Positions 1-64,000 of a stretch of DNA of 64,000 nt are shown here, in pieces. The notes beneath the pieces are model-generated. The model was not told where the DNA came from. It searched no databases and saw only the letters and a program-made list of their open reading frames with translations. Each line of letters opens with the position of its first letter. Position 1 is the stretch's first letter. Made by a program: the position numbers and the translations under genes. The stretch comes from Lacrimispora xylanisolvens (GTDB lineage Bacteria > Bacillota > Clostridia > Lachnospirales > Lachnospiraceae), in the NCBI GenBank assembly GCA_017084465.1, contig CP070896.1:2283001-2347000 (forward strand), in the 5' to 3' direction.

Positions 1-2024
1 CCCTGAAGCCTGAACCGTTCAACTTCCTGTTTTAATACCTGAGCCTGGGCATCTAACTCTTCACTGGAAGCGGAGCTTTCTTCTGCAGTTGCGGCATTGG
101 TCTGTACTACGGAAGACACCTGGTTAAGTCCCTGGTTAATCTGCTCGATCGCCTCCACCTGCTCATTGGAAGCAGCTGCAATCTCCTGAATGGTCCGTTC
201 TACCTGTCCGGACTTCTCGGCAGCAGATTTTAAAATCCGGGTGGTTTCATAGGCAATCTTCACTCCTTCTGATACAGTCTCGACTGAATGACCAATGAGT
301 TCTGCCGTCTGCTTGGCAGCCTCTGCTGATTTGCCTGCCAGATTGCGGACTTCATCTGCAACGACTGCAAATCCCTTACCTGCTTCTCCGGCTCTGGCTG
401 ATTCAACTGCTGCATTGAGGGCCAGTATGTTGGTCTGGAATGCGATGTCCTCGATTACCTTGGTAATACTTGAAATTTTCTCTGAAGCCAGTCCGATCTC
501 TTTCATGGAATGATCCAGCTTTTCCATATAGGCGTTGCCTTCATCCATTCCGCTCACAGCCTGTCTTACGTATCCGGTTGCCTTCTGAACATTGTCCGCG
601 TTCTCCTGGGCACGGGTTGATACTCCGCTTACAGACGCACTTAATTCCTCAACTGTGGCCGCCTGCTCGGCTGCTCCTGATGCAAGAGCCTGGGAAGCAT
701 CGGAGATCTGCTTAGATCCGTCTGCTACTCTGTCGGAGGATTCCTTGATCTTGGTAAATACAGAATTTAAGTTATATGTAATTCCGTTTAAGGAATCTTT
801 GATCTGTACAAAATCACCTTTATAATCCTGGGTTACTAAAACGGTGCAATCTCCCTTTTCCAGCCCGCTTAATACTGAGGAAATCTCATTAATATAATTA
901 TTCAGCGTGTTGATCGTTCCGGTAAATGACCTGGATAGAGATTCAAGCTCGTCTCCTGTATGGATCTCAGGTACTTCAGAGTGCAGGTCTCCTTCGTCAA
1001 GTTTTTTAATTCGCTCTACCAGTTTCACAATTGGTTTCACAATTGGTCCTGCAATTCTGAAGGCCATGTTTAAAGACGCCAGAATCATTAAAACCGCCAG
1101 GATAATTGTTATTATAAGTGACTGATAGAAACCATTCATCATCTCCGACTGTTCTGCTACTACTGCAATGGACCAGCCGTCAGAATTAGTAATAGGCGTA
1201 TATCCCATTACCAGCGTTTTACCCCTTAAACGGGAAGAGCGGATAGAGGTATTGCCTGCAACCATATCCTTAATATTATCGGAAGTTGCTGCAAAATTCT
1301 TATCGGTTTTTCCCATCTCAATATAGTTGGTTTCATTGGTAACAGTAGCTCTGTCCTTATGGGCAACTACTTTTCCCTCTTTATCCACGATAAATCCATA
1401 ACCTGATTTTCCGATGGATACACCGTCAATCATTTTACTGAAGACATCCGCATCCAGGGTTCCTGTTACAACGCCATTGTACTGACCATTATTTATCTTA
1501 GCTGCAATGACCAGGACCGTTTTGCCAAGTTCCTCGTTTTTCATGGTGGTTGAGATATAGGTTTCACCCTTCAGCGCCCGGTTAAAAAACTCCATCTGGC
1601 TCATATCTGTTCCATTTGCTGCCTTCCCGTTCACATCTGCTGTTGTGATCTCCAGAAAACCGTAATCCTGCGCCAGCTTATCCATTGCATCTTTTCTTTG
1701 GTCAGCATTCTTATTCTGATTTGTAATAGAGGTGTATTGTGCAACGGCCTCAATCTTTATTTTATAAATATCAATCGCATTTTGAACAGACTGACTATAA
1801 GCTTCCGCAGATTCCATCAGTCTCATTTCAGTGCTCTTTTTTGCATCACGGTAGAAAAGATAACCATTAAAAAGTCCAAAGAGGACGGAAATTGCGACAC
1901 ACATGGCGATGATGCCAAATAGCAATCTACCTTTTATGGATTTTTTCTTTCCTTCCGAATCATTACCCTCCTCTGATTTTTTAATGACTCTCTGAAATGC
2001 CTTAATCCTTCCCGCCACAGCCAT
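1..2024 (-). CDS. Methyl-accepting chemotaxis protein, 3' end outside the window
   Basis: Membrane chemoreceptor that would signal to CheA/CheW. About 674 residues are visible. They show a short cytoplasmic start, a first membrane helix near residues 35-57, an extracellular double-Cache-like sensor region to about residue 290, a second membrane helix, a HAMP linker, then the coiled-coil signalling domain. The conserved hairpin tip is clear (FQTNILALNAAVESARAGE), followed by GKGFAVVADEVRNLA. The start is the ATG behind TAGGAGGAT. The stop codon lies beyond base 1. No other chemotaxis gene is adjacent, so the ligand cannot be inferred. The family call is very secure. Confidence 0.95.
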   Translation of the reverse strand, partial: MAVAGRIKAFQRVIKKSEEGNDSEGKKKSIKGRLLFGIIAMCVAISVLFGLFNGYLFYRDAKKSTEMRLMESAEAYSQSVQNAIDIYKIKIEAVAQYTSITNQNKNADQRKDAMDKLAQDYGFLEITTADVNGKAANGTDMSQMEFFNRALKGETYISTTMKNEELGKTVLVIAAKINNGQYNGVVTGTLDADVFSKMIDGVSIGKSGYGFIVDKEGKVVAHKDRATVTNETNYIEMGKTDKNFAATSDNIKDMVAGNTSIRSSRLRGKTLVMGYTPITNSDGWSIAVVAEQSEMMNGFYQSLIITIILAVLMILASLNMAFRIAGPIVKPIVKLVERIKKLDEGDLHSEVPEIHTGDELESLSRSFTGTINTLNNYINEISSVLSGLEKGDCTVLVTQDYKGDFVQIKDSLNGITYNLNSVFTKIKESSDRVADGSKQISDASQALASGAAEQAATVEELSASVSGVSTRAQENADNVQKATGYVRQAVSGMDEGNAYMEKLDHSMKEIGLASEKISSITKVIEDIAFQTNILALNAAVESARAGEAGKGFAVVADEVRNLAGKSAEAAKQTAELIGHSVETVSEGVKIAYETTRILKSAAEKSGQVERTIQEIAAASNEQVEAIEQINQGLNQVSSVVQTNAATAEESSASSEELDAQAQVLKQEVERFRLQ

Positions 2025-2200
2025 ATCCTCCTACTTGTCATTTGCATTTTGGAAATAATTTTCATTTTTTGTTAAAACTTTACAGCATTTAATTAATCAA
2101 TATTATATAACAAAATGTAGATATTTGTCAATTGTGACAGAAAAAAGGGGGATGTTCATTTAATTTGTAACCGAATATAAGAAAATATGTATTTTTCACC

Positions 2201-3376
2201 CTACCTTGCATAGGAATCTTCCATAATTTCATAATTATTTTTTATTAATGATCCGCTCAAATCGGCATTCAGTTGATACATATCATTGAATTTTTCAATA
2301 GCAGCCTTTTTTTGTTCCATCAGAGAGTGGGCATATACATTTAAGGTAATGGATACACTGGAATGTCCAAGAAGCTCGCTGATCGTCTTAATATCCACTC
2401 CCAGCTCCAGTGCCCGGGTGGCAAAGGTATGGCGGATGGCATGAAATTTCCGATCCTTGACGCGAGATTCCTTTAACAGCCGTTTATACAGCTTCTGAAA
2501 ACACCTGGGATCAAAAGGTACATTTGTCTCTGTAAAAATATAATTATCCTGATTTCTGCTTTTATATGTAGTCAGTACTGGCATATTAAGTAAAAACTGG
2601 GGAAGGGGAATCTTTCTCATGGATTTACGGCTTTTTGGTGCCCCCACGAACAGTGCGGTCTTGTGTTCCTCCTCTTCAAAATGGCGGATTCGGGATACGG
2701 TCCTGCTAATGGATAAAGTACCTGTTTCCATATCAATATCCCCCCATTTTAATGCGCATAGTTCTCCAAGGCGGATACCGGTATAAAAGCAAAGAAGAAT
2801 TCCCATTGCTCTCCTGTCATTGTAATGAAACGCTGCCTGTTCTATCTGACGCTGCTCTTTCATGGAGAAAACCTCAACTTCTTTATCATCCGGCTTAGGA
2901 TATTTTATTAAATCCATAACCGCAAAGCAATCAGCGGAACCTTTTAATATTTCCTTGACTGCAATCTTAAAAATGGTAAGATTCTTCTTTTTAGATGAAT
3001 CTGCCAGTTCCTCATTTTCATACATTTCCTTCACAAACCGTGCAACAGATCCAGTAGTAATACGCTGATCTTTCTCTTTCTCAAAAAATGGAATCACATA
3101 CTTATTTATGCAGCGGTAATAGCTTTCATAGGTTGAAGGCTTTACTCTTATAGAAACATCAATGAGCCATTCCTCAAAAAGTGCGGCCCCACCCTTTATC
3201 TCATCAGATCTTTTTTCTTTGGCAGACTCCTGGTTTTCTTTATAATTTTTCATCTTTTCCTTAACGCCTTTATAGCTTTTGGAATAAAAATACTGATATT
3301 TCCCCGTTTGTTTTAATGTTCTTCCTTCCCATCTCCCATCTTTCCGTTTATAAATATTTTCTCCTCTTCTTGGCAT
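2201..3376 (-). CDS. Tyrosine recombinase / phage-type integrase
   Basis: Site-specific recombinase of 391 residues. The N-terminus (MPRRGENIYKRKDGRWEGR) is the arm-type DNA-binding domain typical of Firmicute integrases. A SAM-like core-binding domain follows (about residues 65-165), then the catalytic domain. Catalytic residues are visible: Arg in GIRLGEL, the HxxR box in HAIRHTFATRAL, His in LLGHSSVSITLNVYAH with the nucleophile Tyr in the same stretch. The start follows AAAGGAG with 8 bases spacing. No excisionase, relaxase, phage gene, tRNA or att repeat is next to it, so it looks like a stand-alone copy or the relic of an excised element. Confidence 0.95.
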   Translation of the reverse strand: MPRRGENIYKRKDGRWEGRTLKQTGKYQYFYSKSYKGVKEKMKNYKENQESAKEKRSDEIKGGAALFEEWLIDVSIRVKPSTYESYYRCINKYVIPFFEKEKDQRITTGSVARFVKEMYENEELADSSKKKNLTIFKIAVKEILKGSADCFAVMDLIKYPKPDDKEVEVFSMKEQRQIEQAAFHYNDRRAMGILLCFYTGIRLGELCALKWGDIDMETGTLSISRTVSRIRHFEEEEHKTALFVGAPKSRKSMRKIPLPQFLLNMPVLTTYKSRNQDNYIFTETNVPFDPRCFQKLYKRLLKESRVKDRKFHAIRHTFATRALELGVDIKTISELLGHSSVSITLNVYAHSLMEQKKAAIEKFNDMYQLNADLSGSLIKNNYEIMEDSYAR

Positions 3377-3478
3377 GGTAAAAACTCCTTTGCTTATAAT
3401 ATTTTATTATATGACGGTTTAATCTCTGGAAAATAATCCAATTATTTCCAGATTTTAAAAAGGGCCATTTTAATGAAC

Positions 3479-3515
3479 AAAAAAATGACGATCCAGCATA
3501 GCTCTGGGTCGCCAT
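3479..3515 (-). terminator. Rho-independent terminator downstream of the MFS gene
   Basis: On the minus strand a 12-base stem (3485-3496 with 3504-3515, three G-U pairs, 7-base loop) is followed by a run of seven U. It lies between the MFS transporter stop and the integrase start, so the integrase is probably transcribed separately. Confidence 0.7.
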
Positions 3516-3608
3516 TTCTGATTCCGGTACCTTTTCTGGCATGAGAACCTGGTTATTCCGGAAATCCGCAAAAACAGCTTCTTTTCATTGCCTGTACCTT
3601 TATTTATA

Positions 3609-4836
3609 TCAGGAGTTTTCAAATGATTCAATATCATATAAATTTATTTTCTTTTTTTGAGCCATTAAAAGCAAAGTAATTAAAAAGGTATATCCGATTA
3701 AAACTCCACCAGATGTAAGCCATAGCCCTGTTACGTCGATGTGGCCCACCGTCAGGCTGCTGTAAACAGAACCGAACATGGATCCTGTCTGTAAGAGAAA
3801 TGATCCCACTGACAAAACACTGGCTCTCAAAGGACCTGGCGTATACTGATTGATTAAAGTATTTTCAGCCACACTGCCGGTTCCAAGAAGCATGTAAATA
3901 CCTCCATATAAAATAACAAATATCCATGCCGATTGAAAAAGAGCCAGAATCAGTAAAGCGCTGCCGCCCAAAACACGGCTGATGCTGTAGATTCTCCACT
4001 GTCTTCCCGGATATTTTATGAGCAGCCTTCGGCAGATAGAATTTCCTGCGGCTGCCAGAAAAAATCCCACAAAGGACAGTACTCCCAGCATCCAGGTTCC
4101 TTGTGATGAATCAGACAGTTTTAAATAAACCGGCTGCCAGTATGTCTCAATGGGAGTAATAAAAAATCCGGTGAACAACATGCCCGCTAAAATAAATGGA
4201 AAATCCCTCCTGGAAAATACAGTAAATAATCCTTCCTTTAAATGGCTGACAAGGTTGGGGCGTTGTATTCCACTGCCAAATATCCGTTCTTCCTTTATTC
4301 CAAAGATACAAAGTCCCATGGTTACCACGGTTAATGTAATGCGAAGCAGAATGTTAACATTATAGGAATCTCCTAAGCAGGAAAGAAATCCTCCAAGAAT
4401 ACACCCCAGTGCCAGGCCTGTCTGTTCCATGATAGCAAGACGGGAGGTCACATCAGGCAGACATTCCTCTCCTCTTTTGGCAATTGCCTGATCTACAATT
4501 AAGGCGTCCAGGCTTCCCGAAGAAAAAGCCCTGCTGATTCCATTGAGAACCAGGCAGCAAAATAACCATACCAGATTCTGTGAGAAGAAAAGCAGACCAA
4601 GCGATAAAAGCTGGCAGATTCCCGGATATAAGAAAAACAGTTTTTCTCCCATACAAATCTGCACAGATTCCGCTGGGCAGTTCAAAGCATAACACCGTAG
4701 CTGAATAACAGGCAATTAACAGAGGAAGGGTTTTTAAATCTGCTCCCTTTTTCAGAAGGATTAAATTCAGCACCGGCAAAATAATTCCCAGGGAGGCATA
4801 GTTTATAAAAATAATCAGCTGTTTTGTCTTACTCAT
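3609..4836 (-). CDS. MFS transporter (frameshifted)
   Basis: Major facilitator superfamily permease of about 408 residues with around 12 hydrophobic segments. The N-terminal part (MSKTKQLIIFINYASLG) and the helix 2-3 loop motif DLYGRKTVFLISG lie in one frame; the rest of the protein lies in the +1 frame. The two join smoothly if one G is removed near 4621 (reading ISG-ICQLLSLG). The start ATG at 4836 overlaps the stop of the upstream ArsR-type regulator by 8 bases, so the two are translationally coupled. Drug or metabolite efflux under control of that regulator is likely; the substrate is unknown. Confidence 0.85.
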
Positions 4837-5404
4837 ACAGATTTTCCTCCGCATTATAAAGAATAAAGGCATATTCCCACGGAGACTTCTCTGCAGAAGG
4901 TACCGCATGCGCATCCATAAAATCCCTGATAAGCTTCAATAATTCCTCCCCTTCTCCAGGCGATAAGTGAACCACTCCGGTCATAATATCCCCCAAATCC
5001 CATCTTGATTCCAAATCCTCATTACTAAACTGTTCTATGAATTTTTTCTTCTGCGTTAAAAAGCCTTCATAGGTTCTTGCAATCTGATCCTGAACCAGAA
5101 CCTCTTTCTGCAGCTGTGTATCGTCAGGGTGGTCCAGGCCGATCCGGACATTAACATAGGTGGGACAATAATATCTGGCAGTGATTCCATTAATAACTTC
5201 TGTATGGTCCAGCGTAATGACCCCAAGTGACTCCAGTTTTTTAATATGATGCTGAACACTGGATGGGGAGATATCCAACTTTTGTGAAAGCTGTTTTGGT
5301 GTCATAGGCAGTTTGGAACGCTCCAGTATCCGGAGAAGATTCTGCCTCACCGGGTTCATATAAATTTCCAGTTCCTTCTTGGTAGATAGTTTGATATGAT
5401 CCAT
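4829..5404 (-). CDS. ArsR-type winged-helix transcriptional regulator
   Basis: Regulator of 191 residues. Residues 15-85 form a winged helix (MNPVRQNLLRILERSKLPMT, then LDISPSSVQHHIKKLESLGV), the arrangement of the ArsR/helix_turn_helix_5 group. The C-terminal half is acidic and helical and probably binds a ligand or mediates dimerisation; it has no metal-binding cysteine pair, so metal sensing is unlikely. It is the first gene of a two-gene operon with the MFS transporter and sits behind a promoter carrying a palindrome, which suggests autoregulation. Confidence 0.85.
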   Translation of the reverse strand: MDHIKLSTKKELEIYMNPVRQNLLRILERSKLPMTPKQLSQKLDISPSSVQHHIKKLESLGVITLDHTEVINGITARYYCPTYVNVRIGLDHPDDTQLQKEVLVQDQIARTYEGFLTQKKKFIEQFSNEDLESRWDLGDIMTGVVHLSPGEGEELLKLIRDFMDAHAVPSAEKSPWEYAFILYNAEENLYE

Positions 5405-5439
5405 TTTACTTTCTCCTTGTCTGTCTTATCGTTACACAA

Positions 5440-5469
5440 ACTATAACATTACACACTATGTAATGTCAA
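5440..5469 (-). promoter_or_regulatory. Promoter with palindromic operator for the ArsR-MFS operon
   Basis: On the minus strand a consensus TTGACA (5464-5469) and TATAGT (5440-5445) are separated by 18 bases. The spacer is occupied by an 8-bp inverted repeat, ACATTACA (5446-5453) and TGTAATGT (5459-5466), with a 5-base centre. A regulator bound there would block RNA polymerase, so this is most simply the operator of the adjacent winged-helix repressor. Confidence 0.75.
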
Positions 5470-5497
5470 GATAAAAAAAAGGAGATCGACCGCGCAG

Positions 5498-6643
5498 TTA
5501 CTCTGCGATCTTCATCCCCTTTTCATATACTCTTACGGAGTTACGGAATTTTTTGGCATCATATAAGGCATAATCAGACAAAACGAAAAGTCTGGATGCA
5601 TTCAGCGGACTGGAATATGCGGACAATCCAAAACTGGCAGTAAAGCGGATTTCTTTTTCTTCCTCTATCCGGATCTCTTCCGTCAGCCGTCTGATCTCCT
5701 CACACACCAGAACAGCTTCTTCCATTGATATATTGTGAAACAAAAGGCAGAATTCATCACCGCCGAACCGATATGGCGTATAGGCACAGGAATGTTCCAT
5801 TAATACCCTGGCAAACTCAATTAAGCATCTGTCACCCATAAAGTGTCCGAACCGGTCATTGATGCTTTTAAAATGATCAATATCAACAACAGCAAGAATA
5901 TGATCCTCACAGGGCTTTTCAATCTCCATAACAGACATTGCTTCATCAAGGGCTTTGCGGTTAAAGATTCCTGTCAGTTCGTCTACCTGAATGCTCTGCT
6001 TTAACTGGTGCCTCTCCAGGTCAGTTCTGATGCTGGCATCGTTTTTCTTTTGCTCAAACCGGATTACTACCATACTTGCAGCTGAAAAAATAACCAGTAT
6101 TACCATGGAAACAAGAAAGTTTCCCATGCTTAAGCCGCTGTCAAAAATTCCAACTTTATCGGAATCCCATTTAATAAATATTTCAGAAAATGAGGCTGAT
6201 ACAATGCAGAACATGGCTGTAATTCCCGTCAGTCTCTGATCTGCATAGATAATCGTCATCATGATTGCCCCCGGAAATATATAATAGGTGGCAGTAAAAC
6301 CACTGTGAACAGTAAACAGCACAAATGAAATCAGAACCAGCATCAGGGAAACACTATATATTTTCTGTTTCTGAGAAAATACTCCTGATTTCATAATCAG
6401 GGTTTCCACCAGAATACAGATCAGATTAAGCCCGGAAGGAATCATGATATATTTTAGCACATAGCGGTGTGTGCTGGTATGAATCAGACCGGATCGGGCA
6501 AAGACCACGCTCATCAGACATTCTATAACCAGTGTGAAAATAACAATACTTACCGTGGTCTTATAATGCAGATTCAGCCAGTCGGAATCTATGGTCTGAT
6601 ATTGTTTCTCTATCTCTATATTGCGGATATCATCAGGTATCAT
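5498..6643 (-). CDS. Membrane-anchored diguanylate cyclase (GGDEF)
   Basis: Predicted to make cyclic di-GMP from two GTP. An N-terminal region of about 190 residues contains six or so hydrophobic helices (a MASE-like sensor), then a linker and a GGDEF domain (about residues 225-380) with VVDIDHFKSINDRFGH and an intact active-site loop RFGGDEF. No EAL domain is present. The start is taken at the ATG at 6643, because the GTG at 6655 directly abuts the GGGAGG ribosome binding site. The gene is monocistronic. Confidence 0.9.
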   Translation of the reverse strand: MIPDDIRNIEIEKQYQTIDSDWLNLHYKTTVSIVIFTLVIECLMSVVFARSGLIHTSTHRYVLKYIMIPSGLNLICILVETLIMKSGVFSQKQKIYSVSLMLVLISFVLFTVHSGFTATYYIFPGAIMMTIIYADQRLTGITAMFCIVSASFSEIFIKWDSDKVGIFDSGLSMGNFLVSMVILVIFSAASMVVIRFEQKKNDASIRTDLERHQLKQSIQVDELTGIFNRKALDEAMSVMEIEKPCEDHILAVVDIDHFKSINDRFGHFMGDRCLIEFARVLMEHSCAYTPYRFGGDEFCLLFHNISMEEAVLVCEEIRRLTEEIRIEEEKEIRFTASFGLSAYSSPLNASRLFVLSDYALYDAKKFRNSVRVYEKGMKIAE

Positions 6644-6772
6644 GATGGAATCCACCTCCCGTCCATATCAAACTTTACCGGATTGCCAAATCACCTGCTT
6701 ATTCTAGAATATTCTTAAGTTTTTTATGTCGTGAACAATTAAAAGAAACAAAAATCAGTATAGCATAACAAT

Positions 6773-6818
6773 AAAAAAAACGCACTTCATTTATACCGGA
6801 TTACGATATAAATGAAGT
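6773..6818 (-). terminator. Terminator of the PTS/AEC operon
   Basis: A perfect 12-bp inverted repeat (6784-6795 with 6807-6818) is followed on the minus strand by eight U. It lies just past the last gene of the operon that runs leftward from 10273. Confidence 0.8.
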
Positions 6819-6836
6819 ACGGTTTTCATACTATTC

Positions 6837-7044
6837 TTATTGGGCCTGAACGGAAAAATAAATAGCTGCCAGTTCCTTTTCTCCCTTCAGTTTCTTCTTT
6901 AATGCCTCTGCCTTTTTCCCATCCTCTCCCTCCGGATTCTCGAAAAAAAGCTTCATACCTGATTTCTTTATAAAAAACAAGTCCTTCATCCTCTGCATAC
7001 TTCTGAAACGTCTCCTGTTTCAATGGTGCGTTGACTATAATCAT
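6837..7044 (-). CDS. Small conserved-looking protein of unknown function (frameshifted)
   Basis: About 68 residues. The start MIIVNAPLKQETFQKY follows AAAGGGG with good spacing, 15 bases behind the AEC gene. Near 6960-6990 the reading frame has to change so that the sequence continues as MKLFFENPEGEDGKKAEALK and ends SVQAQ before the stop at 6837. The alternative frame gives a low-complexity Gly/Arg-rich tail and looks wrong. No family recognised. Being last in the PTS/AEC operon it may be co-expressed with it. Confidence 0.5.
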
Positions 7045-7058
7045 TTCTATCCCCTTTA

Positions 7059-7985
7059 TTATAAAATTCCGCTGGCTGCCGCCATAATAGCAGGTATGGT
7101 AATTAAGGACAGCGCTGTTGTTATGGTTAAAAGATTTGATGCGTACTGACTGTTTCTTTTATATTGTAGAGCAAACATGGTACCCATGGCTCCGCTTGGA
7201 CAGGCTGCCGCAGTTAAAAGCGTAATGGATATACTTCTGTCCGCTCCTGCTGCCATTAAAAGGAGCAGTGTCAGACATGGAACTACGATCAGCTTTGAAA
7301 GGCTGACTATATAGGTTCTTTTATTCTTTAATCCTCCCAGGAAATCACTTTGAGCCAGATTAATACCAGAAATCAGCATAGCTGCCGGTGTATTCATACC
7401 ACCGATTAACCCTACTGGTTCCCTGATTATTTCAGGCAGCTTAATTCCTGTTAAAAACAGGGACACTCCCAGAATAATAGCTGCATTAGAGGGGTTTATC
7501 AGGCTTTTTACCGTCTTTTTCATGCTTTCTGATTTTCCGCTCATTAACATGATTCCATGAGACCAGACAAACAGATTAAATACAGTCAGATAAGCGGTCA
7601 TATAAAATACGCCTTCTCCGCCCAGTATTCCATCGATTAAAGGAATTCCGATAAAACCGCAATTGGAATAAACTATGGACATTCGTTCCACAGCCATATC
7701 AGTGCCTGTATTCTTTGAAACTGCAATCTTTGAGACTGCAATGGCAATTACAAAGCTTGCGAAAGACAAGATGGCTGTAACTGCAAGACCATACAGACGC
7801 TCTTTGTCAAAATCAATCTGATAGGATAAAAGTATCACACAGGGAGAAATAATCCCCAGCAGGACACGGGTCAGCCTGCTGCCTGTCTCCTCATCAGCAA
7901 TTCCCGCTTTATAAGCGCCTGCACCGACCAGCAGAATGATAAACATTTCGATTATTTTAGTTGCTGTAATGTAAGCCAGATCCAT
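7059..7985 (-). CDS. AEC family transporter (auxin efflux carrier type)
   Basis: Integral membrane carrier of 308 residues with about 10 hydrophobic helices arranged as two halves, as in the bacterial AEC/BART superfamily. Characteristic stretches include SPCVILLSYQ near residue 50, MSIVYSNCGFIGIPL near 105 and TAAACPSGAMGTMFA near 260. Family members usually export or import organic acids. It is 53 bases behind the PTS EIIB gene on the same strand, so it is probably part of that operon, perhaps exporting a fermentation product. The substrate cannot be read from sequence. Confidence 0.9.
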   Translation of the reverse strand: MDLAYITATKIIEMFIILLVGAGAYKAGIADEETGSRLTRVLLGIISPCVILLSYQIDFDKERLYGLAVTAILSFASFVIAIAVSKIAVSKNTGTDMAVERMSIVYSNCGFIGIPLIDGILGGEGVFYMTAYLTVFNLFVWSHGIMLMSGKSESMKKTVKSLINPSNAAIILGVSLFLTGIKLPEIIREPVGLIGGMNTPAAMLISGINLAQSDFLGGLKNKRTYIVSLSKLIVVPCLTLLLLMAAGADRSISITLLTAAACPSGAMGTMFALQYKRNSQYASNLLTITTALSLITIPAIMAAASGIL

Positions 7986-8038
7986 GTTTCTCCTCTGTCA
8001 GCTGCCTGTTACTGCATAAGTCTCCCTTATGTCTTAAC

Positions 8039-8341
8039 TTAATCTCCAAGTGCCTTTTTTACCTGGGCAATCACTTTGGCTCCGTTCATGGTTCCATAAG
8101 CCTGCATATCAATACATTCAACGATTTTCCCAGGGCATTCTTTTTCGACTTTCGCCTTTCCAAAACGGACCTGAGGTCCTAAGAGAATAATATCCGCATC
8201 CGGTCCTTTTTCTCTTGCGCTTGCCAGCGCATAGGCGTTAATCTGACATTCGTAATTTTCTTTTGCAGCTGCTTCTTTCATCTTATTTACTAAAAGGCTT
8301 GTTGACATGCCTGCGGCACAAAACAATACAATATTTCTCAT
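8039..8341 (-). CDS. PTS system lactose/cellobiose-type EIIB
   Basis: Phosphocarrier of 100 residues. The start contains the phosphorylated cysteine in the P-loop-like motif IVLFCAAGMSTSLLV (Cys8), followed by the alternating beta/alpha pattern of the cellobiose EIIB fold ending in QVKKALGD. It passes phosphate from the EIIA protein encoded immediately upstream to sugar bound by EIIC at 8962-10273. Confidence 0.95.
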   Translation of the reverse strand: MRNIVLFCAAGMSTSLLVNKMKEAAAKENYECQINAYALASAREKGPDADIILLGPQVRFGKAKVEKECPGKIVECIDMQAYGTMNGAKVIAQVKKALGD

Positions 8342-8373
8342 ATTAGCAACTTCCCTTCTTGGAATATTTTAAC

Positions 8374-8673
8374 TTATTTTCTTAAAATATCAATCATTTC
8401 TTTGCATAAATCCATGACCGTCATGGCATTCATCAAATGATCCTGGGCATGAACCATTAATAGCCCCACCTCCACTTTGTTGCCGTTTAATTCGTTCTGG
8501 ATCATCTCTGTCTGTATCTCGTGAGCTTCCTTCAGTATGGTGTCTGCCTCCTCCATGAGTTCATCTGCTTTCTTAAAATCACCCACTTTGGCCGCACGCA
8601 GGGCTTCAATTGCTGTACTTCTGGCATTCCCTCCGTTTACTACAAGTTTCATAACAATCATTTCAATATTCAT
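8374..8673 (-). CDS. PTS system lactose/cellobiose-type EIIA
   Basis: Phosphocarrier of 99 residues, all helical, forming the trimeric three-helix bundle of the Lac/Chb EIIA family. The phosphorylated histidine lies in LLMVHAQDHLMNA (about residue 76). It accepts phosphate from HPr. The gene is 32 bases upstream of EIIB, the usual spacing in cellobiose operons. Confidence 0.95.
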   Translation of the reverse strand: MNIEMIVMKLVVNGGNARSTAIEALRAAKVGDFKKADELMEEADTILKEAHEIQTEMIQNELNGNKVEVGLLMVHAQDHLMNAMTVMDLCKEMIDILRK

Positions 8674-8695
8674 CTCTTTGCTGCCTCTCTCTCTC

Positions 8696-8902
8696 CTAAC
8701 CAGTGATGATGAGTTTCACAAATGTAACCAGGGTACAGATGACAATCATGGTCCATACCCATTTTTCCGGTCTGCGAAATTCAGACGAAGGACTTAAAAC
8801 ACGGTAAAGTCCGTAGGGCGGACAAAAGACAATCCACAGATAAGTAAAAATTCTTGATTTTGTAAATACATCCGTGACTTTAAGCTCCTGCTTTTCCTTC
8901 AT
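8696..8902 (-). CDS. Small membrane protein within the PTS operon
   Basis: About 68 residues starting MKEKQELKVTDVFTKSRIF. The ATG at 8902 is preceded by GGAGGAG with 8-base spacing. There are two hydrophobic stretches (FTYLWIVFCPPYGLYRVL and WVWTMIVICTLVTFVKLI) with a charged loop between them, so a two-helix membrane hairpin is likely. It sits between the EIIC and EIIA genes with short gaps, so it is co-transcribed. No known family recognised; a PTS accessory role is only an inference from position. Confidence 0.65.
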   Translation of the reverse strand: MKEKQELKVTDVFTKSRIFTYLWIVFCPPYGLYRVLSPSSEFRRPEKWVWTMIVICTLVTFVKLIITG

Positions 8903-8961
8903 GTTAAAATCTCCTCCTGTTTTTGTCAAACTCATAATCACCTCATTTATGTTTCATGCTG

Positions 8962-10273
8962 TTATTCTTCTGTTAAAACCTGCTGTTTGTTTGAAATCAG
9001 GACAAATGGGATATACACAACAAACGCCAGGAGGATGCAGATAATCTGTGTTACTGCTGCCCCTATATTTCCGCCGGAGCAAAGAAACGCCATAAGTCCC
9101 CGGAGGTGTGGTCCATGGTGCATTTACCACCATTCTTCCGCAGAAGCCAATCTTTGTCATGGCATAGGCAAAGGTAGCTGACACGGCCGGAGATATCATA
9201 AATGGAATGGCAAGCACCGGATTCATTACAATCGGAAGTCCGAAGGTCAGCGGTTCATTGATGTTAAACAATGCACAGGGAAGTGCCAGTTTTGCAATTG
9301 CCTTATAATCTTCACGCTTGGAAAAGAGCATGATGGCAATAATCAGTCCTCCCGTAATTCCAGCTCCGGTAACTGTTGAAAAACAGGACATGAAGGGAGT
9401 GCTGATAATATTGGGAATTGCTGTTCCTGCTGCATATGCAGCCTCATTTTCTGCAAAGGCAGCAAGAAGTATGGGCTCGTATACCGCCTTTGTCACCTGA
9501 GTTCCGTGAATACCAAAGGTCCATAAAACAGTGGTGATGAAAATCAGTGTAATGTATCCAGGGAAGCTGGTTAAGATATGGGACAATGGCTTCTGGATAA
9601 ATGCAGTAATTGCATTAAACAATGTCATGCCTGTCACCATTTCAAATATCATTCCCACTGCGGAAATAATAACTACGGTAATCAGAGATGGAAACAGGAT
9701 TGTAAAGGATCTGGCTACATTTGATGGTACGCCGTCCGGCATATGGATTTCCAGTTTTCCGCTCTTCACCAGCCGGCAGTAAATTTCAGTAGCTGCTATG
9801 GAAGCAAACATTCCTACAAATAACCCCTGGGCATTGGTATAGACTCTGGAAAGTACATTGGTAACCACCACTTCGGTTCCGTCCGCTGCCTTTCCGCTTG
9901 CTGTAAAGGCACAGAGGGAAATGTAGGCTCCCAGTGCCACAACCGGAAGTGCTTTATCGGTAATTCCGTGGTGTTCCCCCAGTTCCATTGCAATTAAGAT
10001 TACACAGCCGATTGCTATAAAGTTCATGGTTCCGTAGTTGGCTGCTGTAAACATGGGATTTAATTTTCCAAGAAAGCTTAAACCCGGAATGTTTGCAAGA
10101 CTGAAAAATCCTGGTGTTGTGTTGCAGATAACATTGGAAAACAGTGTACAGAATGAGCCGATAATAATTATTGGCAGAAGGCTCATAAATGCATTCTTAA
10201 TCGCTGCCAGATGTCTTTGTGTCTGCATTGCCCCTGCTGCAGACAGCATGCCGTTCATTAATTTGTCTTTCAT
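8962..10273 (-). CDS. PTS system lactose/cellobiose-type EIIC permease (frameshifted near the 3' end)
   Basis: Sugar-translocating membrane subunit, about 436 residues. The N-terminus (MKDKLMNGMLSAAGAM) and motifs such as GIHGTQ and NEPLTFGLPIVMNPVLAIPF are typical of the Lac/Cel EIIC family. After NAPWTTPPG the frame breaks at a C4 run (9098-9101). Removing one base gives LMAFLCSGGNIGAAVTQ and a normal end at 8962. The ATG at 10273 has GGAGG five bases upstream. A cre-like box lies at about 10311-10325. First gene of the PTS operon and divergent from the glycosidase gene. Confidence 0.9.
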
Positions 10274-10507
10274 CTTTTCCTCCATCTCCACCGTATAAAC
10301 GGTATTTGCATTAAAACGTTTCGCATTTCCCCAATTTTTGTGCACTTCACCCGTTTTATTGTTTTATTATCAGGTTTTCTTATGCGTATTGACATGTTAT
10401 CATAGTTGCCATTTAAACTCCATGTTCAGTTTTTCCAATTTCATAATGGCATTTTCTGCTTCTCCCCAGGGGAAACAGACGCCACCACCAATTTGGAAAA
10501 AGTGTTC

Positions 10508-10537
10508 TTGGATATTGATTTTCAGCTCTGCTATAAT
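10508..10537 (+). promoter_or_regulatory. Promoter of the 6-phospho-beta-glucosidase gene
   Basis: TTGGAT (10508-10513) and TATAAT (10532-10537) separated by 18 bases, about 50 bases upstream of the GGGAGGG ribosome binding site of the GH1 gene. Confidence 0.6.
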
Positions 10538-10561
10538 GATTACATGAAACAGAGTAAATAA

Positions 10562-12073
<1,512 letters not shown>

Positions 12074-12156
12074 GTGCATAAGTACTACAATCTATAGATA
12101 TGTATGAAGAAATATATATTAAAGTGTAAAATTACTAATATAAAGCAAACTATCTA

Positions 12157-12185
12157 TTGCAAGTAAACATAAGTTATGCTATATT
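12157..12185 (+). promoter_or_regulatory. Promoter of the putative antitoxin RNA
   Basis: TTGCAA (12157-12162), a 17-base spacer and TATATT (12180-12185), predicting a transcript start near 12192. The transcript would run to the strong terminator ending at 12292 and contains no good reading frame. Confidence 0.6.
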
Positions 12186-12198
12186 AAAACTATAAAAA

Positions 12199-12229
12199 GA
12201 GTAACCGCCACACAAGGTGGAAGCTCCCG
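12199..12229 (+). repeat. Leader repeat, copy 1 (antitoxin RNA 5' end)
   Basis: Begins GAGTAACCG and ends GGTGGAAGCTCCCG. Its partner lies on the opposite strand at 12434-12463, beginning GAGTAACTG and ending GGTGGAACCTCCCG. The two are imperfect inverted copies in the DNA, each placed at the same distance behind its own promoter. Confidence 0.6.
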
Positions 12230-12256
12230 TTGTAAGCAAATGTCCTAACGGACACC

Positions 12257-12292
12257 GCCTACCCTGGTTGCGTCAGGGTAGGCTATTTTTTT
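12257..12292 (+). terminator. Terminator of the small RNA
   Basis: Perfect 10-bp stem, GCCTACCCTG (12257-12266) with CAGGGTAGGC (12274-12283), 7-base loop, then TATTTTTTT. On the minus strand the same hairpin lies directly behind the toxin stop codon. Confidence 0.85.
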
Positions 12293-12387
12293 AACTTGTA
12301 CCCGATGAAGCGGGGCACGCTGTCTATGTAAGTTAGCAATGCCAAGATAAATGTTGCAAATAACAGCACATCTGCAAATGAAAACAT
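12283..12387 (-). CDS. Short hydrophobic peptide, putative holin-like type I toxin
   Basis: 34 residues beginning MFSFADVLLFATFILALLTY, with a single membrane helix and a basic tail ending in YKLKK. This fits the small holin-like toxin peptides of Firmicutes. A GGGGAGG ribosome binding site lies upstream; an in-frame GTG at 12396 would add VSD. The gene faces a convergent small RNA with its own promoter and shares the terminator hairpin with it. Expected effect of over-expression is membrane damage; this is inferred from size, composition and layout. Confidence 0.65.
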   Translation of the reverse strand: MFSFADVLLFATFILALLTYIDSVPRFIGYKLKK

Positions 12388-12433
12388 ATCCGACACCACC
12401 TCCCCTCTTATCATGACGTAAAGACATAAAAGC

Positions 12434-12463
12434 CGGGAGGTTCCACCCTGTATTCAGTTACTC
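12434..12463 (-). repeat. Leader repeat, copy 2 (toxin mRNA 5' end)
   Basis: On the minus strand begins GAGTAACTG and ends GGTGGAACCTCCCG; about 24 of 31 aligned positions match the copy at 12199-12229 on the plus strand. It is the start of the predicted toxin mRNA leader. Confidence 0.6.
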
Positions 12464-12471
12464 CTAAAAGC

Positions 12472-12500
12472 ATATTACCATATTTTACCAGACCAAACAA
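12472..12500 (-). promoter_or_regulatory. Promoter of the putative toxin gene
   Basis: On the minus strand TTGTTT (12495-12500), a 17-base spacer and TAATAT (12472-12477), predicting a transcript start near 12465 and a leader of about 75 nt before the toxin start. Confidence 0.55.
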
Positions 12501-12539
12501 TACTTTTACTATATCACTTTTGCTCATTGCTGACCCTGC

Positions 12540-14446
12540 TCACATAATCTGTGCTTCTTCCATCTGAGTCATCGCTTTAATAAAAGCATCATAATCCTGC
12601 TTTTTCACCAATTCCTGAATCTGCTTCTGGCTTAACAGAAAAGACGCAGTCAGCTGATAAAAGTGCTGAAGTTCTACACTGGTATGGTCTTTATCCGCTA
12701 TACACACCAGGAAAATGGCCCGGATTTTCTGATCTCCCCACTCCACCGGTTCGTCCAAAATCCCCACGCAGACAAAGGTCTCACTGCTCATTGCTTTATA
12801 GGCATGGGGCATCGCCACCTGATTGCCAAAGGCTGTTTTTTGCCATCCGCTCCCGCTGCAGCACTGACTCATAAAATTCCTGGGGAAGATTCTTCTTTTC
12901 AATCACAAACTGGCACATAAAGCGAAGAACCTCTGTTTTTGTTTTAAACTTTAAATGAGGCAGAAACAGATCACGTTCATAGTAGTTTAATACAGAAGAA
13001 GTCTTCTGGTCACAAAGGACTTTCTTTACATTAACAATGTCTTCATCTCCCAGAAAATATTCCACCTCCAGAATGGGAAGGGGAACTGAAACGGAAATGG
13101 GGACAGTTGTAAAGATGTAGTCGTATCTGGAAAAATCCATTTTGTATAAGCTTCCCACGTCACAGGCAATGATTTCATCGATATAATCTTTGAAGGAATT
13201 CTTATACTTATACTGCAAAAGCTGGGCACTTCCTCTGCCGGAGGAGCAGACCAGTATGATATTCTTTTTTTTGATTTCGGTTTTCTTACGTTCCAGAGCA
13301 AGTGCAAAAGCAAATGCGAAGTATGCCACTTCATCCTCAGAGAGAGATACTTTAAAGTGTTCATTCAGAACTGTGACCGCGTTACACGCCATAGTATAGG
13401 ACAGACAGAATTTTTCCTTTACATCACGGAGCATTGGATTTTTCATATCCATATCGAACCGGATGCGGACACTTAATGGGACCAAATGCTGGCTTAAGAT
13501 CATTCTCAGTTCTAAATCACTGCGAAAATCGAATTTAAATAAATCATAAACCCGCTCCAGCATGGCAGTTACCAGATCGCTGATTTCCTGGGTAATAATC
13601 ACATTTTCTTCTACATTTTCTTCCTCTAAAAACATTTTCTTACCTGCCAGATGAATGGCAATGTAGGCAACTTCATTTTCAGGGAAACTGATATGAAACC
13701 TCTCTTCCAGCTGTCTGGCTATTACCTGGGCTATTTGATATTCGTACCGCTCCCTTGGATTTTCCAAAAGCCCTTCCGGCATGGGAACATAGTGGCATTC
13801 CATAATTCTGCTGATGGCAATGTAAAGGTGGACTACCAGATTCTGATACGCCGCCCCGGTAATCATAAAATCATTTTCCTTTAAAACGGTTGAGACAATG
13901 GCAGCAATCTCATCCATGCTTTCATTCCCCTTATGAAATCTCTTACCTGAAAAGGATGCAATACAAAGTCTGGTATCAAATTCTTTTCCTTCCAGGCGAA
14001 TACCATAATTAGGCTTGCGTATTACGCGAATATTGAATTTTTAAATACTGTTCTACTTCTTTCAAATCTTCCGTCAGTGTTCGTTTGGAAATATACAGAC
14101 TTTCACTTAATTTCTCCAACTTTACATAGGACCCGCTGTTAATTAAGTACTCCAGTAAATACTGGATTCGTTCCTCTGAGGTGGAGGGTAAGTATTCTTC
14201 CGAGCCAAGTGCATGATCCTTCCGGCAGTAAGCCTCATATTTTTCAATGTCCTGAATATTAAGAAAGTAACCTACTCCATATTTCGACACAATAACAGCC
14301 CCATGGGGTTCTATTTCCTGATTAATTTCCTTTAAGAGATTACGTACCGTTTTTGTCCCCGCATGAATTTCTTCTGCAAGCATCTCTGCCGTATAGTAAT
14401 CTCTGTCTGATAAAATATCCAAGATCTGCTTCATTCGCCTGTCCAT
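12540..14446 (-). CDS. PRD-containing transcriptional regulator with EIIB/EIIA domains (two frameshifts)
   Basis: BglG/MtlR-type regulator of about 635 residues. The order is an N-terminal winged helix (MDRRMKQILDILSDRDYYTAE), a second helix-turn-helix, two PRD domains (phosphorylatable His in YIAIHLAG and nearby), an EIIB-like domain (NIILVCSSGRGSAQLL) and a C-terminal EIIA-type domain whose His lies in VAMPHAYKA. Frames change near 14043 and in an A6 run at 12836-12841. Sugar-dependent PTS phosphorylation would set its activity, so it probably controls the adjacent cellobiose-type PTS and glycosidase. Confidence 0.88.
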
Positions 14447-14705
14447 TTTTCTTCACCCCTGCCAATCACTATCGGTATTGTTCTATCCAATTATCTTCTA
14501 TACCCGGATTTGTTTTGTTTGTTTTTTATCATTTATCCGTGTCGATTATTGTTTTTTTATGCACAATTACATATTAACATAAATCATCTTTTAACTGAAT
14601 GAATCTTTTTTCCATTTTCAAAATGGTAATGTCTTCTTTATTTAATGAAATAAATATTACTGTACGCATATAATGAAATAGAAACTTATAGTCAAGGGAG
14701 TCTTT

Positions 14706-15308
14706 ATGATCGGAGAAAACGAGGACGCAAGAGGAATGATTACAATGAGCGGAAGTATTATGGAGGTACAGAATGCACTTGTGGAGGAGATGTATACTTC
14801 CAACAGCAGGACGGGATATCTCCTTATCTCTTATGCTGATCCTGGTGAAAACGATATGATAAACATCGAATTACTTCAATTAAATATTGGCTGGGAAACA
14901 ATCCTTATTAATCAGTTTGGAGATAACATAAGTTTATGCAGCATTACAAAGGGAAGCTATGTCAATGCAACTTTTTCCACTATGATGACAAGAAGCATTC
15001 CCCCCCAGTCAAACGCCTATCGGGTGATTGCCATGGTAAATGCCTTATCCTACAGTATAACAACAGACCGGATTCTGTTGGTTGATTCAAGCAACAACTT
15101 TATCTATACCGGGAATCCCAATGATGAAACAGAGCAGATGCGTTTTGTTATTACCAGTGCCACAGAAATTATAGATGAGAATGGGAATCCTCTGAATCTT
15201 GATGATCTTAAACCTGGGAAGATGGTCCGCATTAAGCATGCCAATTTTCAGACCGCAAGCATACCTCCCCAGACTACAGCATTTGTTATTGAACTGCTGT
15301 CTACTTAA
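14706..15308 (+). CDS. Hypothetical protein with two similar domains sharing a SIPPQ motif
   Basis: 200 residues, acidic, no signal peptide or membrane helix. The two halves resemble each other: each ends with a beta-rich segment and an IPPQ motif (TRSIPPQSNAYRVIAMV near residue 105 and TASIPPQTTAFVIELL at the end), each preceded by a 'GxxVxxxxx' stretch. This suggests an internal duplication of a small beta domain. The gene is monocistronic, with a -10 TATAAT near 14670 and GGGAG upstream of the ATG. No known family recognised. Confidence 0.75.
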   Translation: MIGENEDARGMITMSGSIMEVQNALVEEMYTSNSRTGYLLISYADPGENDMINIELLQLNIGWETILINQFGDNISLCSITKGSYVNATFSTMMTRSIPPQSNAYRVIAMVNALSYSITTDRILLVDSSNNFIYTGNPNDETEQMRFVITSATEIIDENGNPLNLDDLKPGKMVRIKHANFQTASIPPQTTAFVIELLST

Positions 15309-15315
15309 AAAGAGA

Positions 15316-15371
15316 GCTGCCGGCAATTTTTTAATCCACTTCAACAATGGAATGAAAAAACTGCCGGCAGC
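15316..15371. terminator. Long inverted repeat between convergent genes, probable bidirectional terminator
   Basis: GCTGCCGGCA (15316-15325) pairs with TGCCGGCAGC (15362-15371). One A-C mismatch and a T6/A6 pairing extend the stem; the loop is about 22 bases. It lies between the stops of the gene at 14706-15308 and the YitT gene. Confidence 0.5.
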
Positions 15372-15383
15372 CCTTTATATAAT

Positions 15384-16208
15384 TTATTCTACATCAAATC
15401 CCCTGCCTATGATGTTGTTACTTATGCTTGCGCAGATAAAGCTGTCATCATGAAAGGACTTTACAAATTCTTTGATTGCAATTAACTCCTGCTGATTTAC
15501 CACTGCCTGAATCAGCATCTTCTTTTTTACATTAGAAGTATCCATTCCCTGAATAAAGGTGGCTCCTCTGTTTAAATCATTGCGGATAAACTGTGTAATC
15601 TCTAAATACTGATCTGACATAATATTAACATTATAATATTTCTCAAATCCAATGATCAGCTTATCCGTTACCACGCTCTGAACGAAAGTACAGATGAGGG
15701 AATAAACGATCATAGTCATATCTCCATAGATAATGGAAGAGAAAATAACTACCGTATTAATAATTAAATAGTAGGATCCAATTGATAAACCTTTTTTTTC
15801 TTTCAGATACAATGCCACGATGGATTCCGGTCCATTGGCAACCCTCTGTTTCATAATAATACCGCCTGCGATTCCACCTACAACGCCGCCACTAATGGCT
15901 GCAGCGATAGGATCTGTGAGAAACTGCGGCAGATACCGGTTAACAATACCTACATAAAAAGTAAACATAAAATAACTGAATCCAGCATAAAAAATCTGTT
16001 CCTTACTATAGCTGAAAAATGCCCAGACGAATATGGGCAATGCCATAATAATCAAAAGCAGCTGTACATCGGCACCAGTAAGGCGGTTAAATACCGTCGC
16101 CAGTCCCCCAAGTCCGGTAGCGACTAAGTTGTTGGCATTTAGAATCTGGCAATATGCACATGCAGAGATAAACTGGCCTATTGCTATCCAAAAAAGCTTT
16201 TTCTTCAT
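15384..16208 (-). CDS. YitT family membrane protein
   Basis: About 274 residues from the ATG at 16208, preceded by GGAGAG. There are five to six membrane helices in the N-terminal 170 residues, including the Gly-rich GGVVGGIAGGIIMKQ segment and ANGPES, then a cytoplasmic C-terminal DUF2179-like domain (about residues 195-274) ending NNIIGRGFDVE. This is the standard YitT/DUF161 architecture. The molecular function of the family is not settled. It is followed by an inverted repeat and is probably monocistronic. Confidence 0.93.
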   Translation of the reverse strand: MKKKLFWIAIGQFISACAYCQILNANNLVATGLGGLATVFNRLTGADVQLLLIIMALPIFVWAFFSYSKEQIFYAGFSYFMFTFYVGIVNRYLPQFLTDPIAAAISGGVVGGIAGGIIMKQRVANGPESIVALYLKEKKGLSIGSYYLIINTVVIFSSIIYGDMTMIVYSLICTFVQSVVTDKLIIGFEKYYNVNIMSDQYLEITQFIRNDLNRGATFIQGMDTSNVKKKMLIQAVVNQQELIAIKEFVKSFHDDSFICASISNNIIGRGFDVE

Positions 16209-16469
16209 TGTTGCTCTCCTCATTCCAGTAGGTGATTTTATAGTTTTTGCGGTTTGTTATAATGCCTTTTCACCGACACCTATTATATAGATTTCACTCC
16301 TGTTAAGCAACAACATTAATTTGTTAATTTTTTGACTATTTTCTCTTATTATAAGCTTACATCGTTGTATTTTCCGAATATATCCTGCAAATGCCCATCA
16401 ATGTATCAAAACATCCCAACGCTATGGTGATATAAGTCCATAAAATCAGCTCTTCCAGTTAAAAGTTTG

Positions 16470-17509
16470 TTAAAATTCTACAAAGTCCCCTCTTTTTTCT
16501 ACCACGTTGTAACCAATAGAAGAAACACGGTTTCTCAGACAGACATTACACTCTGCTGCTTCTTCTCCCGTACAGATTTTATTATCATACAGCTCATACT
16601 TTTTCGGACACCAATGGGAGATAAATTAGGCATTAAAACATTGGAGCCGGATAGAATTCCTTTCTCTCTTCCCTTGGGATCTATGGTTCCTAATGCAGTT
16701 GTAGCCGGAATTAAAGCATTGGGAAGCATGAGCCTGAGCATTCCAATGAGAAACAGGGTTAAATCCATGCTACCAGCTGGAAAATCCTTAAACGGAGTTT
16801 CCTTATGTGGTATGAAAGGGCCGATTCCAACCATCTGAGGAGACAATTCTTTGATAAATGCAAGATCCTCTGCCAGACACTCAGGGGTCTGGTAAGGAGA
16901 ACCCACCATAAATCCAGTTCCTACCTGATACCCGATTTTCTTTAGATTTCTTAAACATTCCTTCCTGTTTTCAAGGGAAAGAGACTCGGGGTGAAGCTTT
17001 TTATAATGTTCTTCATTGGCAGTCTCATGACGCAAAAGGAATCGGTTGGCTCCAGCCTCGTAATACGCCTGATACTGATCGTAGCTTTTTTCCCCAATGG
17101 AAAGGGTAATGGCACAATCCGGATATCCTTCCCTCATGGCTTTTATAATATCAATCATAATTTCATCGGTAAATGCCAGATCTTCTCCGCCCTGAAGAAC
17201 AAAAGTCCGGAACCCCAGTTCATAGCCGTTCTGACAGCAGGAAAGAATCTCTTCTTTGTTCAGGCGGTAACGGCTGACGTTTTTATTGCTCCTTCTGATT
17301 CCGCAGTAATAACAGTCATTTTTACAGTAATTGGTAAATTCAATCAGTCCTCTGATATAAACTTCCTTTTGAAAATGTTCCTGGCTGGTTGTCTGCGCCA
17401 GGGAAAAAAGATATTCACTGGTATCTTTATCAAAATTTTCTATTAAATATATAAACTCTTCTTTTTCCAGATTGTGATTCTTATATAATTTATCAATCAG
17501 TTCTCTCAT
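16470..17509 (-). CDS. hydE: [FeFe]-hydrogenase H-cluster radical SAM maturase HydE (frameshifted at the 3' end)
   Basis: Radical SAM enzyme, about 345 residues, that takes part in building the diiron subcluster of [FeFe]-hydrogenase. The radical SAM cysteines are in NYCKNDCYYCGIR (CxxxCxxC). VLQGGEDLAF and the TGFMVGSPYQT stretch are typical of HydE. Near 16600-16604 an A is missing from a homopolymer. Across the break the sequence continues KYELYDNKICTGEEAAEC with the second cysteine group, and ends at 16470. HydF, HydG and the hydrogenase are not in this window. Biotin-synthase-like relatives are the main alternative. Confidence 0.88.
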
Positions 17510-17563
17510 ATGCCTCTGCTCCTTCTCCTGAAACGGCTACGCATATCCGTGCCTTATGTGTTT

Positions 17564-17591
17564 ATTCTAACATGTTTCCCCTTAACTGCAA
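17564..17591 (-). promoter_or_regulatory. Promoter of hydE
   Basis: On the minus strand TTGCAG (17586-17591), a 16-base spacer and TAGAAT (17564-17569), about 55 bases before the start codon. The rest of the gap from 17510 to 17852 holds only this promoter and the terminator at 17791-17841. Confidence 0.55.
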
Positions 17592-17790
17592 AAATGAATT
17601 TTCTGGCATTGCCATGTACATTCATAGTATATTGGTATGTTTAATACTATCATTTTCCTGTGCTTTGGGGAAGTGGGATTTACCTTCTTAACGAAAAACT
17701 ATACATTCACTAAAATTATACCATAAAAAGAGGTGTTTTTCTGTAAGTTTTCACAAAAATAACCCATTCAAAATGTAATGGATACTAAAA

Positions 17791-17841
17791 TAAAGAAGAT
17801 ATCTTTAGCTGCTAACCTGCTGCCAAAGATATCCTCTTTAT
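17791..17841 (-). terminator. Terminator of the metallophosphoesterase operon
   Basis: Inverted repeat of 16 bases (17791-17806 with 17825-17841, one mismatch) just past the phosphoesterase stop, followed on the minus strand by ATTTTAG. Confidence 0.55.
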
Positions 17842-17852
17842 TTCTATATTAT

Positions 17853-18710
17853 TCATAACCCCAATTCAGCTGCTGCATCTTCCCAATACGTTTCAGGAAG
17901 CATGGACCAGATACCGCTTCCTCCGTCGTTCTCCCATTTTTCAAGTGCAGTTGTAAGGCAAAGCATGGACTGATCAATTCCTGTAATCAGTGTTTTCTCA
18001 ACAATCCTCGTCCAGACACTGGCCTTTTCATTTAAATGGCTTTCATAAAGTTCCTTTACCGCCAAAGATTTATCATAATTCAACTGAACCAGCTCCGGTT
18101 TCCATAATCCCTTATCTCCGTGAAGAATACAAAACTGCGCATCTCCGCCATAATCCCACGGAACACCTACAGATCCCGTATTCACGTGAGTCTTTCCTTT
18201 ATATTGGAAGATACCCTGCCTATGAGTGTGTCCGCAGATAATAAGATCTGCATCCAAATGGTTCAGTACTTCCTTTGCGCTTTCACTTCCCAGGTGAAAC
18301 ACACCCCTGGTATTTTCTAATGTTCCATGGCAGTAATAAAAATCAGAATAACCTGCTATCTTCATTCTTCCTGACAGATCCATACTTTCAAAAAATTCCA
18401 GATCTGCTTTTGTTAGATGTTCGTAGGTATATAAAAGACTTCCGGAAGCAGAAGATGGAGACACCCAGCCATCTTCTGCCACGTTTTTGTGATTTAATAA
18501 ATAATCCTCCCGGTTCCCCCGTATAAAAGTACAGGGATACCGGTCTCTGATATGGTACAAAAGCTCCATTGTCTTTTCCGGGTATGCACAGTCACTGACA
18601 TAGTCTCCCAGAAACAGAAACTGATTCACCCCTCTTTTTACTGCTTCCTCGTAGCATGCATGAAACCCATGATAATTACTGTGTATATCGGAAAATACTC
18701 CTAATTTCAT
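17853..18710 (-). CDS. Metallophosphoesterase (YfcE/ApaH-like)
   Basis: 285 residues. The start ATG at 18710 follows GGAGGAGGCAG; an upstream extension of the open frame is non-coding. Metal ligands of the calcineurin-like fold are visible in order: GVFSDIHSN, FLGDYVSDC, IRGNRED, YYCHGT and ICGHTHRQG. The GHTHxQ ending resembles small cytosolic phosphodiesterases. The C-terminal 90 residues (after VGVPWDYGGDAQ) are helical and would form a lid. It lies 17 bases behind the Fe-S aldo/keto reductase gene on the same strand. Confidence 0.9.
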   Translation of the reverse strand: MKLGVFSDIHSNYHGFHACYEEAVKRGVNQFLFLGDYVSDCAYPEKTMELLYHIRDRYPCTFIRGNREDYLLNHKNVAEDGWVSPSSASGSLLYTYEHLTKADLEFFESMDLSGRMKIAGYSDFYYCHGTLENTRGVFHLGSESAKEVLNHLDADLIICGHTHRQGIFQYKGKTHVNTGSVGVPWDYGGDAQFCILHGDKGLWKPELVQLNYDKSLAVKELYESHLNEKASVWTRIVEKTLITGIDQSMLCLTTALEKWENDGGSGIWSMLPETYWEDAAAELGL

Positions 18711-18726
18711 CTGCCTCCTCCAACTT

Positions 18727-19870
18727 TTATCCCAGCAAGACCCTGGCTTTCTCCATTCGTTCAACAATTGGCACCTCAAATGGGCAACGGGTTTCACATG
18801 CCTTGCAGGCAATACAGTCAGAGGCATTGGATGAAAGATTTTCATAATGGGCACGTACTGTCCCAGGAACTTCTTCCTGCATGGCAGCCAGATCATACAG
18901 TTTATTTACCATGGCAATATCGATGTGGGCAGGGCAGGGTGCGCAATGACCACAATAAGTACACTGACCGGAATAGGCATGATGAGGGGCACTGGCAAGT
19001 ACACTGGCATAATCCTTTTCCTGTTCTGTGGCAGTCTCGTAGGCAAGAGCCGCTTTTACTTCATCTGCGGTACTTAAACCCACCATTATGGAAGCGACTG
19101 CAGGACGGGTGAGAGCATAATGAATACACTGCACCGGAGTTAAAGCCACTCCGAAAGAAGAATTTTCTGCAGAAAACAGCCTGCCGCCCCCATAGCCCTT
19201 CATTACAGTAATACCCACGCCTTCCCTGTCACAAAGCTTATAAAGTTCAGCACGCTCAGGCGCAATTCCATTTAAATCTTCCTGATAATTCTTTTGGAAC
19301 AATTCAGTCATATCCTCTGTCGGTGGAAGCAGATCGAATGCCGGGTTTAAACTGAAAAGAATCATCTCAATCTCTCCGCTTAAAGCGGCCAGTTTTGCAA
19401 CAGCAGGATTGTGAGTACTCATACCGATGTGGCGAATCACGCCTCTTTCTTTCAGCCCTCTGACGTAATCAATAAACTCCCCGTTCATAATTTTATAAAA
19501 TTCAGCTGCCTCATCCACAAAGTGTATCATTCCAAGATCCATGTAATCCGTCTGGAAACGGGTCAGCAGATCTTCAAAGGCTTCTTTTACCTTTTCCATA
19601 TCACGAGTTCTGACATACTGTCCATTCTGCCAGGTAGCGCCTAAATGTCCCTGTATGATCCAATGATCTCTGCAGTCTTTAATCGCTTCCCCCCAGATTG
19701 GTTCTCACATTTGGCTCTGACATCCAGCAGTCTAAAATATTAACTCCCTGTTCATTGCAAAGCCTTACCACTTCTTTTACTTCATCATAATTTTTACGTT
19801 CCAGCCATTCGCCCCCAAGACCGATCTCGCTGACCATCAGCCCCGTTTTACCCAGTTTTCGATACCTCAT
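18727..19870 (-). CDS. Aldo/keto reductase with C-terminal 4Fe-4S domain (frameshifted)
   Basis: About 380 residues. The start MRYRKLGKTGLMVSEIGLGG is a typical AKR N-terminus. The frame breaks in a run of six G (complement of 19689-19694) after NVRTNLG. Removing one G gives GEAIKDCRDHW and the rest of the barrel, with DYMDLGMIHFVDE. After about residue 300 come two ferredoxin-type cysteine groups (QCTYCGHCAPCP and CIACKACETRCPF). Such fused reductases are common in anaerobes; the substrate is unknown. Co-directional with the phosphoesterase. Confidence 0.9.
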
Positions 19871-19946
19871 TTTACCCCCTCCAAGTATTGTTGCATAGAT
19901 CCAATAGTTACCTGAAGTATAGCATATCCACCATATTTTATCCAGA

Positions 19947-20865
19947 TTACCGGAACAGCTTCTTGTCCATTTTCTTACGCACTGTTACAGGTACCCAAAG
20001 TTCACAGAACAATCCGGGAGCACCTTTCTCAAAATAAATTTCGAAATCCGTTTCATCTGTATGTTCATAGCCGGACTGTGGAAGAAATTCTTTGAAAAAT
20101 CTGCCCCACATCTCACTGATGCAGCCTCCATCTTCACCAAAACAGGAGAAAACTGCATACGTTGCAGGCCCGGTCTCCCAGATGCGATATCCCTGACTAA
20201 GTAATTTTTCTACTTTCTCAACCGGTGTTTCCTCATGAAGGATTACTCCGATCCCATAGTCAAAGGTCTCCTCGTCCTCTCTGGTAGGGCTGCACAACCC
20301 GTAAATATCTCTTTTCCCTTCCTGTCCCAGTGCATAAAGTTCATCAAAAAATCTTTTCCTTCCTGCACGCTGTCCAGAAATCAGGTATTTCATGATTTGC
20401 CCCATCGTTTATTGTCTCATTTTTAAATGCTTTCACTTTTGCAGCAAATCTCATATTTCCCGTATCCACAATTCTGTAATCCATGTTTTTTCCACCTTCC
20501 ATTGTGATTTTAATAACCAGAGCATTGAATAATGAAAGTCGGGTTCCCCTTAACTTTGCCGCTTTTGGAGTTACTCCGTGAAATCTGGAAAATGCCTTTG
20601 CAAAGCTTTCCGGAGTTTCATATCCGTATTTATAGGCTGCATCAATCACCTTAATATTCGTCATCTGAAGCTCCTGGCCAGCCAGAGACAGTCTGCGGTT
20701 CCTTATGTATTCACTGGCTGTCATTCCTGCCATGAGGCTAAAAGTTCTGTGAAAATTATAGCTGGACATATGAACCTCTCTGGCAACATCCTCATAGCTG
20801 ATCTTCTCCAAAAGATGAGCCTCCATATAATCAAGCGCCGTTTGTAAAAGTTTCACCCATTCCAT
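19947..20865 (-). CDS. AraC family regulator with GyrI-like effector-binding domain (frameshifted)
   Basis: About 305 residues. Residues 1-105 hold the two AraC helix-turn-helix motifs (ISYEDVAREVHMSSYNFHR and YGYETPESFAKAFSRFHGV). The rest is a GyrI/SoxS-Rob-type ligand-binding domain ending in FEKGAPGLFCELWVPV. The frame changes in an A6 run at 20346-20351 (T6 on the coding strand); removing one base joins KIFDELYALG. The start ATG at 20865 follows a GGAG. It probably senses a small hydrophobic molecule; its target genes are unknown. Confidence 0.88.
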
Positions 20866-20961
20866 TATCTCCACCCCCCTGTCACATATTATTATAAGAT
20901 TCCAGATTGTTTTTTTCCTGTCTTCCATTGCCGCATATTGTCTGAGTTAATTCATAAAACT

Positions 20962-22415
20962 TTAAAAGCAGATTCTGTCTCTTCCCCTCTCCTTTGCTTC
21001 ATAAAGCTTTTTGTCTGCCTGTATCAGTGCCTCAGAGACTGTCTCTGTTCCTAATACATATTCTGAAATTCCAGCTGAAAATGTAACCTTGCAGCTCTGT
21101 GTTCCCATATTGTTTTTCTGTCTTAATGACTCCACCCGTTTATATGCCTCTCCCAAACTGGTTTCAGCCAGAAATATAGCAAACTCCTCCCCTCCATAAC
21201 GGCAGGAAATATGGTCTGGAAAGGTATGCTGAATCAATATTCCAAAATCACTTAAAACCCGGTCTCCCTCAAAATGTCCGAAGGTATCATTAATCACTTT
21301 AAAATGATCTAAGTCCATAATTATGAATACACCGTCTAAACGGGCCTGCTCCACCTGTTCCATAAAATATCTGCGGTTGTAAAGCCCGGTCAGAGAATCA
21401 ATGGTCGCCAGAATCTCCAGCTGTTTTTTTGCATTTTCTGACTCTGTGATATCATTGGCAACGTAAATGCAGACTCTGTGAGTTTTCATTGCAATTGCTT
21501 TAAAACTATATTTCCTGCCGCAAATCTCATGTACCGGATTTAATGAGTCCAGATTATGATTTTTTAACTCTTCAATCAACTCATAAGACTGTCCGATTTT
21601 CAGTTTTGAGAGAGACGGGAAAAATTCTTTGGATACATTATTAAAACCTAACAGCATGCCATTGCTGTCGATTACAAGAACCGCTTCATTAATGCTTTGG
21701 AATATCATCTCATAGGTAATTGGATTAAGAACAAGCATATCATATCTGAAAAGACCTATAGTAATAGAAATGCTCATGATAAAATAGGAAAATGGAGTCA
21801 GATCCAGATAAACGGGACCCACACCCAGCATATAAAGCATCATCGTAATTACAGGTGCACTTACCCCTATTAATAGAAACAACACTTTATCCCTGTAACT
21901 GCCACTGGATCTTTTCAGTTTTATTATTAATACCGTTATGCTGTATAAAATGGAAATGCAGAGAACGAGCACCTGAATATAGTACCAGATTCCCTTTTCC
22001 AGTACCAGTATGGGAAATCCAGGTGAATCATCCACGCCTATGGATGAGTAATATAGAAAATGATAATTATTGGTATAAACAAGAATTAATGTAATGACAT
22101 TAACCATCAGGACAGGGTTACCACAAATCGATTGGCAATCTTTTTTTCTTCTGTATATTCCCTGGTAAACATCATAATTAAAAACGGATAAAATGACACT
22201 CCAATATATTCAACACGAGTCCAGATATACATGGTTCCCACTGTATCCGACAGCAGCTCAAATGCATACCCTACGCAGTGAAAAATCATTGCAGTCATTA
22301 AAAGACAAAAATAGAAAACACCAGAAATTTTTCTTCTGGCCAGACCATAAATAACAAAATTACCGATCAGTGCAGAAGAAATGATCAGTAATACGCTCAA
22401 TGAAACATTATTCAT
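20962..22415 (-). CDS. Diguanylate cyclase with 7TM sensor, PAS and GGDEF domains (frameshifted)
   Basis: About 483 residues. The N-terminal 220 residues contain seven hydrophobic helices like the 7TM histidine-kinase N-terminal sensor. A PAS-like segment follows (EMIFQSINEAVLVIDSNGML, about residues 240-350) and then a GGDEF domain with IMDLDHFKVINDTFGHFEGD and the active loop YGGEEF. Frame change near 22112-22118, inside the fourth helix, where one base appears lost. Predicted to synthesise cyclic di-GMP in response to an unknown membrane signal. Confidence 0.88.
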
Positions 22416-22532
22416 ATGTATAACTCCTCTCCCGCTTGTTATTTTAGAGAATCAGCAGACAAATGTCAATGTCCTGCGGACAGGAATTAATAAAATGAGA
22501 GTTATCCACTCCCCCTTACTATCTGTAATAGC

Positions 22533-22575
22533 AAAAAAATGCCAAAGCACTTATTAAAAAGAGTGTTTTGGCATT
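22533..22575 (-). terminator. Terminator of the DUF4865 gene
   Basis: On the minus strand a 14-base stem (22538-22551 with 22562-22575) is followed by seven U. It lies 30 bases past the stop at 22608. Confidence 0.8.
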
Positions 22576-22607
22576 AATAGCAAACAGATTAAACTGAATG
22601 TATGATC

Positions 22608-23158
22608 TTAGCAACTCCTTCCCTCTGAAATATGAAGAATCTGATATATTCTACATCCATCCTGGATTTGAGGGCGTTCTTTCATAAATAAAAATACACT
22701 ATATCTCCATTTATCCGGATTATAGATGCATACCTGCCCGGTTATCTCCTCTTTGCTTTCCGTCATCAGCTTGATTTTCTGGGGAACATTACTTAAAGAT
22801 AATTCCGGGAGAGATACTGCCGGTTATTTCCATCACATAGTGGGAATTCAGAAACTGATCATCAAATTCGGCAAACAGAGGTATGCCAATATTAACATGC
22901 TGCCAGCCAAACGATTTAATGATTTGATCGTAATATCCGCCAAAGAGAAATTGATTCATGCCCTCTTCCTGATCCCATAAATAAAGAGGCGCATATGCCT
23001 GTTCAAAACCATCCATACCTTTTTTCACGAATCAGATAGCATTTATATTTCAATCCTGGAAAGCCATCTGTTTTATTTCCGTTTTCCTCCACCCGTTTTC
23101 TGATAATATTCATATCGTAATCACCCGGAAGTGTTATTACATACTGCATTCCTGTCAT
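22608..23158 (-). CDS. DUF4865 family protein (two frameshifts)
   Basis: About 183 residues. Starts MTGMQYVITLPGDYDMNIIR after GGAGGGAG, the typical DUF4865 beginning. Then comes GFPGLKYKCYLIREK. A homopolymer break at about 23019-23026 leads to GMDGFEQAYAPLYLWDQEEG and the SFGWQ motif. A second break near 22795 leads to the C-terminal part ending ILHISEGRSC. Members usually stand next to a LysR regulator, as here (divergent gene at 23275). The function is unknown; the fold is probably related to antibiotic-biosynthesis-monooxygenase-like small domains (inference). Confidence 0.75.
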
Positions 23159-23274
23159 TTTATATCTCCCTCCTCTTACTTTTTATAACTTCATTTTACA
23201 TTACTATTTAATAATAGTATAATAACTAATAATGAATTCAAACATCATTCATAATGATGGATAGGAGGGAAAAT

Positions 23275-24075
23275 ATGGAAATAAATGACATTGCTATCTT
23301 TATGGAGTTATACAGAAACAGATCCATAACAAAAACGGCGGAACTCCTCCACTATACCCAGTCCAATGTTTCCACCCGTCTTATGAAACTTGAGAAAGAA
23401 TTTCATGGTACTTTTTTTCTCCGTACCAGATCAGGTCTTAATATACTTCCTGATGGAGAACGTTTTTACCAATATGCCGTTGTGATGGAAGATACACTTA
23501 AAAATCTATACCAGGAATTTCAAACAGAAAGCCAGGAAATCCGTGTAGGCTCAACACAGCTTCTTTCCAGGCTCTACTTCCCATGGTTATATGAAAAAAG
23601 CAGTCATTTTAACATGCATACTGATGCTGTAAAAAAATTAAACCGTAACTTTAACAGTCAGATTTATGATATAATCATCACTCACATGGCCCAGTCTCCA
23701 GATACTGAAATTTTTCAGATTCAGTACCCGGAAGTCCTTTTATGGACTGCCTCTGCCAGCCTGGAAGTGAACCCGGAAGAAGTTTTTCCGGTCATAGTCA
23801 GCCGGGATAAGTTATGTCCACTTCGCCATTTAACCTTGCAAACCTTAAGCCAGGGAAAAAACGAACTGTCTTTGATCGAAGTGGACACGCTGGATTTAAT
23901 GATCACTCTGCTGTCATCCAACCGGGCAATAGCATTGTTGCCTGAAAAATTAATAAAACAAGAGAGGCGGTTAAAAGTTCTTCCATCTCTTTCACCAGTT
24001 ACACTTCCTGTGTATGGATATTGCAGAAAAAAGACGGAAGCTGATATTTTAAATCAACTATTTCATAAGACTTAG
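23275..24075 (+). CDS. LysR family transcriptional regulator
   Basis: 266 residues, somewhat shorter than the usual 290-300. The start ATG at 23275 follows AGGAGGG. The N-terminal winged helix is standard (IAIFMELYRNRSITKTAELL, then YTQSNVSTRLMKLEKEF). The effector domain begins near residue 90 and contains the RVGST-like IRVGSTQLLSRLYF start. It is divergent from the DUF4865 gene, with a 117-base shared gap, and most likely regulates it. Confidence 0.9.
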   Translation: MEINDIAIFMELYRNRSITKTAELLHYTQSNVSTRLMKLEKEFHGTFFLRTRSGLNILPDGERFYQYAVVMEDTLKNLYQEFQTESQEIRVGSTQLLSRLYFPWLYEKSSHFNMHTDAVKKLNRNFNSQIYDIIITHMAQSPDTEIFQIQYPEVLLWTASASLEVNPEEVFPVIVSRDKLCPLRHLTLQTLSQGKNELSLIEVDTLDLMITLLSSNRAIALLPEKLIKQERRLKVLPSLSPVTLPVYGYCRKKTEADILNQLFHKT

Positions 24076-24106
24076 ATAAATAGAAAAGACTACCACACAT
24101 AAGGAA

Positions 24107-24706
24107 TCAACCGATAAGTGCTTTTTTTTCATATTCCGTAAATTCGTTTCCAAAATGGCTTCTTAAAACCTTCTCTTCCAAGGAAATCCTGGCTGAATAA
24201 CATATTAAGGAAAATATCAAAACCATAACCAATGCAATTCCACCCCTAAGTCCAAGCGCTGTCCCAACCAGACTGCAGATACTGCCTGTATATGCTGGAT
24301 TTCTTACTTTTTTGTAGATCCCGGTGGTTATAAGATGCTGCTCTTTGGAAGTCTGCACTGATAAAGTAAACGATCTCTTTAACGTCAATACCGCCCGTAA
24401 ACGGATCATAATTCCAGCCAGCATTAAAATAATTCCAGGATAGGTGACCACCACTGGCAGCTTTGTATTGAGAACGGAGTCCCAGCCTTTCTGTCCAACC
24501 ATAAAGAAACTCAAGTAAATACATACATAAAAATTAATAATCAGCAGCCATTTGGTTCCTTTATCCCTCTTATTGGTTTTATCCGTCCCCCGGTCTTTAG
24601 GCTGTGTATAGATAACGATAAAAGCTTCCGCTGCTATCATAAGTAATAAAGCAATATGATACATAAAAAATGATGCTGAATCAGGAAATTTCCATCTATC
24701 ACACAT
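24107..24706 (-). CDS. Isoprenylcysteine carboxyl methyltransferase-like membrane protein
   Basis: 199 residues with about five membrane helices. The signature of the ICMT/PEMT-type membrane methyltransferases is present: HLITTGIYKKVRNPAYTG (about residues 125-142) and, near the end, ISLEEKVLRSHFGNEFTEY (SAM and substrate pocket). Its start overlaps the DUF3021 gene by 8 bases, so it is in an operon with DUF3021 and LytTR genes. The substrate in bacteria of this type is not known. Confidence 0.85.
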   Translation of the reverse strand: MCDRWKFPDSASFFMYHIALLLMIAAEAFIVIYTQPKDRGTDKTNKRDKGTKWLLIINFYVCIYLSFFMVGQKGWDSVLNTKLPVVVTYPGIILMLAGIMIRLRAVLTLKRSFTLSVQTSKEQHLITTGIYKKVRNPAYTGSICSLVGTALGLRGGIALVMVLIFSLICYSARISLEEKVLRSHFGNEFTEYEKKALIG

Positions 24707-25121
24707 TCCTGTCTCTCCAATCTTCCAATAATCGGTTTATTTCCTCTGCGCTACTTTTTTCCATATAGTAAAAATATAAATGATTTGCCGCTATTACAAA
24801 AAAATACACGATTGAACATAGTATGATGGAACCTGTATGAATGCCAATCCATTTAAAATTTACTGCAAAAAACAGGTTAACTGGATACAGCAATGCTGCT
24901 TCTGCAAAAAAATGTCCCAGATACGTCTTAAAATTAATTCTCCCTATTAGTTCATCTAAAATGCAGGTAAGAACTAAATACCCGGCCACTTCAAAGGCAA
25001 ATCCAATAAAGAGGTTTTTTGTCCCCTCCGTAACTAAATTAATAATACCTGCCAGCAATATAATGACCGTAAAGCACATTGAAATCGCAGGTATATATGT
25101 TTTCAAAATCTTATGCACCAT
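24699..25121 (-). CDS. DUF3021 family membrane protein
   Basis: 140 residues with four membrane helices, ending in a charged tail (EEINRLLEDWRDRNV). DUF3021 proteins are regularly encoded next to a LytTR DNA-binding protein and are thought to act as its membrane partner. That pairing is seen here, since the LytTR gene ends two bases before this one starts. Confidence 0.8.
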   Translation of the reverse strand: MVHKILKTYIPAISMCFTVIILLAGIINLVTEGTKNLFIGFAFEVAGYLVLTCILDELIGRINFKTYLGHFFAEAALLYPVNLFFAVNFKWIGIHTGSIILCSIVYFFVIAANHLYFYYMEKSSAEEINRLLEDWRDRNV

Positions 25122-25122
25122 A

Positions 25123-25560
25123 TTATCTCCTTATCTTTTCTTTTAAGTCTGTTATATATTTTCTTGAAACAAGTAGATGCTCTCCATTATTAAGTTCTAC
25201 CATAAGTCTGTGATTTGGATAGGATTTCACATTATTGACAGCAGTAATATTTAGTAATTGAGATTTAGAAATTCGGACAATCGTTGTTTCCATGAGCTCC
25301 GACTCCATTACCTGAATGGTCTTCCTTGTCTCATAAATATTCTTGTCTGAGTAGATAAATGTTTTCCTGTCTATTGTTTCGATGTAGCAAACCTGATCCA
25401 AAGGAATCTGATAAGCCTTATCTTCTTTAAAACCTTCCAGCATAAAATCATATTGCCTGATGTGCTGAATCAGCCTTGTAATCCGTTCCGTCATGTTTGG
25501 ATATCTGATTTCTATCTCTGTTTCCTGTAACTCTTTTCTATGCTGCAGCAATAATCTCAA
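25123..25560 (-). CDS. LytTR-domain DNA-binding regulator
   Basis: About 145 residues. The start is taken as TTG at 25560, behind AGGAGGTG. The C-terminal 95 residues are a LytTR domain (IPLDQVCYIETIDRKTFIY, then IVRISKSQLLNITAVN and LMVELNNGEHLLVSRKYI). There is no receiver domain, so it belongs to the stand-alone LytTR/DUF3021 type, in which the membrane partner controls activity. It leads a three-gene operon with DUF3021 and the methyltransferase. Confidence 0.85.
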   Translation of the reverse strand: MRLLLQHRKELQETEIEIRYPNMTERITRLIQHIRQYDFMLEGFKEDKAYQIPLDQVCYIETIDRKTFIYSDKNIYETRKTIQVMESELMETTIVRISKSQLLNITAVNNVKSYPNHRLMVELNNGEHLLVSRKYITDLKEKIRR

Positions 25561-25696
25561 TGGAACACCTCCTGACACGATAAATATAAATCATTGGATC
25601 TGTTTACTCAAGTAAATCTGTTTTAAATACCCTGTTGAAGGTATATAATACCTGTAACGTGTTTCATTACTTATTTCATTGAAAGGATTGATTTTT

Positions 25697-26430
25697 GTGA
25701 AAAGGTTGTTAAAAAAAAAAATCGCAGTAGTGTTCCTGACAATCATCATCCTCTTTATCACTGCATTTTTTTTATTTATACCTCCATCTACTATAAAGCG
25801 GAAGACGTTGCTGTAAACGCACTTAATCAGGATATAAAAAGCGGACGTGCAAAAGAGGAAAAGCAGTATATCCTTTTACCTTCCAACACCCAGACCGATA
25901 CGGCCCTTATTTTTTACCCGGGAGGAAAAGTCGAAGCTACCGCCTATTATCCCCTTCTGTCAAAAATATCCAGCCATGGAATCACCTGTATCCTTGTAAA
26001 AATGCCATTTCATCTTGCTGTATTTAACCCCTCCGCCGCAGATAAAATCATGGAGGGGAATCCGGATATAAAAAACTGGTATATTGGCGGACATTCTCTT
26101 GGCGGGGCCATGGCAAGCAGTTACATGGCATCTCACCCGGATTCCTTTAATGGACTGATCCTTCTTGGCGCCTATCCTTATGGAGATATTGACACACAAA
26201 AGGCGCTTGTTCTATATGGGACTATGGATGGTGTGTTGAGTCGGGAAAAAATAAAAGAAGCTGCAGATGTGATTCCCATTGAGGGGGGAAATCACGCTGG
26301 CTTTGGAAATTATGGACGTCAGAAAGGGGATGGAGTTTCTTTGATTTCTGGAGAAGATCAGCAGGAGATAACTACCGACGCGATTCTTAAATTCATTACT
26401 CAAATAGAAAAGGAGAAAAGCAGTCAATAA
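25697..26430 (+). CDS. Alpha/beta hydrolase, membrane-anchored (frameshifted)
   Basis: About 244 residues. The GTG start at 25697 (AAAGGA upstream) is followed by KRLLKKK and a hydrophobic anchor. The frame changes in a T8 run at 25766-25773 and the protein continues IYTSIYYKAEDVAVNAL. The nucleophile elbow GGHSLGGAMA shows the catalytic Ser; the Asp is probably in LYGTMDGV and the His in GGNHAGFGNY. This is the dienelactone-hydrolase-like 'alpha/beta hydrolase family 5' pattern. Divergent from the LytTR operon; substrate unknown. Confidence 0.85.
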
Positions 26431-26445
26431 GCTTTTCTCCTTTTC
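26407..26445. terminator. Bidirectional terminator between the hydrolase and xdh genes
   Basis: Perfect 15-bp inverted repeat, GAAAAGGAGAAAAGC (26407-26421) and GCTTTTCTCCTTTTC (26431-26445). It overlaps the hydrolase stop and lies 24 bases past the stop of the molybdenum subunit gene. Confidence 0.6.
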
Positions 26446-26468
26446 ACTATTATCCAATCGTTAACGGG

Positions 26469-28797
26469 TTACTGCTTTTTGTTCCGCTCTATCACCCTCC
26501 AGATTTTCTCCGGAGTTGCCGGAATGCTTAATTCATCCGGATAACTTCCCAGAGAACTAAGCGCATCAGTTATAGCAAAAAATACGGATTCTCCATAGAT
26601 AAACGGCGGTTCTCCAATGGCCTTTGACCGCTTAATGCCAAGTTCATTCATGCAGCCTTCCATCAGTTCAATATGAAATTCCTCCGGAATATCGCCAATG
26701 GTTGGAATCTTATAGGTTGCAGGTGAACTGCTTAAAAGTCTTCCTTTGTCCTGATACACCAGCTCTTCTGTTGTAACCCAGCCCACTCCCTGGATAAAAG
26801 CACCCTGAATCTGTCCGATATCCACCATGGGGTTGATGCTGCTTGCACAGTCGTGAAGGATATGGGCTGAATCAAGGGTGGTGCGCCCGGTAAGCAAATC
26901 AACGGTTACTTCTGTGACTGCCGCTCCAAATACATAATATAAAAAATGGATGCCCTTCTCCTTTCTCTCTGTCAAAATAGATACCGGGAGTTGCATAATA
27001 CCCGTGATCGCATAAATCAATCCGTTCAACATACGCCTTTTGTACCAGATCCTTAAACGAGATAAGAGGATTTTCATAATCTGTTTTTCCCTCATGTACC
27101 CCATAGACATAGCCGTTTTCAAACACTCCATCTTCTCCGGGATATAGCTTTAATACCAGTTCTTTCAACCTCCCAAGAATTTTAAGTGCGGCATTCTCCA
27201 CCGCATGCCCGTTTAAATCACATCCGGAAGACGCAGCAGTTGCAGAAGTGTTGGCAACCCGTTTGGTATTATTGCTTTCAATTCTGATTGTTCCAATGGG
27301 GACCCCCAGAGTAGTTGCAGCAATCTGAGCAATCTTTGTGTTAACCTCCTGGCCCATCTCAATGGCTCCATGGGTGACGGAAACAGATCCATCTGTATAT
27401 ACCTGAATCAGGGCACTTCCCTGATTTAAATGGGCTGCGGTAAAGGAAATGCCAAACTTCACCGGAGTGATCCCAAGTCCTTTTTTCGCAAACCGGTTTT
27501 TCTGATTGAACGCAGCAATCTCTTTTTTCCGTTCATCCCACCGGCTGTCAGTTCTCAGTTTTTCTAAGATTCTTCCGATGTCTTCCCCATGATGGATTTC
27601 CTGCCCGTAAGGAGCCAGATCCCCTTTGTGATACATGTTCTTCATTCTCACATCATATGGATCCAGTCCCAGGGTATATGCAATTCTCTCAATTACGCTT
27701 TCAATTGCGAAAATCCCCTGAGGTCCGCCAAATCCCCGGAATGCAGTAGCCGGGTGTAAGTTAGTCTTACAGGGTCTTCCAATAATTTTTATGTTCTCAA
27801 TTTGATAGCTGTTTTCAGCATGGAGCATAGCCCGTTCCAGAACGGAGGTGCTCACATCGGCAACCGCTCCGCAGTTGGAATTAAGCTCTACGGAATATGC
27901 AAGAATCTTTCCTTCTTTATCAAATGCCACCCGGTAATCGCTTTCAAATGCATGGCGCTTTCCGGTTGAGAGCATATCCTCATCTCTGGTCAGGCGTATT
28001 AGAGCAGGGCGCCCGGTATGACAGGCTGTAAGAGCAGCAAGGCAGGCCCAGGAGGTTGCCTGGGATTCCTTCCCTCCGAATCCTCCGCCCAGTCTTTTAA
28101 TGTCTACTGTAACCATGTTCTGAGGCAGCCCCAGAACTCCCGATGCCATCTTCTGAATCTCGTTGGGATTCTGAGAAGAGGAATACAGGGTAATTCCGCC
28201 GTTGTCTTCCGGGACAGCAAGGGCACTCTGGGTTTCCAGATAAAAATGTTCCTGTCCCTCATTTCTGATTACCCCCTCCATATAACAGGGGCAGTCGGCA
28301 AATACAGACTCCACATCACCACGTTCAATTTTCCGCACAGGTCCCACATACTGTTCTCTTTTTATGGCTTCCCTTACAGTCAGCACAGGTGTCTCTTCTT
28401 CTACCTCAAACAGGATCTGTTCCATGGCTGCTTCCGCTTCCTTTATGCTTTCTGCAGCTATGATTGCAACTGGTTCACCCACAAAATGAACATGCCCCTG
28501 AGCCAGGCATACCTCATCTTTAATGATTCCACCGATCTGATTTTCACCTGGAATATCCTCTGCGGTCAGAACAGCAGCCACCCCCGGCATCTCACTGGCC
28601 TTTTGTTTATCCAGTTTTACAATCCGTCCGTTTGCAACCGGGCTAACCATGACTTTTACATATAACAGGTTTCCGGGTTTTGGAATATCGTCAATAAACT
28701 GGGAACGGCCCATTACGTGATCACGTCCGCTTACGTGTAATGGTGAGGTTCCTGCCTGCCCCCACTGATTATTTTGTCTCATCTGTTCATTCTTCAT
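26469..28797 (-). CDS. Xanthine dehydrogenase-type molybdenum-binding subunit (frameshifted)
   Basis: Catalytic subunit, about 775 residues, of a molybdenum hydroxylase. Cofactor-binding motifs are clear: RLGGGFGGKESQ, AFRGFGGPQG (with the substrate-contacting Arg of xanthine dehydrogenases), GQEVNTKIAQIAA, and IGEPPFIYGESVFFAI (catalytic Glu). This combination points to hypoxanthine/xanthine as substrate. Frame change near 26945 in the C-terminal domain. The start ATG at 28797 overlaps the upstream FAD/Fe-S subunit gene by 11 bases. The whole operon is behind a purine-riboswitch-like leader. Confidence 0.9.
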
Positions 28798-30246
28798 GAC
28801 CATCTGCCTCCTGACTGCTTTCATAAGCCAGATAATGTTTCATTAAAAGATTTTCCATTACAGCTTCCCGGTAATCTGCACTCCCTCTCACATCGCCAAT
28901 GGGTGATGCCTCTCCCCGGATTATGTCATAAGCCTCCAAAAAAGTTTCCTCTGTCATGCGTTTTCCCTCCAGGTAATGAGAGGTTTTTGGCATATAAAGT
29001 GTAGTAGGACCCACACCTCCGCAAGCCATGGACGCTTTTTTAATCATACCCTCTGAAATCTGTAAGGCTATGGCAGAATTAACCGCGGATATGTCCACTT
29101 CTTTTCTCTTGCTCACCTTTTCAAAGTGGATAAAATTATACTCTCCCGTTGGAATGGTAATGGAAGCAACCCACTCGTCAGATTTGTTTTCTGTCTGCTT
29201 ATAGCCATGATAAAATTCACGGACAGGAATGCTTCTTGTTCCCTCACAGCCTTTTAAATGTACGACTGCATTTACTGCCATCAAAAGAGGAACGGTATCT
29301 GCTACTGGCGAGGCATTAACAAGATTACCTGCCAAGGTAGCTGACGATCTTACGTGCTCTGAACACATGCCTGAAACTGCTTCGGAAAACTGCGGGAAAA
29401 ATGAATTTACCTCATCAATAATTTCTGACAAAGTAACTCCCCCCTCCAATGGTCAGCTGATTATCCCTGTATGAAATATTTTGCAAAGATGAAATTCTGC
29501 TGATATCCACAAGAAGTCTGTAATGCTGGTTTCTTTTCTTGATTCCCACTACTACATCGCTTCCGCCATTTAAAAATCTTAAATTCTGCCCGGAAACAAG
29601 CTCTTGGTGGTCTCTTATAAATGCCTCCAGGTTATCTTCCGAAACAGGAGAATAATATGCATGAACCCCATCATCAATAAAAATATCTTCATGGACAAAA
29701 GTCAGCTGTTTTTCTTCTGTCTCATCCAGATAAGAGGGGCGGATTTCTTCAGAATGAATAGTTAAATCCTCTAAGTATTCGGGCACCTTCCGAATGGATG
29801 CATATCCCGTGCACCGGCAGAGATTTCCCTCTAAATATCTGCGAAATTCTTCTTTTCCGGGATTCGGCCTCTCCAGATAAAGAGCCAGAATAGACAAAAT
29901 TACCCCGGGTGTACAAAACCCGCACTGAGTCGCATGCGCATTTAAAACAGCTTCCTGTATGGGATGAAGCTTTTCTTTTTGTGCAAGCCCCTCAATGGTA
30001 ATGAGATGCTTCCCCTCCAGTTTTGCTGCCAGATACAAACAGCCCGCAACGGACTTATAATGTACCTTTCCTTCTCTTACCTCCCCGATCACTACCGTGC
30101 ATGCTCCGCAGTCCCCCCTCTCCGCAGCCTTCCTTGATTCCATTTAACTGAAACCGGCTGCGGAGAAGCTCCAATACTGTTGTTTCCCCATTGACTGAAA
30201 TCTCTTTTGATTTTCCATTCAGAAAGAAGCGAATCGTTTTTTTCAT
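28787..30246 (-). CDS. Xanthine dehydrogenase-type 2Fe-2S/FAD subunit (two frameshifts)
   Basis: About 485 residues. The N-terminal 2Fe-2S domain holds GCGEGDCGACTV and the second cluster group CGFCTPG and CRCTGY. The C-terminal half is a CO-dehydrogenase-type FAD domain (LRFLNGGSDVVVGIK, SATLAGNLVNASPVAD) with the usual C-terminal lobe. Both breaks are in runs of six G (complement of 30113-30118 and 29439-29444); deleting one G in each restores the conserved protein. Electrons pass from the molybdenum centre through the clusters to FAD. No molybdopterin synthesis genes are nearby. Confidence 0.9.
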
Positions 30247-30385
30247 ACCTTTCCTTACTCCTTTTCATACCTGTTTTTGCCGCTGGTCTGCATGCATTTC
30301 TTCGGGCAATTGGATAAAAAAAGCCCCAGGCACACGAAACACACACAAAACAACTGCTTCCTGTGAAGCGGCAGTTTAGTCTGTG

Positions 30386-30458
30386 CTCATGTAGCCTAGG
30401 GCAATTTAAGGTCGCCTGGTCGAGACGCTCAAACCATATTAATGAGCTTATACAAGAA
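30386..30458 (-). promoter_or_regulatory. Purine-riboswitch-like aptamer (variant) upstream of the xdh operon
   Basis: On the minus strand the order of the purine aptamer is complete. P1 is UUCUUGUA with UACAUGAG (one mismatch). J1/2 is UAA. P2/L2 contains AUAUGG (30427-30447). J2/3 is GUCUCGA (30420-30426). P3/L3 contains ACCUUAAAUU, whose CC can pair with the GG of L2. J3/1 is CUA. Compared with the guanine aptamer, the position of U51 is G, and the base of P3 has extra bases; the C of J3/1 that reads guanine is kept. It lies 140-212 bases upstream of the Fe-S/FAD gene. A hairpin at about 30353-30377 may be part of the expression platform. Confidence 0.72.
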
Positions 30459-30498
30459 GCAGTCCATATTCAAATACTTCTTTGTATCTTTACATATA

Positions 30499-30526
30499 AT
30501 TATAGCGGATTATACCAGATAGTCAA
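30499..30526 (-). promoter_or_regulatory. Promoter of the xdh operon
   Basis: On the minus strand TTGACT (30521-30526), a 16-base spacer and TATAAT (30499-30504). Transcription would start near 30492, about 35 bases before the aptamer, leaving a leader of about 245 nt before the first gene. Confidence 0.7.
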
Positions 30527-30542
30527 TAAAATTTTCTGATTT

Positions 30543-30875
30543 CTAGTATTTTCCTAACTTCATATGACCTGCAAGCTCTGTTTTGGATCTCTGCTTAATA
30601 ACCCATGCTTCGTCCTTGGCCTGAGTAAATGCAGATACACATTTAGGATCTAAGTTATCCTCAATTCCTTCTTTACATAATGCGATCATCTTCTCTGCTA
30701 ATGTGATCACTTCCATGTGAATAGCGTTGGTACGATCAGAACGGTATATTTTTTCAGCATCTTCTTCACTGAGTTCTTCAAACTTCTCTGCTCCAACTTT
30801 ACATTTCGGGCAAACTTCCGGAGCGGTCTCTCCTTCATGAACATAGCCGCATACAGTACATTTAAATAATTTCAT
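30543..30875 (-). CDS. Rubredoxin-like domain protein
   Basis: 110 residues. The N-terminal 35 residues form a small rubredoxin-type iron knuckle (FKCTVCGYVHEGETAPEVCPKC, two CxxC pairs). The C-terminal 75 residues are helical and rich in charged residues (HMEVITLAEKMIALCKEGI). Rubrerythrin-type proteins have this knuckle at the C-terminus, so this order is reversed and lacks the diiron four-helix bundle. Likely an electron carrier in oxygen or peroxide defence of an anaerobe (inference). Monocistronic, with a GGAGGC ribosome binding site. Confidence 0.85.
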   Translation of the reverse strand: MKLFKCTVCGYVHEGETAPEVCPKCKVGAEKFEELSEEDAEKIYRSDRTNAIHMEVITLAEKMIALCKEGIEDNLDPKCVSAFTQAKDEAWVIKQRSKTELAGHMKLGKY

Positions 30876-30974
30876 ATAACATGCCTCCTAATTGAATTAT
30901 TTTATCAATACTAAAAACTACTATTAGTATCTCTCATACATTATCATTTGTCAACCAATGAGATTTTTTCACAT

Positions 30975-31655
30975 TTAACTACAATTTATATATGATTTAA
31001 CTTGTAGTATCTCCGTTAATGAGTCTGGTGCAAACGCCCGGATTCTCTCTTCCAGTTTTAACAGCGCTGTTTTGATTTTAAAAGAATCAATTCCCGGAGG
31101 CGCATAGATTGTAAACAGCACATCCCTAGTATCTGGAGTTAACCTGGTATCATAGTCGGGCCCTTTTAAAATACTGGAAAACACTCTGGTGCTGTCACTC
31201 ATTATTATATCACCTGCTGTAGCAGTCAATTCTCTTCCAGAGATAGACTGGTAGCATTCATTTCCCGTTGCCAGATTCAGGTGGAGTGGTAGCTTTAATC
31301 TGTTTAAATCATGACCCGCAGTCAGCAGCATACTCTCCAGCTCATTAAAAAACATGGACTGAAGCAGAGGTGATTTAAAAGCGCATGTTTTTTCTCCCTT
31401 TAACATGGAATCAAGCTGTGCCAACAGATGATAGCTTTGTCCAAACCTTTTGTAATAGGCTGCGTAGGCATCAACAGGACTTTGTGTTTTTAATTCTTTT
31501 CTGGTAATCCCCTCATATTTCTTCCTCAGCGCATTTAAAAATATGACCTCATCTTCTTTTTTGCATTCTGCTTTTTGTGAAATTCCTTTTACAATCAGAA
31601 CTCCTAATTGAGTGCCCGGATAAATTTGTTCTATGTTTTTATCAAATATAATCAT
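30975..31655 (-). CDS. B3/B4 tRNA-binding-domain protein
   Basis: 226 residues from the ATG at 31655 (GGAGGCAATT upstream). The central and C-terminal part corresponds to the B3/B4 domain of phenylalanyl-tRNA synthetase beta subunit (LDSMLKGEKTCAFKSPLLQ, GHDLNRLKLPLHLNLATG, GDIIMSDSTRVFSSI). Stand-alone B3/B4 proteins are thought to edit mischarged tRNA or bind amino acids, but this is not settled. The start overlaps the stop of the DMT transporter gene by four bases (ATGA), so the pair is co-translated. Confidence 0.85.
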   Translation of the reverse strand: MIIFDKNIEQIYPGTQLGVLIVKGISQKAECKKEDEVIFLNALRKKYEGITRKELKTQSPVDAYAAYYKRFGQSYHLLAQLDSMLKGEKTCAFKSPLLQSMFFNELESMLLTAGHDLNRLKLPLHLNLATGNECYQSISGRELTATAGDIIMSDSTRVFSSILKGPDYDTRLTPDTRDVLFTIYAPPGIDSFKIKTALLKLEERIRAFAPDSLTEILQVKSYINCS

Positions 31656-32578
31656 AATTGCCTCCTGTTTTGTGACTGCCGTCCGATTAAAAGCATACTT
31701 AAAATAATAAAACCGCCTCCAGCCCATTGATTCAGACCAACTGGTTCTTTCAGGAATAACAGTGACAGCAGCATGGAGATGAGGGGAATCATACCTGAAA
31801 ATGCAGCTGTCGTATAAGCATCAGAGCGCCTGACTCCCTCAAAAAAGAAAATAAAAGCCAACGCAGTAACCACCAGACCGTACCAGCCAAGTGCCAGCCA
31901 TTCCTTCCAGCCAATGACGGAAAGTGACAGTACAGACAGCTTATAAAACCCAGGAATCAGAGATAATAAAAAGGCAATCAGCGATACCAGATACATTTGT
32001 ATCATAGGTGGAACTGAACGTAATTCTGTATCATTACCCTCTTCCCTGTATTTTCTGGAAATAATATTGAATGTTGATTCACTTGCAGCAGCACACAGAA
32101 CCAGTAAATTTCCAGCAGCATGGTTTATAGAAAATGCAGCTAAATTCTGCGGATTATTCTGGATCAGTATCATTCCCAACACGCTGCTGATAATGCCTGA
32201 TACAGTCCAGATATGGCAGGTTTCTTTTAATACCAGAAATGCCAGAATGGAGGTAATCGCTGGTGTTGTACCCGTTAGGATTCCAGCCTCCACAGTGCTT
32301 GTCAGACCCACGCCTGTCAAAAGGAACAGGCGGAATAAAACAATCCCAAAGCCTGCCTGCAACGTAAAAACTGCCATATCCCTTTTCTTTAGGCGGGCAG
32401 CCGTACGAATAGACCTGACTCCATAAAAAGGGAACAGACATAGAAGCATAATCCCTAAACTGATAGGTGTTACCACGCGTCCATTCAGCCTTTCCGTAAG
32501 CACCGATCCAGTAACAACGGAAGTCCCAGCTAAGGAAAATCCAAGCATTAAATAAATTTTTCCAGAAATATTTTTCAT
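31652..32578 (-). CDS. DMT superfamily (EamA) transporter
   Basis: 308 residues with ten membrane helices in two EamA repeats (second repeat from about residue 165). The start MKNISGKIYLMLGFSLAGTS at 32578 follows AAAGGGAAGAG; the open frame upstream is not coding. FFFEGVRRSDAYTTAAFSGM is the typical region of the second repeat. Such carriers export amino acids or other metabolites. Divergent from the MocR-type regulator genes and followed by the B3/B4 gene, so an amino-acid-related or vitamin-related substrate is likely. Confidence 0.9.
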   Translation of the reverse strand: MKNISGKIYLMLGFSLAGTSVVTGSVLTERLNGRVVTPISLGIMLLCLFPFYGVRSIRTAARLKKRDMAVFTLQAGFGIVLFRLFLLTGVGLTSTVEAGILTGTTPAITSILAFLVLKETCHIWTVSGIISSVLGMILIQNNPQNLAAFSINHAAGNLLVLCAAASESTFNIISRKYREEGNDTELRSVPPMIQMYLVSLIAFLLSLIPGFYKLSVLSLSVIGWKEWLALGWYGLVVTALAFIFFFEGVRRSDAYTTAAFSGMIPLISMLLSLLFLKEPVGLNQWAGGGFIILSMLLIGRQSQNRRQL

Positions 32579-32598
32579 CTCTTCCCTTTCACACAGCA

Positions 32599-32626
32599 TT
32601 GCAATACAGCGGGTATTTGCTATAAT
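32599..32626 (+). promoter_or_regulatory. Promoter of the MocR-type regulator
   Basis: TTGCAA (32599-32604), 16-base spacer, TATAAT (32621-32626), 73 bases before the start codon and within the 121-base gap shared with the divergent DMT gene. Confidence 0.6.
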
Positions 32627-32699
32627 GATACCGTAAGGTACTGGCCATGGTAAGAGCCAGTTCAGACTTATTTTCAATGGTCCAGTGAAAGGAAATAAT

Positions 32700-32999
32700 A
32701 TGTGGGGAATAGAATTGCATACCAACAGCGAAATTAGTCTGGCACGCCAGATTTTCCTCTCCCTTAGAAAGCGGATTCTAACAGGAGAGATTCTTCCCGG
32801 TGAACCACTGCCCTCCACCAGGGAACTTGCAAAAGGGCTGGGAACCTCACGAAATACTGTATGTGATGCCTATGACATGCTGTTGACAGAAGGGTTTATT
32901 ATCAGCCGGCAGGGTGCCCCATCAAGGGTGGCAGAAGGGCTGCATATGATACCAGGAAGTACAGGAAGCACTCAGAATACAGAAAAGCCGAGCCCATGA
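32700..32999 (+). CDS. GntR-type HTH part of a MocR-like regulator
   Basis: 99 residues. The start ATG at 32700 follows AAAGGA. Residues 10-75 form a GntR winged helix (LARQIFLSLRKRILTGEILP, then STRELAKGLGTSRNTVCDAY). The stop TGA overlaps the ATG of the following aminotransferase-like gene. In almost all MocR/PdxR proteins these two parts are one polypeptide joined by a linker, so this is either a real split or one more indel near 32994. Confidence 0.85.
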   Translation: MWGIELHTNSEISLARQIFLSLRKRILTGEILPGEPLPSTRELAKGLGTSRNTVCDAYDMLLTEGFIISRQGAPSRVAEGLHMIPGSTGSTQNTEKPSP

Positions 33000-34090
33000 T
33001 CCGTTGGAATTTTAAAACCGGACAGCCTGATCTGTCACTTTTCCCGTGGTCTTCCTGGAGCCAGATGATTCACAAAGCATTAAGCAGTCTTTCTGTACAC
33101 CAGCTGGAATACAGTGGTCCAAAAGGATATGAACCTTTATGTATCGAGATATCCAGGTGGCTGATGCGCAGCAGAAGCATGGAGGTAGATCCGCAAGATC
33201 TGTTTATTACCTCAGGAGCCACCCAGGCATTCTATTTACTGGTTGATATTCTATATAAAAAAGAACGGCCTTTTGCGTTAGAGAATCCTTCCCACCCAGG
33301 GATTCGCACTGTCATAAATGACCGGATTTATCCTCTGTGCTACATGCCAGCAGACCGGCAGGGCGCCGATGAATCATGGATTAAAACAATGGATTTATCA
33401 GCCGTATATGTCACCCCTTCCCACCAGTTTCCCTTAGGCAGTATTCTGCCTGCTGCGCGCCGCACATCCCTGATTCGGCTGGCAGAAGAAAAGGATTACT
33501 ATATTATTGAGGATGATTACGACAGTGAATACCGCTACAGCGGCTCACCGGTAACCCCTCTTTACTCCATGGATCCTTCCAGGGTCATCTATGTGGGGAC
33601 ATTTAGCAAAACCCTGTTTCCTGCTCTCAGAATCGGATTTGCCGTGATTCCTAAAGTACTGCAGGAAAAATGGAGGCATTACCGGAATTATCTGGATGTC
33701 CAAAATCCCGTGTTGGAACAGATCGCCCTTACGGAATTTTTAAAAAGCAGGAAGATGGACTATCATATTGGGCGTATGCGCAAAGTGTATGCAAAGAAGC
33801 GCGAAACCCTTCTTACAGTGGCAAAGGAGGCATTTGGAAGCAAGGTTAATTCCTGGGGTGATGAATCGGGACTTCATGTGGCTCTGGAATTTCCAGATAT
33901 GAATTTTGGAAATGATTTTGTTTCGGACTGCAGAAAGAACGGCATTCACATACAGACTGTCTCCCAGTACTGCAGTGATGAAAATTTACATACAAATAAA
34001 TTATTATTGGGCTACGGGCATTTAAGTGAAACGGAAATACTGGATGGCGTAGCAGCATTGAAATCATTAATGGGAAAGGAATCAAAATAA
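32996..34090 (+). CDS. Aminotransferase-like (PLP) part of a MocR-like regulator
   Basis: 364 residues of fold-type I aminotransferase. It begins MIRWNFKTGQPDLSLFPW, exactly the sequence that follows the linker in MocR proteins. It also has the substrate-side ITSGATQAF, the DDYDSEYRY strand and the PLP lysine in YVGTFSKTLFP. MocR proteins use the bound PLP as a sensor, not for catalysis. Together with the HTH part it probably controls the divergent DMT-B3/B4 operon. Confidence 0.88.
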   Translation: MIRWNFKTGQPDLSLFPWSSWSQMIHKALSSLSVHQLEYSGPKGYEPLCIEISRWLMRSRSMEVDPQDLFITSGATQAFYLLVDILYKKERPFALENPSHPGIRTVINDRIYPLCYMPADRQGADESWIKTMDLSAVYVTPSHQFPLGSILPAARRTSLIRLAEEKDYYIIEDDYDSEYRYSGSPVTPLYSMDPSRVIYVGTFSKTLFPALRIGFAVIPKVLQEKWRHYRNYLDVQNPVLEQIALTEFLKSRKMDYHIGRMRKVYAKKRETLLTVAKEAFGSKVNSWGDESGLHVALEFPDMNFGNDFVSDCRKNGIHIQTVSQYCSDENLHTNKLLLGYGHLSETEILDGVAALKSLMGKESK

Positions 34091-34112
34091 AGATTTATAA
34101 TATAAAAAAGTA

Positions 34113-34156
34113 CCGGAGAAAAAACATCCAATGTCTTTTTCTCCGGCGCTTTTTTT
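34113..34156. terminator. Bidirectional terminator between the MocR gene and mupG
   Basis: Stem CCGGAGAAAAA (34113-34123) with TTTTTCTCCGG (34136-34146). It is followed by seven T on the plus strand (34150-34156) and by a U-rich run on the minus strand (34104-34110), serving two convergent genes. Confidence 0.8.
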
Positions 34157-34170
34157 GAATTACCTCAATC

Positions 34171-35223
34171 CTATATCAGCTTTACTCCAAAACCTTTCTG
34201 AATATACGCCAGATATTTCAGATCCTTTTCCTTTATCTGCCCAATAACATTCAAACGTTCATCCATCGGAAGATCTACACGGGCAATTTCAAGCTCCCCC
34301 ATATACCTTAAATATTTTTTATTGGAGATGGAGATGCTTCCTGCTTTTCTGATCTGCATCCCGTTTTCTATTTCTTCCGCATCTATCACCTGCTGATACA
34401 ATCTGGACTCCTGTGAGCGGAACAGATATTCACTGGAATCGGGCCTGTCATGATGAATCTGATCTCTGATAAATTCATAGCCTGGTAATAAGTCAGCCCT
34501 CAGCTCCACATAACCCTGGCTGATGCATTTTACTGCTTCCCAGTCCTTCTCTCTGATGTCCACATCTCCAACCAGCACCACATCACAGCCTCCCTCCATG
34601 GAAAGCTCCAGCATGTTATAAGCCACCTCATCCATACGGCTTCTGTGGTCTTCCACGGTTGGTAATCCTTCAAAAAGTGGCCCTCTTAGCGTTAAGTTAC
34701 CCGGCACAAATGCCATGGTTGTAAATCCCAGATATTTTAACCGGTTGTTGATTTCTCTTACCTGTCTTAAAGACAAGGCAGTGAACTGTTTGGGATAAAA
34801 GTTATGGCAGGCAGCAAATTTAGTAAAGTCTGCTCCACACTGCTTCCATTCCAAAAGTTCCTCCTCCATAATGGTGGAGGCATTAAAAACAACATAAAAA
34901 TGTTTGGATATTTCAACCACTTCCCTGGGGGAAAAGCCATAATCCAGCCTTACATGGGTGATTCCTAAAGATTTTAATTCTTCCATGCTGGCAACCCCCA
35001 GCTTTTCATAGGTTTCCGGACCTACATCTGCAATCAGGTTTAATTTTTCTTCCCTGCAGCAGTCTAAAAGCTGCCTGATACTCCTGCTATAATCCACCCC
35101 AGTCTCTTCCGGTATGTGGAGAGAGGTAAATGCATAGGTGGCTCCGTTTTTTACCGCCTTTTTAATCAGCGCTTCATTCTTCTCCATTCCACTGGAGAAG
35201 TAAATGGAAATTCCAGTTTTCAT
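34171..35223 (-). CDS. mupG: 6-phospho-N-acetylmuramidase MupG (DUF871)
   Basis: 350 residues of the DUF871 family. The N-terminal TIM barrel (MKTGISIYFSSGMEKNEALI, SLHIPEETG, LRLD-like VRLDYGFSP, HNFYPKQFTALS) is followed by a small C-terminal cyclophilin-like domain. In Staphylococcus, MupG splits MurNAc-6P-GlcNAc taken up by the MurP PTS into MurNAc-6P and GlcNAc. Here it is the last gene of an operon with murR, murQ and the PTS EIIB/EIIC genes, which supports the same role. Confidence 0.88.
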   Translation of the reverse strand: MKTGISIYFSSGMEKNEALIKKAVKNGATYAFTSLHIPEETGVDYSRSIRQLLDCCREEKLNLIADVGPETYEKLGVASMEELKSLGITHVRLDYGFSPREVVEISKHFYVVFNASTIMEEELLEWKQCGADFTKFAACHNFYPKQFTALSLRQVREINNRLKYLGFTTMAFVPGNLTLRGPLFEGLPTVEDHRSRMDEVAYNMLELSMEGGCDVVLVGDVDIREKDWEAVKCISQGYVELRADLLPGYEFIRDQIHHDRPDSSEYLFRSQESRLYQQVIDAEEIENGMQIRKAGSISISNKKYLRYMGELEIARVDLPMDERLNVIGQIKEKDLKYLAYIQKGFGVKLI

Positions 35224-36344
35224 TATTCCTCTCCGTACACCTCATTGATTCTGTTTTCATCTACGCCAAAGAAGTAAGTTACTAAAAATCCGCCTGCGTA
35301 AGCCACCAGCATAGCCAGTATAAAGGACAGCTGCTGACCGGGTTTTACAATGAGAAGCCCGAACAGACCGGAAACGCCCTGAGAAACAGTTCCCAGATGA
35401 AGAAGTGCTGCCAGCGCTCCTCCGAAGCCGCTGCCGATACAGGCAGTTAAGAATGATCTGCCAAGAGGCAGGGTAACTGCGTACATCATTGGCTCTCCGA
35501 TTCCAAGAATTCCTACTGGTATGGAGTCTCTTATGTATCTTTTTAATTTCTTATTTTTTGTTTTCACATAAAGAGCAATTCCGGCTCCAACCTGGCCGCC
35601 GCCTGCCATCATTAAGATGGGGAGCAGATAATTGATGCCGCCTGTGGCACCAGCCGGGTCATTTAACATGGCATGAATGGGTGTCAGTGCCTGATGCAGT
35701 CCAACTGCTACCAGAGGCAGGAAGCCTGCAGAAAGAATATAACCGCCTACAACTCCCATTTTCTCATATGCAAAGCTTAATACTGCAAAGATCACCTTGG
35801 TCAGTCCGGCTCCCAGGGGCTGAATGACTAACAAAGCAACTATTCCGCCGATGATCAGCACCAGAAGAGGGCTGATAAAGGTATCGATTAAATCCGGCAT
35901 GTGCTTTCTGATCTGTTTCTCCAGTAATGCAAAAAACATACCTGCAATTAACGCTGCTAAAAGTCCTCCGGAAGCAGGGTTAAACGGGGCGTTGGTGATC
36001 GGCAGAAGAATCTGCTTTTCATTAATGGTTGCAAGAAGAGGCATGCCTGCATTGGCTATGGACATAGCTCCTGCAATGGCGCCCAGTGCTCCGGAGCCTC
36101 CGAACTCTCTTGCTGCATTGTAACCTACCAGAATCGGAAGGTAGGCAAACAAAGCCCAGCCCATGGTTCTGATGCAGGCGAACCACCAGACTCCTGCCAG
36201 TGCTCCGTGTGTAGAAACATTGATAACATTGCAGATACCGTTAATTAAACCTGCTGCGATAATACCCGGTAGGAGTGCTACGAAAATATTGGCAATTTTC
36301 TTTAAGAATCTCTGAACAGGCTTGTCGTATTTTGCCTTTTGCAT
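35223..36344 (-). CDS. murP: PTS EIIC subunit for MurNAc or a MurNAc disaccharide
   Basis: 373 residues with about ten membrane helices. Motifs of the glucose-superfamily EIIC are seen: LLPGIIAAGLINGICN, GVHQALTPIH-like VGLHQALTPIHAM, and GIGEPMMYAVTLPLGR (substrate-binding Glu). MurP of E. coli is one EIIBC protein; here the EIIB domain is a separate gene 18 bases upstream. No EIIA gene is present, so phosphate must come from a general EIIA-Glc. The stop overlaps the mupG start. Confidence 0.85.
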   Translation of the reverse strand: MQKAKYDKPVQRFLKKIANIFVALLPGIIAAGLINGICNVINVSTHGALAGVWWFACIRTMGWALFAYLPILVGYNAAREFGGSGALGAIAGAMSIANAGMPLLATINEKQILLPITNAPFNPASGGLLAALIAGMFFALLEKQIRKHMPDLIDTFISPLLVLIIGGIVALLVIQPLGAGLTKVIFAVLSFAYEKMGVVGGYILSAGFLPLVAVGLHQALTPIHAMLNDPAGATGGINYLLPILMMAGGGQVGAGIALYVKTKNKKLKRYIRDSIPVGILGIGEPMMYAVTLPLGRSFLTACIGSGFGGALAALLHLGTVSQGVSGLFGLLIVKPGQQLSFILAMLVAYAGGFLVTYFFGVDENRINEVYGEE

Positions 36345-36361
36345 TTCTTTGTTTTCTCTTG

Positions 36362-36658
36362 TTACTGTATTAATATCTGCACCATTTCCCCGTCATCTGC
36401 CTGACCTTTGGGAAGTCCTGTAAGCTTATAAAATTCTTCTAACACTTTGTTTACCTTGCCAGGACCAAAGACGATCTGAAGGGTATTGCTTTCTACTACG
36501 CCAAGAACTCCCTCCACCTTTTTTAACTGCTCTAAGTCCACTTTTGATAAATCTTTCACCCCGATGCGAAGCCTTGTCATACATGCAGCATTGGATGTAA
36601 TGTTGGTTTTTCCTCCCAACAGTGATAACAGTTCTTCACTGACTTGCTTGTAATCCAT
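36362..36658 (-). CDS. PTS EIIB subunit for MurNAc or a MurNAc disaccharide
   Basis: 98 residues with the phosphocysteine in SNAACMTRLRIGVKD (about residue 27), as in the glucose/sucrose-type EIIB. The C-terminus LQIVFGPGKVNKVLEEF completes the domain. It is a separate gene from EIIC, unlike in most MurP proteins, and lies between murQ and the EIIC gene in a five-gene operon. Confidence 0.88.
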   Translation of the reverse strand: MDYKQVSEELLSLLGGKTNITSNAACMTRLRIGVKDLSKVDLEQLKKVEGVLGVVESNTLQIVFGPGKVNKVLEEFYKLTGLPKGQADDGEMVQILIQ

Positions 36659-36726
36659 TGTTCTCCTCCTTTAATGATAATTTTATAGTTCCGGCTTAGC
36701 TGGTAACCAAAGCCCCCTTTCTTATT

Positions 36727-37621
36727 CTATTTCAAAGCCTGACGGACATTCCCGCCTGCTTTTAACAGCTTTTCTCTCGCTTCGCTGGCACCACAATCAG
36801 ACAAAATCATGATTACTGCTGTTTTCACATGACCATCTGCCTGTTCCAGTACCTCTTTTGCTTCCTCTCTCTCACACCCGGTTGCAGTCATCACAATATT
36901 TTGTGATCTCACTACCAGCTTTTCATTGCTCTGTCTGACATCCACCATTAAATTCTGATAGACCTTCCCAATTCCGATCATACTTCCGGTTGATATCATG
37001 TTTAAAACCATTTTCTGAGCAGTTCCTGCTTTCAGTCTGGTAGAGCCGGTAAGTACTTCCGGTCCGGTGACCGGTTCAATGGCTAACATTGCTTCCTTTC
37101 CAATGTCAGAATCCCTGTTGCATGAAATGGCTACGGTTTTACAGCCAATGGAACGTGCATACCGGAGTCCATGAATGACATAAGGCGTTCTGCCGGATGC
37201 AGCAAGACCTATTACGATATCTTCTTTTGACAGCCAGATGGATTTTAATTCCTCTTTGCACAAGGGTTTCACTGTCTTCCGCGCCTTCCACTGCCTCCAC
37301 AAATGCCTTCTCACCTCCTGCAATCAGACCCACAACCATCTGTGGCGGCACGCCGAAGGTAGGAGGACATTCCACCGCATCAAGTACTCCCAGGCGGCCT
37401 GATGTTCCCGCTCCCACATAGATAATTCTGCCTCCTGATTTCAGGCTTTCTGTTGCCCACTCAATCGCCTGTGCGATCTGGGGGATTACTTCCTCTATTG
37501 CCTTAATAACAGCACCATCCTCCTGGTTCATAATCCTGGCAATTTGAGTGGGAGTCATCTCGTCTAACCCCATAGTATCCGGGTTCCTTGACTCCGTTGT
37601 CAGTTTTGATAAATCAATCAT
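36727..37621 (-). CDS. murQ: N-acetylmuramic acid 6-phosphate etherase MurQ (frameshifted)
   Basis: About 298 residues. Cleaves the lactyl ether of MurNAc-6P to give GlcNAc-6P and D-lactate. The SIS domain contains [19 protein letters not shown] and CPPTFG (catalytic Glu region); the second half carries [24 protein letters not shown] and [18 protein letters not shown], all characteristic of MurQ. Frame change near 37260; across it the sequence reads [13 protein letters not shown]. The start at 37621 overlaps or abuts the murR stop. Confidence 0.93.
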
Positions 37622-37624
37622 CTT

Positions 37625-38473
37625 TTAAGTTCCTCCGTCCTTCTGTATATGGGTTCTGCCAAACTGGTTCATGCAGAACTCGTAATTCCGATTTACGTAA
37701 GCAGTAAACAGTACATCTACCACATTTAATTGTGAAATTCTGGAAGACATGGCTCCGCTTCTGTGAATGAGCTCCGTCGCAGCTACAGGCAAAACGTAAT
37801 CTGCCTCTGCAGCAAGCTTTGACTCTACAGCCCTGGTAATGGCAATTACCTTTGCACCGTTTGCCTTTGCTTCTTTGGCGCACTGAAGCATCTCTTCTGT
37901 CAGTCCGGAATAGCTGATGACAATTGCCACATCTCCGGCTCGTAAATTTCTTGCTGTTAAAAACTGGGCATGCCAGTCATCACATAAATTGCAGATCACA
38001 TCTGCCCTTAAAAGCTTAAGATATAAATCCCTTGCCACCAAAAGTGAGGTGCCAAGTCCAAACAGGGAAACGGTTCTGCTGGTTTCCAAAAGTTTCACAC
38101 AGGAAGTGATTGTCTTAGGTTCCAGAAGCTTTCTTGTGGTTTCCAGTGATTCAATGTTTTTCTTTGTAACCTTGTAAATAATGTCTTCCACCGTATCCTT
38201 CTGGGTGATCTTCTGAAATGCGATATCCCGGCTTTCCCGAAATAAAGCCACCTCGTAGGCAAGAGTACTTTGAAAGTCCTTATAACCTTTGCAGCCCAGC
38301 TTTTTACACAGCCGGACAATGGTTGCGGGGGAAGTATAGGTTTCTTTTGCAATCTCCTTAATGGTCTTCCTTAACACAGATTCCGGATTTCTCTGAAGCC
38401 GGCTTATCAGTTGTTTTTCTGCCTCTCCGGCATTTTGAACATAGTCATCAATTCTTACTAGCAGACCTTTCAT
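37625..38473 (-). CDS. murR: RpiR-type regulator of MurNAc catabolism (MurR-like)
   Basis: 282 residues. An N-terminal HTH of the RpiR type (TIKEIAKETYTSPATIVRLCKKLGCKGYKDF) is followed by a C-terminal SIS domain (VSLFGLGTSLLVARDL, VAIVISYSGLTEEMLQCAK) that would bind MurNAc-6P. It is the first gene of the operon with murQ, EIIB, EIIC and mupG. A candidate operator is seen at 38558-38588. Assignment to MurR rests on operon context. Confidence 0.88.
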   Translation of the reverse strand: MKGLLVRIDDYVQNAGEAEKQLISRLQRNPESVLRKTIKEIAKETYTSPATIVRLCKKLGCKGYKDFQSTLAYEVALFRESRDIAFQKITQKDTVEDIIYKVTKKNIESLETTRKLLEPKTITSCVKLLETSRTVSLFGLGTSLLVARDLYLKLLRADVICNLCDDWHAQFLTARNLRAGDVAIVISYSGLTEEMLQCAKEAKANGAKVIAITRAVESKLAAEADYVLPVAATELIHRSGAMSSRISQLNVVDVLFTAYVNRNYEFCMNQFGRTHIQKDGGT

Positions 38474-38536
38474 TCACTGTTCCTTTCTAAAAAAACCTGA
38501 AGGGATTCCATGCGCTTTCCAGTTGTATTGAATCTC

Positions 38537-38588
38537 ATTCTAGCGGGTTTGTATTATAGTTTCAATATGAGGCGAAAACTATGAAACT
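38537..38588 (-). promoter_or_regulatory. Promoter and candidate MurR operator
   Basis: On the minus strand TTGAAA (38560-38565), a 17-base spacer and TAGAAT (38537-38542). An inverted repeat AGTTTCA (38558-38564) with TGAAACT (38582-38588) overlaps the -35 element, as expected for a repressor site. Confidence 0.6.
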
Positions 38589-38648
38589 TATTTTCATTAT
38601 ATGATGCTTTCAAAGGGATTAAAAGAAGAGATTTTTCTTAAGACAGGC

Positions 38649-38691
38649 AAAAAAATCCGGTTCCGTTTCAGAGGCCTGAAAACGAAACCGG
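38649..38691 (-). terminator. Terminator of the rhodanese-containing operon
   Basis: On the minus strand a stem of about 15 bases (38657-38672 with 38676-38691, one or two mismatches) is followed by seven U. It lies just past the rhodanese stop at 38705. Confidence 0.75.
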
Positions 38692-38704
38692 AAGCTGATA
38701 TTTT

Positions 38705-39025
38705 TTATTTTTTCTTTGTACCAACATAGGAGCCCATTCCACCTGCCACATCTATTACATCAAAGCCCTTTTTCAAAAGAGAACTGCAGGTACGTTTGCT
38801 TCTTGCACCGGACTGGCACATAATATAGTAGGTTTTGTCCTTCATTAAATATTTTTCAGGGTTATTGATTAAGTTGCCCATGGGGATATTTTTTGCTGTT
38901 CTCATGGTTCCGCTTTTAAATTCAAATGGTTCCCGAATATCAATTAACTCAATGCTGCCAATAAGCGGGTCCAAATCATTGACATGAATTACTTTTCCAG
39001 TACTTCTTTTTAAAAATTCAAACAT
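38705..39025 (-). CDS. Rhodanese-like sulfurtransferase
   Basis: 106 residues, one rhodanese domain: IDIREPFEFKSG and the active-site loop YIMCQSGARSKRT with the persulfide-forming Cys (about residue 72). Small single-domain rhodaneses of this kind carry sulfane sulfur. It closes a set of minus-strand genes including YeeE/TusA transporter parts and a thioredoxin-reductase-like protein, which fits use of thiosulfate sulfur. A hairpin at 39136-39175 may reduce read-through into it. Confidence 0.9.
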   Translation of the reverse strand: MFEFLKRSTGKVIHVNDLDPLIGSIELIDIREPFEFKSGTMRTAKNIPMGNLINNPEKYLMKDKTYYIMCQSGARSKRTCSSLLKKGFDVIDVAGGMGSYVGTKKK

Positions 39026-39135
39026 ATTGTTATCTCCTCTAGTAGTTCCAGATATTTATGAAGCTTATTTTTATTATAAAACCTATTTTATTATTATCAG
39101 TGACTAACTCACATATACCGTCGGCTGAAACAGAA

Positions 39136-39175
39136 AATCCCCTGACAGGCACCATATGGCACCCGACCGGGGATT
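39136..39175 (-). terminator. Hairpin between the TrxB-like and rhodanese genes
   Basis: AATCCCC (39136-39142) pairs with GGGGATT (39169-39175). The interior pairs partly around a CCATATGG centre. On the minus strand it is followed by a U-rich stretch. Possibly an attenuating terminator within the operon. Confidence 0.45.
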
Positions 39176-39195
39176 ATACTTATGAATTAATTAAC

Positions 39196-40415
39196 CTATT
39201 TACAAATACTCTCAATCTGTTCCTTTGTAATTTCGTGATCAATCTTCTCCTGTATCTTACAGTCCTTAATCCAGACTGCGCAGGGACCATTTGAAACACC
39301 AAGGCGTTTTGCAAGTCCGTCCGATTTATAGATGTCAATACAGGATACCCGTATATCGCTGTGGCTCTGCTCAAATTCTTTGAATACAGATAAAAGTTCT
39401 CTGGAATCTGCATCAACTGCATTATAGATATAGACCAGGGAAGGCTTTCCTTCATTCATAATCTGCTGCTCAAATATCTCACACTCAGAAAGGTGTTTTT
39501 CTGCTCCATAGCCTGCTACAGCTCCGTCTCCCACTGCAGTTGCAACCTGCTTTAAGAATTTATCCCGGACATCACCTACTGCATAAACTCCGGGTATATT
39601 GGTTTCCATCCGCTCATTGGTAATTAAATAACCACCCCGGTTCATATCCAGCATACCCTTAAATATCTCTGTATTAGGCAGATAGCCGATAAATAAAAGC
39701 AGCTGTCAACGGTAACCGGAATCTTTTCTTCCGTCTTTACATTTTTTAAGACAACCTTGCCAAGTCTTTCATCTCCCTCAAAGCTGTCCACAACTGTATT
39801 CCACATAAATTCCATTTTGGGATTGGCAAGTGCCTGAGCCTTTGCAATTTCATTACAGTCCATCTTTCCGTTCTCATGCATGACGGAAACGATGACTTTA
39901 TCCGCAAATTTTGTTAAGAACATTCCCTCTTCAATGGCTGCATCGCCGCTGCCGATTACCATAACGGTTTTTCCGGTGTTGGCTGCTGCGTCACAGGTAG
40001 CACAGAAAGAGATTCCTTTATCATATAGATACAGTTCCTCATTCTTTGCACCGGTCAGACGGGGCTTTCCGCCGCTTGCAATGATCACTGCCTTTGCCTC
40101 AAAAATATTGCGGAAGGTTTCCACTTTTTTTATATCTCCCTCAAGAGATACGCTTCTTACATCGGTTAATTTAAAGTCCACCCCGAATTTTTTGGCCTGC
40201 TTATGAAACAGATCCATCAGCCCAAGACCGGTGGCTCCTTCCGGGAAGCCAGGATAGTTTTCAATCTCATTGGTGTACGTTGCCAGTCCTCCAACCAGAG
40301 TTTTTTCAATAATCAGTGTCTTTAATTTTGCCCTGCCGCAATAGATGCCTGCTGTTAAACCGGCTGCACCGCCGCCAATGATGACTACATCATACTGTAA
40401 TGTCTTCTTTTCCAT
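39196..40415 (-). CDS. Thioredoxin-reductase-like flavoprotein with C-terminal thioredoxin-like domain (frameshifted)
   Basis: About 405 residues. FAD site VVIIGGGAAGLTAGIYCGRA, redox pair in SFCATCDAAA, NAD(P) site MVIGSGDAAIEEG and the second FAD motif GVYAVGDVRDK show a TrxB-type reductase, about 310 residues. Another 95 residues follow (from SECEIFEQQIMNEGKP) that resemble a thioredoxin fold, with SDGLAKRLGVSNGPCAVWI in place of the CxxC and cis-Pro regions; there is no CxxC. Frame change near 39705. The position in the YeeE/TusA operon suggests reduction of persulfide or thiosulfonate sulfur. Confidence 0.85.
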
Positions 40416-40471
40416 GGTAATAAGATCCTTTCCTAAAGGATTGGAGCAATCATTTCTGATTGCTCCATCCA

Positions 40472-41029
40472 TTACATAAAATATTTTGCCAGTAATTTGC
40501 TTCCGATGAATGCTCCCACCAGAAGGAACGCTCCAAATACCCAGCCGGATAAGGAGAAGGATGCAATTGCGGTAAACAAAGCTCCGATATTACAGCCATT
40601 TGCAAGTCTTGCTCCGTATCCCATAAGCAGACCGCCCAGGATAGCTGCCACTACCTGGCGTAGGGTTTTAATCTTCTTTATTTTAAACTGTGATGCAAAT
40701 AAGGTTGCCGCCAATGCTCCGAAGATGATACCAAGATTTCGGATGGAACCTCCGTCTGCCAGAAAGCTGGTATGAAGCTCCTGCTGCATCTTTTCTGATG
40801 CATAATAGGCCCAGCTTCCTGCGTCTCCGCCCAGTGCGTTATAAACCCAGGTTCCCCAGACAGCAAATGTACTTGTTACTCCCCAGCCTTTTTGAAATAC
40901 TGTGAAATGAGCAATCTGGAAAACGGAAAGTAAAACAGCTCCCGCCACATAGGTTAAAGGTTCCTTTAACAGTTTTTTGTAAATCGGATGATCACCCAGT
41001 TTAATAAAAAACTCTTTCAATTTATTCAC
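40472..41029 (-). CDS. YeeE/YedE (TsuA-like) sulfur transporter, C-terminal half
   Basis: 185 residues with about five membrane helices. It carries the second half of the YeeE signature, GYGARLANGCNIGALFTAIASFSLSG, with the conserved Cys of the substrate path. The N-terminal half is encoded as a separate protein at 41303-41994, with a TusA gene between the two. TsuA of Spirochaeta imports thiosulfate as one chain; the two halves here would assemble. Selenium-related YedE is the alternative. Confidence 0.85.
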   Translation of the reverse strand: MNKLKEFFIKLGDHPIYKKLLKEPLTYVAGAVLLSVFQIAHFTVFQKGWGVTSTFAVWGTWVYNALGGDAGSWAYYASEKMQQELHTSFLADGGSIRNLGIIFGALAATLFASQFKIKKIKTLRQVVAAILGGLLMGYGARLANGCNIGALFTAIASFSLSGWVFGAFLLVGAFIGSKLLAKYFM

Positions 41030-41047
41030 CTACTTTCAAAGCGGTTA

Positions 41048-41275
41048 TTATTTAGCTTTCTCAATCACGATTTCCCATTCACCGTCATCTACTTCTTCAA
41101 TTTCAACATTGTGTCCCTGTTTCCTTGCCCATTCAGGTACGTTCTTCATTGCACAGCTGTGGTCGATGGAAACAACCAGCACATCTCCTACAGATAACTC
41201 ACTCATCTTTTTCTCTGTTTTCATTAACGGTACAGGACAAGCCTCGCCTAAACAATCCAGTGTAAATTCAGCCAT
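41048..41275 (-). CDS. TusA/TsuB-like sulfur carrier protein
   Basis: 75 residues. The sulfur-accepting Cys is in LDCLGEACPVPLMKTEKKM (CPxP motif), and the rest gives the two-layer alpha/beta TusA fold ending WEIVIEKAK. TsuB works with the YeeE-type transporter to take up thiosulfate. Here it sits exactly between the two halves of the transporter. Confidence 0.92.
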   Translation of the reverse strand: MAEFTLDCLGEACPVPLMKTEKKMSELSVGDVLVVSIDHSCAMKNVPEWARKQGHNVEIEEVDDGEWEIVIEKAK

Positions 41276-41302
41276 TTTTTTATCTCCTTCAAATAATAAA
41301 AT

Positions 41303-41994
41303 TTATTCAATACTTCCCATTTTCTTCTGCTGCCATTTCACAGCAGCTATGTAGAGCAATACAATAATCAGGCCCTGAACCACAATAGCTCCAAACCAGC
41401 CAAACACGTCAGGTAAAAATATCTTCGGAGCATTGGTATTTAATTTGCCCCAGAATCCCATGTCATGGGCACCCCAGACGGAACCTGCAATAAAAAATAC
41501 CAGTGACAGCATCTGCATAAGGAAGCCCTCTCCTACACGCATTAATGTTCCGGAAGCACAGCCTCCTGCAATTACCATACCGATTCCAAATAAAACGGCT
41601 CCGAGCATTAACGGAAGCCCGATGGGGGATACCCCCGCCATGTTTAAATTGGTATCTCCGCCGCCCATGGCGCTGGCATACTTAATTGCCACAAATCCCA
41701 CACTGGATACAGCAGCTGCCACTAAGACAGCTCTAGTTACTGACGTGCTCCCTGTTATACAGGGATCACGGAACGCCGCTGTAAAACAGAATCTGGAACG
41801 CTGTAGAATATAGCCAAATGCGATACCAAATATCCAGTAAACCGGAAGCTTATTACTCCCCTGCCCCAAATAGAATCCAAAAGCGATAATCAGTGCAGTA
41901 AGCAACAGAGCAAAAGGAATCTGACTCTTTTAGGCTTTCTTGGCTTACGCACTCTTTGTGTACCTGTTTCGGTACTTGAATTAGTCTCTGACAC
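41303..41994 (-). CDS. YeeE/YedE (TsuA-like) sulfur transporter, N-terminal half (frameshift near the start)
   Basis: About 230 residues. The GTG at 41994 has GGGAGG seven bases upstream and starts VSETNSSTETGTQRVRK, a basic cytoplasmic tail. An A appears lost in the AAAAG run near 41930, after which the protein continues SQIPFALLLTALIIAFGFYL. Conserved Cys are in RSRFCFTAAFRDP and IAGGCASGTLMRVGEG, two of the hallmark cysteines of YeeE/TsuA. First gene of the operon, divergent from a LysR regulator. Confidence 0.83.
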
Positions 41995-42113
41995 TTGAAT
42001 CCTCCCTTCTACATTGATAATTATATAACAATCTTTACTGTTAAATTATATCATAATAAATGGAAAGCTGTTAATCAAGATTTTTATATGGTATAAGATT
42101 TACTTATACTCAA

Positions 42114-42150
42114 ACAAATCTTGCCACTAGTCATAATGCGATAGATTTGT
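42114..42150. promoter_or_regulatory. Inverted repeat in the LysR/YeeE divergent promoter region
   Basis: ACAAATCT (42114-42121) and AGATTTGT (42143-42150), 21 bases apart. The right arm touches a TATAAT (42151-42156) that is the likely -10 of the LysR gene. Probable binding site of the LysR protein. Confidence 0.45.
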
Positions 42151-42215
42151 TATAATTGGCCAAGGGGAAATGCAATGAATTTTAACAGTTGACAGTTTTA
42201 AGAAGGGGGATTCTT

Positions 42216-43114
42216 ATGAACGTTCTAAATCTGAAGATGTTTATTAAAATAGTGGAAACAGGAAGCATCTCAAAGGCTGCAGAATTAATGAACATCAGCC
42301 AGTCTGCACTAAGCCAGCAGCTTCGTGCCATGGAGTTAGAAATTGGTACCCGGCTTTTTGAGCGCAATTATAACGGGGTTGTTCCTACGGATACAGGTAA
42401 AATCGTATCCCATTATGCCACGGAAATTACATCTTCTTATGACCGAATGTTTCTTGATATCTCCAACTCTCAAAACCAGAATAAGACCATACATATTATG
42501 GCCAACCCCTGTGTCTATTCCTATGCCCTGCCCTGTACCCTTTATCATGTAAAGAACAATTATCCCCAATACACCCTTCAGATGGAGGTCATGTCAAGTC
42601 AGAACATTGAAGAAAAAATAACAAAAGGTCAGGCAGATATGGGGATTATCATCGGCAAACCAAAGGATAAAAATCTTTCCTCCAAAAAAGTATTTACCGA
42701 CCGGTTCTGTCTGGTTGCCGGAGAAAAGATGGAGGTTCCGGATCAGCTGTCTTCGGAGGAACTTTATCATTATCCACTGCTGATGCTTGTAAAGAATCAG
42801 AAAACCAGGCAGCTCCTGGACAAATCCCTGGTAAAAAACGGAATTGAGATCGGAAGACTTCATATACCCTACACACTGGAATCCACGGAATCCATTAAGC
42901 TGTCGGCAATTAACGGTTTCGGACTGGCTTTTCTGCCCTATATGGCAATAAAAAAGAGCTTTACCATAAGCAGCTTCGCATCATTGAATGTCCCGGACTG
43001 GAGTTTGAAAATGATTACTACTCCATTAAACGTTCTGGTGATGTTCCTGCTTCTCCTGAATCGGCAAAGCTCATAAAATATATTGAAAAAATATTAAAGG
43101 ACACTATCTGCTAG
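42216..43114 (+). CDS. LysR family regulator of the sulfur operon (frameshifted at the 3' end)
   Basis: About 298 residues. The HTH is in MFIKIVETGSISKAAELMNI and SQSALSQQLRAMELEIGTRLF. The effector domain spans about residues 92-290. A homopolymer break near 42950 (A6) is followed by ELYHKQLRIIECPGLEFEND and a natural end at 43114, overlapping the convergent TusA gene by 11 bases. Divergent from the YeeE/TusA operon, so it probably senses a sulfur compound as CysB/CysR-type regulators do. Confidence 0.88.
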
Positions 43115-43325
43115 ATGATATAGTGATCTCCCATACACCATTCATCACTTCATCCAACTGGTAACTTAATTTATTAACTTTGCAAAAGGATTCCAGATTG
43201 GAAATGGTGCAGCTGTGATCTGTAACCAGCAGATAGTCTTCTCCTTTTTGTATGGAATCCATAACTGCCTGCAGTTTCATTACTGGTACCGGGCAGATCT
43301 CGCCTAAACAGTCAATCTTTTTCAT
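43104..43325 (-). CDS. Second TusA-like sulfur carrier protein
   Basis: 73 residues starting MKKIDCLGEICPVPVMKLQ behind AAAGGGG, with the CPxP cysteine and the full TusA fold. It is a paralogue of the protein at 41048-41275 and lies on the other side of the LysR gene. It may form its own unit or deliver sulfur to another acceptor. Confidence 0.88.
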   Translation of the reverse strand: MKKIDCLGEICPVPVMKLQAVMDSIQKGEDYLLVTDHSCTISNLESFCKVNKLSYQLDEVMNGVWEITISSSR

Positions 43326-43370
43326 ACGAACCCCTTTCTTTTCACCTAAGCGCATGTAAAAAGCTAAGTC

Positions 43371-43584
43371 CTACATTTTCTTTGCCAATGAATACACTTC
43401 TCGAACTGCAGCCATTATTTCGGACCATTCTAATTCAGCAGCGTAAGAAAACTTTTTTTGATAGGACAACCAGAGTTTTTTCATAATAAAACTGTACTCA
43501 ATATCACTTCTGCCCTTACATTCTAGCTTTTTCTTTTGATAGGTTACGAATCAAGTCTTTCAGTTGTTTTGATGTTCTTATCAT
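43371..43584 (-). pseudogene. Remnant of an AbiEii-type nucleotidyltransferase toxin gene
   Basis: The ATG at 43584 overlaps the AbiEi stop by four bases. The first 21 codons (MIRTSKQLKDLIRNLSKEKA) are the normal AbiEii start, then a stop follows. The remaining bases encode in another frame only the C-terminal end of the family (LSYQKKFSYAAELEWSEIMA, stop at 43371). About 200 central residues with the nucleotidyltransferase active site are missing, so the gene cannot be functional. Confidence 0.75.
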
Positions 43585-44174
43585 AAGAGAATCTCCATAT
43601 ACTGCCTTATAATTTTTTCCACTCGAAGCATTTGGGCATAAGACATTAATCTCCTAAGATTCTTATCCTTACGGCTTGTATATTGTTTAAGTGCTCCAAG
43701 AAAAGACTGGATTTCCAAATTATTTCGACTGCGTACCATATCGCAGATTGTACGCTCCATATCATAAATCGGAACCATATGTCCAAATGGAGTTCTGGCA
43801 TTTGTAATTCCTACTTCGTGCAGTTCTGGCTTTATTGTATAAACATAAATACCATCTTCCTTCAGACGGGATGGGCTATATCCCCTTTTTACAGTGACAG
43901 AATATGGTGACGGTTCCCGATCAGTCAGATCATGAAAAAACAATGCCGTCTCATGTGAAAATACAGCTTGGCTGCATCGCAAATGGATCAGATACATGGT
44001 ATCTACCCAAGTATCCTCTGATACATAGATTCCATGTGCGGCCTGTTTCAAATTTTTTTCTTTAATATAATTATAAAATATAGGTTTGGGAATACCCGCC
44101 GAAGTTATTTGTTCGGTTTGAAGCATCCCACCATATTCTTTTAAAAGAAAATCAAGTTGTTCAAATCTGGTCAT
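43581..44174 (-). CDS. AbiEi-family antitoxin (type IV), without a functional partner
   Basis: 197 residues starting MTRFEQLDFLLKEYGGM at 44174. The N-terminal winged helix (EQITSAGIPKPIFYNYIKEK) and the conserved middle (AAHGIYVSE, VFSHETALFFHDLTDREP, DMERTICDMVRSR) are typical of AbiEi antitoxins. AbiEi represses its own promoter, and a perfect 15-bp inverted repeat lies directly upstream. The toxin gene that normally follows with an ATGA overlap is decayed here. Confidence 0.88.
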   Translation of the reverse strand: MTRFEQLDFLLKEYGGMLQTEQITSAGIPKPIFYNYIKEKNLKQAAHGIYVSEDTWVDTMYLIHLRCSQAVFSHETALFFHDLTDREPSPYSVTVKRGYSPSRLKEDGIYVYTIKPELHEVGITNARTPFGHMVPIYDMERTICDMVRSRNNLEIQSFLGALKQYTSRKDKNLRRLMSYAQMLRVEKIIRQYMEILL

Positions 44175-44182
44175 TTCCTCAC

Positions 44183-44226
44183 TTCCTTTCGTGCTACCAT
44201 TATATATCAATGTAGCACGAAAGGAA
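44183..44226 (-). promoter_or_regulatory. Perfect 15-bp inverted repeat, probable AbiEi operator
   Basis: TTCCTTTCGTGCTAC (44183-44197) and GTAGCACGAAAGGAA (44212-44226), separated by 14 bases that contain a minus-strand TATAAT (44199-44204). Repeats around the -10 region upstream of an AbiEi gene match the known autoregulation of this family. Confidence 0.75.
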
Positions 44227-44252
44227 ATATTTTATACTATGACGATATTTTT

Positions 44253-45005
44253 TTACTCCTTAACCCAATAAAAAGTACCATCGTTCGTCCGATCCATAAA
44301 GCCATATTCAATAAGCGCTCTTCGAATGGCGGCATTATCATCATAAATTCTTTTTAAGATACGGTTTAACTCCTTCTCATCATATTGCTTGCCTGGGACA
44401 AAATTCTTTACAATTTCACTTAACACAACAAGCTTCTTTTCCCTTGCAGGGATGCTCTTTAAACCGCCTTTATCATTAAAATAGGTTTTTCTGATACTCT
44501 CAATCTCTTTATCTGTTATATTATAGCGGTCATCCACCATGGTGGCAGAGTTGTGTGCATCTTGCAGAACACTTCCTTCCAGCCGGCTAATCTCCTTTTG
44601 CGTCTGCTCAGACAGCAGTTCCATCATAGCCAGAAAAACCTTGGCCTGCTTTTCCTTTTCCCTTAATTTATACTTGTGGTTTCGAATGGTTGAATCAGCA
44701 ACGCCCAGTGCAGAAGCTACCTCCTTATCTGACAATCCCTGTGCAATAAGCTGCAGCACCTTCTGCTGTGCCTGGGTAATTCCAGTATTCCCATAGCTCA
44801 TATTCAGGACATAGGATAACATAGACCCGTGTTTTTCTTTTATATGCTCTTTCATTGATTTTTCTGCGTCATAGAAAAGCCCATCCTTTTCATAGATCCG
44901 TCCCTCCAGATAGCTTTCTCCGCAGACAACACAGGTATATGTTTCCCCCTCTTTGATATACCCGTTTTTTAGTTCATCCTTTGATGCGTCCCAAAAAATA
45001 GTATC
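44253..45005 (-). CDS. Zinc-knuckle/LuxR-HTH/DUF2087 regulator (start uncertain)
   Basis: About 250 residues. From 45005 the frame reads DTIFWDASKDELKNGY, then a possible zinc site (YTCVVCGES and EHIKEKHG), a LuxR-type HTH (ITQAQQKVLQLIAQGLSDKEVASAL) and a C-terminal DUF2087 domain (IPAREKKLVVLSEIVKNF to FYWVKE). An ATG lies inside the frame only at 44855. The upstream sequence AGAGGAGATG is out of frame by one base, so an indel near 44991-45008 probably hides the true start. Function as a regulator is inferred. Confidence 0.78.
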   Translation of the reverse strand, partial: DTIFWDASKDELKNGYIKEGETYTCVVCGESYLEGRIYEKDGLFYDAEKSMKEHIKEKHGSMLSYVLNMSYGNTGITQAQQKVLQLIAQGLSDKEVASALGVADSTIRNHKYKLREKEKQAKVFLAMMELLSEQTQKEISRLEGSVLQDAHNSATMVDDRYNITDKEIESIRKTYFNDKGGLKSIPAREKKLVVLSEIVKNFVPGKQYDEKELNRILKRIYDDNAAIRRALIEYGFMDRTNDGTFYWVKE

Positions 45006-45111
45006 ATCTCCTCTCTATCTTATATATTGGATATAATAACACCTTTATTATTATATGTCTATATATTTATAGTTGTTTCAAATATATGTTTACTATTTTT
45101 ATTTTTTCCGC

Positions 45112-45149
45112 AAAAAAAGCCACTGCATGTTTTGTCTCTGCAATGGCTT
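45112..45149 (-). terminator. Terminator of the aspartase gene
   Basis: On the minus strand AAGCCATTGCA (45139-45149) pairs with TGCAGTGGCTT (45117-45127 region), followed by a U7 run. Confidence 0.8.
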
Positions 45150-45154
45150 TAAAA

Positions 45155-46586
45155 CTAACAACTCTTTTTTGCAATTCCCGGTCGTGTCATATTCATGGGA
45201 TTCAGAACTATATTAACATCAGCCGGAGACAGCAATCCTTTTTTTATAATAAGCTCCCTCACTGGTCTTCCTGTCCGAATGGCCTCTTTCGCAATTTCCG
45301 CAGAATCTCTGTACCCGATGTGAGGACATAAAGCAGTAATGACTCCCACACTGTTTTCTACTAATTGACGGCATCTGTCCTCATTTGCAGTAATGCCTGT
45401 GATACAGTGATCTACAAATGTCTCTACTGCATAAGTCAACGTATCAAGGGATTGAAACAGAGAATAAAACACAATGGGTTCAAAGGCGTTTAACTCCAGC
45501 TGTCCCGCTTCAGCTGCTAATGTTATGGTCAGATCATTCCCAATGATATGGAAAGCCACCTGATTGACTACCTCAGGAATAACCGGATTTACTTTTCCTG
45601 GCATAATGGAAGAGCCGTTTTGTCTTGCCGGAAGGTTGATTTCTCCAAATCCCGTTCTTGGACCTGAAGACATGAGCCGTAAATCACTGGCTATCTTTGA
45701 GAGGGTAACTGCACAGGCCTTAACAGCTCCGGATACTGCTACAAAGGAATCCAGGCTTTGTGTTGCATCAAACAGATCAGAGGCCTGTATCACATCTATG
45801 CCAGATATTTCCTTTAACTTTGGCACAATCAGCTTCATGTAATGTACATCTGCGTTAATTCCGGTCCCTATGGCGGTTCCGCCTAAATTAACGTACCTGA
45901 TTTCTTCAAATACTTTCTCAATACGGATCATATCCCTTTTGACAGCCGTTGCATATGCCTGAAATTCCTGCCCCAGACGAATGGGTACTGCATCCTGTAA
46001 CTGGGTTCTTCCCATTTTAATCACATGATCAAATTCCTTTGACTTTTCCTCAAATGCCAGCTTAAGACGTTCCAGCTGTATTAATGCTTTCTTTAAAAGG
46101 ACATAACATGTCATTTTGCCTGCTGTAGGAATTACATCATTGGTAGATTGTCCGCAGTTTACATGATCATTGGGATTAACCAGGCTATAGTCTCCTTTTT
46201 TGTCCGCCCAGGATCTCTATGGCTCTGTTTGCAATGACTTCATTGGCATTCATATTCAGGGAAGTCCCTGCTCCGCCCTGTATGGGATCTACGATAAAAT
46301 ATTCCAGAAACTTTCCTTTCAGCAATTCATCGCATGCCTGTACAATTGCCAGAGAGATTGCTTCATCCAGAAGACCAGCTTCAAGATTGGTAATTGCAGC
46401 GGCCTTTTTAATATAAACCACATTTTTAATCATCTCTGGATGCATGTTAAGTCCTGTGATATGAAAATTTTCTTTTGCCCTTAAGGACTGACTGCCATAA
46501 TAAGCACTTTTTAAAACCTTCATCTCACCGATGATGTCTTTTTCCACACGATACTCTTCCTCTTTATCAGTCAACCTGTATTCCAT
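45155..46586 (-). CDS. aspA: Aspartate ammonia-lyase (frameshifted)
   Basis: About 476 residues. Converts L-aspartate to fumarate and ammonia. MEYRLTDKEEEYRVEKD starts at 46586 behind GAGGG. Motifs: NPNDHVNCGQSTNDV (across and after the break), and the superfamily signature GSSIMPGKVNPVIPE with the catalytic Ser. The C-terminal domain contains GYRDSAEIAKEAI. Frame change in a T6 run at 46196-46201 (A6 on the coding strand). Fumarase C is the main alternative; the KVNPVIPE form and length favour aspartase. Divergent from a LysR gene. Confidence 0.88.
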
Positions 46587-46715
46587 AGGATACCCTCTCT
46601 TTTTTACAATTGTTTGATATGTAATTCTTGTAATAAGTATATATTCCATTTATACTATAATCAAATATCAATTGATTTATAATAATCATAACTTTACATT
46701 TATATGGAGGCAGCC

Positions 46716-47653
46716 ATGTTTTCTGGAAAAGAATACGTTTATGAGGTCTACAAAGAGAAGAGTTTTTCAAAAGCAGCAAATAATCTATATATTTCACAGC
46801 CCTCGTTGAGTTCCACCATTAAAAGAATTGAAACCAAAATCGGTATGCCTATTTTTGACCGAAGCATAACACCTGTGGGGCTGACGGAGTGTGGCCTTAA
46901 ATACATACAGGCAGCCGAATCCATTATGGCCATTGAACAGGACTTTCGTAATTATCTCGATGATGCCAGGAACTTACAGACCGGAACGCTGACCATTGGA
47001 GGCAGTAATTTATTTACTTCCTATGTCATTCCCCCTCTTATCTCCAGCCTGCACCAGCAGTATCCAGGGATTAATGTTACGATCATTGAAGACAATACCA
47101 GCAATCTTGAATCCCAGCTTTTACTGGGGTCACTGGATTTTATCGTAGATAACAGCACTCTGTGCGAAACCAAGTTTGATTCTTTTTTTTTATACCGGGA
47201 AGAACATTTAATGATTGCCGTTCCTAAAAAAAATACCAGATTAATCAAAGCCTTCAGGAATATCAGGTTTCTCTGGAACAAATCCGGTCAAATGCATGTC
47301 AGGACCCAAAAGTTCCAGTGGTGCCTTTGATGGAATTTAAGGATTACCCTTTCATTATGCTGAAGCCAAATAATGATACCATGCAAAGGGGAACTCATTT
47401 ATGTAAAGCAAATGGCTTTAAGCCTGATATTCTGTTTGAACTGGATCAGCAGTCAACCGCTTATCACATTGCCTGCTCCGGAATGGGAATCTGTTTTGTC
47501 AGCGATACACTTTTATGTAAATCACCGGCACTTACAGATATGATTTATTACAAGCTTGACGAAGAAAAAAGCAAACGTAATATCTGTTTCTTCAGTAAGA
47601 AGAACCGGTATATTACGTTTGCCATGTCTGAATTTTTAAAATTAATTTCCTAG
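46716..47653 (+). CDS. LysR family regulator next to aspartase (frameshifted)
   Basis: About 311 residues from the ATG at 46716 (GGAGG five bases upstream). HTH: YKEKSFSKAANNLYI and SQPSLSSTIKRIETKIGMPIF. The effector domain starts GTLTIGGSNLF. Frame change near 47243, after which NQSLQEYQVSLEQIRS continues to the stop at 47653. Shares a 129-base gap with the divergent aspartase gene and probably regulates it. Confidence 0.87.
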
Positions 47654-47662
47654 CTTGATAAA

Positions 47663-48205
47663 TTATTTCATCATGTCTGCAATCTGCTCTGCATCCATAA
47701 CATCATCGATTACCTTAGCATAATGAGCGTATGTTACAGTAAGGTCAGGTGATAAGATAAATGCTGCAGGCAGCTGCAGCTCGTCCCCCTCATACCTTCC
47801 ATGAGAGAAGCCTGCTGCCATGGCTTTCCCGACTTTCACCATGGTCTTTAATCCAGCCAGATCTTTTTTACTGGCTGCCGGAAGGATTTCAAACTCCCGG
47901 TAGAGTTCTTCTTTTGGATCACAGACAATTTCAAAAGGGAACATATCTTCTTTTCCCATGTCCTCTCTTAATAAATCCGGATCACTCTGCAGAACCACCA
48001 GTAATTCTCCTCCTGCTGCCGTGATCTTTTCATAGTTTTTGGCATACTGGGAAAGGTCATACTGACACAGCGTGCACCCATAATAGCGGAGAAATACAAG
48101 AGCCAGTTTCTTTCCGCCTGCAGCCTCACTGAGCCGGACATTTTTACGAAAAGGTGTATCAAATGTAAAATCACGCATCTTGTCATTTACATATATTTTT
48201 CCCAT
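47663..48205 (-). CDS. Peroxiredoxin-like protein (AhpC/TSA family)
   Basis: 180 residues. Start MGKIYVNDKMRDFTFDTPF at 48205 behind GAGGTG. The thioredoxin-fold core has the active-site segment LVFLRYYGCTLCQYDLSQY with a CxxC in place of the classic PxxxT/SxxC, as in the AhpC-TSA_2/PRXL group. VVLQSDPDLLRE and PAAFILSPDLTVTYAHYAK complete the fold. Last gene of the RidA-permease-lyase operon; may deal with peroxide or sulfane sulfur. Confidence 0.85.
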   Translation of the reverse strand: MGKIYVNDKMRDFTFDTPFRKNVRLSEAAGGKKLALVFLRYYGCTLCQYDLSQYAKNYEKITAAGGELLVVLQSDPDLLREDMGKEDMFPFEIVCDPKEELYREFEILPAASKKDLAGLKTMVKVGKAMAAGFSHGRYEGDELQLPAAFILSPDLTVTYAHYAKVIDDVMDAEQIADMMK

Positions 48206-48232
48206 ATTGTGCACCTCGTTTTTTTAGTGAAT

Positions 48233-49446
48233 TTATTTGGCGTTAAAAACATGCTCATTCAGACGCTTCATTGCTTCCTCAACTCTGCCGAAAGGAAGAG
48301 CAAGATTCAGACGAATGGAGCATGGTCCGTGGAACATGCGGCCATCCTGCCATGCAACCCCTACATCCCAGCCGGCCTTTTCCAGTTCATCAATGGTTTT
48401 TCCATTCTCTTTACACCAATCTGTACAGTCCATAAACAGCATATAGGTTCCCTGTGGTTTGGAAAGCTTTACACCTTTGAAATTCTTTGTAATATAGTCA
48501 TAAGCATAATTTACATTGCTGGTGAGCACCTGGCACAGCTCATCCACCCATTCAGCACCTTCCGGCCCATAAGCACCGATTAACGCATGCATGCTCAGCA
48601 CATTCATGTCATTGTAATGGGATTTACTGCTCTGGGCGCGGACGCGGTCTCTTAAATATGGATCATAAATAATGTGATAGGATCCAATCAGCCCTGCCAG
48701 GTTAAAGGTTTTGCTGGGTGCATAAAGAGCTATGGTACGCTTGCGGGCATCTTCACTGACGGACTGAACCGGAATATGCTTATTTCCGTCTAAAATAAGG
48801 TCAGACCAGATTTCGTCAGAAATAACGATACAATCATTATCCTTATAGACTTCCATAGCTTTCAATCTCCCATTTTTCCCATACACGTCCGCATGGATTG
48901 TGAGGATTGCAGAAAATAGCGGTATGAATCTTATGAGCCTTTATTTTTTTATCCATATCCTCATAGTCCATGCGCCATACACCGTTCTCGTCCTGCTTTA
49001 ATGGACTATGTATGATTTTGCGTCCATTATTCTCAAGGCTCATGGTGAAACCGATATAGGTAGGGGAATGGAGAAGTATTGCATCGCCAGGTGCTGAAAA
49101 TGCATTCAGTACAGAGATGACTCCGCCAAGTACACCGTTTTCATATCCGATGCATTCCTTTGTCAGTCCTGTTACCCCGTTTCTCTCCTCCTGCCACTTA
49201 ATTATGGCATTGTAATACTCCTCTGATGGGCTGAAATAACCGAATGCCGGGTGCTGCACACGTTCCACAATGGCGGCACAAATGGATGGCACGGTTGGGA
49301 AGTTCATATCTGCAACCCACATCGGAATCGTATCATACCCATCCTTTGGAAGATCCGGGAGCGAAACCTGGTAAAGTTCCAAGACCATCCACAGCAATGG
49401 CATCTTTGCCTCTGCGGTCCATAATTGATGTAAAATCGTATTTCAT
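48233..49446 (-). CDS. PatB/MalY-type PLP C-S lyase or aminotransferase (two frameshifts)
   Basis: About 403 residues. Start MKYDFTSIMDRRGKDAIAVD at 49446 after AAAGGAGG, then (after a break near 49347) DTIPMWVADMNFPTVPSI, the classic MalY/PatB opening. The PLP part shows FCNPHNPCGRVW, VISDEIWSDLIL (after a second break near 48860) and the PLP lysine in YAPSKTFNLAGL. The C-terminus IRLNLALPFGRVEEAM is also typical. These enzymes release pyruvate or 2-aminoacrylate and a thiol from cystathionine-like substrates. Confidence 0.87.
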
Positions 49447-49528
49447 AGCTATATCCTCCTTTATCTTAATTCACCGTCGGCTCGGTAAACTTTAGTGACA
49501 GCAAACACCTTGTATATATTTTATATAT

Positions 49529-50899
49529 TTACTCCTCATCATCTGCAAGTGCCTGAACAATAATCGCTTTTTTGTTTTCCTCCAGGAACTCCTTTTTCAC
49601 TGCTCCGGTATGGATACGAAGTAACGAGAATCCAACGCATATTGCCAGAATAACAATGGAAGCAATGATATCCTTTCCTTTTAAATCTTTAAATAAGTTA
49701 AAAGCTACCACTCCAGCACAGGCTGCAGACAGAACACAAATAATATTATACACCGGAACGGGCATACGAAGTGCACATTTTTTCCATTGATATGGATATT
49801 TTTTAGGCAGTGTAATACATGCCATATTAAGATATACATTCATCACCATGGATGGAATCATTACCAGTGATATAATGGAATCCAGACTGAATCCAAGCAG
49901 GATTGGCATTACGCTAAGCAAATAAAAAGCAAGCTGAATGACCCATGGAAAGCCACCTTTTGTTGTCTTTTTAAAAACTGGAGGAAGCCAGCCGTCTTCT
50001 GCAATCTTCATCAGCGGATAACGGAACATGGCAATGCCGCCTAACAAGCTGGTCGCAATGGCAAATACACCGCCGCCTAAAATGAACACAACATAAATGC
50101 TATTAGGGAATATTGCTTTGGCAGTTGCTCCCAAATTTGCTCCTGCGACCTGATCATATGGCAGTACTCCGGCAGCAACAATACTCATCACACCATATAT
50201 TCCAGCTAATGCTACAGTAATCCAGAGAATTGCAAGCGGGATGGTTTTTTTCGGTTTCTCAGTAACTGCAACCATGGATACCGGTGCCATTGTGGTTCCC
50301 TGGCAGGCCCAGCCCATAATTGCAATTGCACTGACAAATCCAGCAAATCCTCCATGGAAGAAGCCACCATCTGCATTGGAAAAGTAGTCAGGTCTTACCT
50401 GAGGCATACCAATAACAAAAATTGCAATTGCTCCAATTAAAATCACTGTCATTGCATTTTCTAAAAGTGTTATAAAACGGGACCCCCGCAGAGTGCTTGC
50501 AAAAAAGAGAGTCATAATCAGAATCGCCACCGGACGGGTAAAGGGCGCTACTCCGGGAAAAACGGCTGAAATATAGTTAACCATACCAAGGGCATAGCTT
50601 GACATAGCCATGCTGTTTACGAGAGCCATAGTTGCTGAAAAACCAGTCATTGTGGGATTAAACAGCAGCGCTTTCTGGCTGTAATCCCCCCCTTTAAATA
50701 CAAACATGGAACTCATGATTACATTGTACATATAAGCCAGAAGCATAAACAAACATCCGCCCACACATACCAGGACAATAGATCTGCCTGTATAACCAAT
50801 CCCAAATCCAAGTAAAACAAAGATACCTGAACCAATTGCGCCACCCAAACCAAGACCGAAAATATTTAACATACCGAGCTTTTTGCCATGCTCTTCCAT
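49529..50899 (-). CDS. APC superfamily amino acid permease
   Basis: 456 residues with twelve membrane helices. Helix 1 has GLGLGGAIGSGIFVLLGFG, the substrate-binding Gly-rich loop of APC carriers. Helix 6 contains SAIAIMGWACQGTTM. It is followed after 82 bases by the C-S lyase and preceded by RidA, so the substrate is probably the amino acid degraded by the lyase. No antiporter partner gene is present. Confidence 0.9.
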   Translation of the reverse strand: MEEHGKKLGMLNIFGLGLGGAIGSGIFVLLGFGIGYTGRSIVLVCVGGCLFMLLAYMYNVIMSSMFVFKGGDYSQKALLFNPTMTGFSATMALVNSMAMSSYALGMVNYISAVFPGVAPFTRPVAILIMTLFFASTLRGSRFITLLENAMTVILIGAIAIFVIGMPQVRPDYFSNADGGFFHGGFAGFVSAIAIMGWACQGTTMAPVSMVAVTEKPKKTIPLAILWITVALAGIYGVMSIVAAGVLPYDQVAGANLGATAKAIFPNSIYVVFILGGGVFAIATSLLGGIAMFRYPLMKIAEDGWLPPVFKKTTKGGFPWVIQLAFYLLSVMPILLGFSLDSIISLVMIPSMVMNVYLNMACITLPKKYPYQWKKCALRMPVPVYNIICVLSAACAGVVAFNLFKDLKGKDIIASIVILAICVGFSLLRIHTGAVKKEFLEENKKAIIVQALADDEE

Positions 50900-50947
50900 T
50901 ATGTTTTCCTCCTCCGTGATCGTCTTATCAATTAGCTTTCATACATA

Positions 50948-51331
50948 CTACAATACTGCGACCGCCTCAATTTCCACTCTGGCATCCTTTGGAAGGCTGC
51001 CTACCTGGAATGCCGCTCTGGCAGGGCAGGAACCCGTGAAATATTGTGCATAAACCTCATTCATTTCTGTAAATTCCCCAATATCCTTTAGTAATACGGT
51101 GGTTTTCACCACATTCTCCATTCCTGCACCGGCAGATTCTAAAACAGCCCGGATATTCTCCAGAGACTGCCTGGTCTGTGCCTTAATGTCATCTCCTGCA
51201 AATGATCCGGTAGACGGATTAATGGGAAGCTGTCCCGATACATAGATCGTTCCAGATGCCATAATTGCCTGAGAATAAGGTCCAATCGCAGATGGAGCTT
51301 TGTCAGTACTCAGTTCTTTTTTCTGCAACAA
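50948..51331 (-). CDS. RidA/YjgF reactive-intermediate deaminase
   Basis: 127 residues, the normal length. The RidA signature is complete: IGPYSQAIMASG, YVSGQLPINPSTG and, near the end, SCPARAAFQVGSLPKDARVEIEAVAVL with the substrate-binding Arg (PARAAF) and Glu. RidA hydrolyses 2-aminoacrylate and similar enamines released by PLP enzymes such as the lyase encoded downstream in the same operon. First gene of that operon. Confidence 0.95.
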   Translation of the reverse strand: MLQKKELSTDKAPSAIGPYSQAIMASGTIYVSGQLPINPSTGSFAGDDIKAQTRQSLENIRAVLESAGAGMENVVKTTVLLKDIGEFTEMNEVYAQYFTGSCPARAAFQVGSLPKDARVEIEAVAVL

Positions 51332-51381
51332 AGCATTCCTCCTTTTTTTATTAATTTTTTTATCTTTTTGATTGTAAATTT

Positions 51382-51410
51382 ATCATAACACACTTCTCAA
51401 TATTTGACAA
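51382..51410 (-). promoter_or_regulatory. Promoter of the RidA operon
   Basis: On the minus strand TTGTCA (51405-51410), 17-base spacer, TATGAT (51382-51387), about 50 bases upstream of the RidA start, in the gap shared with the divergent regulator. Confidence 0.6.
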
Positions 51411-51511
51411 TAATTTTATCAATGTGACAAAATTTTTATATATTTTTTTGTTTCATAATTGATTCTTCATGGAAAAATGATATAATGGAAGAGAGTATGA
51501 AAGGAATGTGA

Positions 51512-52156
51512 GTGATAATGACAGATAACGAATTATTAGATATGTATAAACCGATGGTTTCTTTTTTATCCAGCCTGTGCGGCCCTGGCTGCGAGGTTTT
51601 GCTTCATGATGTGTCAAAATCAGACATCGGCACTGTAATAGCGGTTGCCAATGGCCATCACTCCGGGCGGGGCATTGGTTCTCCCATGACTGACCTGGCC
51701 AATCAGATCAGAAAAGATCAGATTTACAAAACCCAGGATTATCTTACCAATTATCATGGTGTGAGTAAAAGTAAGAATTTTATATCCAACACCTATTTTA
51801 TTAAGAATGAGGACAGGCTGATCGGTCTGCTCTGCGTGAACCGGAATACAACAGCGATTCATGAATTGGATCTGGCTTTGTCCAATTTGAAAAAACATTA
51901 TAATCTGACAGAAGGAAGAATGGATATACAGGAAGATTTAAGCACTCCGGTAGAAGAGATGCTTTCCACCCTTGTAACCCAGGCAGTGAAAGACGCAGGA
52001 GTATCTCCTCAGCGCATGTCCAGACAGGAAAAGATTAATATAGTAAAGCAGTTGAATGAACAGGGGATTCTGACCATGAAAGGGGCAGTTTCTGAAATTG
52101 CAAGGCAGCTTTTTGTTTCTGAACCCACTGTTTACCGGTATTTAAACCACAAATAA
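51512..52156 (+). CDS. YheO/DauR-type regulator (PAS-like plus HTH)
   Basis: 214 residues; GTG start at 51512, six bases behind AAGGA. The N-terminal YheO-like PAS domain covers about residues 8-120 (MYKPMVSFLSSLCGPGCEVL, then HHSGRGIGSPMTDLA). The C-terminal HTH (MKGAVSEIARQLFVSEPTVYRYLNH) closes the protein. DauR of this family represses D-arginine catabolism; here the divergent partner operon is RidA-permease-PLP lyase-peroxiredoxin, so an amino acid or its imine is the likely signal. Confidence 0.88.
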   Translation: MIMTDNELLDMYKPMVSFLSSLCGPGCEVLLHDVSKSDIGTVIAVANGHHSGRGIGSPMTDLANQIRKDQIYKTQDYLTNYHGVSKSKNFISNTYFIKNEDRLIGLLCVNRNTTAIHELDLALSNLKKHYNLTEGRMDIQEDLSTPVEEMLSTLVTQAVKDAGVSPQRMSRQEKINIVKQLNEQGILTMKGAVSEIARQLFVSEPTVYRYLNHK

Positions 52157-52167
52157 CTTTTGCACAC

Positions 52168-52218
52168 AAAAAGAGAGTTATGCAAGCAGATTTCTACTTA
52201 TGCAATAACTCTCTTTTT
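52168..52218. terminator. Bidirectional terminator between convergent genes
   Basis: AAAAAGAGAGTTATGCA (52168-52184) pairs with TGCAATAACTCTCTTTTT (52201-52218) with a single bulge. A and T runs at both ends serve both strands. Confidence 0.75.
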
Positions 52219-52226
52219 AATGCCAC

Positions 52227-52638
52227 TTACATTTCAAACATTTTCATGGCTTTCCCTTTTATGTATGCCACTTCTGCCTCTGTCAGATCCAAAAAGTCAC
52301 TGTTGTCCATTGAACAATTGGAATCCTGCACATACATCATCTTGGTATCCTTCTGTGTGATGGAATAGAACCATACCTCTTTTGGTACATTATATACTTT
52401 TCCCTGCTCCATAAGAGTTAACTCTATTTTAAACTGATCATTTTCTCTTTCTGCTGTAATTAAAATTGCCTTTCCAGCCGCAAGTATAAACTGTTCATCA
52501 GTTGAGTGATGAATTTCGAGATGTGCGATTCCATCGATGTCATTATCCGGTTTCCAGTTTAATGCTTACCAGCCATTTCTCGTTTTTATATACACATAAG
52601 ATTCCTTCATCATTATTTTCATATATATCTGGTCTCAT
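52227..52638 (-). CDS. Cupin-like small protein behind the kinase gene (frameshifted)
   Basis: About 137 residues. Start MRPDIYENNDEGILCVYKNE at 52638, with GAGG eight bases upstream. A frame change near 52560 leads to NWKPDNDIDGIAHLEIHHST. The beta-rich middle (EIHHSTDEQFILAAGKAILI, then GKVYNVPKEVWFY) has the look of a cupin sugar-binding barrel. It follows the fraD-like kinase on the same strand by 35 bases and could be a sugar epimerase or effector-binding protein for that pathway. No firm family assignment. Confidence 0.55.
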
Positions 52639-52672
52639 ATTAGTTAACCTCATACTTTCTTATTTTTTGACT

Positions 52673-53561
52673 TTATAGCTCTGTCCTTCCGGCAATTGGT
52701 ACCCCGTAACCAAAAGCCCCTTCCATAGCGCAAACCTTTGCAGCGAATGTTGCTCCCTGTTTCATTGCAGCCAGTAATCGCAACTCCATTTTATAATCAT
52801 CCTCTTCTATAAGTTCAGCTGTTTCAGAGCTTTCTAATAAGGAGCAGAGAAATGCAGAAAAGTAGGAATCTCCAGCACCCATTGTATCAATTACGTTCTC
52901 TGCCTGCACTGCTTTGGCATAATAAGTCTTATTTTTGTATAACACATAAGACCCTTCTTCCCCCACGGTTCCCAGTACGATTTTTACCCCATTCCCCTGT
53001 ACTTTCCGCATCTCTCTTTCTCTGTCTTTTTTCATCTAAATGGGCACAGGACAGAATTGCAATTGTAACATATGGGCACACCTTAATCAGGTATTCATCC
53101 GTCCATCTGGTAGAAAAATCAAATGCTATTGGCACACCAGTTTCTTTCAGCTTTTCCAGATCATCTTCAATGTAACTGTTTAGGTTTGTATAAATCAGCT
53201 GGAAATTCTTAATATAACCAAAATCTTCATCTGTAAAATTAAATGGATTTTCCTTTGCAATTCCTCCTTTATTGGAACCAAGAAATACGCGGTCACTATT
53301 ATTTAAAGTGACAAGTGCAAATCCATTCTCGCCTTTAAATGTTCTGCAGTGGCTGTCATCTATACCAATCTTTACAAGTGTATTATGAACACAATCAGCT
53401 ACCTCGTCAGTTCCGTACTTCCCAAGATAAGCGCATTCTAATCCATTCATTGCGGTGTAGACACAGGTATTCACGCATTGTCCGCCTGGATACATTTTTC
53501 CTCTGGAAAGATATTTATCACAGACATTGTCCCCGATAGCTATTATTTTGCTGTGTTTCAT
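52673..53561 (-). CDS. PfkB-family sugar kinase, fructoselysine/fructose-asparagine kinase-like (frameshifted)
   Basis: About 295 residues. Starts MKHSKIIAIGDNVCDKYLSR; the glycine-rich PGGQCVNTCVYTAMNG motif of FrlD-type kinases is at about residue 28. The C-terminal ATP site and catalytic Asp are in ENVIDTMGAGDSYFSAFL (GAGD motif). Frame change near 53035. In the frl and fra pathways this kinase phosphorylates the imported Amadori compound on the 6-position. Lies directly downstream of the Dcu-family transporter. Confidence 0.85.
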
Positions 53562-53586
53562 GCTTCTATTCCTCCTGATTATAGTC

Positions 53587-54906
53587 TTAGAAAATTAATG
53601 CCCCAAGAAGCATAGCCACTGTTACAGATACAACCGTACAAACCAGACCTGGAATCATATAACTATGATTGATAACAAATTTTCCAATTTTTGTTGTACC
53701 GGCAGAATCAAATGCTAATGCCGCTACGCATTGACCGGACGCCGGGATAAAATAATTCGAAGAACAGGCAATCCAGCCAGCAACAATGATATTAGCAGGA
53801 AGTCCTAATGCAATACCAATCGGAACCATGATCATGGTTGTAGAAGACTGACTGGTTGTGATCGCTCCTACAATAAATACTGCCAGGATGTAAATCCAGG
53901 GATACTGATTTGTCAGCGCTGACATATTATCTGTGATAAAGGATGCCTGATCCCCGATAAATGTATTAACCAACCAGCAAAGCCCAAAAGCTAAGATCAC
54001 TGCAAACATTCCGGTTCGGAAAACTGGCTGATCCAATACTTTATTGCTGTCAAGCTTTGTTACGAGTACCATCACTGCTGCTGCAACTAACATAAATATT
54101 TCAATAACGGTGGTTAACGGCAGTTTTGAACCATCGGAAAGCGTTGGAACCAATGCTTTCACTGCGCCTAAAAGAACAATGCCTACCATTGCAGTTAAAT
54201 ATTGTGACAGATGCTTTTGCTTCTTTTGATACTTCTTTCTCCTCTTTCTGTTTTTCAGCTGATGTAATAATCTGACCAGCTGCAACACGCTTCTGGAATT
54301 CTGGGTCATCTGCAAGTTCTTTTCCTTTTTTGATAACTGCAAGTGCTGCTGCAACAGTTCCCAATCAGAGTAGCCGGAATACAGACAAACAGCAATGTAA
54401 AGATATTTACACCTGTATAAGGTGACTCAGCCATAAATGCAAGAATCGCTACGGTAGCTGCGGATATTGGACAAGCTGTAATAGCCTGCTGTGATGAAAT
54501 AACGGAGGCGGAAATTGGACGTTCCGGCCTTACCCCGGTATCAATTGAAATTTCATTAATTACTGGAAGTAAGCTGTATACTATGTGCCCCGTTCCACAC
54601 ATAAACGTAAATACATAAGAAACAATTGGTGCCAATACTGTAATCATTTTAGGATTTTTTCGAAGAATCTTTTCCGCAATCATTACCAGGAAATCAAGGC
54701 CCCCACACGCCTGCATTGTTGAAGCGGCACATATTACTGCGATCATAATCAGGATAACTGTAATTGGTGGATCAGATGGTTTCACATGTAATACAAAAGT
54801 CATGATTAACATTCCAATGCCTCCAGCAAATGCAAGGAATGTACCCCCCTTTACGCACACCCAGGAATATAATTGCCAGGACAATAGCTAACTCTATCCA
54901 AAACAT
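53587..54906 (-). CDS. Dcu-family (DcuA/B-type) carrier, probable fructose-aspartate/asparagine transporter (three frameshifts)
   Basis: About 438 residues with ten or more helices. Start MFWIELAIVLAIIFLGVRKG at 54906 behind AGGAGGA. A G6 run near 54846 breaks the frame; then GGTFLAFAGGIGMLIMTFVL follows. Further breaks are near 54370 and 54215. The sequence is of the anaerobic C4-dicarboxylate DcuA/DcuB type (MQACGGLDFLVMIAEKILRK, CPISAATVAILAF). Its context, with a PfkB kinase, an SIS deglycase and a GntR regulator, matches FraA of the Salmonella fructose-asparagine operon, not fumarate/succinate exchange. Confidence 0.82.
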
Positions 54907-54997
54907 AACAAATCCTCCTCTAGTTTATAAATTTTGTCTTTTCTTTTAAAAACAATGCGCGCACATTATTAATACTCACAACCGTTCGATCTATTTT

Positions 54998-55038
54998 ATA
55001 TTGTATCTAATTGTATTGCTTTGTATTTGATACAATAT
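54998..55038 (-). promoter_or_regulatory. TTGTAT repeat array upstream of the Dcu-family gene
   Basis: On the plus strand TTGTAT occurs at 55001, 55011 and 55021, exactly 10 bp apart. The whole block is enclosed by a 10-bp inverted repeat, ATATTGTATC (54998-55007) with GATACAATAT (55029-55038). Probable operator of the GntR regulator at 56433. Confidence 0.55.
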
Positions 55039-55132
55039 TATATTTTTCTTGCCACCTTGTCAATAGTTATTGATTTTTTCTACATATTGTATAATTTATT
55101 AGCAATTATTTGGGCATTTTTCACATTAGCTA

Positions 55133-55153
55133 AATACATTATAATACATTTGT
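55133..55153 (-). promoter_or_regulatory. 21-bp motif, copy upstream of the transporter gene
   Basis: Identical over 21 bases (AATACATTATAATACATTTG plus T) to 56291-56311, where it forms the spacer of the deglycase promoter. Here it lies between the deglycase terminator and the transporter gene. Confidence 0.55.
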
Positions 55154-55155
55154 TA

Positions 55156-55199
55156 TAAAAAGGCCCCAGCATAGAGAAGTCTCTCCATACCGGGACCTT
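55156..55199 (-). terminator. Terminator of the deglycase gene
   Basis: On the minus strand AAGGTCCCGG...CCGGGGCCTT-type stem of about 17 pairs with a few mismatches (55160-55177 with 55181-55199) and a U5 tail, 26 bases past the stop of the gene at 55225. Confidence 0.7.
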
Positions 55200-55224
55200 A
55201 TTACGCTCCTGACGTACTATATAT

Positions 55225-56238
55225 TTAGTATTCTACTTTCCACATATAACGGCGTGTTGGCAATGGATGCTTGCGTTCCGCTGCCAGCTCATGGTTATAA
55301 ATCGGATATACATTATTAAATAAAGAGTGATTGAAATAATCGATTACAGAAGCATCAATCACAGATAAACCAAGCTCTTTTGCATCCAGAATTTCTATGT
55401 TTTTAGCATATTTTCTCAAGAATACAAGTGCTCTTTCATCTAGCTCCCGCGTAGAACCTTCGGAAATCTGAATCATAAATGGTCTGTTAGAATCTGTAAT
55501 TTCAAATGGTCCATGGAAATACTCTCCCGTATGAATAGAACTGGAATCCAGCCACTGCATCTCCATAAATATACAGATACTTTCCATATAAGCCGCTCCA
55601 TAAGATGCGCCACTGCCCATTGTATAAATAACACGATCATTCTTTCTTGCCACTGCAAATTCCTTTGCCCGATCAGCCACATGATTTCTTGCATTACGAA
55701 TAATTGTGGTAATCATTTTGGTACCTTCATAGAATTTGTCATAATTTGCATAACCCTCTTCTGTCTGTGCCAGAAGTTCAACTGCTATATATAAAGCGCA
55801 GAGTGTTTTTTCTCCAGAATAATCGATATTACCGGCAAGATGGTCCGGGCTTGCATCAAAAGAATACAATACAATATAATCACCAAACTCAACAATCTCA
55901 GACTCCTCCAGCCATGTAAGAATAATTACGGCTGCTCCTCTGTCTCTTCCAAGCTTAGCAGCCTGAATTGTTTCTGGTGTATTACCTTTATGGCATGCAA
56001 GAACAATAATAGAATTTTCTCCAAAATCTTTTGGTGTGCTATGGATAAATTCGCTACTGTTGATCCAGGCTGATTTAATCTTTGCACTTTCTTTTTCCAT
56101 AAATGTTTTAGCAGGATAAAGAGCTCCCAGGGATCCCCCGCATCCTACCAGATAAAGAGATCTTACACCGCCCTTATCTTTCTTTGCTTCAATTATTTCT
56201 GCTATGATTCTTTTGATATCTGAACTATTATACGACAT
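55225..56238 (-). CDS. SIS-domain sugar-phosphate deglycase, FraB/FrlB-like
   Basis: 337 residues with two SIS domains (SLYLVGCGGSLGALYPAK and VIYTMGSGASYGAAYMES). The closest known proteins by pattern are the fructoselysine-6-P deglycase FrlB and the 6-phosphofructose-aspartate deglycase FraB, which give glucose-6-P and a free amino acid. The pair of residues reported as catalytic in Salmonella FraB (Glu and His, 16 apart) is matched by Glu226 and His242 (FMEMQ and YFHGPFE). It ends MWKVEY, similar to the FrlB end. It has its own promoter and terminator, and lies divergent from the GntR gene. Confidence 0.85.
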   Translation of the reverse strand: MSYNSSDIKRIIAEIIEAKKDKGGVRSLYLVGCGGSLGALYPAKTFMEKESAKIKSAWINSSEFIHSTPKDFGENSIIVLACHKGNTPETIQAAKLGRDRGAAVIILTWLEESEIVEFGDYIVLYSFDASPDHLAGNIDYSGEKTLCALYIAVELLAQTEEGYANYDKFYEGTKMITTIIRNARNHVADRAKEFAVARKNDRVIYTMGSGASYGAAYMESICIFMEMQWLDSSSIHTGEYFHGPFEITDSNRPFMIQISEGSTRELDERALVFLRKYAKNIEILDAKELGLSVIDASVIDYFNHSLFNNVYPIYNHELAAERKHPLPTRRYMWKVEY

Positions 56239-56285
56239 ATTAATTCTCCTTTTATGTTTGTTTTGTATTTAAATTTTATAGTTTT

Positions 56286-56314
56286 ATAATAATACATTAT
56301 AATACATTTGTCAA
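56286..56314 (-). promoter_or_regulatory. Promoter of the deglycase gene with embedded operator
   Basis: On the minus strand TTGACA (56309-56314), a 17-base spacer and TATTAT (56286-56291). The spacer is the repeated ATGTATTATAATGTAT motif also found at 55133-55153. Confidence 0.65.
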
Positions 56315-56348
56315 TAATCAAAAGATTAAACCGGTAAATATGGTTTTC

Positions 56349-56380
56349 TTGTATACAAACGTAGCTTATTGTATTATAAT
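56349..56380 (+). promoter_or_regulatory. Promoter of the GntR regulator with TTGTAT sites
   Basis: The palindrome TTGTATACAA (56349-56358) and a second TTGTAT (56369-56374), 20 bp apart, are followed by TATAAT (56375-56380). TATACA (56352-56357) at 17 bases could act as -35. Autoregulation by the GntR protein is likely. Confidence 0.55.
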
Positions 56381-56432
56381 AATTTCTATATCACAAATTT
56401 GGTAATTATATAGGAATAAGAGGTGAAGTTTT

Positions 56433-57149
56433 ATGGAATTAAACAGTACAGTCGCTACCCCGCTCTATCAGCAGCTTGAGAATATACTTCGCAGTGAAAT
56501 CGAACGGGGAGAACGTGCCGCTGGTACGCGTATCCCAACAGAGAATGAATTAAGCGAGCAATACAATGTAAGCAGAGTAACGGTAAGGAAAGCGCTGGCC
56601 AGACTCTCAGAGCTTGGTTATCTGGAGCGGAAAACCGGTAAGGGGACTTTTGTGGCGGAAAAGAAACTGCAAAGAGGTATTTCTGCCGGTGCAATAAGCT
56701 TTACAGAACTGTGCAAGCTAATCGGAGCAATTCCTGGCGCAAAAACCACAAAAATTGCACTGGAAGACCCCACCGCCAAAGATATTGAGCTTATGAATTT
56801 AAAGCCAGATGAAAAAATATTAGTATTAGAGCGCATCCGTTATGCAGATTCCAAACCCGTGGTATTGGAGTCAAACAGATTTCCTGAGATGTTTTCATTT
56901 TTATTTTCTGAAAATCTGAATGATCAATCACTCTATGAAATTTTGAAAACCAAGTACAACATTTTTTTAGAGCATTCTTCCAAGGAGATCGACATTATAT
57001 TCGCACCTCCGAAAGAGGCCAGATCCTTAGAAATCGCAAAAGGTTATCCTCTTTTACGTATTGACAGTGTTGTACATGATTCAGATAATACTCTCACCAT
57101 TCTTTGCCAACAACTCTGTATTGGTGATAAATTCAAATTAATAATTTGA
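56433..57149 (+). CDS. GntR/UTRA regulator, FraR/FrlR-like
   Basis: 238 residues. The N-terminal GntR winged helix (TPLYQQLENILRSEIERGE, then RIPTENELSEQYNVSRVTVR) is followed by a UTRA ligand-binding domain (EKILVLERIRYADSKPVVLE, QSLYEILKTKYNIFLEHS). This HutC-type architecture is that of FrlR and FraR, which respond to the phosphorylated Amadori intermediate. The ATG follows GAGGTGAAG. Divergent from the deglycase gene. Confidence 0.9.
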   Translation: MELNSTVATPLYQQLENILRSEIERGERAAGTRIPTENELSEQYNVSRVTVRKALARLSELGYLERKTGKGTFVAEKKLQRGISAGAISFTELCKLIGAIPGAKTTKIALEDPTAKDIELMNLKPDEKILVLERIRYADSKPVVLESNRFPEMFSFLFSENLNDQSLYEILKTKYNIFLEHSSKEIDIIFAPPKEARSLEIAKGYPLLRIDSVVHDSDNTLTILCQQLCIGDKFKLII

Positions 57150-57176
57150 GTAATTAAAATATCCTTATACAAAAAG

Positions 57177-57219
57177 AACTGCCGTATAAACCGGTATAAA
57201 TCCGGAATAAACGGCAGTT
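57177..57219. terminator. Bidirectional terminator between convergent genes
   Basis: AACTGCCGT (57177-57185) pairs with ACGGCAGTT (57211-57219), with an inner CCGG/CCGG pairing. It lies between the GntR gene and the DsbA-like gene, with an A5 run that gives U5 on the minus strand. Confidence 0.65.
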
Positions 57220-57241
57220 TCACTTTTAGCTTTCAATTATT

Positions 57242-57880
57242 TTATTTTTCAGATTCAAAGGCTTCCTGCAATGCATGAAGAAATGTATCAGGACTCTGAG
57301 CACCTGAGACAGCATACCAATTATTAATTAAAAAATAGGGTACTCCATTGATATTCAGTTTCCGGGCCATATCCTCGTCCTTTTTCACCTCTGACTTAAG
57401 CTGATCGCCATCCAATTGTATGGATAGATCAGCAATATCAAGACCAGCTTCTTCCGCCAGCTTAAAAAGAGCTTCCCTGTCACCGATATCCATTCCTTCT
57501 TCAAAATATCCCTGAAAGAATCGGTTCACCAGTTGGTTCGCTTTTCCCTTTGACTTTGCATACTGAATTATTTCATGAGCCAATCCTGTGCTATTAAGTT
57601 TTAATAAATCAAAACGATAATGAAGTCCGACTTCAGCTGCTGCTTTCACAATCATATCATTATTACGTTTTGCTTCCTCATAGCTGGTATGGTACTTATC
57701 TGCAATCACCTGATTAATGTCTTTTCCTTTTACGGATTCTCCTGACATATTTAACTCAAAACTTCTATATACGACTTCCACTTCATCTTTATGCTCAAAC
57801 TTATCTAATGCCATTTCGAACTTTGTTTTGCCCATATAGCAGAAGGGGCAGACAAAATCGGACCAAACTTCTATAATCAT
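57242..57880 (-). CDS. DsbA-family oxidoreductase, FrnE-like
   Basis: 212 residues, cytoplasmic (no signal peptide). The thioredoxin-like start IEVWSDFVCPFCYMGKTKFE contains CPFC, and the cis-Pro lies in INGVPYFLINNWYAVSGAQ. The helical insert and this C-terminal motif are those of FrnE/2-hydroxychromene-isomerase-like DsbA proteins. Probably acts in thiol redox or stress; the exact substrate is unknown. Monocistronic. Confidence 0.9.
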   Translation of the reverse strand: MIIEVWSDFVCPFCYMGKTKFEMALDKFEHKDEVEVVYRSFELNMSGESVKGKDINQVIADKYHTSYEEAKRNNDMIVKAAAEVGLHYRFDLLKLNSTGLAHEIIQYAKSKGKANQLVNRFFQGYFEEGMDIGDREALFKLAEEAGLDIADLSIQLDGDQLKSEVKKDEDMARKLNINGVPYFLINNWYAVSGAQSPDTFLHALQEAFESEK

Positions 57881-57986
57881 ACGATCAGCTCCTTTTCCTT
57901 TTTGGCTGTTTAAAGTATCTTCCTTTTTTGAAAGATACCTTCATTATACTGACAATGCACAAAAAAGCAAAGGGGATTCTGTACTT

Positions 57987-58550
57987 TTATTTTAAAAGAA
58001 TCCAATAATTTTCATATTCTGTCCCATCATGTCCAACCAGTTTATGATCTGTCCATTGAAAATTCATTTTTTCCAGTGCTTTCCTTCTTTCTCCCGCCAG
58101 AGGTATTGCTTTTGTCGCAATAAATTGGCATTCAAATAATTTATAAATAGGTGCAATTAATATGGATAACAAGTTTTCAATGCAGTCTTCTGTTTCATAA
58201 TCGCTTCTTAAATCCATTCTTAATAAACCGCATTGATTAAAATCATCACTGGATCTTCTCTGAAACACCTCTATGGTACCAATCACTTCATCCGTCTTTT
58301 TCGAGATTATGGACCAGCGTACAAAGCTTTTTCGTCCATATTCATCAATCCAGTAATTTACTGCCTCTTCCATACGTTTATATGAATTATAATAGAAATC
58401 ATCACCATGACAGTTATCACTATTAAAGAACGGCACGGATTTTTTATCACTGTAAACACGTAAAAGAAAGGGAACATCCTTATGCTCTACAAACCGCAAA
58501 AGATAATTATCGTTTTCCAATACAGGACACAATGCATAAACATCTGACAT
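57987..58550 (-). CDS. GNAT family N-acetyltransferase
   Basis: 187 residues. Pattern of ribosomal-protein-type (RimJ/RimL) acetyltransferases: YLLRFVEHKDVPFLLRVYSD at the start, WSIISKKTDEVIGTIEVFQR in the middle, YETEDCIENLLSILIAP before the acetyl-CoA helix, and a C-terminal KMNFQWTDHKLVG. The classic Q/RxxGxG/A loop is poorly kept. The substrate is unknown. Confidence 0.75.
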   Translation of the reverse strand: MSDVYALCPVLENDNYLLRFVEHKDVPFLLRVYSDKKSVPFFNSDNCHGDDFYYNSYKRMEEAVNYWIDEYGRKSFVRWSIISKKTDEVIGTIEVFQRRSSDDFNQCGLLRMDLRSDYETEDCIENLLSILIAPIYKLFECQFIATKAIPLAGERRKALEKMNFQWTDHKLVGHDGTEYENYWILLK

Positions 58551-58586
58551 ATAGAAACCTCATCTCTCATTTTCTTCTATTATAAC

Positions 58587-58622
58587 AAAGGAACCATGAC
58601 TACACTGTGTCATGGTTCCTTT
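58587..58622. terminator. Terminator of the glyoxalase-SDR operon
   Basis: Perfect 14-bp inverted repeat, AAAGGAACCATGAC (58587-58600... ) with GTCATGGTTCCTTT (58609-58622), placed six bases past the SDR stop on the minus strand. Confidence 0.7.
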
Positions 58623-58627
58623 GTTAT

Positions 58628-59384
58628 TCAGTCATGTGAATCGGGTTTAAAATACCAGTTCCAGTCACCATGGTAGATCATTCGCTTATTCATTCCACCA
58701 TCTACAGTAATGGTTTCTCCTGTAATAAAATCCTGCTCACATAAAAATGTCACCATCTTTGAAATATCCTCTGGCGTTCCCACTTTTCCTGCCGGAATCG
58801 CAGCCACATCTTCCCGGCCAAATTCCTCCTGTTCCGTCACATTAATCCAGCCAGGTGCAATACAATTTACCAAAACCTCCGGACCTAATGAGATTGCCAG
58901 TGCATGAGTTAAAGCAACAATCCCACCTTTTGCGCTGGCATAGGCTTCCGTATCAGGCTCTGACTGAAATGCACGGGAAGAAGCAATGTTAATAATTCTA
59001 CCCCGGTTCTTTTTCAATTCATCCTTGCATAAACGGCTTAATTCGTATGGTGCCTTTAATCCGATGGATAAGGTATAGTCGAATTCTTCGTAAGTTAAAC
59101 CTGACAAGATTCCTTTATTTCCCCGGCAGGCGTTATTGACCAAAACATCAATCCGTTTCAGCTTATCGAGGGCAAATTGAATGAAACTTTTCAGGACTGC
59201 CGGATCTGACACATCTCCATTATAATAAAACAAACCGGGAGTCTGGTTTACAAAATCCAGAGATCTTTTTTCGTCTGTGTCAATGAAACATACCTGATCT
59301 CCTGCATTGATAAAATCAGAGCATATTTGTTTCCCTATTCCGTGAGCTCCCCCCAGTCACAACTACGCCTCTGTTATTACCCAT
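58628..59384 (-). CDS. Short-chain dehydrogenase/reductase (frameshifted near the start)
   Basis: About 251 residues. Start MGNNRGVVVTGGAHGIGKQI at 59384, with the Rossmann TGGxxGIG motif. The motif spans a run of six G (complement of 59349-59354); removing one G restores it. The active site has NIASSRAFQSEPDTEAYASAK (Ser, YxxxK) and the C-terminus DFITGETITVDGGMN. NNAC-type motif LVNNACRG is also kept. The start overlaps the end of the glyoxalase gene by 8 bases. Substrate unknown. Confidence 0.9.
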
Positions 59385-59736
59385 GCTGCACAATCTGTAC
59401 TTCCAGACCATTGGGGTCTTCCACAAAAAAGAAAGTGGTGGAAGGTGTCGGTGAAAAGGGTCCGCTTTTAATTTCTATCTGATTCTGCTTCATATGCGCC
59501 ATTGCCTCTTCAATTGATGGAACGTCAAATCCAATTGTTATCCCTTTACTCTCCTGGGATATACCATTCTGTTCAATTAATTCAATGAGGGCATTGCCCG
59601 GCTCTCCAAGCATGGCGATTTTCATATCTGGTCCTGCTTCAAATTGACTTACAATGCCAAGACCAATGATGTTGTGATAAAATTGGATTGATTCTTCTAA
59701 AGATTTTACATGAATAGTAGTCCAACAAAACTTCAT
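59377..59736 (-). CDS. Glyoxalase/bleomycin-resistance (VOC) family protein
   Basis: 119 residues, one VOC domain: FCWTTIHVKSLEESIQFYHN with a metal-binding His, LIELIEQ, and TTFFFVEDPNGLEVQIVQHG with the metal-binding Glu near the end. The fold pairs as a homodimer. Lactoylglutathione-lyase-like enzymes and other VOC functions cannot be told apart. In operon with the SDR gene and just behind the ABC exporter gene on the same strand side. Confidence 0.88.
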   Translation of the reverse strand: MKFCWTTIHVKSLEESIQFYHNIIGLGIVSQFEAGPDMKIAMLGEPGNALIELIEQNGISQESKGITIGFDVPSIEEAMAHMKQNQIEIKSGPFSPTPSTTFFFVEDPNGLEVQIVQHG

Positions 59737-59766
59737 ATTCTGCCTCCGTATTTACTAATATTTTTA

Positions 59767-61630
59767 TTAAGCTGCCTCAAACTGACTGTTATAGAGCTGT
59801 GCATAAAATCCGTTCTTTGAAAGCAGTTCCTCATGGCTTCCGCTTTCGATAATATCACCATCCTTCATAACCAGAATTAAATCTGCATTTAATGGTTGAA
59901 AGCCGGTGTGCAATCACAAAGGACGTTCTTCCTTTTGTGAGCTGATCCATAGCTGTCTGAACCATACGTTCTGTACGTGTATCAACCGAGCTCGTGGCTT
60001 CATCAAGGATTAATAAAGGTGCGTTTTGTATCATGGCTCTGGCAATGGTAATCAGCTGCTTCTGACCTTCTGAAAGACTTGCTTTATCATTTAATATTGT
60101 ATCATAACCCTTGGGTAATGTCATAATAAAATGATGCAGCCCTACCGTTTTGCAGGCATTGATCACATCTTCCTCTGTCACCCCCTGCTTACTGTATATA
60201 ATATTTTCCCGTATGGTTCCTTCAAAAATCCAGGTATCCTGCAATACCATACTAAACTGTGCATGTACATTCTCTCTTGGTACCTGATTTACCGGTACCC
60301 CGTCAATCAGAATTTCTCCTCCATCGGTCTCATAAAATCTCATAAGCAGATTGACCATGGTAGTCTTTCCGGCTCCCGTAGGACCAACGATAGCCACCTT
60401 CTGTCCTGCGTCAATTTTAGCAGAAAAATTATTGATTACCGGCTTATTGGGTGTGTAACCAAATCTGACATTTTTAAATTCCACAGTTCCTTTTACATCA
60501 GTTAAAACATTCTTTTTCTCTGATTCATTCTCAAGTTCCTCTTCATCAAGGAATTCAAAAACACGTTCACTTGCTGCTGCCGTCCTTTGAAGATTATTCA
60601 TGGCCTGAGCGATCTGGGATAACGGCTGGGTAAATAAACGGATATACAACATAAATGCCACAATCACACCAAAGGTGATGGTTCCTTTCATAGCAAGAGC
60701 CGCACCAACCACGCACACAGCAACATAGCCAAAGTTCCCCACAAAGTTCATCAGAGGCATCATGAGTCCTGAAAGAAACTGTGATTTCCATGCACTGCTG
60801 TATAAACTGCGGTTGCTGTTTTCAAAAGCATCTTTCGCTTCCCTGCTGCCATTATAAACCTTAACAACATTATGGCCGGTATAAACTTCCTCAATCAGCC
60901 CATTAATCTGACCTAATTCTGTCTGCTGTTGTTTAAAATATTTCTGTGACTGTTTCATGATAATCATCATGAAACTAAAACCTATTACGCTGGAGCCTAC
61001 CGCAGTCAACGCAAGAATCCAGCTGTTATAAAACATCATGATTAAAGAACCAGTCAGCATGGTAAAAGCTGAAATTAAAGTTCCAACACTTTGATTTAAT
61101 GTCTGTCCGATGGCATCTACATCATTGGTCACACGGCTTAATACATCTCCGATGCTTACGGAATCAAAGTATTTCAAAGGCAGCTGGTTCATCTTCTGTG
61201 AGATATCTGTTCTCATCTTTTTCGAAATAACCTGAGTAATGGTTGCCATAACCAGACTCTGTATATAGTTTAACAGTAGAGAAAATGCGTAAAACACAGC
61301 CAGCGTCCGCCCAATTTTTAAAACGGCATTCATGTCAATGGTTCCCAGAACAGGTGCTCCATTTACCATGGCAGGAAGCCCTTTCATGATTTCATTTGTT
61401 AAATTTTTTAATTGATCCGGTCCAATAATCTGTAATATGGTTCCAGCCGCAGCCGCAGCCAGAGCAAAGATGATGGCAGGAAGATATTGTTTGCAATACG
61501 CCAGAAGCTTTGTCATCGTAGTATTAAAGTTTTTGGGTTTTTCCACAACCTGCCCCATTGATCCCTTTCCCATGGGACCGCCTGACATTGGGCCTGTATG
61601 GGAATTCTTTTTTCCTCGTTGTTCACTCAT
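59767..61630 (-). CDS. ABC exporter half-transporter, second subunit (frameshifted at the 3' end)
   Basis: About 620 residues. A Met/Gly-rich cytoplasmic start is followed by six membrane helices (about residues 45-330) and a nucleotide-binding domain: Walker A GPTGAGKTTM, signature LSEGQKQ, Walker B LLILDEATSS and H-loop IAHRLSTI. The frame breaks near 59895 just past the H-loop; the natural end (LYNSQFEAA) is at 59767. Pairs with the gene at 61627-63388 (ATGA overlap) as a heterodimeric multidrug-type exporter. Confidence 0.9.
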
Positions 61631-63388
61631 GATATTAATTCCTCCTGACTAAGCTGTGACATTGCGATTTCCCTGTAAACACTGCAGGTTTGAAGCAACT
61701 CTCTATGTGTTCCTTTTCCAACTATCTTTCCTTCATCAAGAACAATGATCTGATCTGCGTCCATGATTGTTCCAATTCTCTGTGCAACAATCAGACTGGT
61801 AGCTCCCTGGGATTCCTTTTTAAGAGCAGTTCGTAACACCCGGTCAGTTTTATAGTCCAGTGCAGAAAAGCTGTCATCAAAAATATAAATCTCCGGTTTT
61901 CGGCATACGGCCCGGGCAATGGCAAGACGCTGTTTCTGTCCTCCTGATACATTGGTCCCTCCCCTGTGTGATCTCCGCCTCATACTGATGTTCCATATTC
62001 TCTACAAACTCACTGCCCTGAGCAGTCCTTACTGCTGATTTAATCTCATCTGGCAGTGGTTTCTTCTTTCCATTATCACCAAACGCCACATTGCTGCTTA
62101 CTGTCCCGCGAAACATTACTGCTTTCTGGGGCACATAACCAATCTTATTATGAAGAGCCTCCTGTGCATAATCCTTTACATTCACGCCATCAACCAGAAT
62201 CTCGCCTTCTGTTGCGTCATAAAACCTGGGAATCAGACTGATCAGCGTACTTTTACCGCTTCCGGTAGAGCCGATAAATGCCACTGTCTCACCCTTACCT
62301 GCCTGAAAACTAATGTTCTCCAGAACATAGTCGGCAGCTCCCGGATATTGAAAGCTGACATTTTTAAATTCAATGGTTCCCTGGACCCCCATTTCCCCAT
62401 CTTTTTTATCTCCGTCCATAATAACTGGCTTTGTTTCAAGAACCTCATTAATACGGTTTGCAGAGACGGTTGCTCTTGGAAGAAGGATAAAAATCATTAC
62501 CAGCATCATAAAAGACATGATTACCTGAACTGCATAAGATGAAAACACCACCATGTTGGAGAATATCGTCAGCCGGTCCATGGCCTGGGCAGCGTTAATT
62601 AGATTTGCTCCAATCCAGTAAATTGCCAGAGACAACCCGCTCATTAATGTAGTCATCATGGGCATCATAATTGCCATGCCCCGGTTGGTGTATAACTGGG
62701 TGGCAGTCAGTTCCTGATTGGCCTGTTCAAACTTCTCTTCCTGATAATGCTCTGCATTATAAGCTCTCACTACCCGTAAACCGGTTAAATTCTCTCTTGT
62801 AACCCGGTTTAAATTGTCCGTCAGTGACTGCATTTTTTTAAATTTGGGCATAATGAATATCATAATTGTTCCAATTACCACAACCATAATTCCGACTGTA
62901 ACACCTGTTGCCACAGTCCACTCATAACCTTTTCCTGCTATTTTTGTAATCGCCCAAACCACCATGATGGGAGCCTTAATAAGCATCTGAAGCCCCATGG
63001 TAATAAGCATCTGCACCTGGGTGATATCATTGGTGGATCGGGTAATTAAACTGTCAGTAGAAAAGCGGTTAATCTCTTCCATGGAGAAAGAATCTACTTT
63101 TGAGAACAAAAGACTTCTGAGTCTCTGGGAAAAAGAAGCCGCAATTCTGGCTGCAAAGAAACCGACTGCTACTGCAGAAATCAGACTGCCTAAAGCACAA
63201 ACTAACATTTTTGCTCCAGCCGCCCATATGTCTGCCATCTCACTTCCTGGAACCTGTGTCAGCCTGGTAATTTCTGACATATAGTCTGGAAGCTTTAAAT
63301 CCAGCCAGACCTGAGCAACAATAAATAACAGACTGGCAAAGACCTGCAGCCATTCTGACTTTTTCAATCGTTTCAGTAATTTTATCAT
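61627..63388 (-). CDS. ABC exporter half-transporter, first subunit (frameshifted)
   Basis: About 586 residues. Membrane domain with six helices, then Walker A GSTGSGKSTL, signature VSGGQKQ, Walker B IYIFDDSFSALD and the switch region VAQRIGTI. The Walker B here ends in D (FDDS) where its partner has E (LDEAT), so one of the two ATP sites of the pair is degenerate, as in heterodimeric exporters such as TM287/288 and BmrCD. Frame change near 61963 (extra G before GGTNVSGG). Confidence 0.9.
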
Positions 63389-63421
63389 GTATGATCCTCC
63401 TCTTTACTAACTTCGTTATAT

Positions 63422-63436
63422 ACTAATAGTATTAGT
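63422..63436. promoter_or_regulatory. 15-bp palindrome upstream of the ABC exporter
   Basis: ACTAATA-G-TATTAGT, a perfect 7-bp inverted repeat around one central base, in the 88-base gap between the MarR gene and the first exporter gene. Size and symmetry suit a MarR operator. Confidence 0.6.
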
Positions 63437-63476
63437 TAATTCTGGTAAAATATGCAGCCGATTAATCGGCCGCACA

Positions 63477-63905
63477 TTAATTAAACTCCTGGGGATTTCT
63501 TTCTGCAAGCTTCTTCATTATCCGGATCAACTCCGTGGCATCCGCTTCTCCCAGATACTCAAGCATGCTTCTTGTAATATTTAAAATCATATTAGAATGT
63601 TCTTTTGCCTGTTCTCTTCCTGCTTCTGTTAAATCTACAAGAATTCTTCTGCGATCCTCTGTGTCAATTCTCCGGGTAATCAGGCCTTTTGCCTCCAGAC
63701 TATTCAGCGCTGCAGCGATTCTGGCAGAGGTGATACCCATTTCATTGCTGATTTCACTTGGAATAATACCGCCCTTACGCTTTGAGATATAAAAGAGCAT
63801 AAAATTTTCGCCATGCATGGAATCATGAATCTTCTTCTGCCCATTCATATGACGCATCTGGTGCATGATCTGCATATATTCACGGGCCAGGCTTGTATAA
63901 TCCAT
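63477..63905 (-). CDS. MarR family transcriptional regulator
   Basis: 142 residues. Winged helix with GIIPSEISNEMGITSARIAAAL and the wing LITRRIDTEDRRRILVDLTE (the DxR motif of MarR). N- and C-terminal helices for dimerisation. It is on the same strand as, and directly upstream of, the two ABC exporter genes, so it most likely represses itself and the exporter and is released by the exported compound. Confidence 0.93.
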   Translation of the reverse strand: MDYTSLAREYMQIMHQMRHMNGQKKIHDSMHGENFMLFYISKRKGGIIPSEISNEMGITSARIAAALNSLEAKGLITRRIDTEDRRRILVDLTEAGREQAKEHSNMILNITRSMLEYLGEADATELIRIMKKLAERNPQEFN

Positions 63906-64000
63906 TTTGTCACCTTCTTGTTTTATTTTAATTAGCTAACACAGTTAACTATATACACTATTAATTATTTTGTCAATAGTTGTTTTTGAATTTTATTATT

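Follow-up and report, generated by a model that had tools for sequence, protein, structure and literature searches.

What does a purine-type aptamer recognise when it carries G in place of U at position 51 and stands before the genes of a xanthine dehydrogenase, and how would recognition be passed on to these genes? On the minus strand of the window (the whole 64,000-nt stretch, all positions being numbered from its first letter) a TTGACT-16-TATAAT promoter (30526-30499), a purine-type aptamer (30458-30386) and two xanthine dehydrogenase (xdh) genes follow one another. We propose, with a probability of about 90%, that a xanthine-II aptamer and a terminator overlapping it constitute a xanthine-induced ON switch for xdh.

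Structure of the aptamer

The preliminary description had reported a three-way junction of the purine type and had suggested running the Rfam Purine model; this check gave an end-to-end match to RF00167 at 30475-30372 (minus strand), scoring 55.1 bits where the gathering cut-off is 37 (E 1.1e-6 over 64 kb). The letters it had given for L2, L3 and J2-3 (GUCUCGACC) are correct, the U51 position (30421) is indeed occupied by G, and the J3-1 cytosine is retained. The elements are as follows.

30386..30458, minus strand: xanthine-II type aptamer, P1 to P1 (Rfam match; alignment with relatives; 104.6 bits with the covariance model R1, the window sequence itself being among the seven used to build R1)
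30451..30458, minus strand: P1 5' strand (alignment with relatives)
30441..30447, minus strand: P2 5' strand (alignment with relatives)
30434..30440, minus strand: L2, AAUAUGG (Rfam match, alignment)
30427..30433, minus strand: P2 3' strand (alignment with relatives)
30417..30426, minus strand: J2-3, GUCUCGACCA, 10 nt (8 in guanine-I), with position 51 = G at 30421 and position 48 = C at 30424
30412..30416, minus strand: P3 5' strand (alignment with relatives)
30405..30411, minus strand: L3, CCUUAAA (Rfam match, alignment)
30400..30404, minus strand: P3 3' strand (alignment with relatives)
30394..30399, minus strand: J3-1, CUAGGC, 6 nt (2 in guanine-I), with C74 at 30394 (alignment with relatives)
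30386..30393, minus strand: P1 3' strand (alignment with relatives)
30499..30526, minus strand: sigma-70-type promoter TTGACT-16-TATAAT, 11/12 consensus matches, with the same hexamers and spacing before the relatives' aptamers

J1-2 lies within UAUAA. The base of P3, earlier described as bulged, is better read as a P3 of 5 bp between a 10-nt J2-3 and a 6-nt J3-1. By alignment with relatives P3 comprises five pairs, GGCGA/UUGCC (30416-30412 with 30404-30400), which hold in 99.2% of cells (24 sequences), and the mismatch and two-base insertion in the Rfam alignment appear because that model imposes a P3 of seven pairs. P1 is present, but its closure is interrupted by a single U-U mismatch (30455/30389); the fourth P1 pair is mismatched in 7 of the 24 distinct G51 cores, window included. 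Across these 24 cores, which were selected by the G51 mark, 92.7% of 478 cells pair and both-sided changes occur at 9 of 20 pairs. None of 500 shuffles scored as high for pairing or for both-sided changes, and 2 of 500 did so for further pair types. Pairing falls to 38-58% when the partners are slid by 1-3 columns, a comparison that favours the structure, since it was derived from such sequences. Taken alone, the window aptamer has a minimum free energy no better than that of shuffles (z 0.34; 125 of 200 at least as good), a result that lends no support; the fold may depend on the ligand and on loop-loop contacts. The window RNA is real, conserved and functional-looking.

The preliminary description had further pointed to pairing of the P2 5' arm (GCUCAU) with AUGAGC at 30385-30390. 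This pairing exists in the window, but as a conserved alternative state we rejected it, since only 4 of the 35 distinct cores allow six pairs (counting G-U). The promoter it had named is likewise present, but a single such site is not above chance for 500 bases (shuffle mean 1.3); identical hexamers and spacer precede the aptamer in L009, L011, L015, L149 and L150 (Herbinix, UBA11329 and the Desulfosporosinus group).

Relatives of the aptamer and the genes they precede

A pattern combining J1-2, L2 and the G51 form of J2-3 was scanned once through 84,980 species genomes and found 24 matches, 13 of which continue as a window-type aptamer or are cut within the aptamer. These 13 come from Lacrimispora (four records), Herbinix, UBA11329, Desulfosporosinus, a Bacillota MAG, a Deltaproteobacteria MAG, a Hungatella MAG and three MAGs titled Paenibacillaceae; the remaining 11 (L007, L008, L010, L012, L016-L021 and L024) do not continue in this way and were dropped. 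L028 was excluded, as its sequence ends inside the aptamer. The three MAGs titled Paenibacillaceae bacterium SIG286-288 (L025, L026 and L027) carry the Lacrimispora leader, and the title of the L025 genome appears to be wrong, since its coordinates are those of a genome listed in the window's genus.

The covariance model R1 was built from seven rows in all, namely pattern-scan relatives and the window. In Lacrimispora, the genus of the window, it matched 9 of 25 genomes with scores of at least 103 bits, all other matches listed there reaching no more than 48.5. At E 1e-14 a sample of the window's class yielded 1 of 391 genomes, the own genome only, and a DNA similarity search through 299 genomes of the family matched the window alone. 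R1 matched 3 of 82 genomes in the class of the Desulfosporosinus genome and, at E 0.001, 297 of 398 genomes of Bacilli, most of which presumably carry guanine-I aptamers, only the highest-scoring matches having been fetched and classified. One Bacilli family, in which R1 matched 20 of 197 genomes at E 1e-14 with both forms counted, has G51 and U51 RNAs side by side, with a J2-3 of 10 and 9 nt, respectively, and with the published kinds of genes; from sequence and genes we infer that these RNAs are the same as the published Paenibacillus members. The loci with a long J3-1, L069 apart, fall into two J2-3 groups, GUYUCGACCA (last base G in L013) and GUNUCUACA. J3-1 is one base shorter in L149 and L150.

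The genes downstream of the window aptamer are:

28787..30246, minus strand: gene for the FeS-FAD subunit of xanthine dehydrogenase; frame interrupted in this assembly; homologue in L006
26469..28824, minus strand: gene for the molybdopterin subunit of xanthine dehydrogenase; frame interrupted in this assembly; homologue in L006

Both homologues in L006 are uninterrupted. That of the molybdopterin subunit (784 aa) scores 889.5 bits with TIGR02965 (cut-off 849.5), and that of the FeS-FAD subunit (486 aa) has xanthine_xdhA as its best model, at 394.2, below the cut-off of 467. The best-matching solved chain for xdh is 1jro, a xanthine dehydrogenase that we take to be of Rhodobacter origin. The Rfam match and these genes bear out the earlier view that a purine-scaffold variant stands before a purine-oxidising molybdoenzyme. 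Frames of the window are interrupted at 26469-30246 and at 36727-37621 (minus strand), affecting both xdh genes and a SIS-domain gene, presumably MurQ-like, in two overlapping frames. Assembly indels are the likely cause, given that the xdh genes of relatives are uninterrupted and that the own genome, a single contig, has 89.5% completeness.

XdhB (protein search, E up to 1e-100) occurs in 9 of the 25 genus genomes, the same nine that hold the aptamer at 103 bits or more. The comparison of homologous leaders advised in the preliminary description accordingly places the aptamer at xdh in 9 of 9 genus genomes with XdhB, with G51 in each locus fetched. Two of the outcomes named there as refuting, the lack of a covariance-model hit and the lack of conservation of G at the U51 position, were not observed. 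First genes were called by tblastn at 42 deduplicated loci, one member of each kind being named by hmmscan and single-member kinds serving as their own reference; L134 (77.1 bits, U51 type) was left out of these counts as well as of those for the terminator helix and the P2/P1 pairing. The first gene after the G51 RNAs (n=30) encodes the FeS-FAD subunit of xdh in 7 cases, an E. coli-type XdhA in 3, allantoinase in 6, a Rieske oxygenase in 11, and an NCS2 permease, a BMP lipoprotein and a phosphoribosyltransferase in one each. With all groups pooled, G51 thus precedes xdh, allB, Rieske, NCS2 permease or BMP genes at 29 of 30 loci, and the U51 sister RNAs precede a phosphoribosyltransferase gene at 11 of 11. 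The exception, L125, is a G51 RNA followed by a phosphoribosyltransferase and then by a Rieske oxygenase. The aptamer is shared by two xdh families, that of TIGR02965 (L006 and L009) and that of NF043082 (L015); in the Desulfosporosinus group (L015, L149 and L150) it precedes an E. coli-type XdhA (NF043082, 1230 bits for L015). The frames that follow in Herbinix (L009) are AIRS-like, YqeC-like and MobA-like.

Assignment to the xanthine-II class

The sections of PMC9295807 (Hamal Dhakal et al. 2022) drawn on here describe 34 xanthine-II RNAs, guanine-riboswitch variants marked by U51 to G, a two-base insertion in J2-3 and an insertion in J3-1, and linked to genes for dioxygenases, allantoinase and xanthine dehydrogenase. 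In some of these RNAs the aptamer is overlapped by a potential terminator, and the architecture is considered consistent with an ON switch. One xanthine-II RNA, from Paenibacillus, binds xanthine with a KD of about 36.5 uM and rejected, at 100 uM, the other purines offered. The same sections characterise guanine-II RNAs by U51, a J2-3 longer by one base and a link to phosphoribosyltransferase genes, and mention an 8-oxoguanine variant; a crystal structure, 9IWF, is mentioned in an extract from PMC12776560.

The window RNA has the three-stem junction (P1/P2/P3) with the L2 and L3 loops, G at position 51 (30421), a J2-3 with the two-base insertion (10 nt against 8, the U51 sisters having 9), an insertion in J3-1 (6 nt against 2), a place before xdh genes (or, in relatives, allantoinase or Rieske oxygenase genes), and a terminator overlapping the aptamer. 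As every sequence mark stated in that text of PMC9295807 is present, we file it under xanthine-II. Neither U51 with a short J3-1, as in guanine-I, nor U51 with a one-base J2-3 insertion, as in guanine-II, is found in the window aptamer. The specificity, left open or held to be new in the preliminary description, is neither, for U51G with insertions in J2-3 and J3-1 before purine-degradation genes is what PMC9295807 sets out as xanthine-II, and the window RNA looks like a further member of this rare class. The earlier expectation of an oxidised purine rather than guanine as ligand is probably right, and going by the class xanthine would be that ligand. What is new are the members from Lacrimispora and the Desulfosporosinus group and the possible guanine/xanthine relay considered below.

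In comparison with the xanthine-II RNAs of PMC9295807 (in its cited sections), the window RNA is alike in the marks above, including the ON architecture, and keeps C74. The Lacrimispora members have a guanine-type L2 (AAUAUGG) and a P1 with a U-U mismatch, and position 48 is C or U. The hosts here are Lacrimispora, Herbinix and the Desulfosporosinus group, whereas those sections name Paenibacillus, Propionispira and Clostridium, its three groups pooled. Guanine-II RNAs share the long J3-1 and the overlapping terminator but keep U51, have a J2-3 one base shorter (GUNUCUACA) and precede phosphoribosyltransferase and IMPDH-like genes. Guanine-I (RF00167) shares the three-way junction, both loops, the J1-2 UAUAA and C74, and differs in U51, in an 8-nt J2-3 and in a 2-nt J3-1. 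The xanthine-I riboswitch (NMT1 motif) resembles the window RNA in its ligand, as proposed here, and in its kind of genes, but has an entirely different structure according to PMC9295807. A lax-threshold Rfam scan of the leader revealed no further riboswitch; the one other match, to an sRNA, was below threshold, scoring 18.5 bits where 70 are required. Our literature search found no paper on a purine riboswitch in Lacrimispora or on a Lachnospiraceae riboswitch with xanthine dehydrogenase, which does not amount to absence from print. The assignment would extend this rare class of riboswitch to anaerobic Lachnospiraceae and to the Desulfosporosinus group, with two xdh families under one aptamer.

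The same fold and ON mechanism could serve another oxidised purine (urate or 8-oxoguanine), or a xanthine/urate pool, in the Clostridial members, which differ from the Bacilli members in L2 and one P1 pair; the published binding test concerned a Paenibacillus RNA (PMC9295807). We consider this improbable: J2-3 and J3-1 are identical in Clostridial and Bacilli G51 members except for position 48 and the start of J3-1, the genes are those of xanthine dehydrogenase and, in L013, of an NCS2 permease whose best model is the xanthine permease pbuX (score below the cut-off), and the class member tested rejected the other purines offered.

An overlapping terminator and the proposed switch

Downstream of the aptamer the leader contains a terminator that uses J3-1 and that was absent from the preliminary description.

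30323..30402, minus strand: terminator hairpin, 80 nt, with 5' arm GCCCUAGGC (30402-30394) and 3' arm GCCUGGGGC ending at 30323
30316..30322, minus strand: terminator U-tract, 7 U (sequence)

The hairpin has a folding energy of -47.8 kcal/mol against -23.8 for shuffles (z -6.83) and ends, with its seven U's, about 70 nt upstream of the start codon. Its 5' arm GCCCUAGGC is made of part of the P3 3' strand and J3-1, and the hairpin continues through the P1 3' strand; because these strands are shared, aptamer and terminator are mutually exclusive. In 38 of 47 distinct leaders (30 of 34 with G51, 7 of 12 with U51, and L069) the J3-1 strand pairs without interruption, over 7 bp or more, with bases lying just before a U-rich stretch; these cases are not independent, many of the leaders being close relatives. 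The window helix is 8 bp long and 0 of 100 shuffles gave one as long, although for single leaders this control is weak, e.g. L013 (10 of 100). Of the nine leaders without a continuous 7-bp helix, seven show a bulged one when folded, and L126 and L138 show neither version. Pairing is kept in L006, whose 5' arm has C for the U of the window, and in L009, whose 3' arm has A for its G.

Since the terminator overlaps the aptamer, sensing of xanthine would most likely turn xdh on. According to the mechanism that we propose, the aptamer would fold first as RNA polymerase leaves the promoter. With xanthine bound, P1 and the J3-1 strand would be locked in the aptamer, GCCUGGGGC would be left with no partner, no terminator would form, and the FeS-FAD and molybdopterin subunits would be made. 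When xanthine is lacking, GCCCUAGGC would pair with GCCUGGGGC into the 80-nt hairpin before the seven U's, and transcription would stop ahead of xdh. The fold, the identity of the core, the class marks, the overlapping terminator and the gene context can be read from the sequence; xanthine as the ligand is deduced from the class, and the ON direction and the co-transcriptional choice are likewise deductions.

An OFF switch, or control of translation instead of termination, would be in line with guanine-I switches, which commonly reduce expression when guanine is plentiful (as stated in the cited sections of PMC9295807), yet we give it a still smaller chance than a different ligand: the strong seven-U hairpin has its 5' arm in common with P3, J3-1 and P1, so that folding of the aptamer would itself oppose termination, and those sections describe the architecture of the class as consistent with ON. 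We infer that the length of J3-1 serves switching more than ligand specificity, because a long J3-1 is common to U51 and G51 forms and the published guanine-II and xanthine-II RNAs bind different ligands. The natural pairs (G51 with a 10-nt J2-3, U51 with a 9-nt J2-3), which have one scaffold and one kind of expression platform, would suit tests of how few changes are needed to convert sensing of guanine into sensing of xanthine.

Other purine aptamers and a possible relay

The own genome has two more Purine matches, L003 and L001, and this retention of two U51 guanine-type aptamers elsewhere, together with the association of G51 with a J2-3 two bases longer, a long J3-1 and catabolic genes, seen in two classes and with two xdh families, makes it very hard to regard the window RNA as an ordinary guanine riboswitch with tolerated substitutions, even though the Rfam Purine model covers it and no overlapping family scores better.

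L003 (own genome 1491351-1491447, minus strand) is a guanine-type aptamer with U51 (GUUUCUACC) before a guanine deaminase gene (guaD), whose two pieces score 263.5 and 77.8 bits with TIGR02967, in both cases short of the 375.4 set for the whole protein. The P3/L3 strand of L003, AACUACCGU, and the segment ACGGUAGUU, which lies directly before a U-rich stretch, are complementary; the piece of L003 that was folded is devoid of P3 and so cannot display this pairing. A match of 9-10 bp between P3/L3 and the terminator arm is found at 12 of 13 distinct guaD loci of the genus, with L052 as the exception (14 of 22 rows had guaD, L003 and L051 are one locus, and the short locus L042 is outside the 22 rows). 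What supports the pairing is its conservation, including changes to G-U that retain pairs; shuffling is a weak control at any one locus, as 2 to 13 of 100 shuffles (letters shuffled singly) give a match as long. L003 is possibly an ON switch for guanine deaminase, and the conserved P3/L3 complementarity at guaD loci suggests that guanine turns on guaD as xanthine would turn on xdh.

We tentatively extend this to a relay, which we hold to be somewhat less than an even bet, in which guanine would act through a U51 aptamer on guanine deaminase, whose product xanthine would act through the xanthine-II G51 aptamer on xdh, and in which the J3-1 insertion of xanthine-II and guanine-II would be kept mainly as a terminator arm, so that the change of specificity would amount to little more than U51G and one J2-3 base. 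If this holds for the guaD/xdh pair, one genome would use related RNAs for a simple form of substrate induction at two successive steps.

The third purine aptamer of the genome, L001 (2629565-2629660, plus strand; GUUUCUACC), has a P1 that ends about 30 nt before the start of an FAD-dependent oxidoreductase-like frame (named by eye), and in L001 no long terminator helix with P3 was found. L069 (G325:C60:3006-3092, minus strand) is another variant of the purine scaffold, with the 11-nt J2-3 GUGCAGUACCA, the long J3-1 CCCCAGGCUA and an overlapping terminator helix of 10 bp; its exact core pattern, sought in a phylum sample of 398 genomes, occurs only in the one that L069 comes from. It precedes genes for a formimidoyltransferase (FtcD), a cyclase and an amidohydrolase, with glycine-dehydrogenase and lipoate-ligase genes nearby (neighbourhood L156), a setting suggestive of anaerobic purine fermentation.
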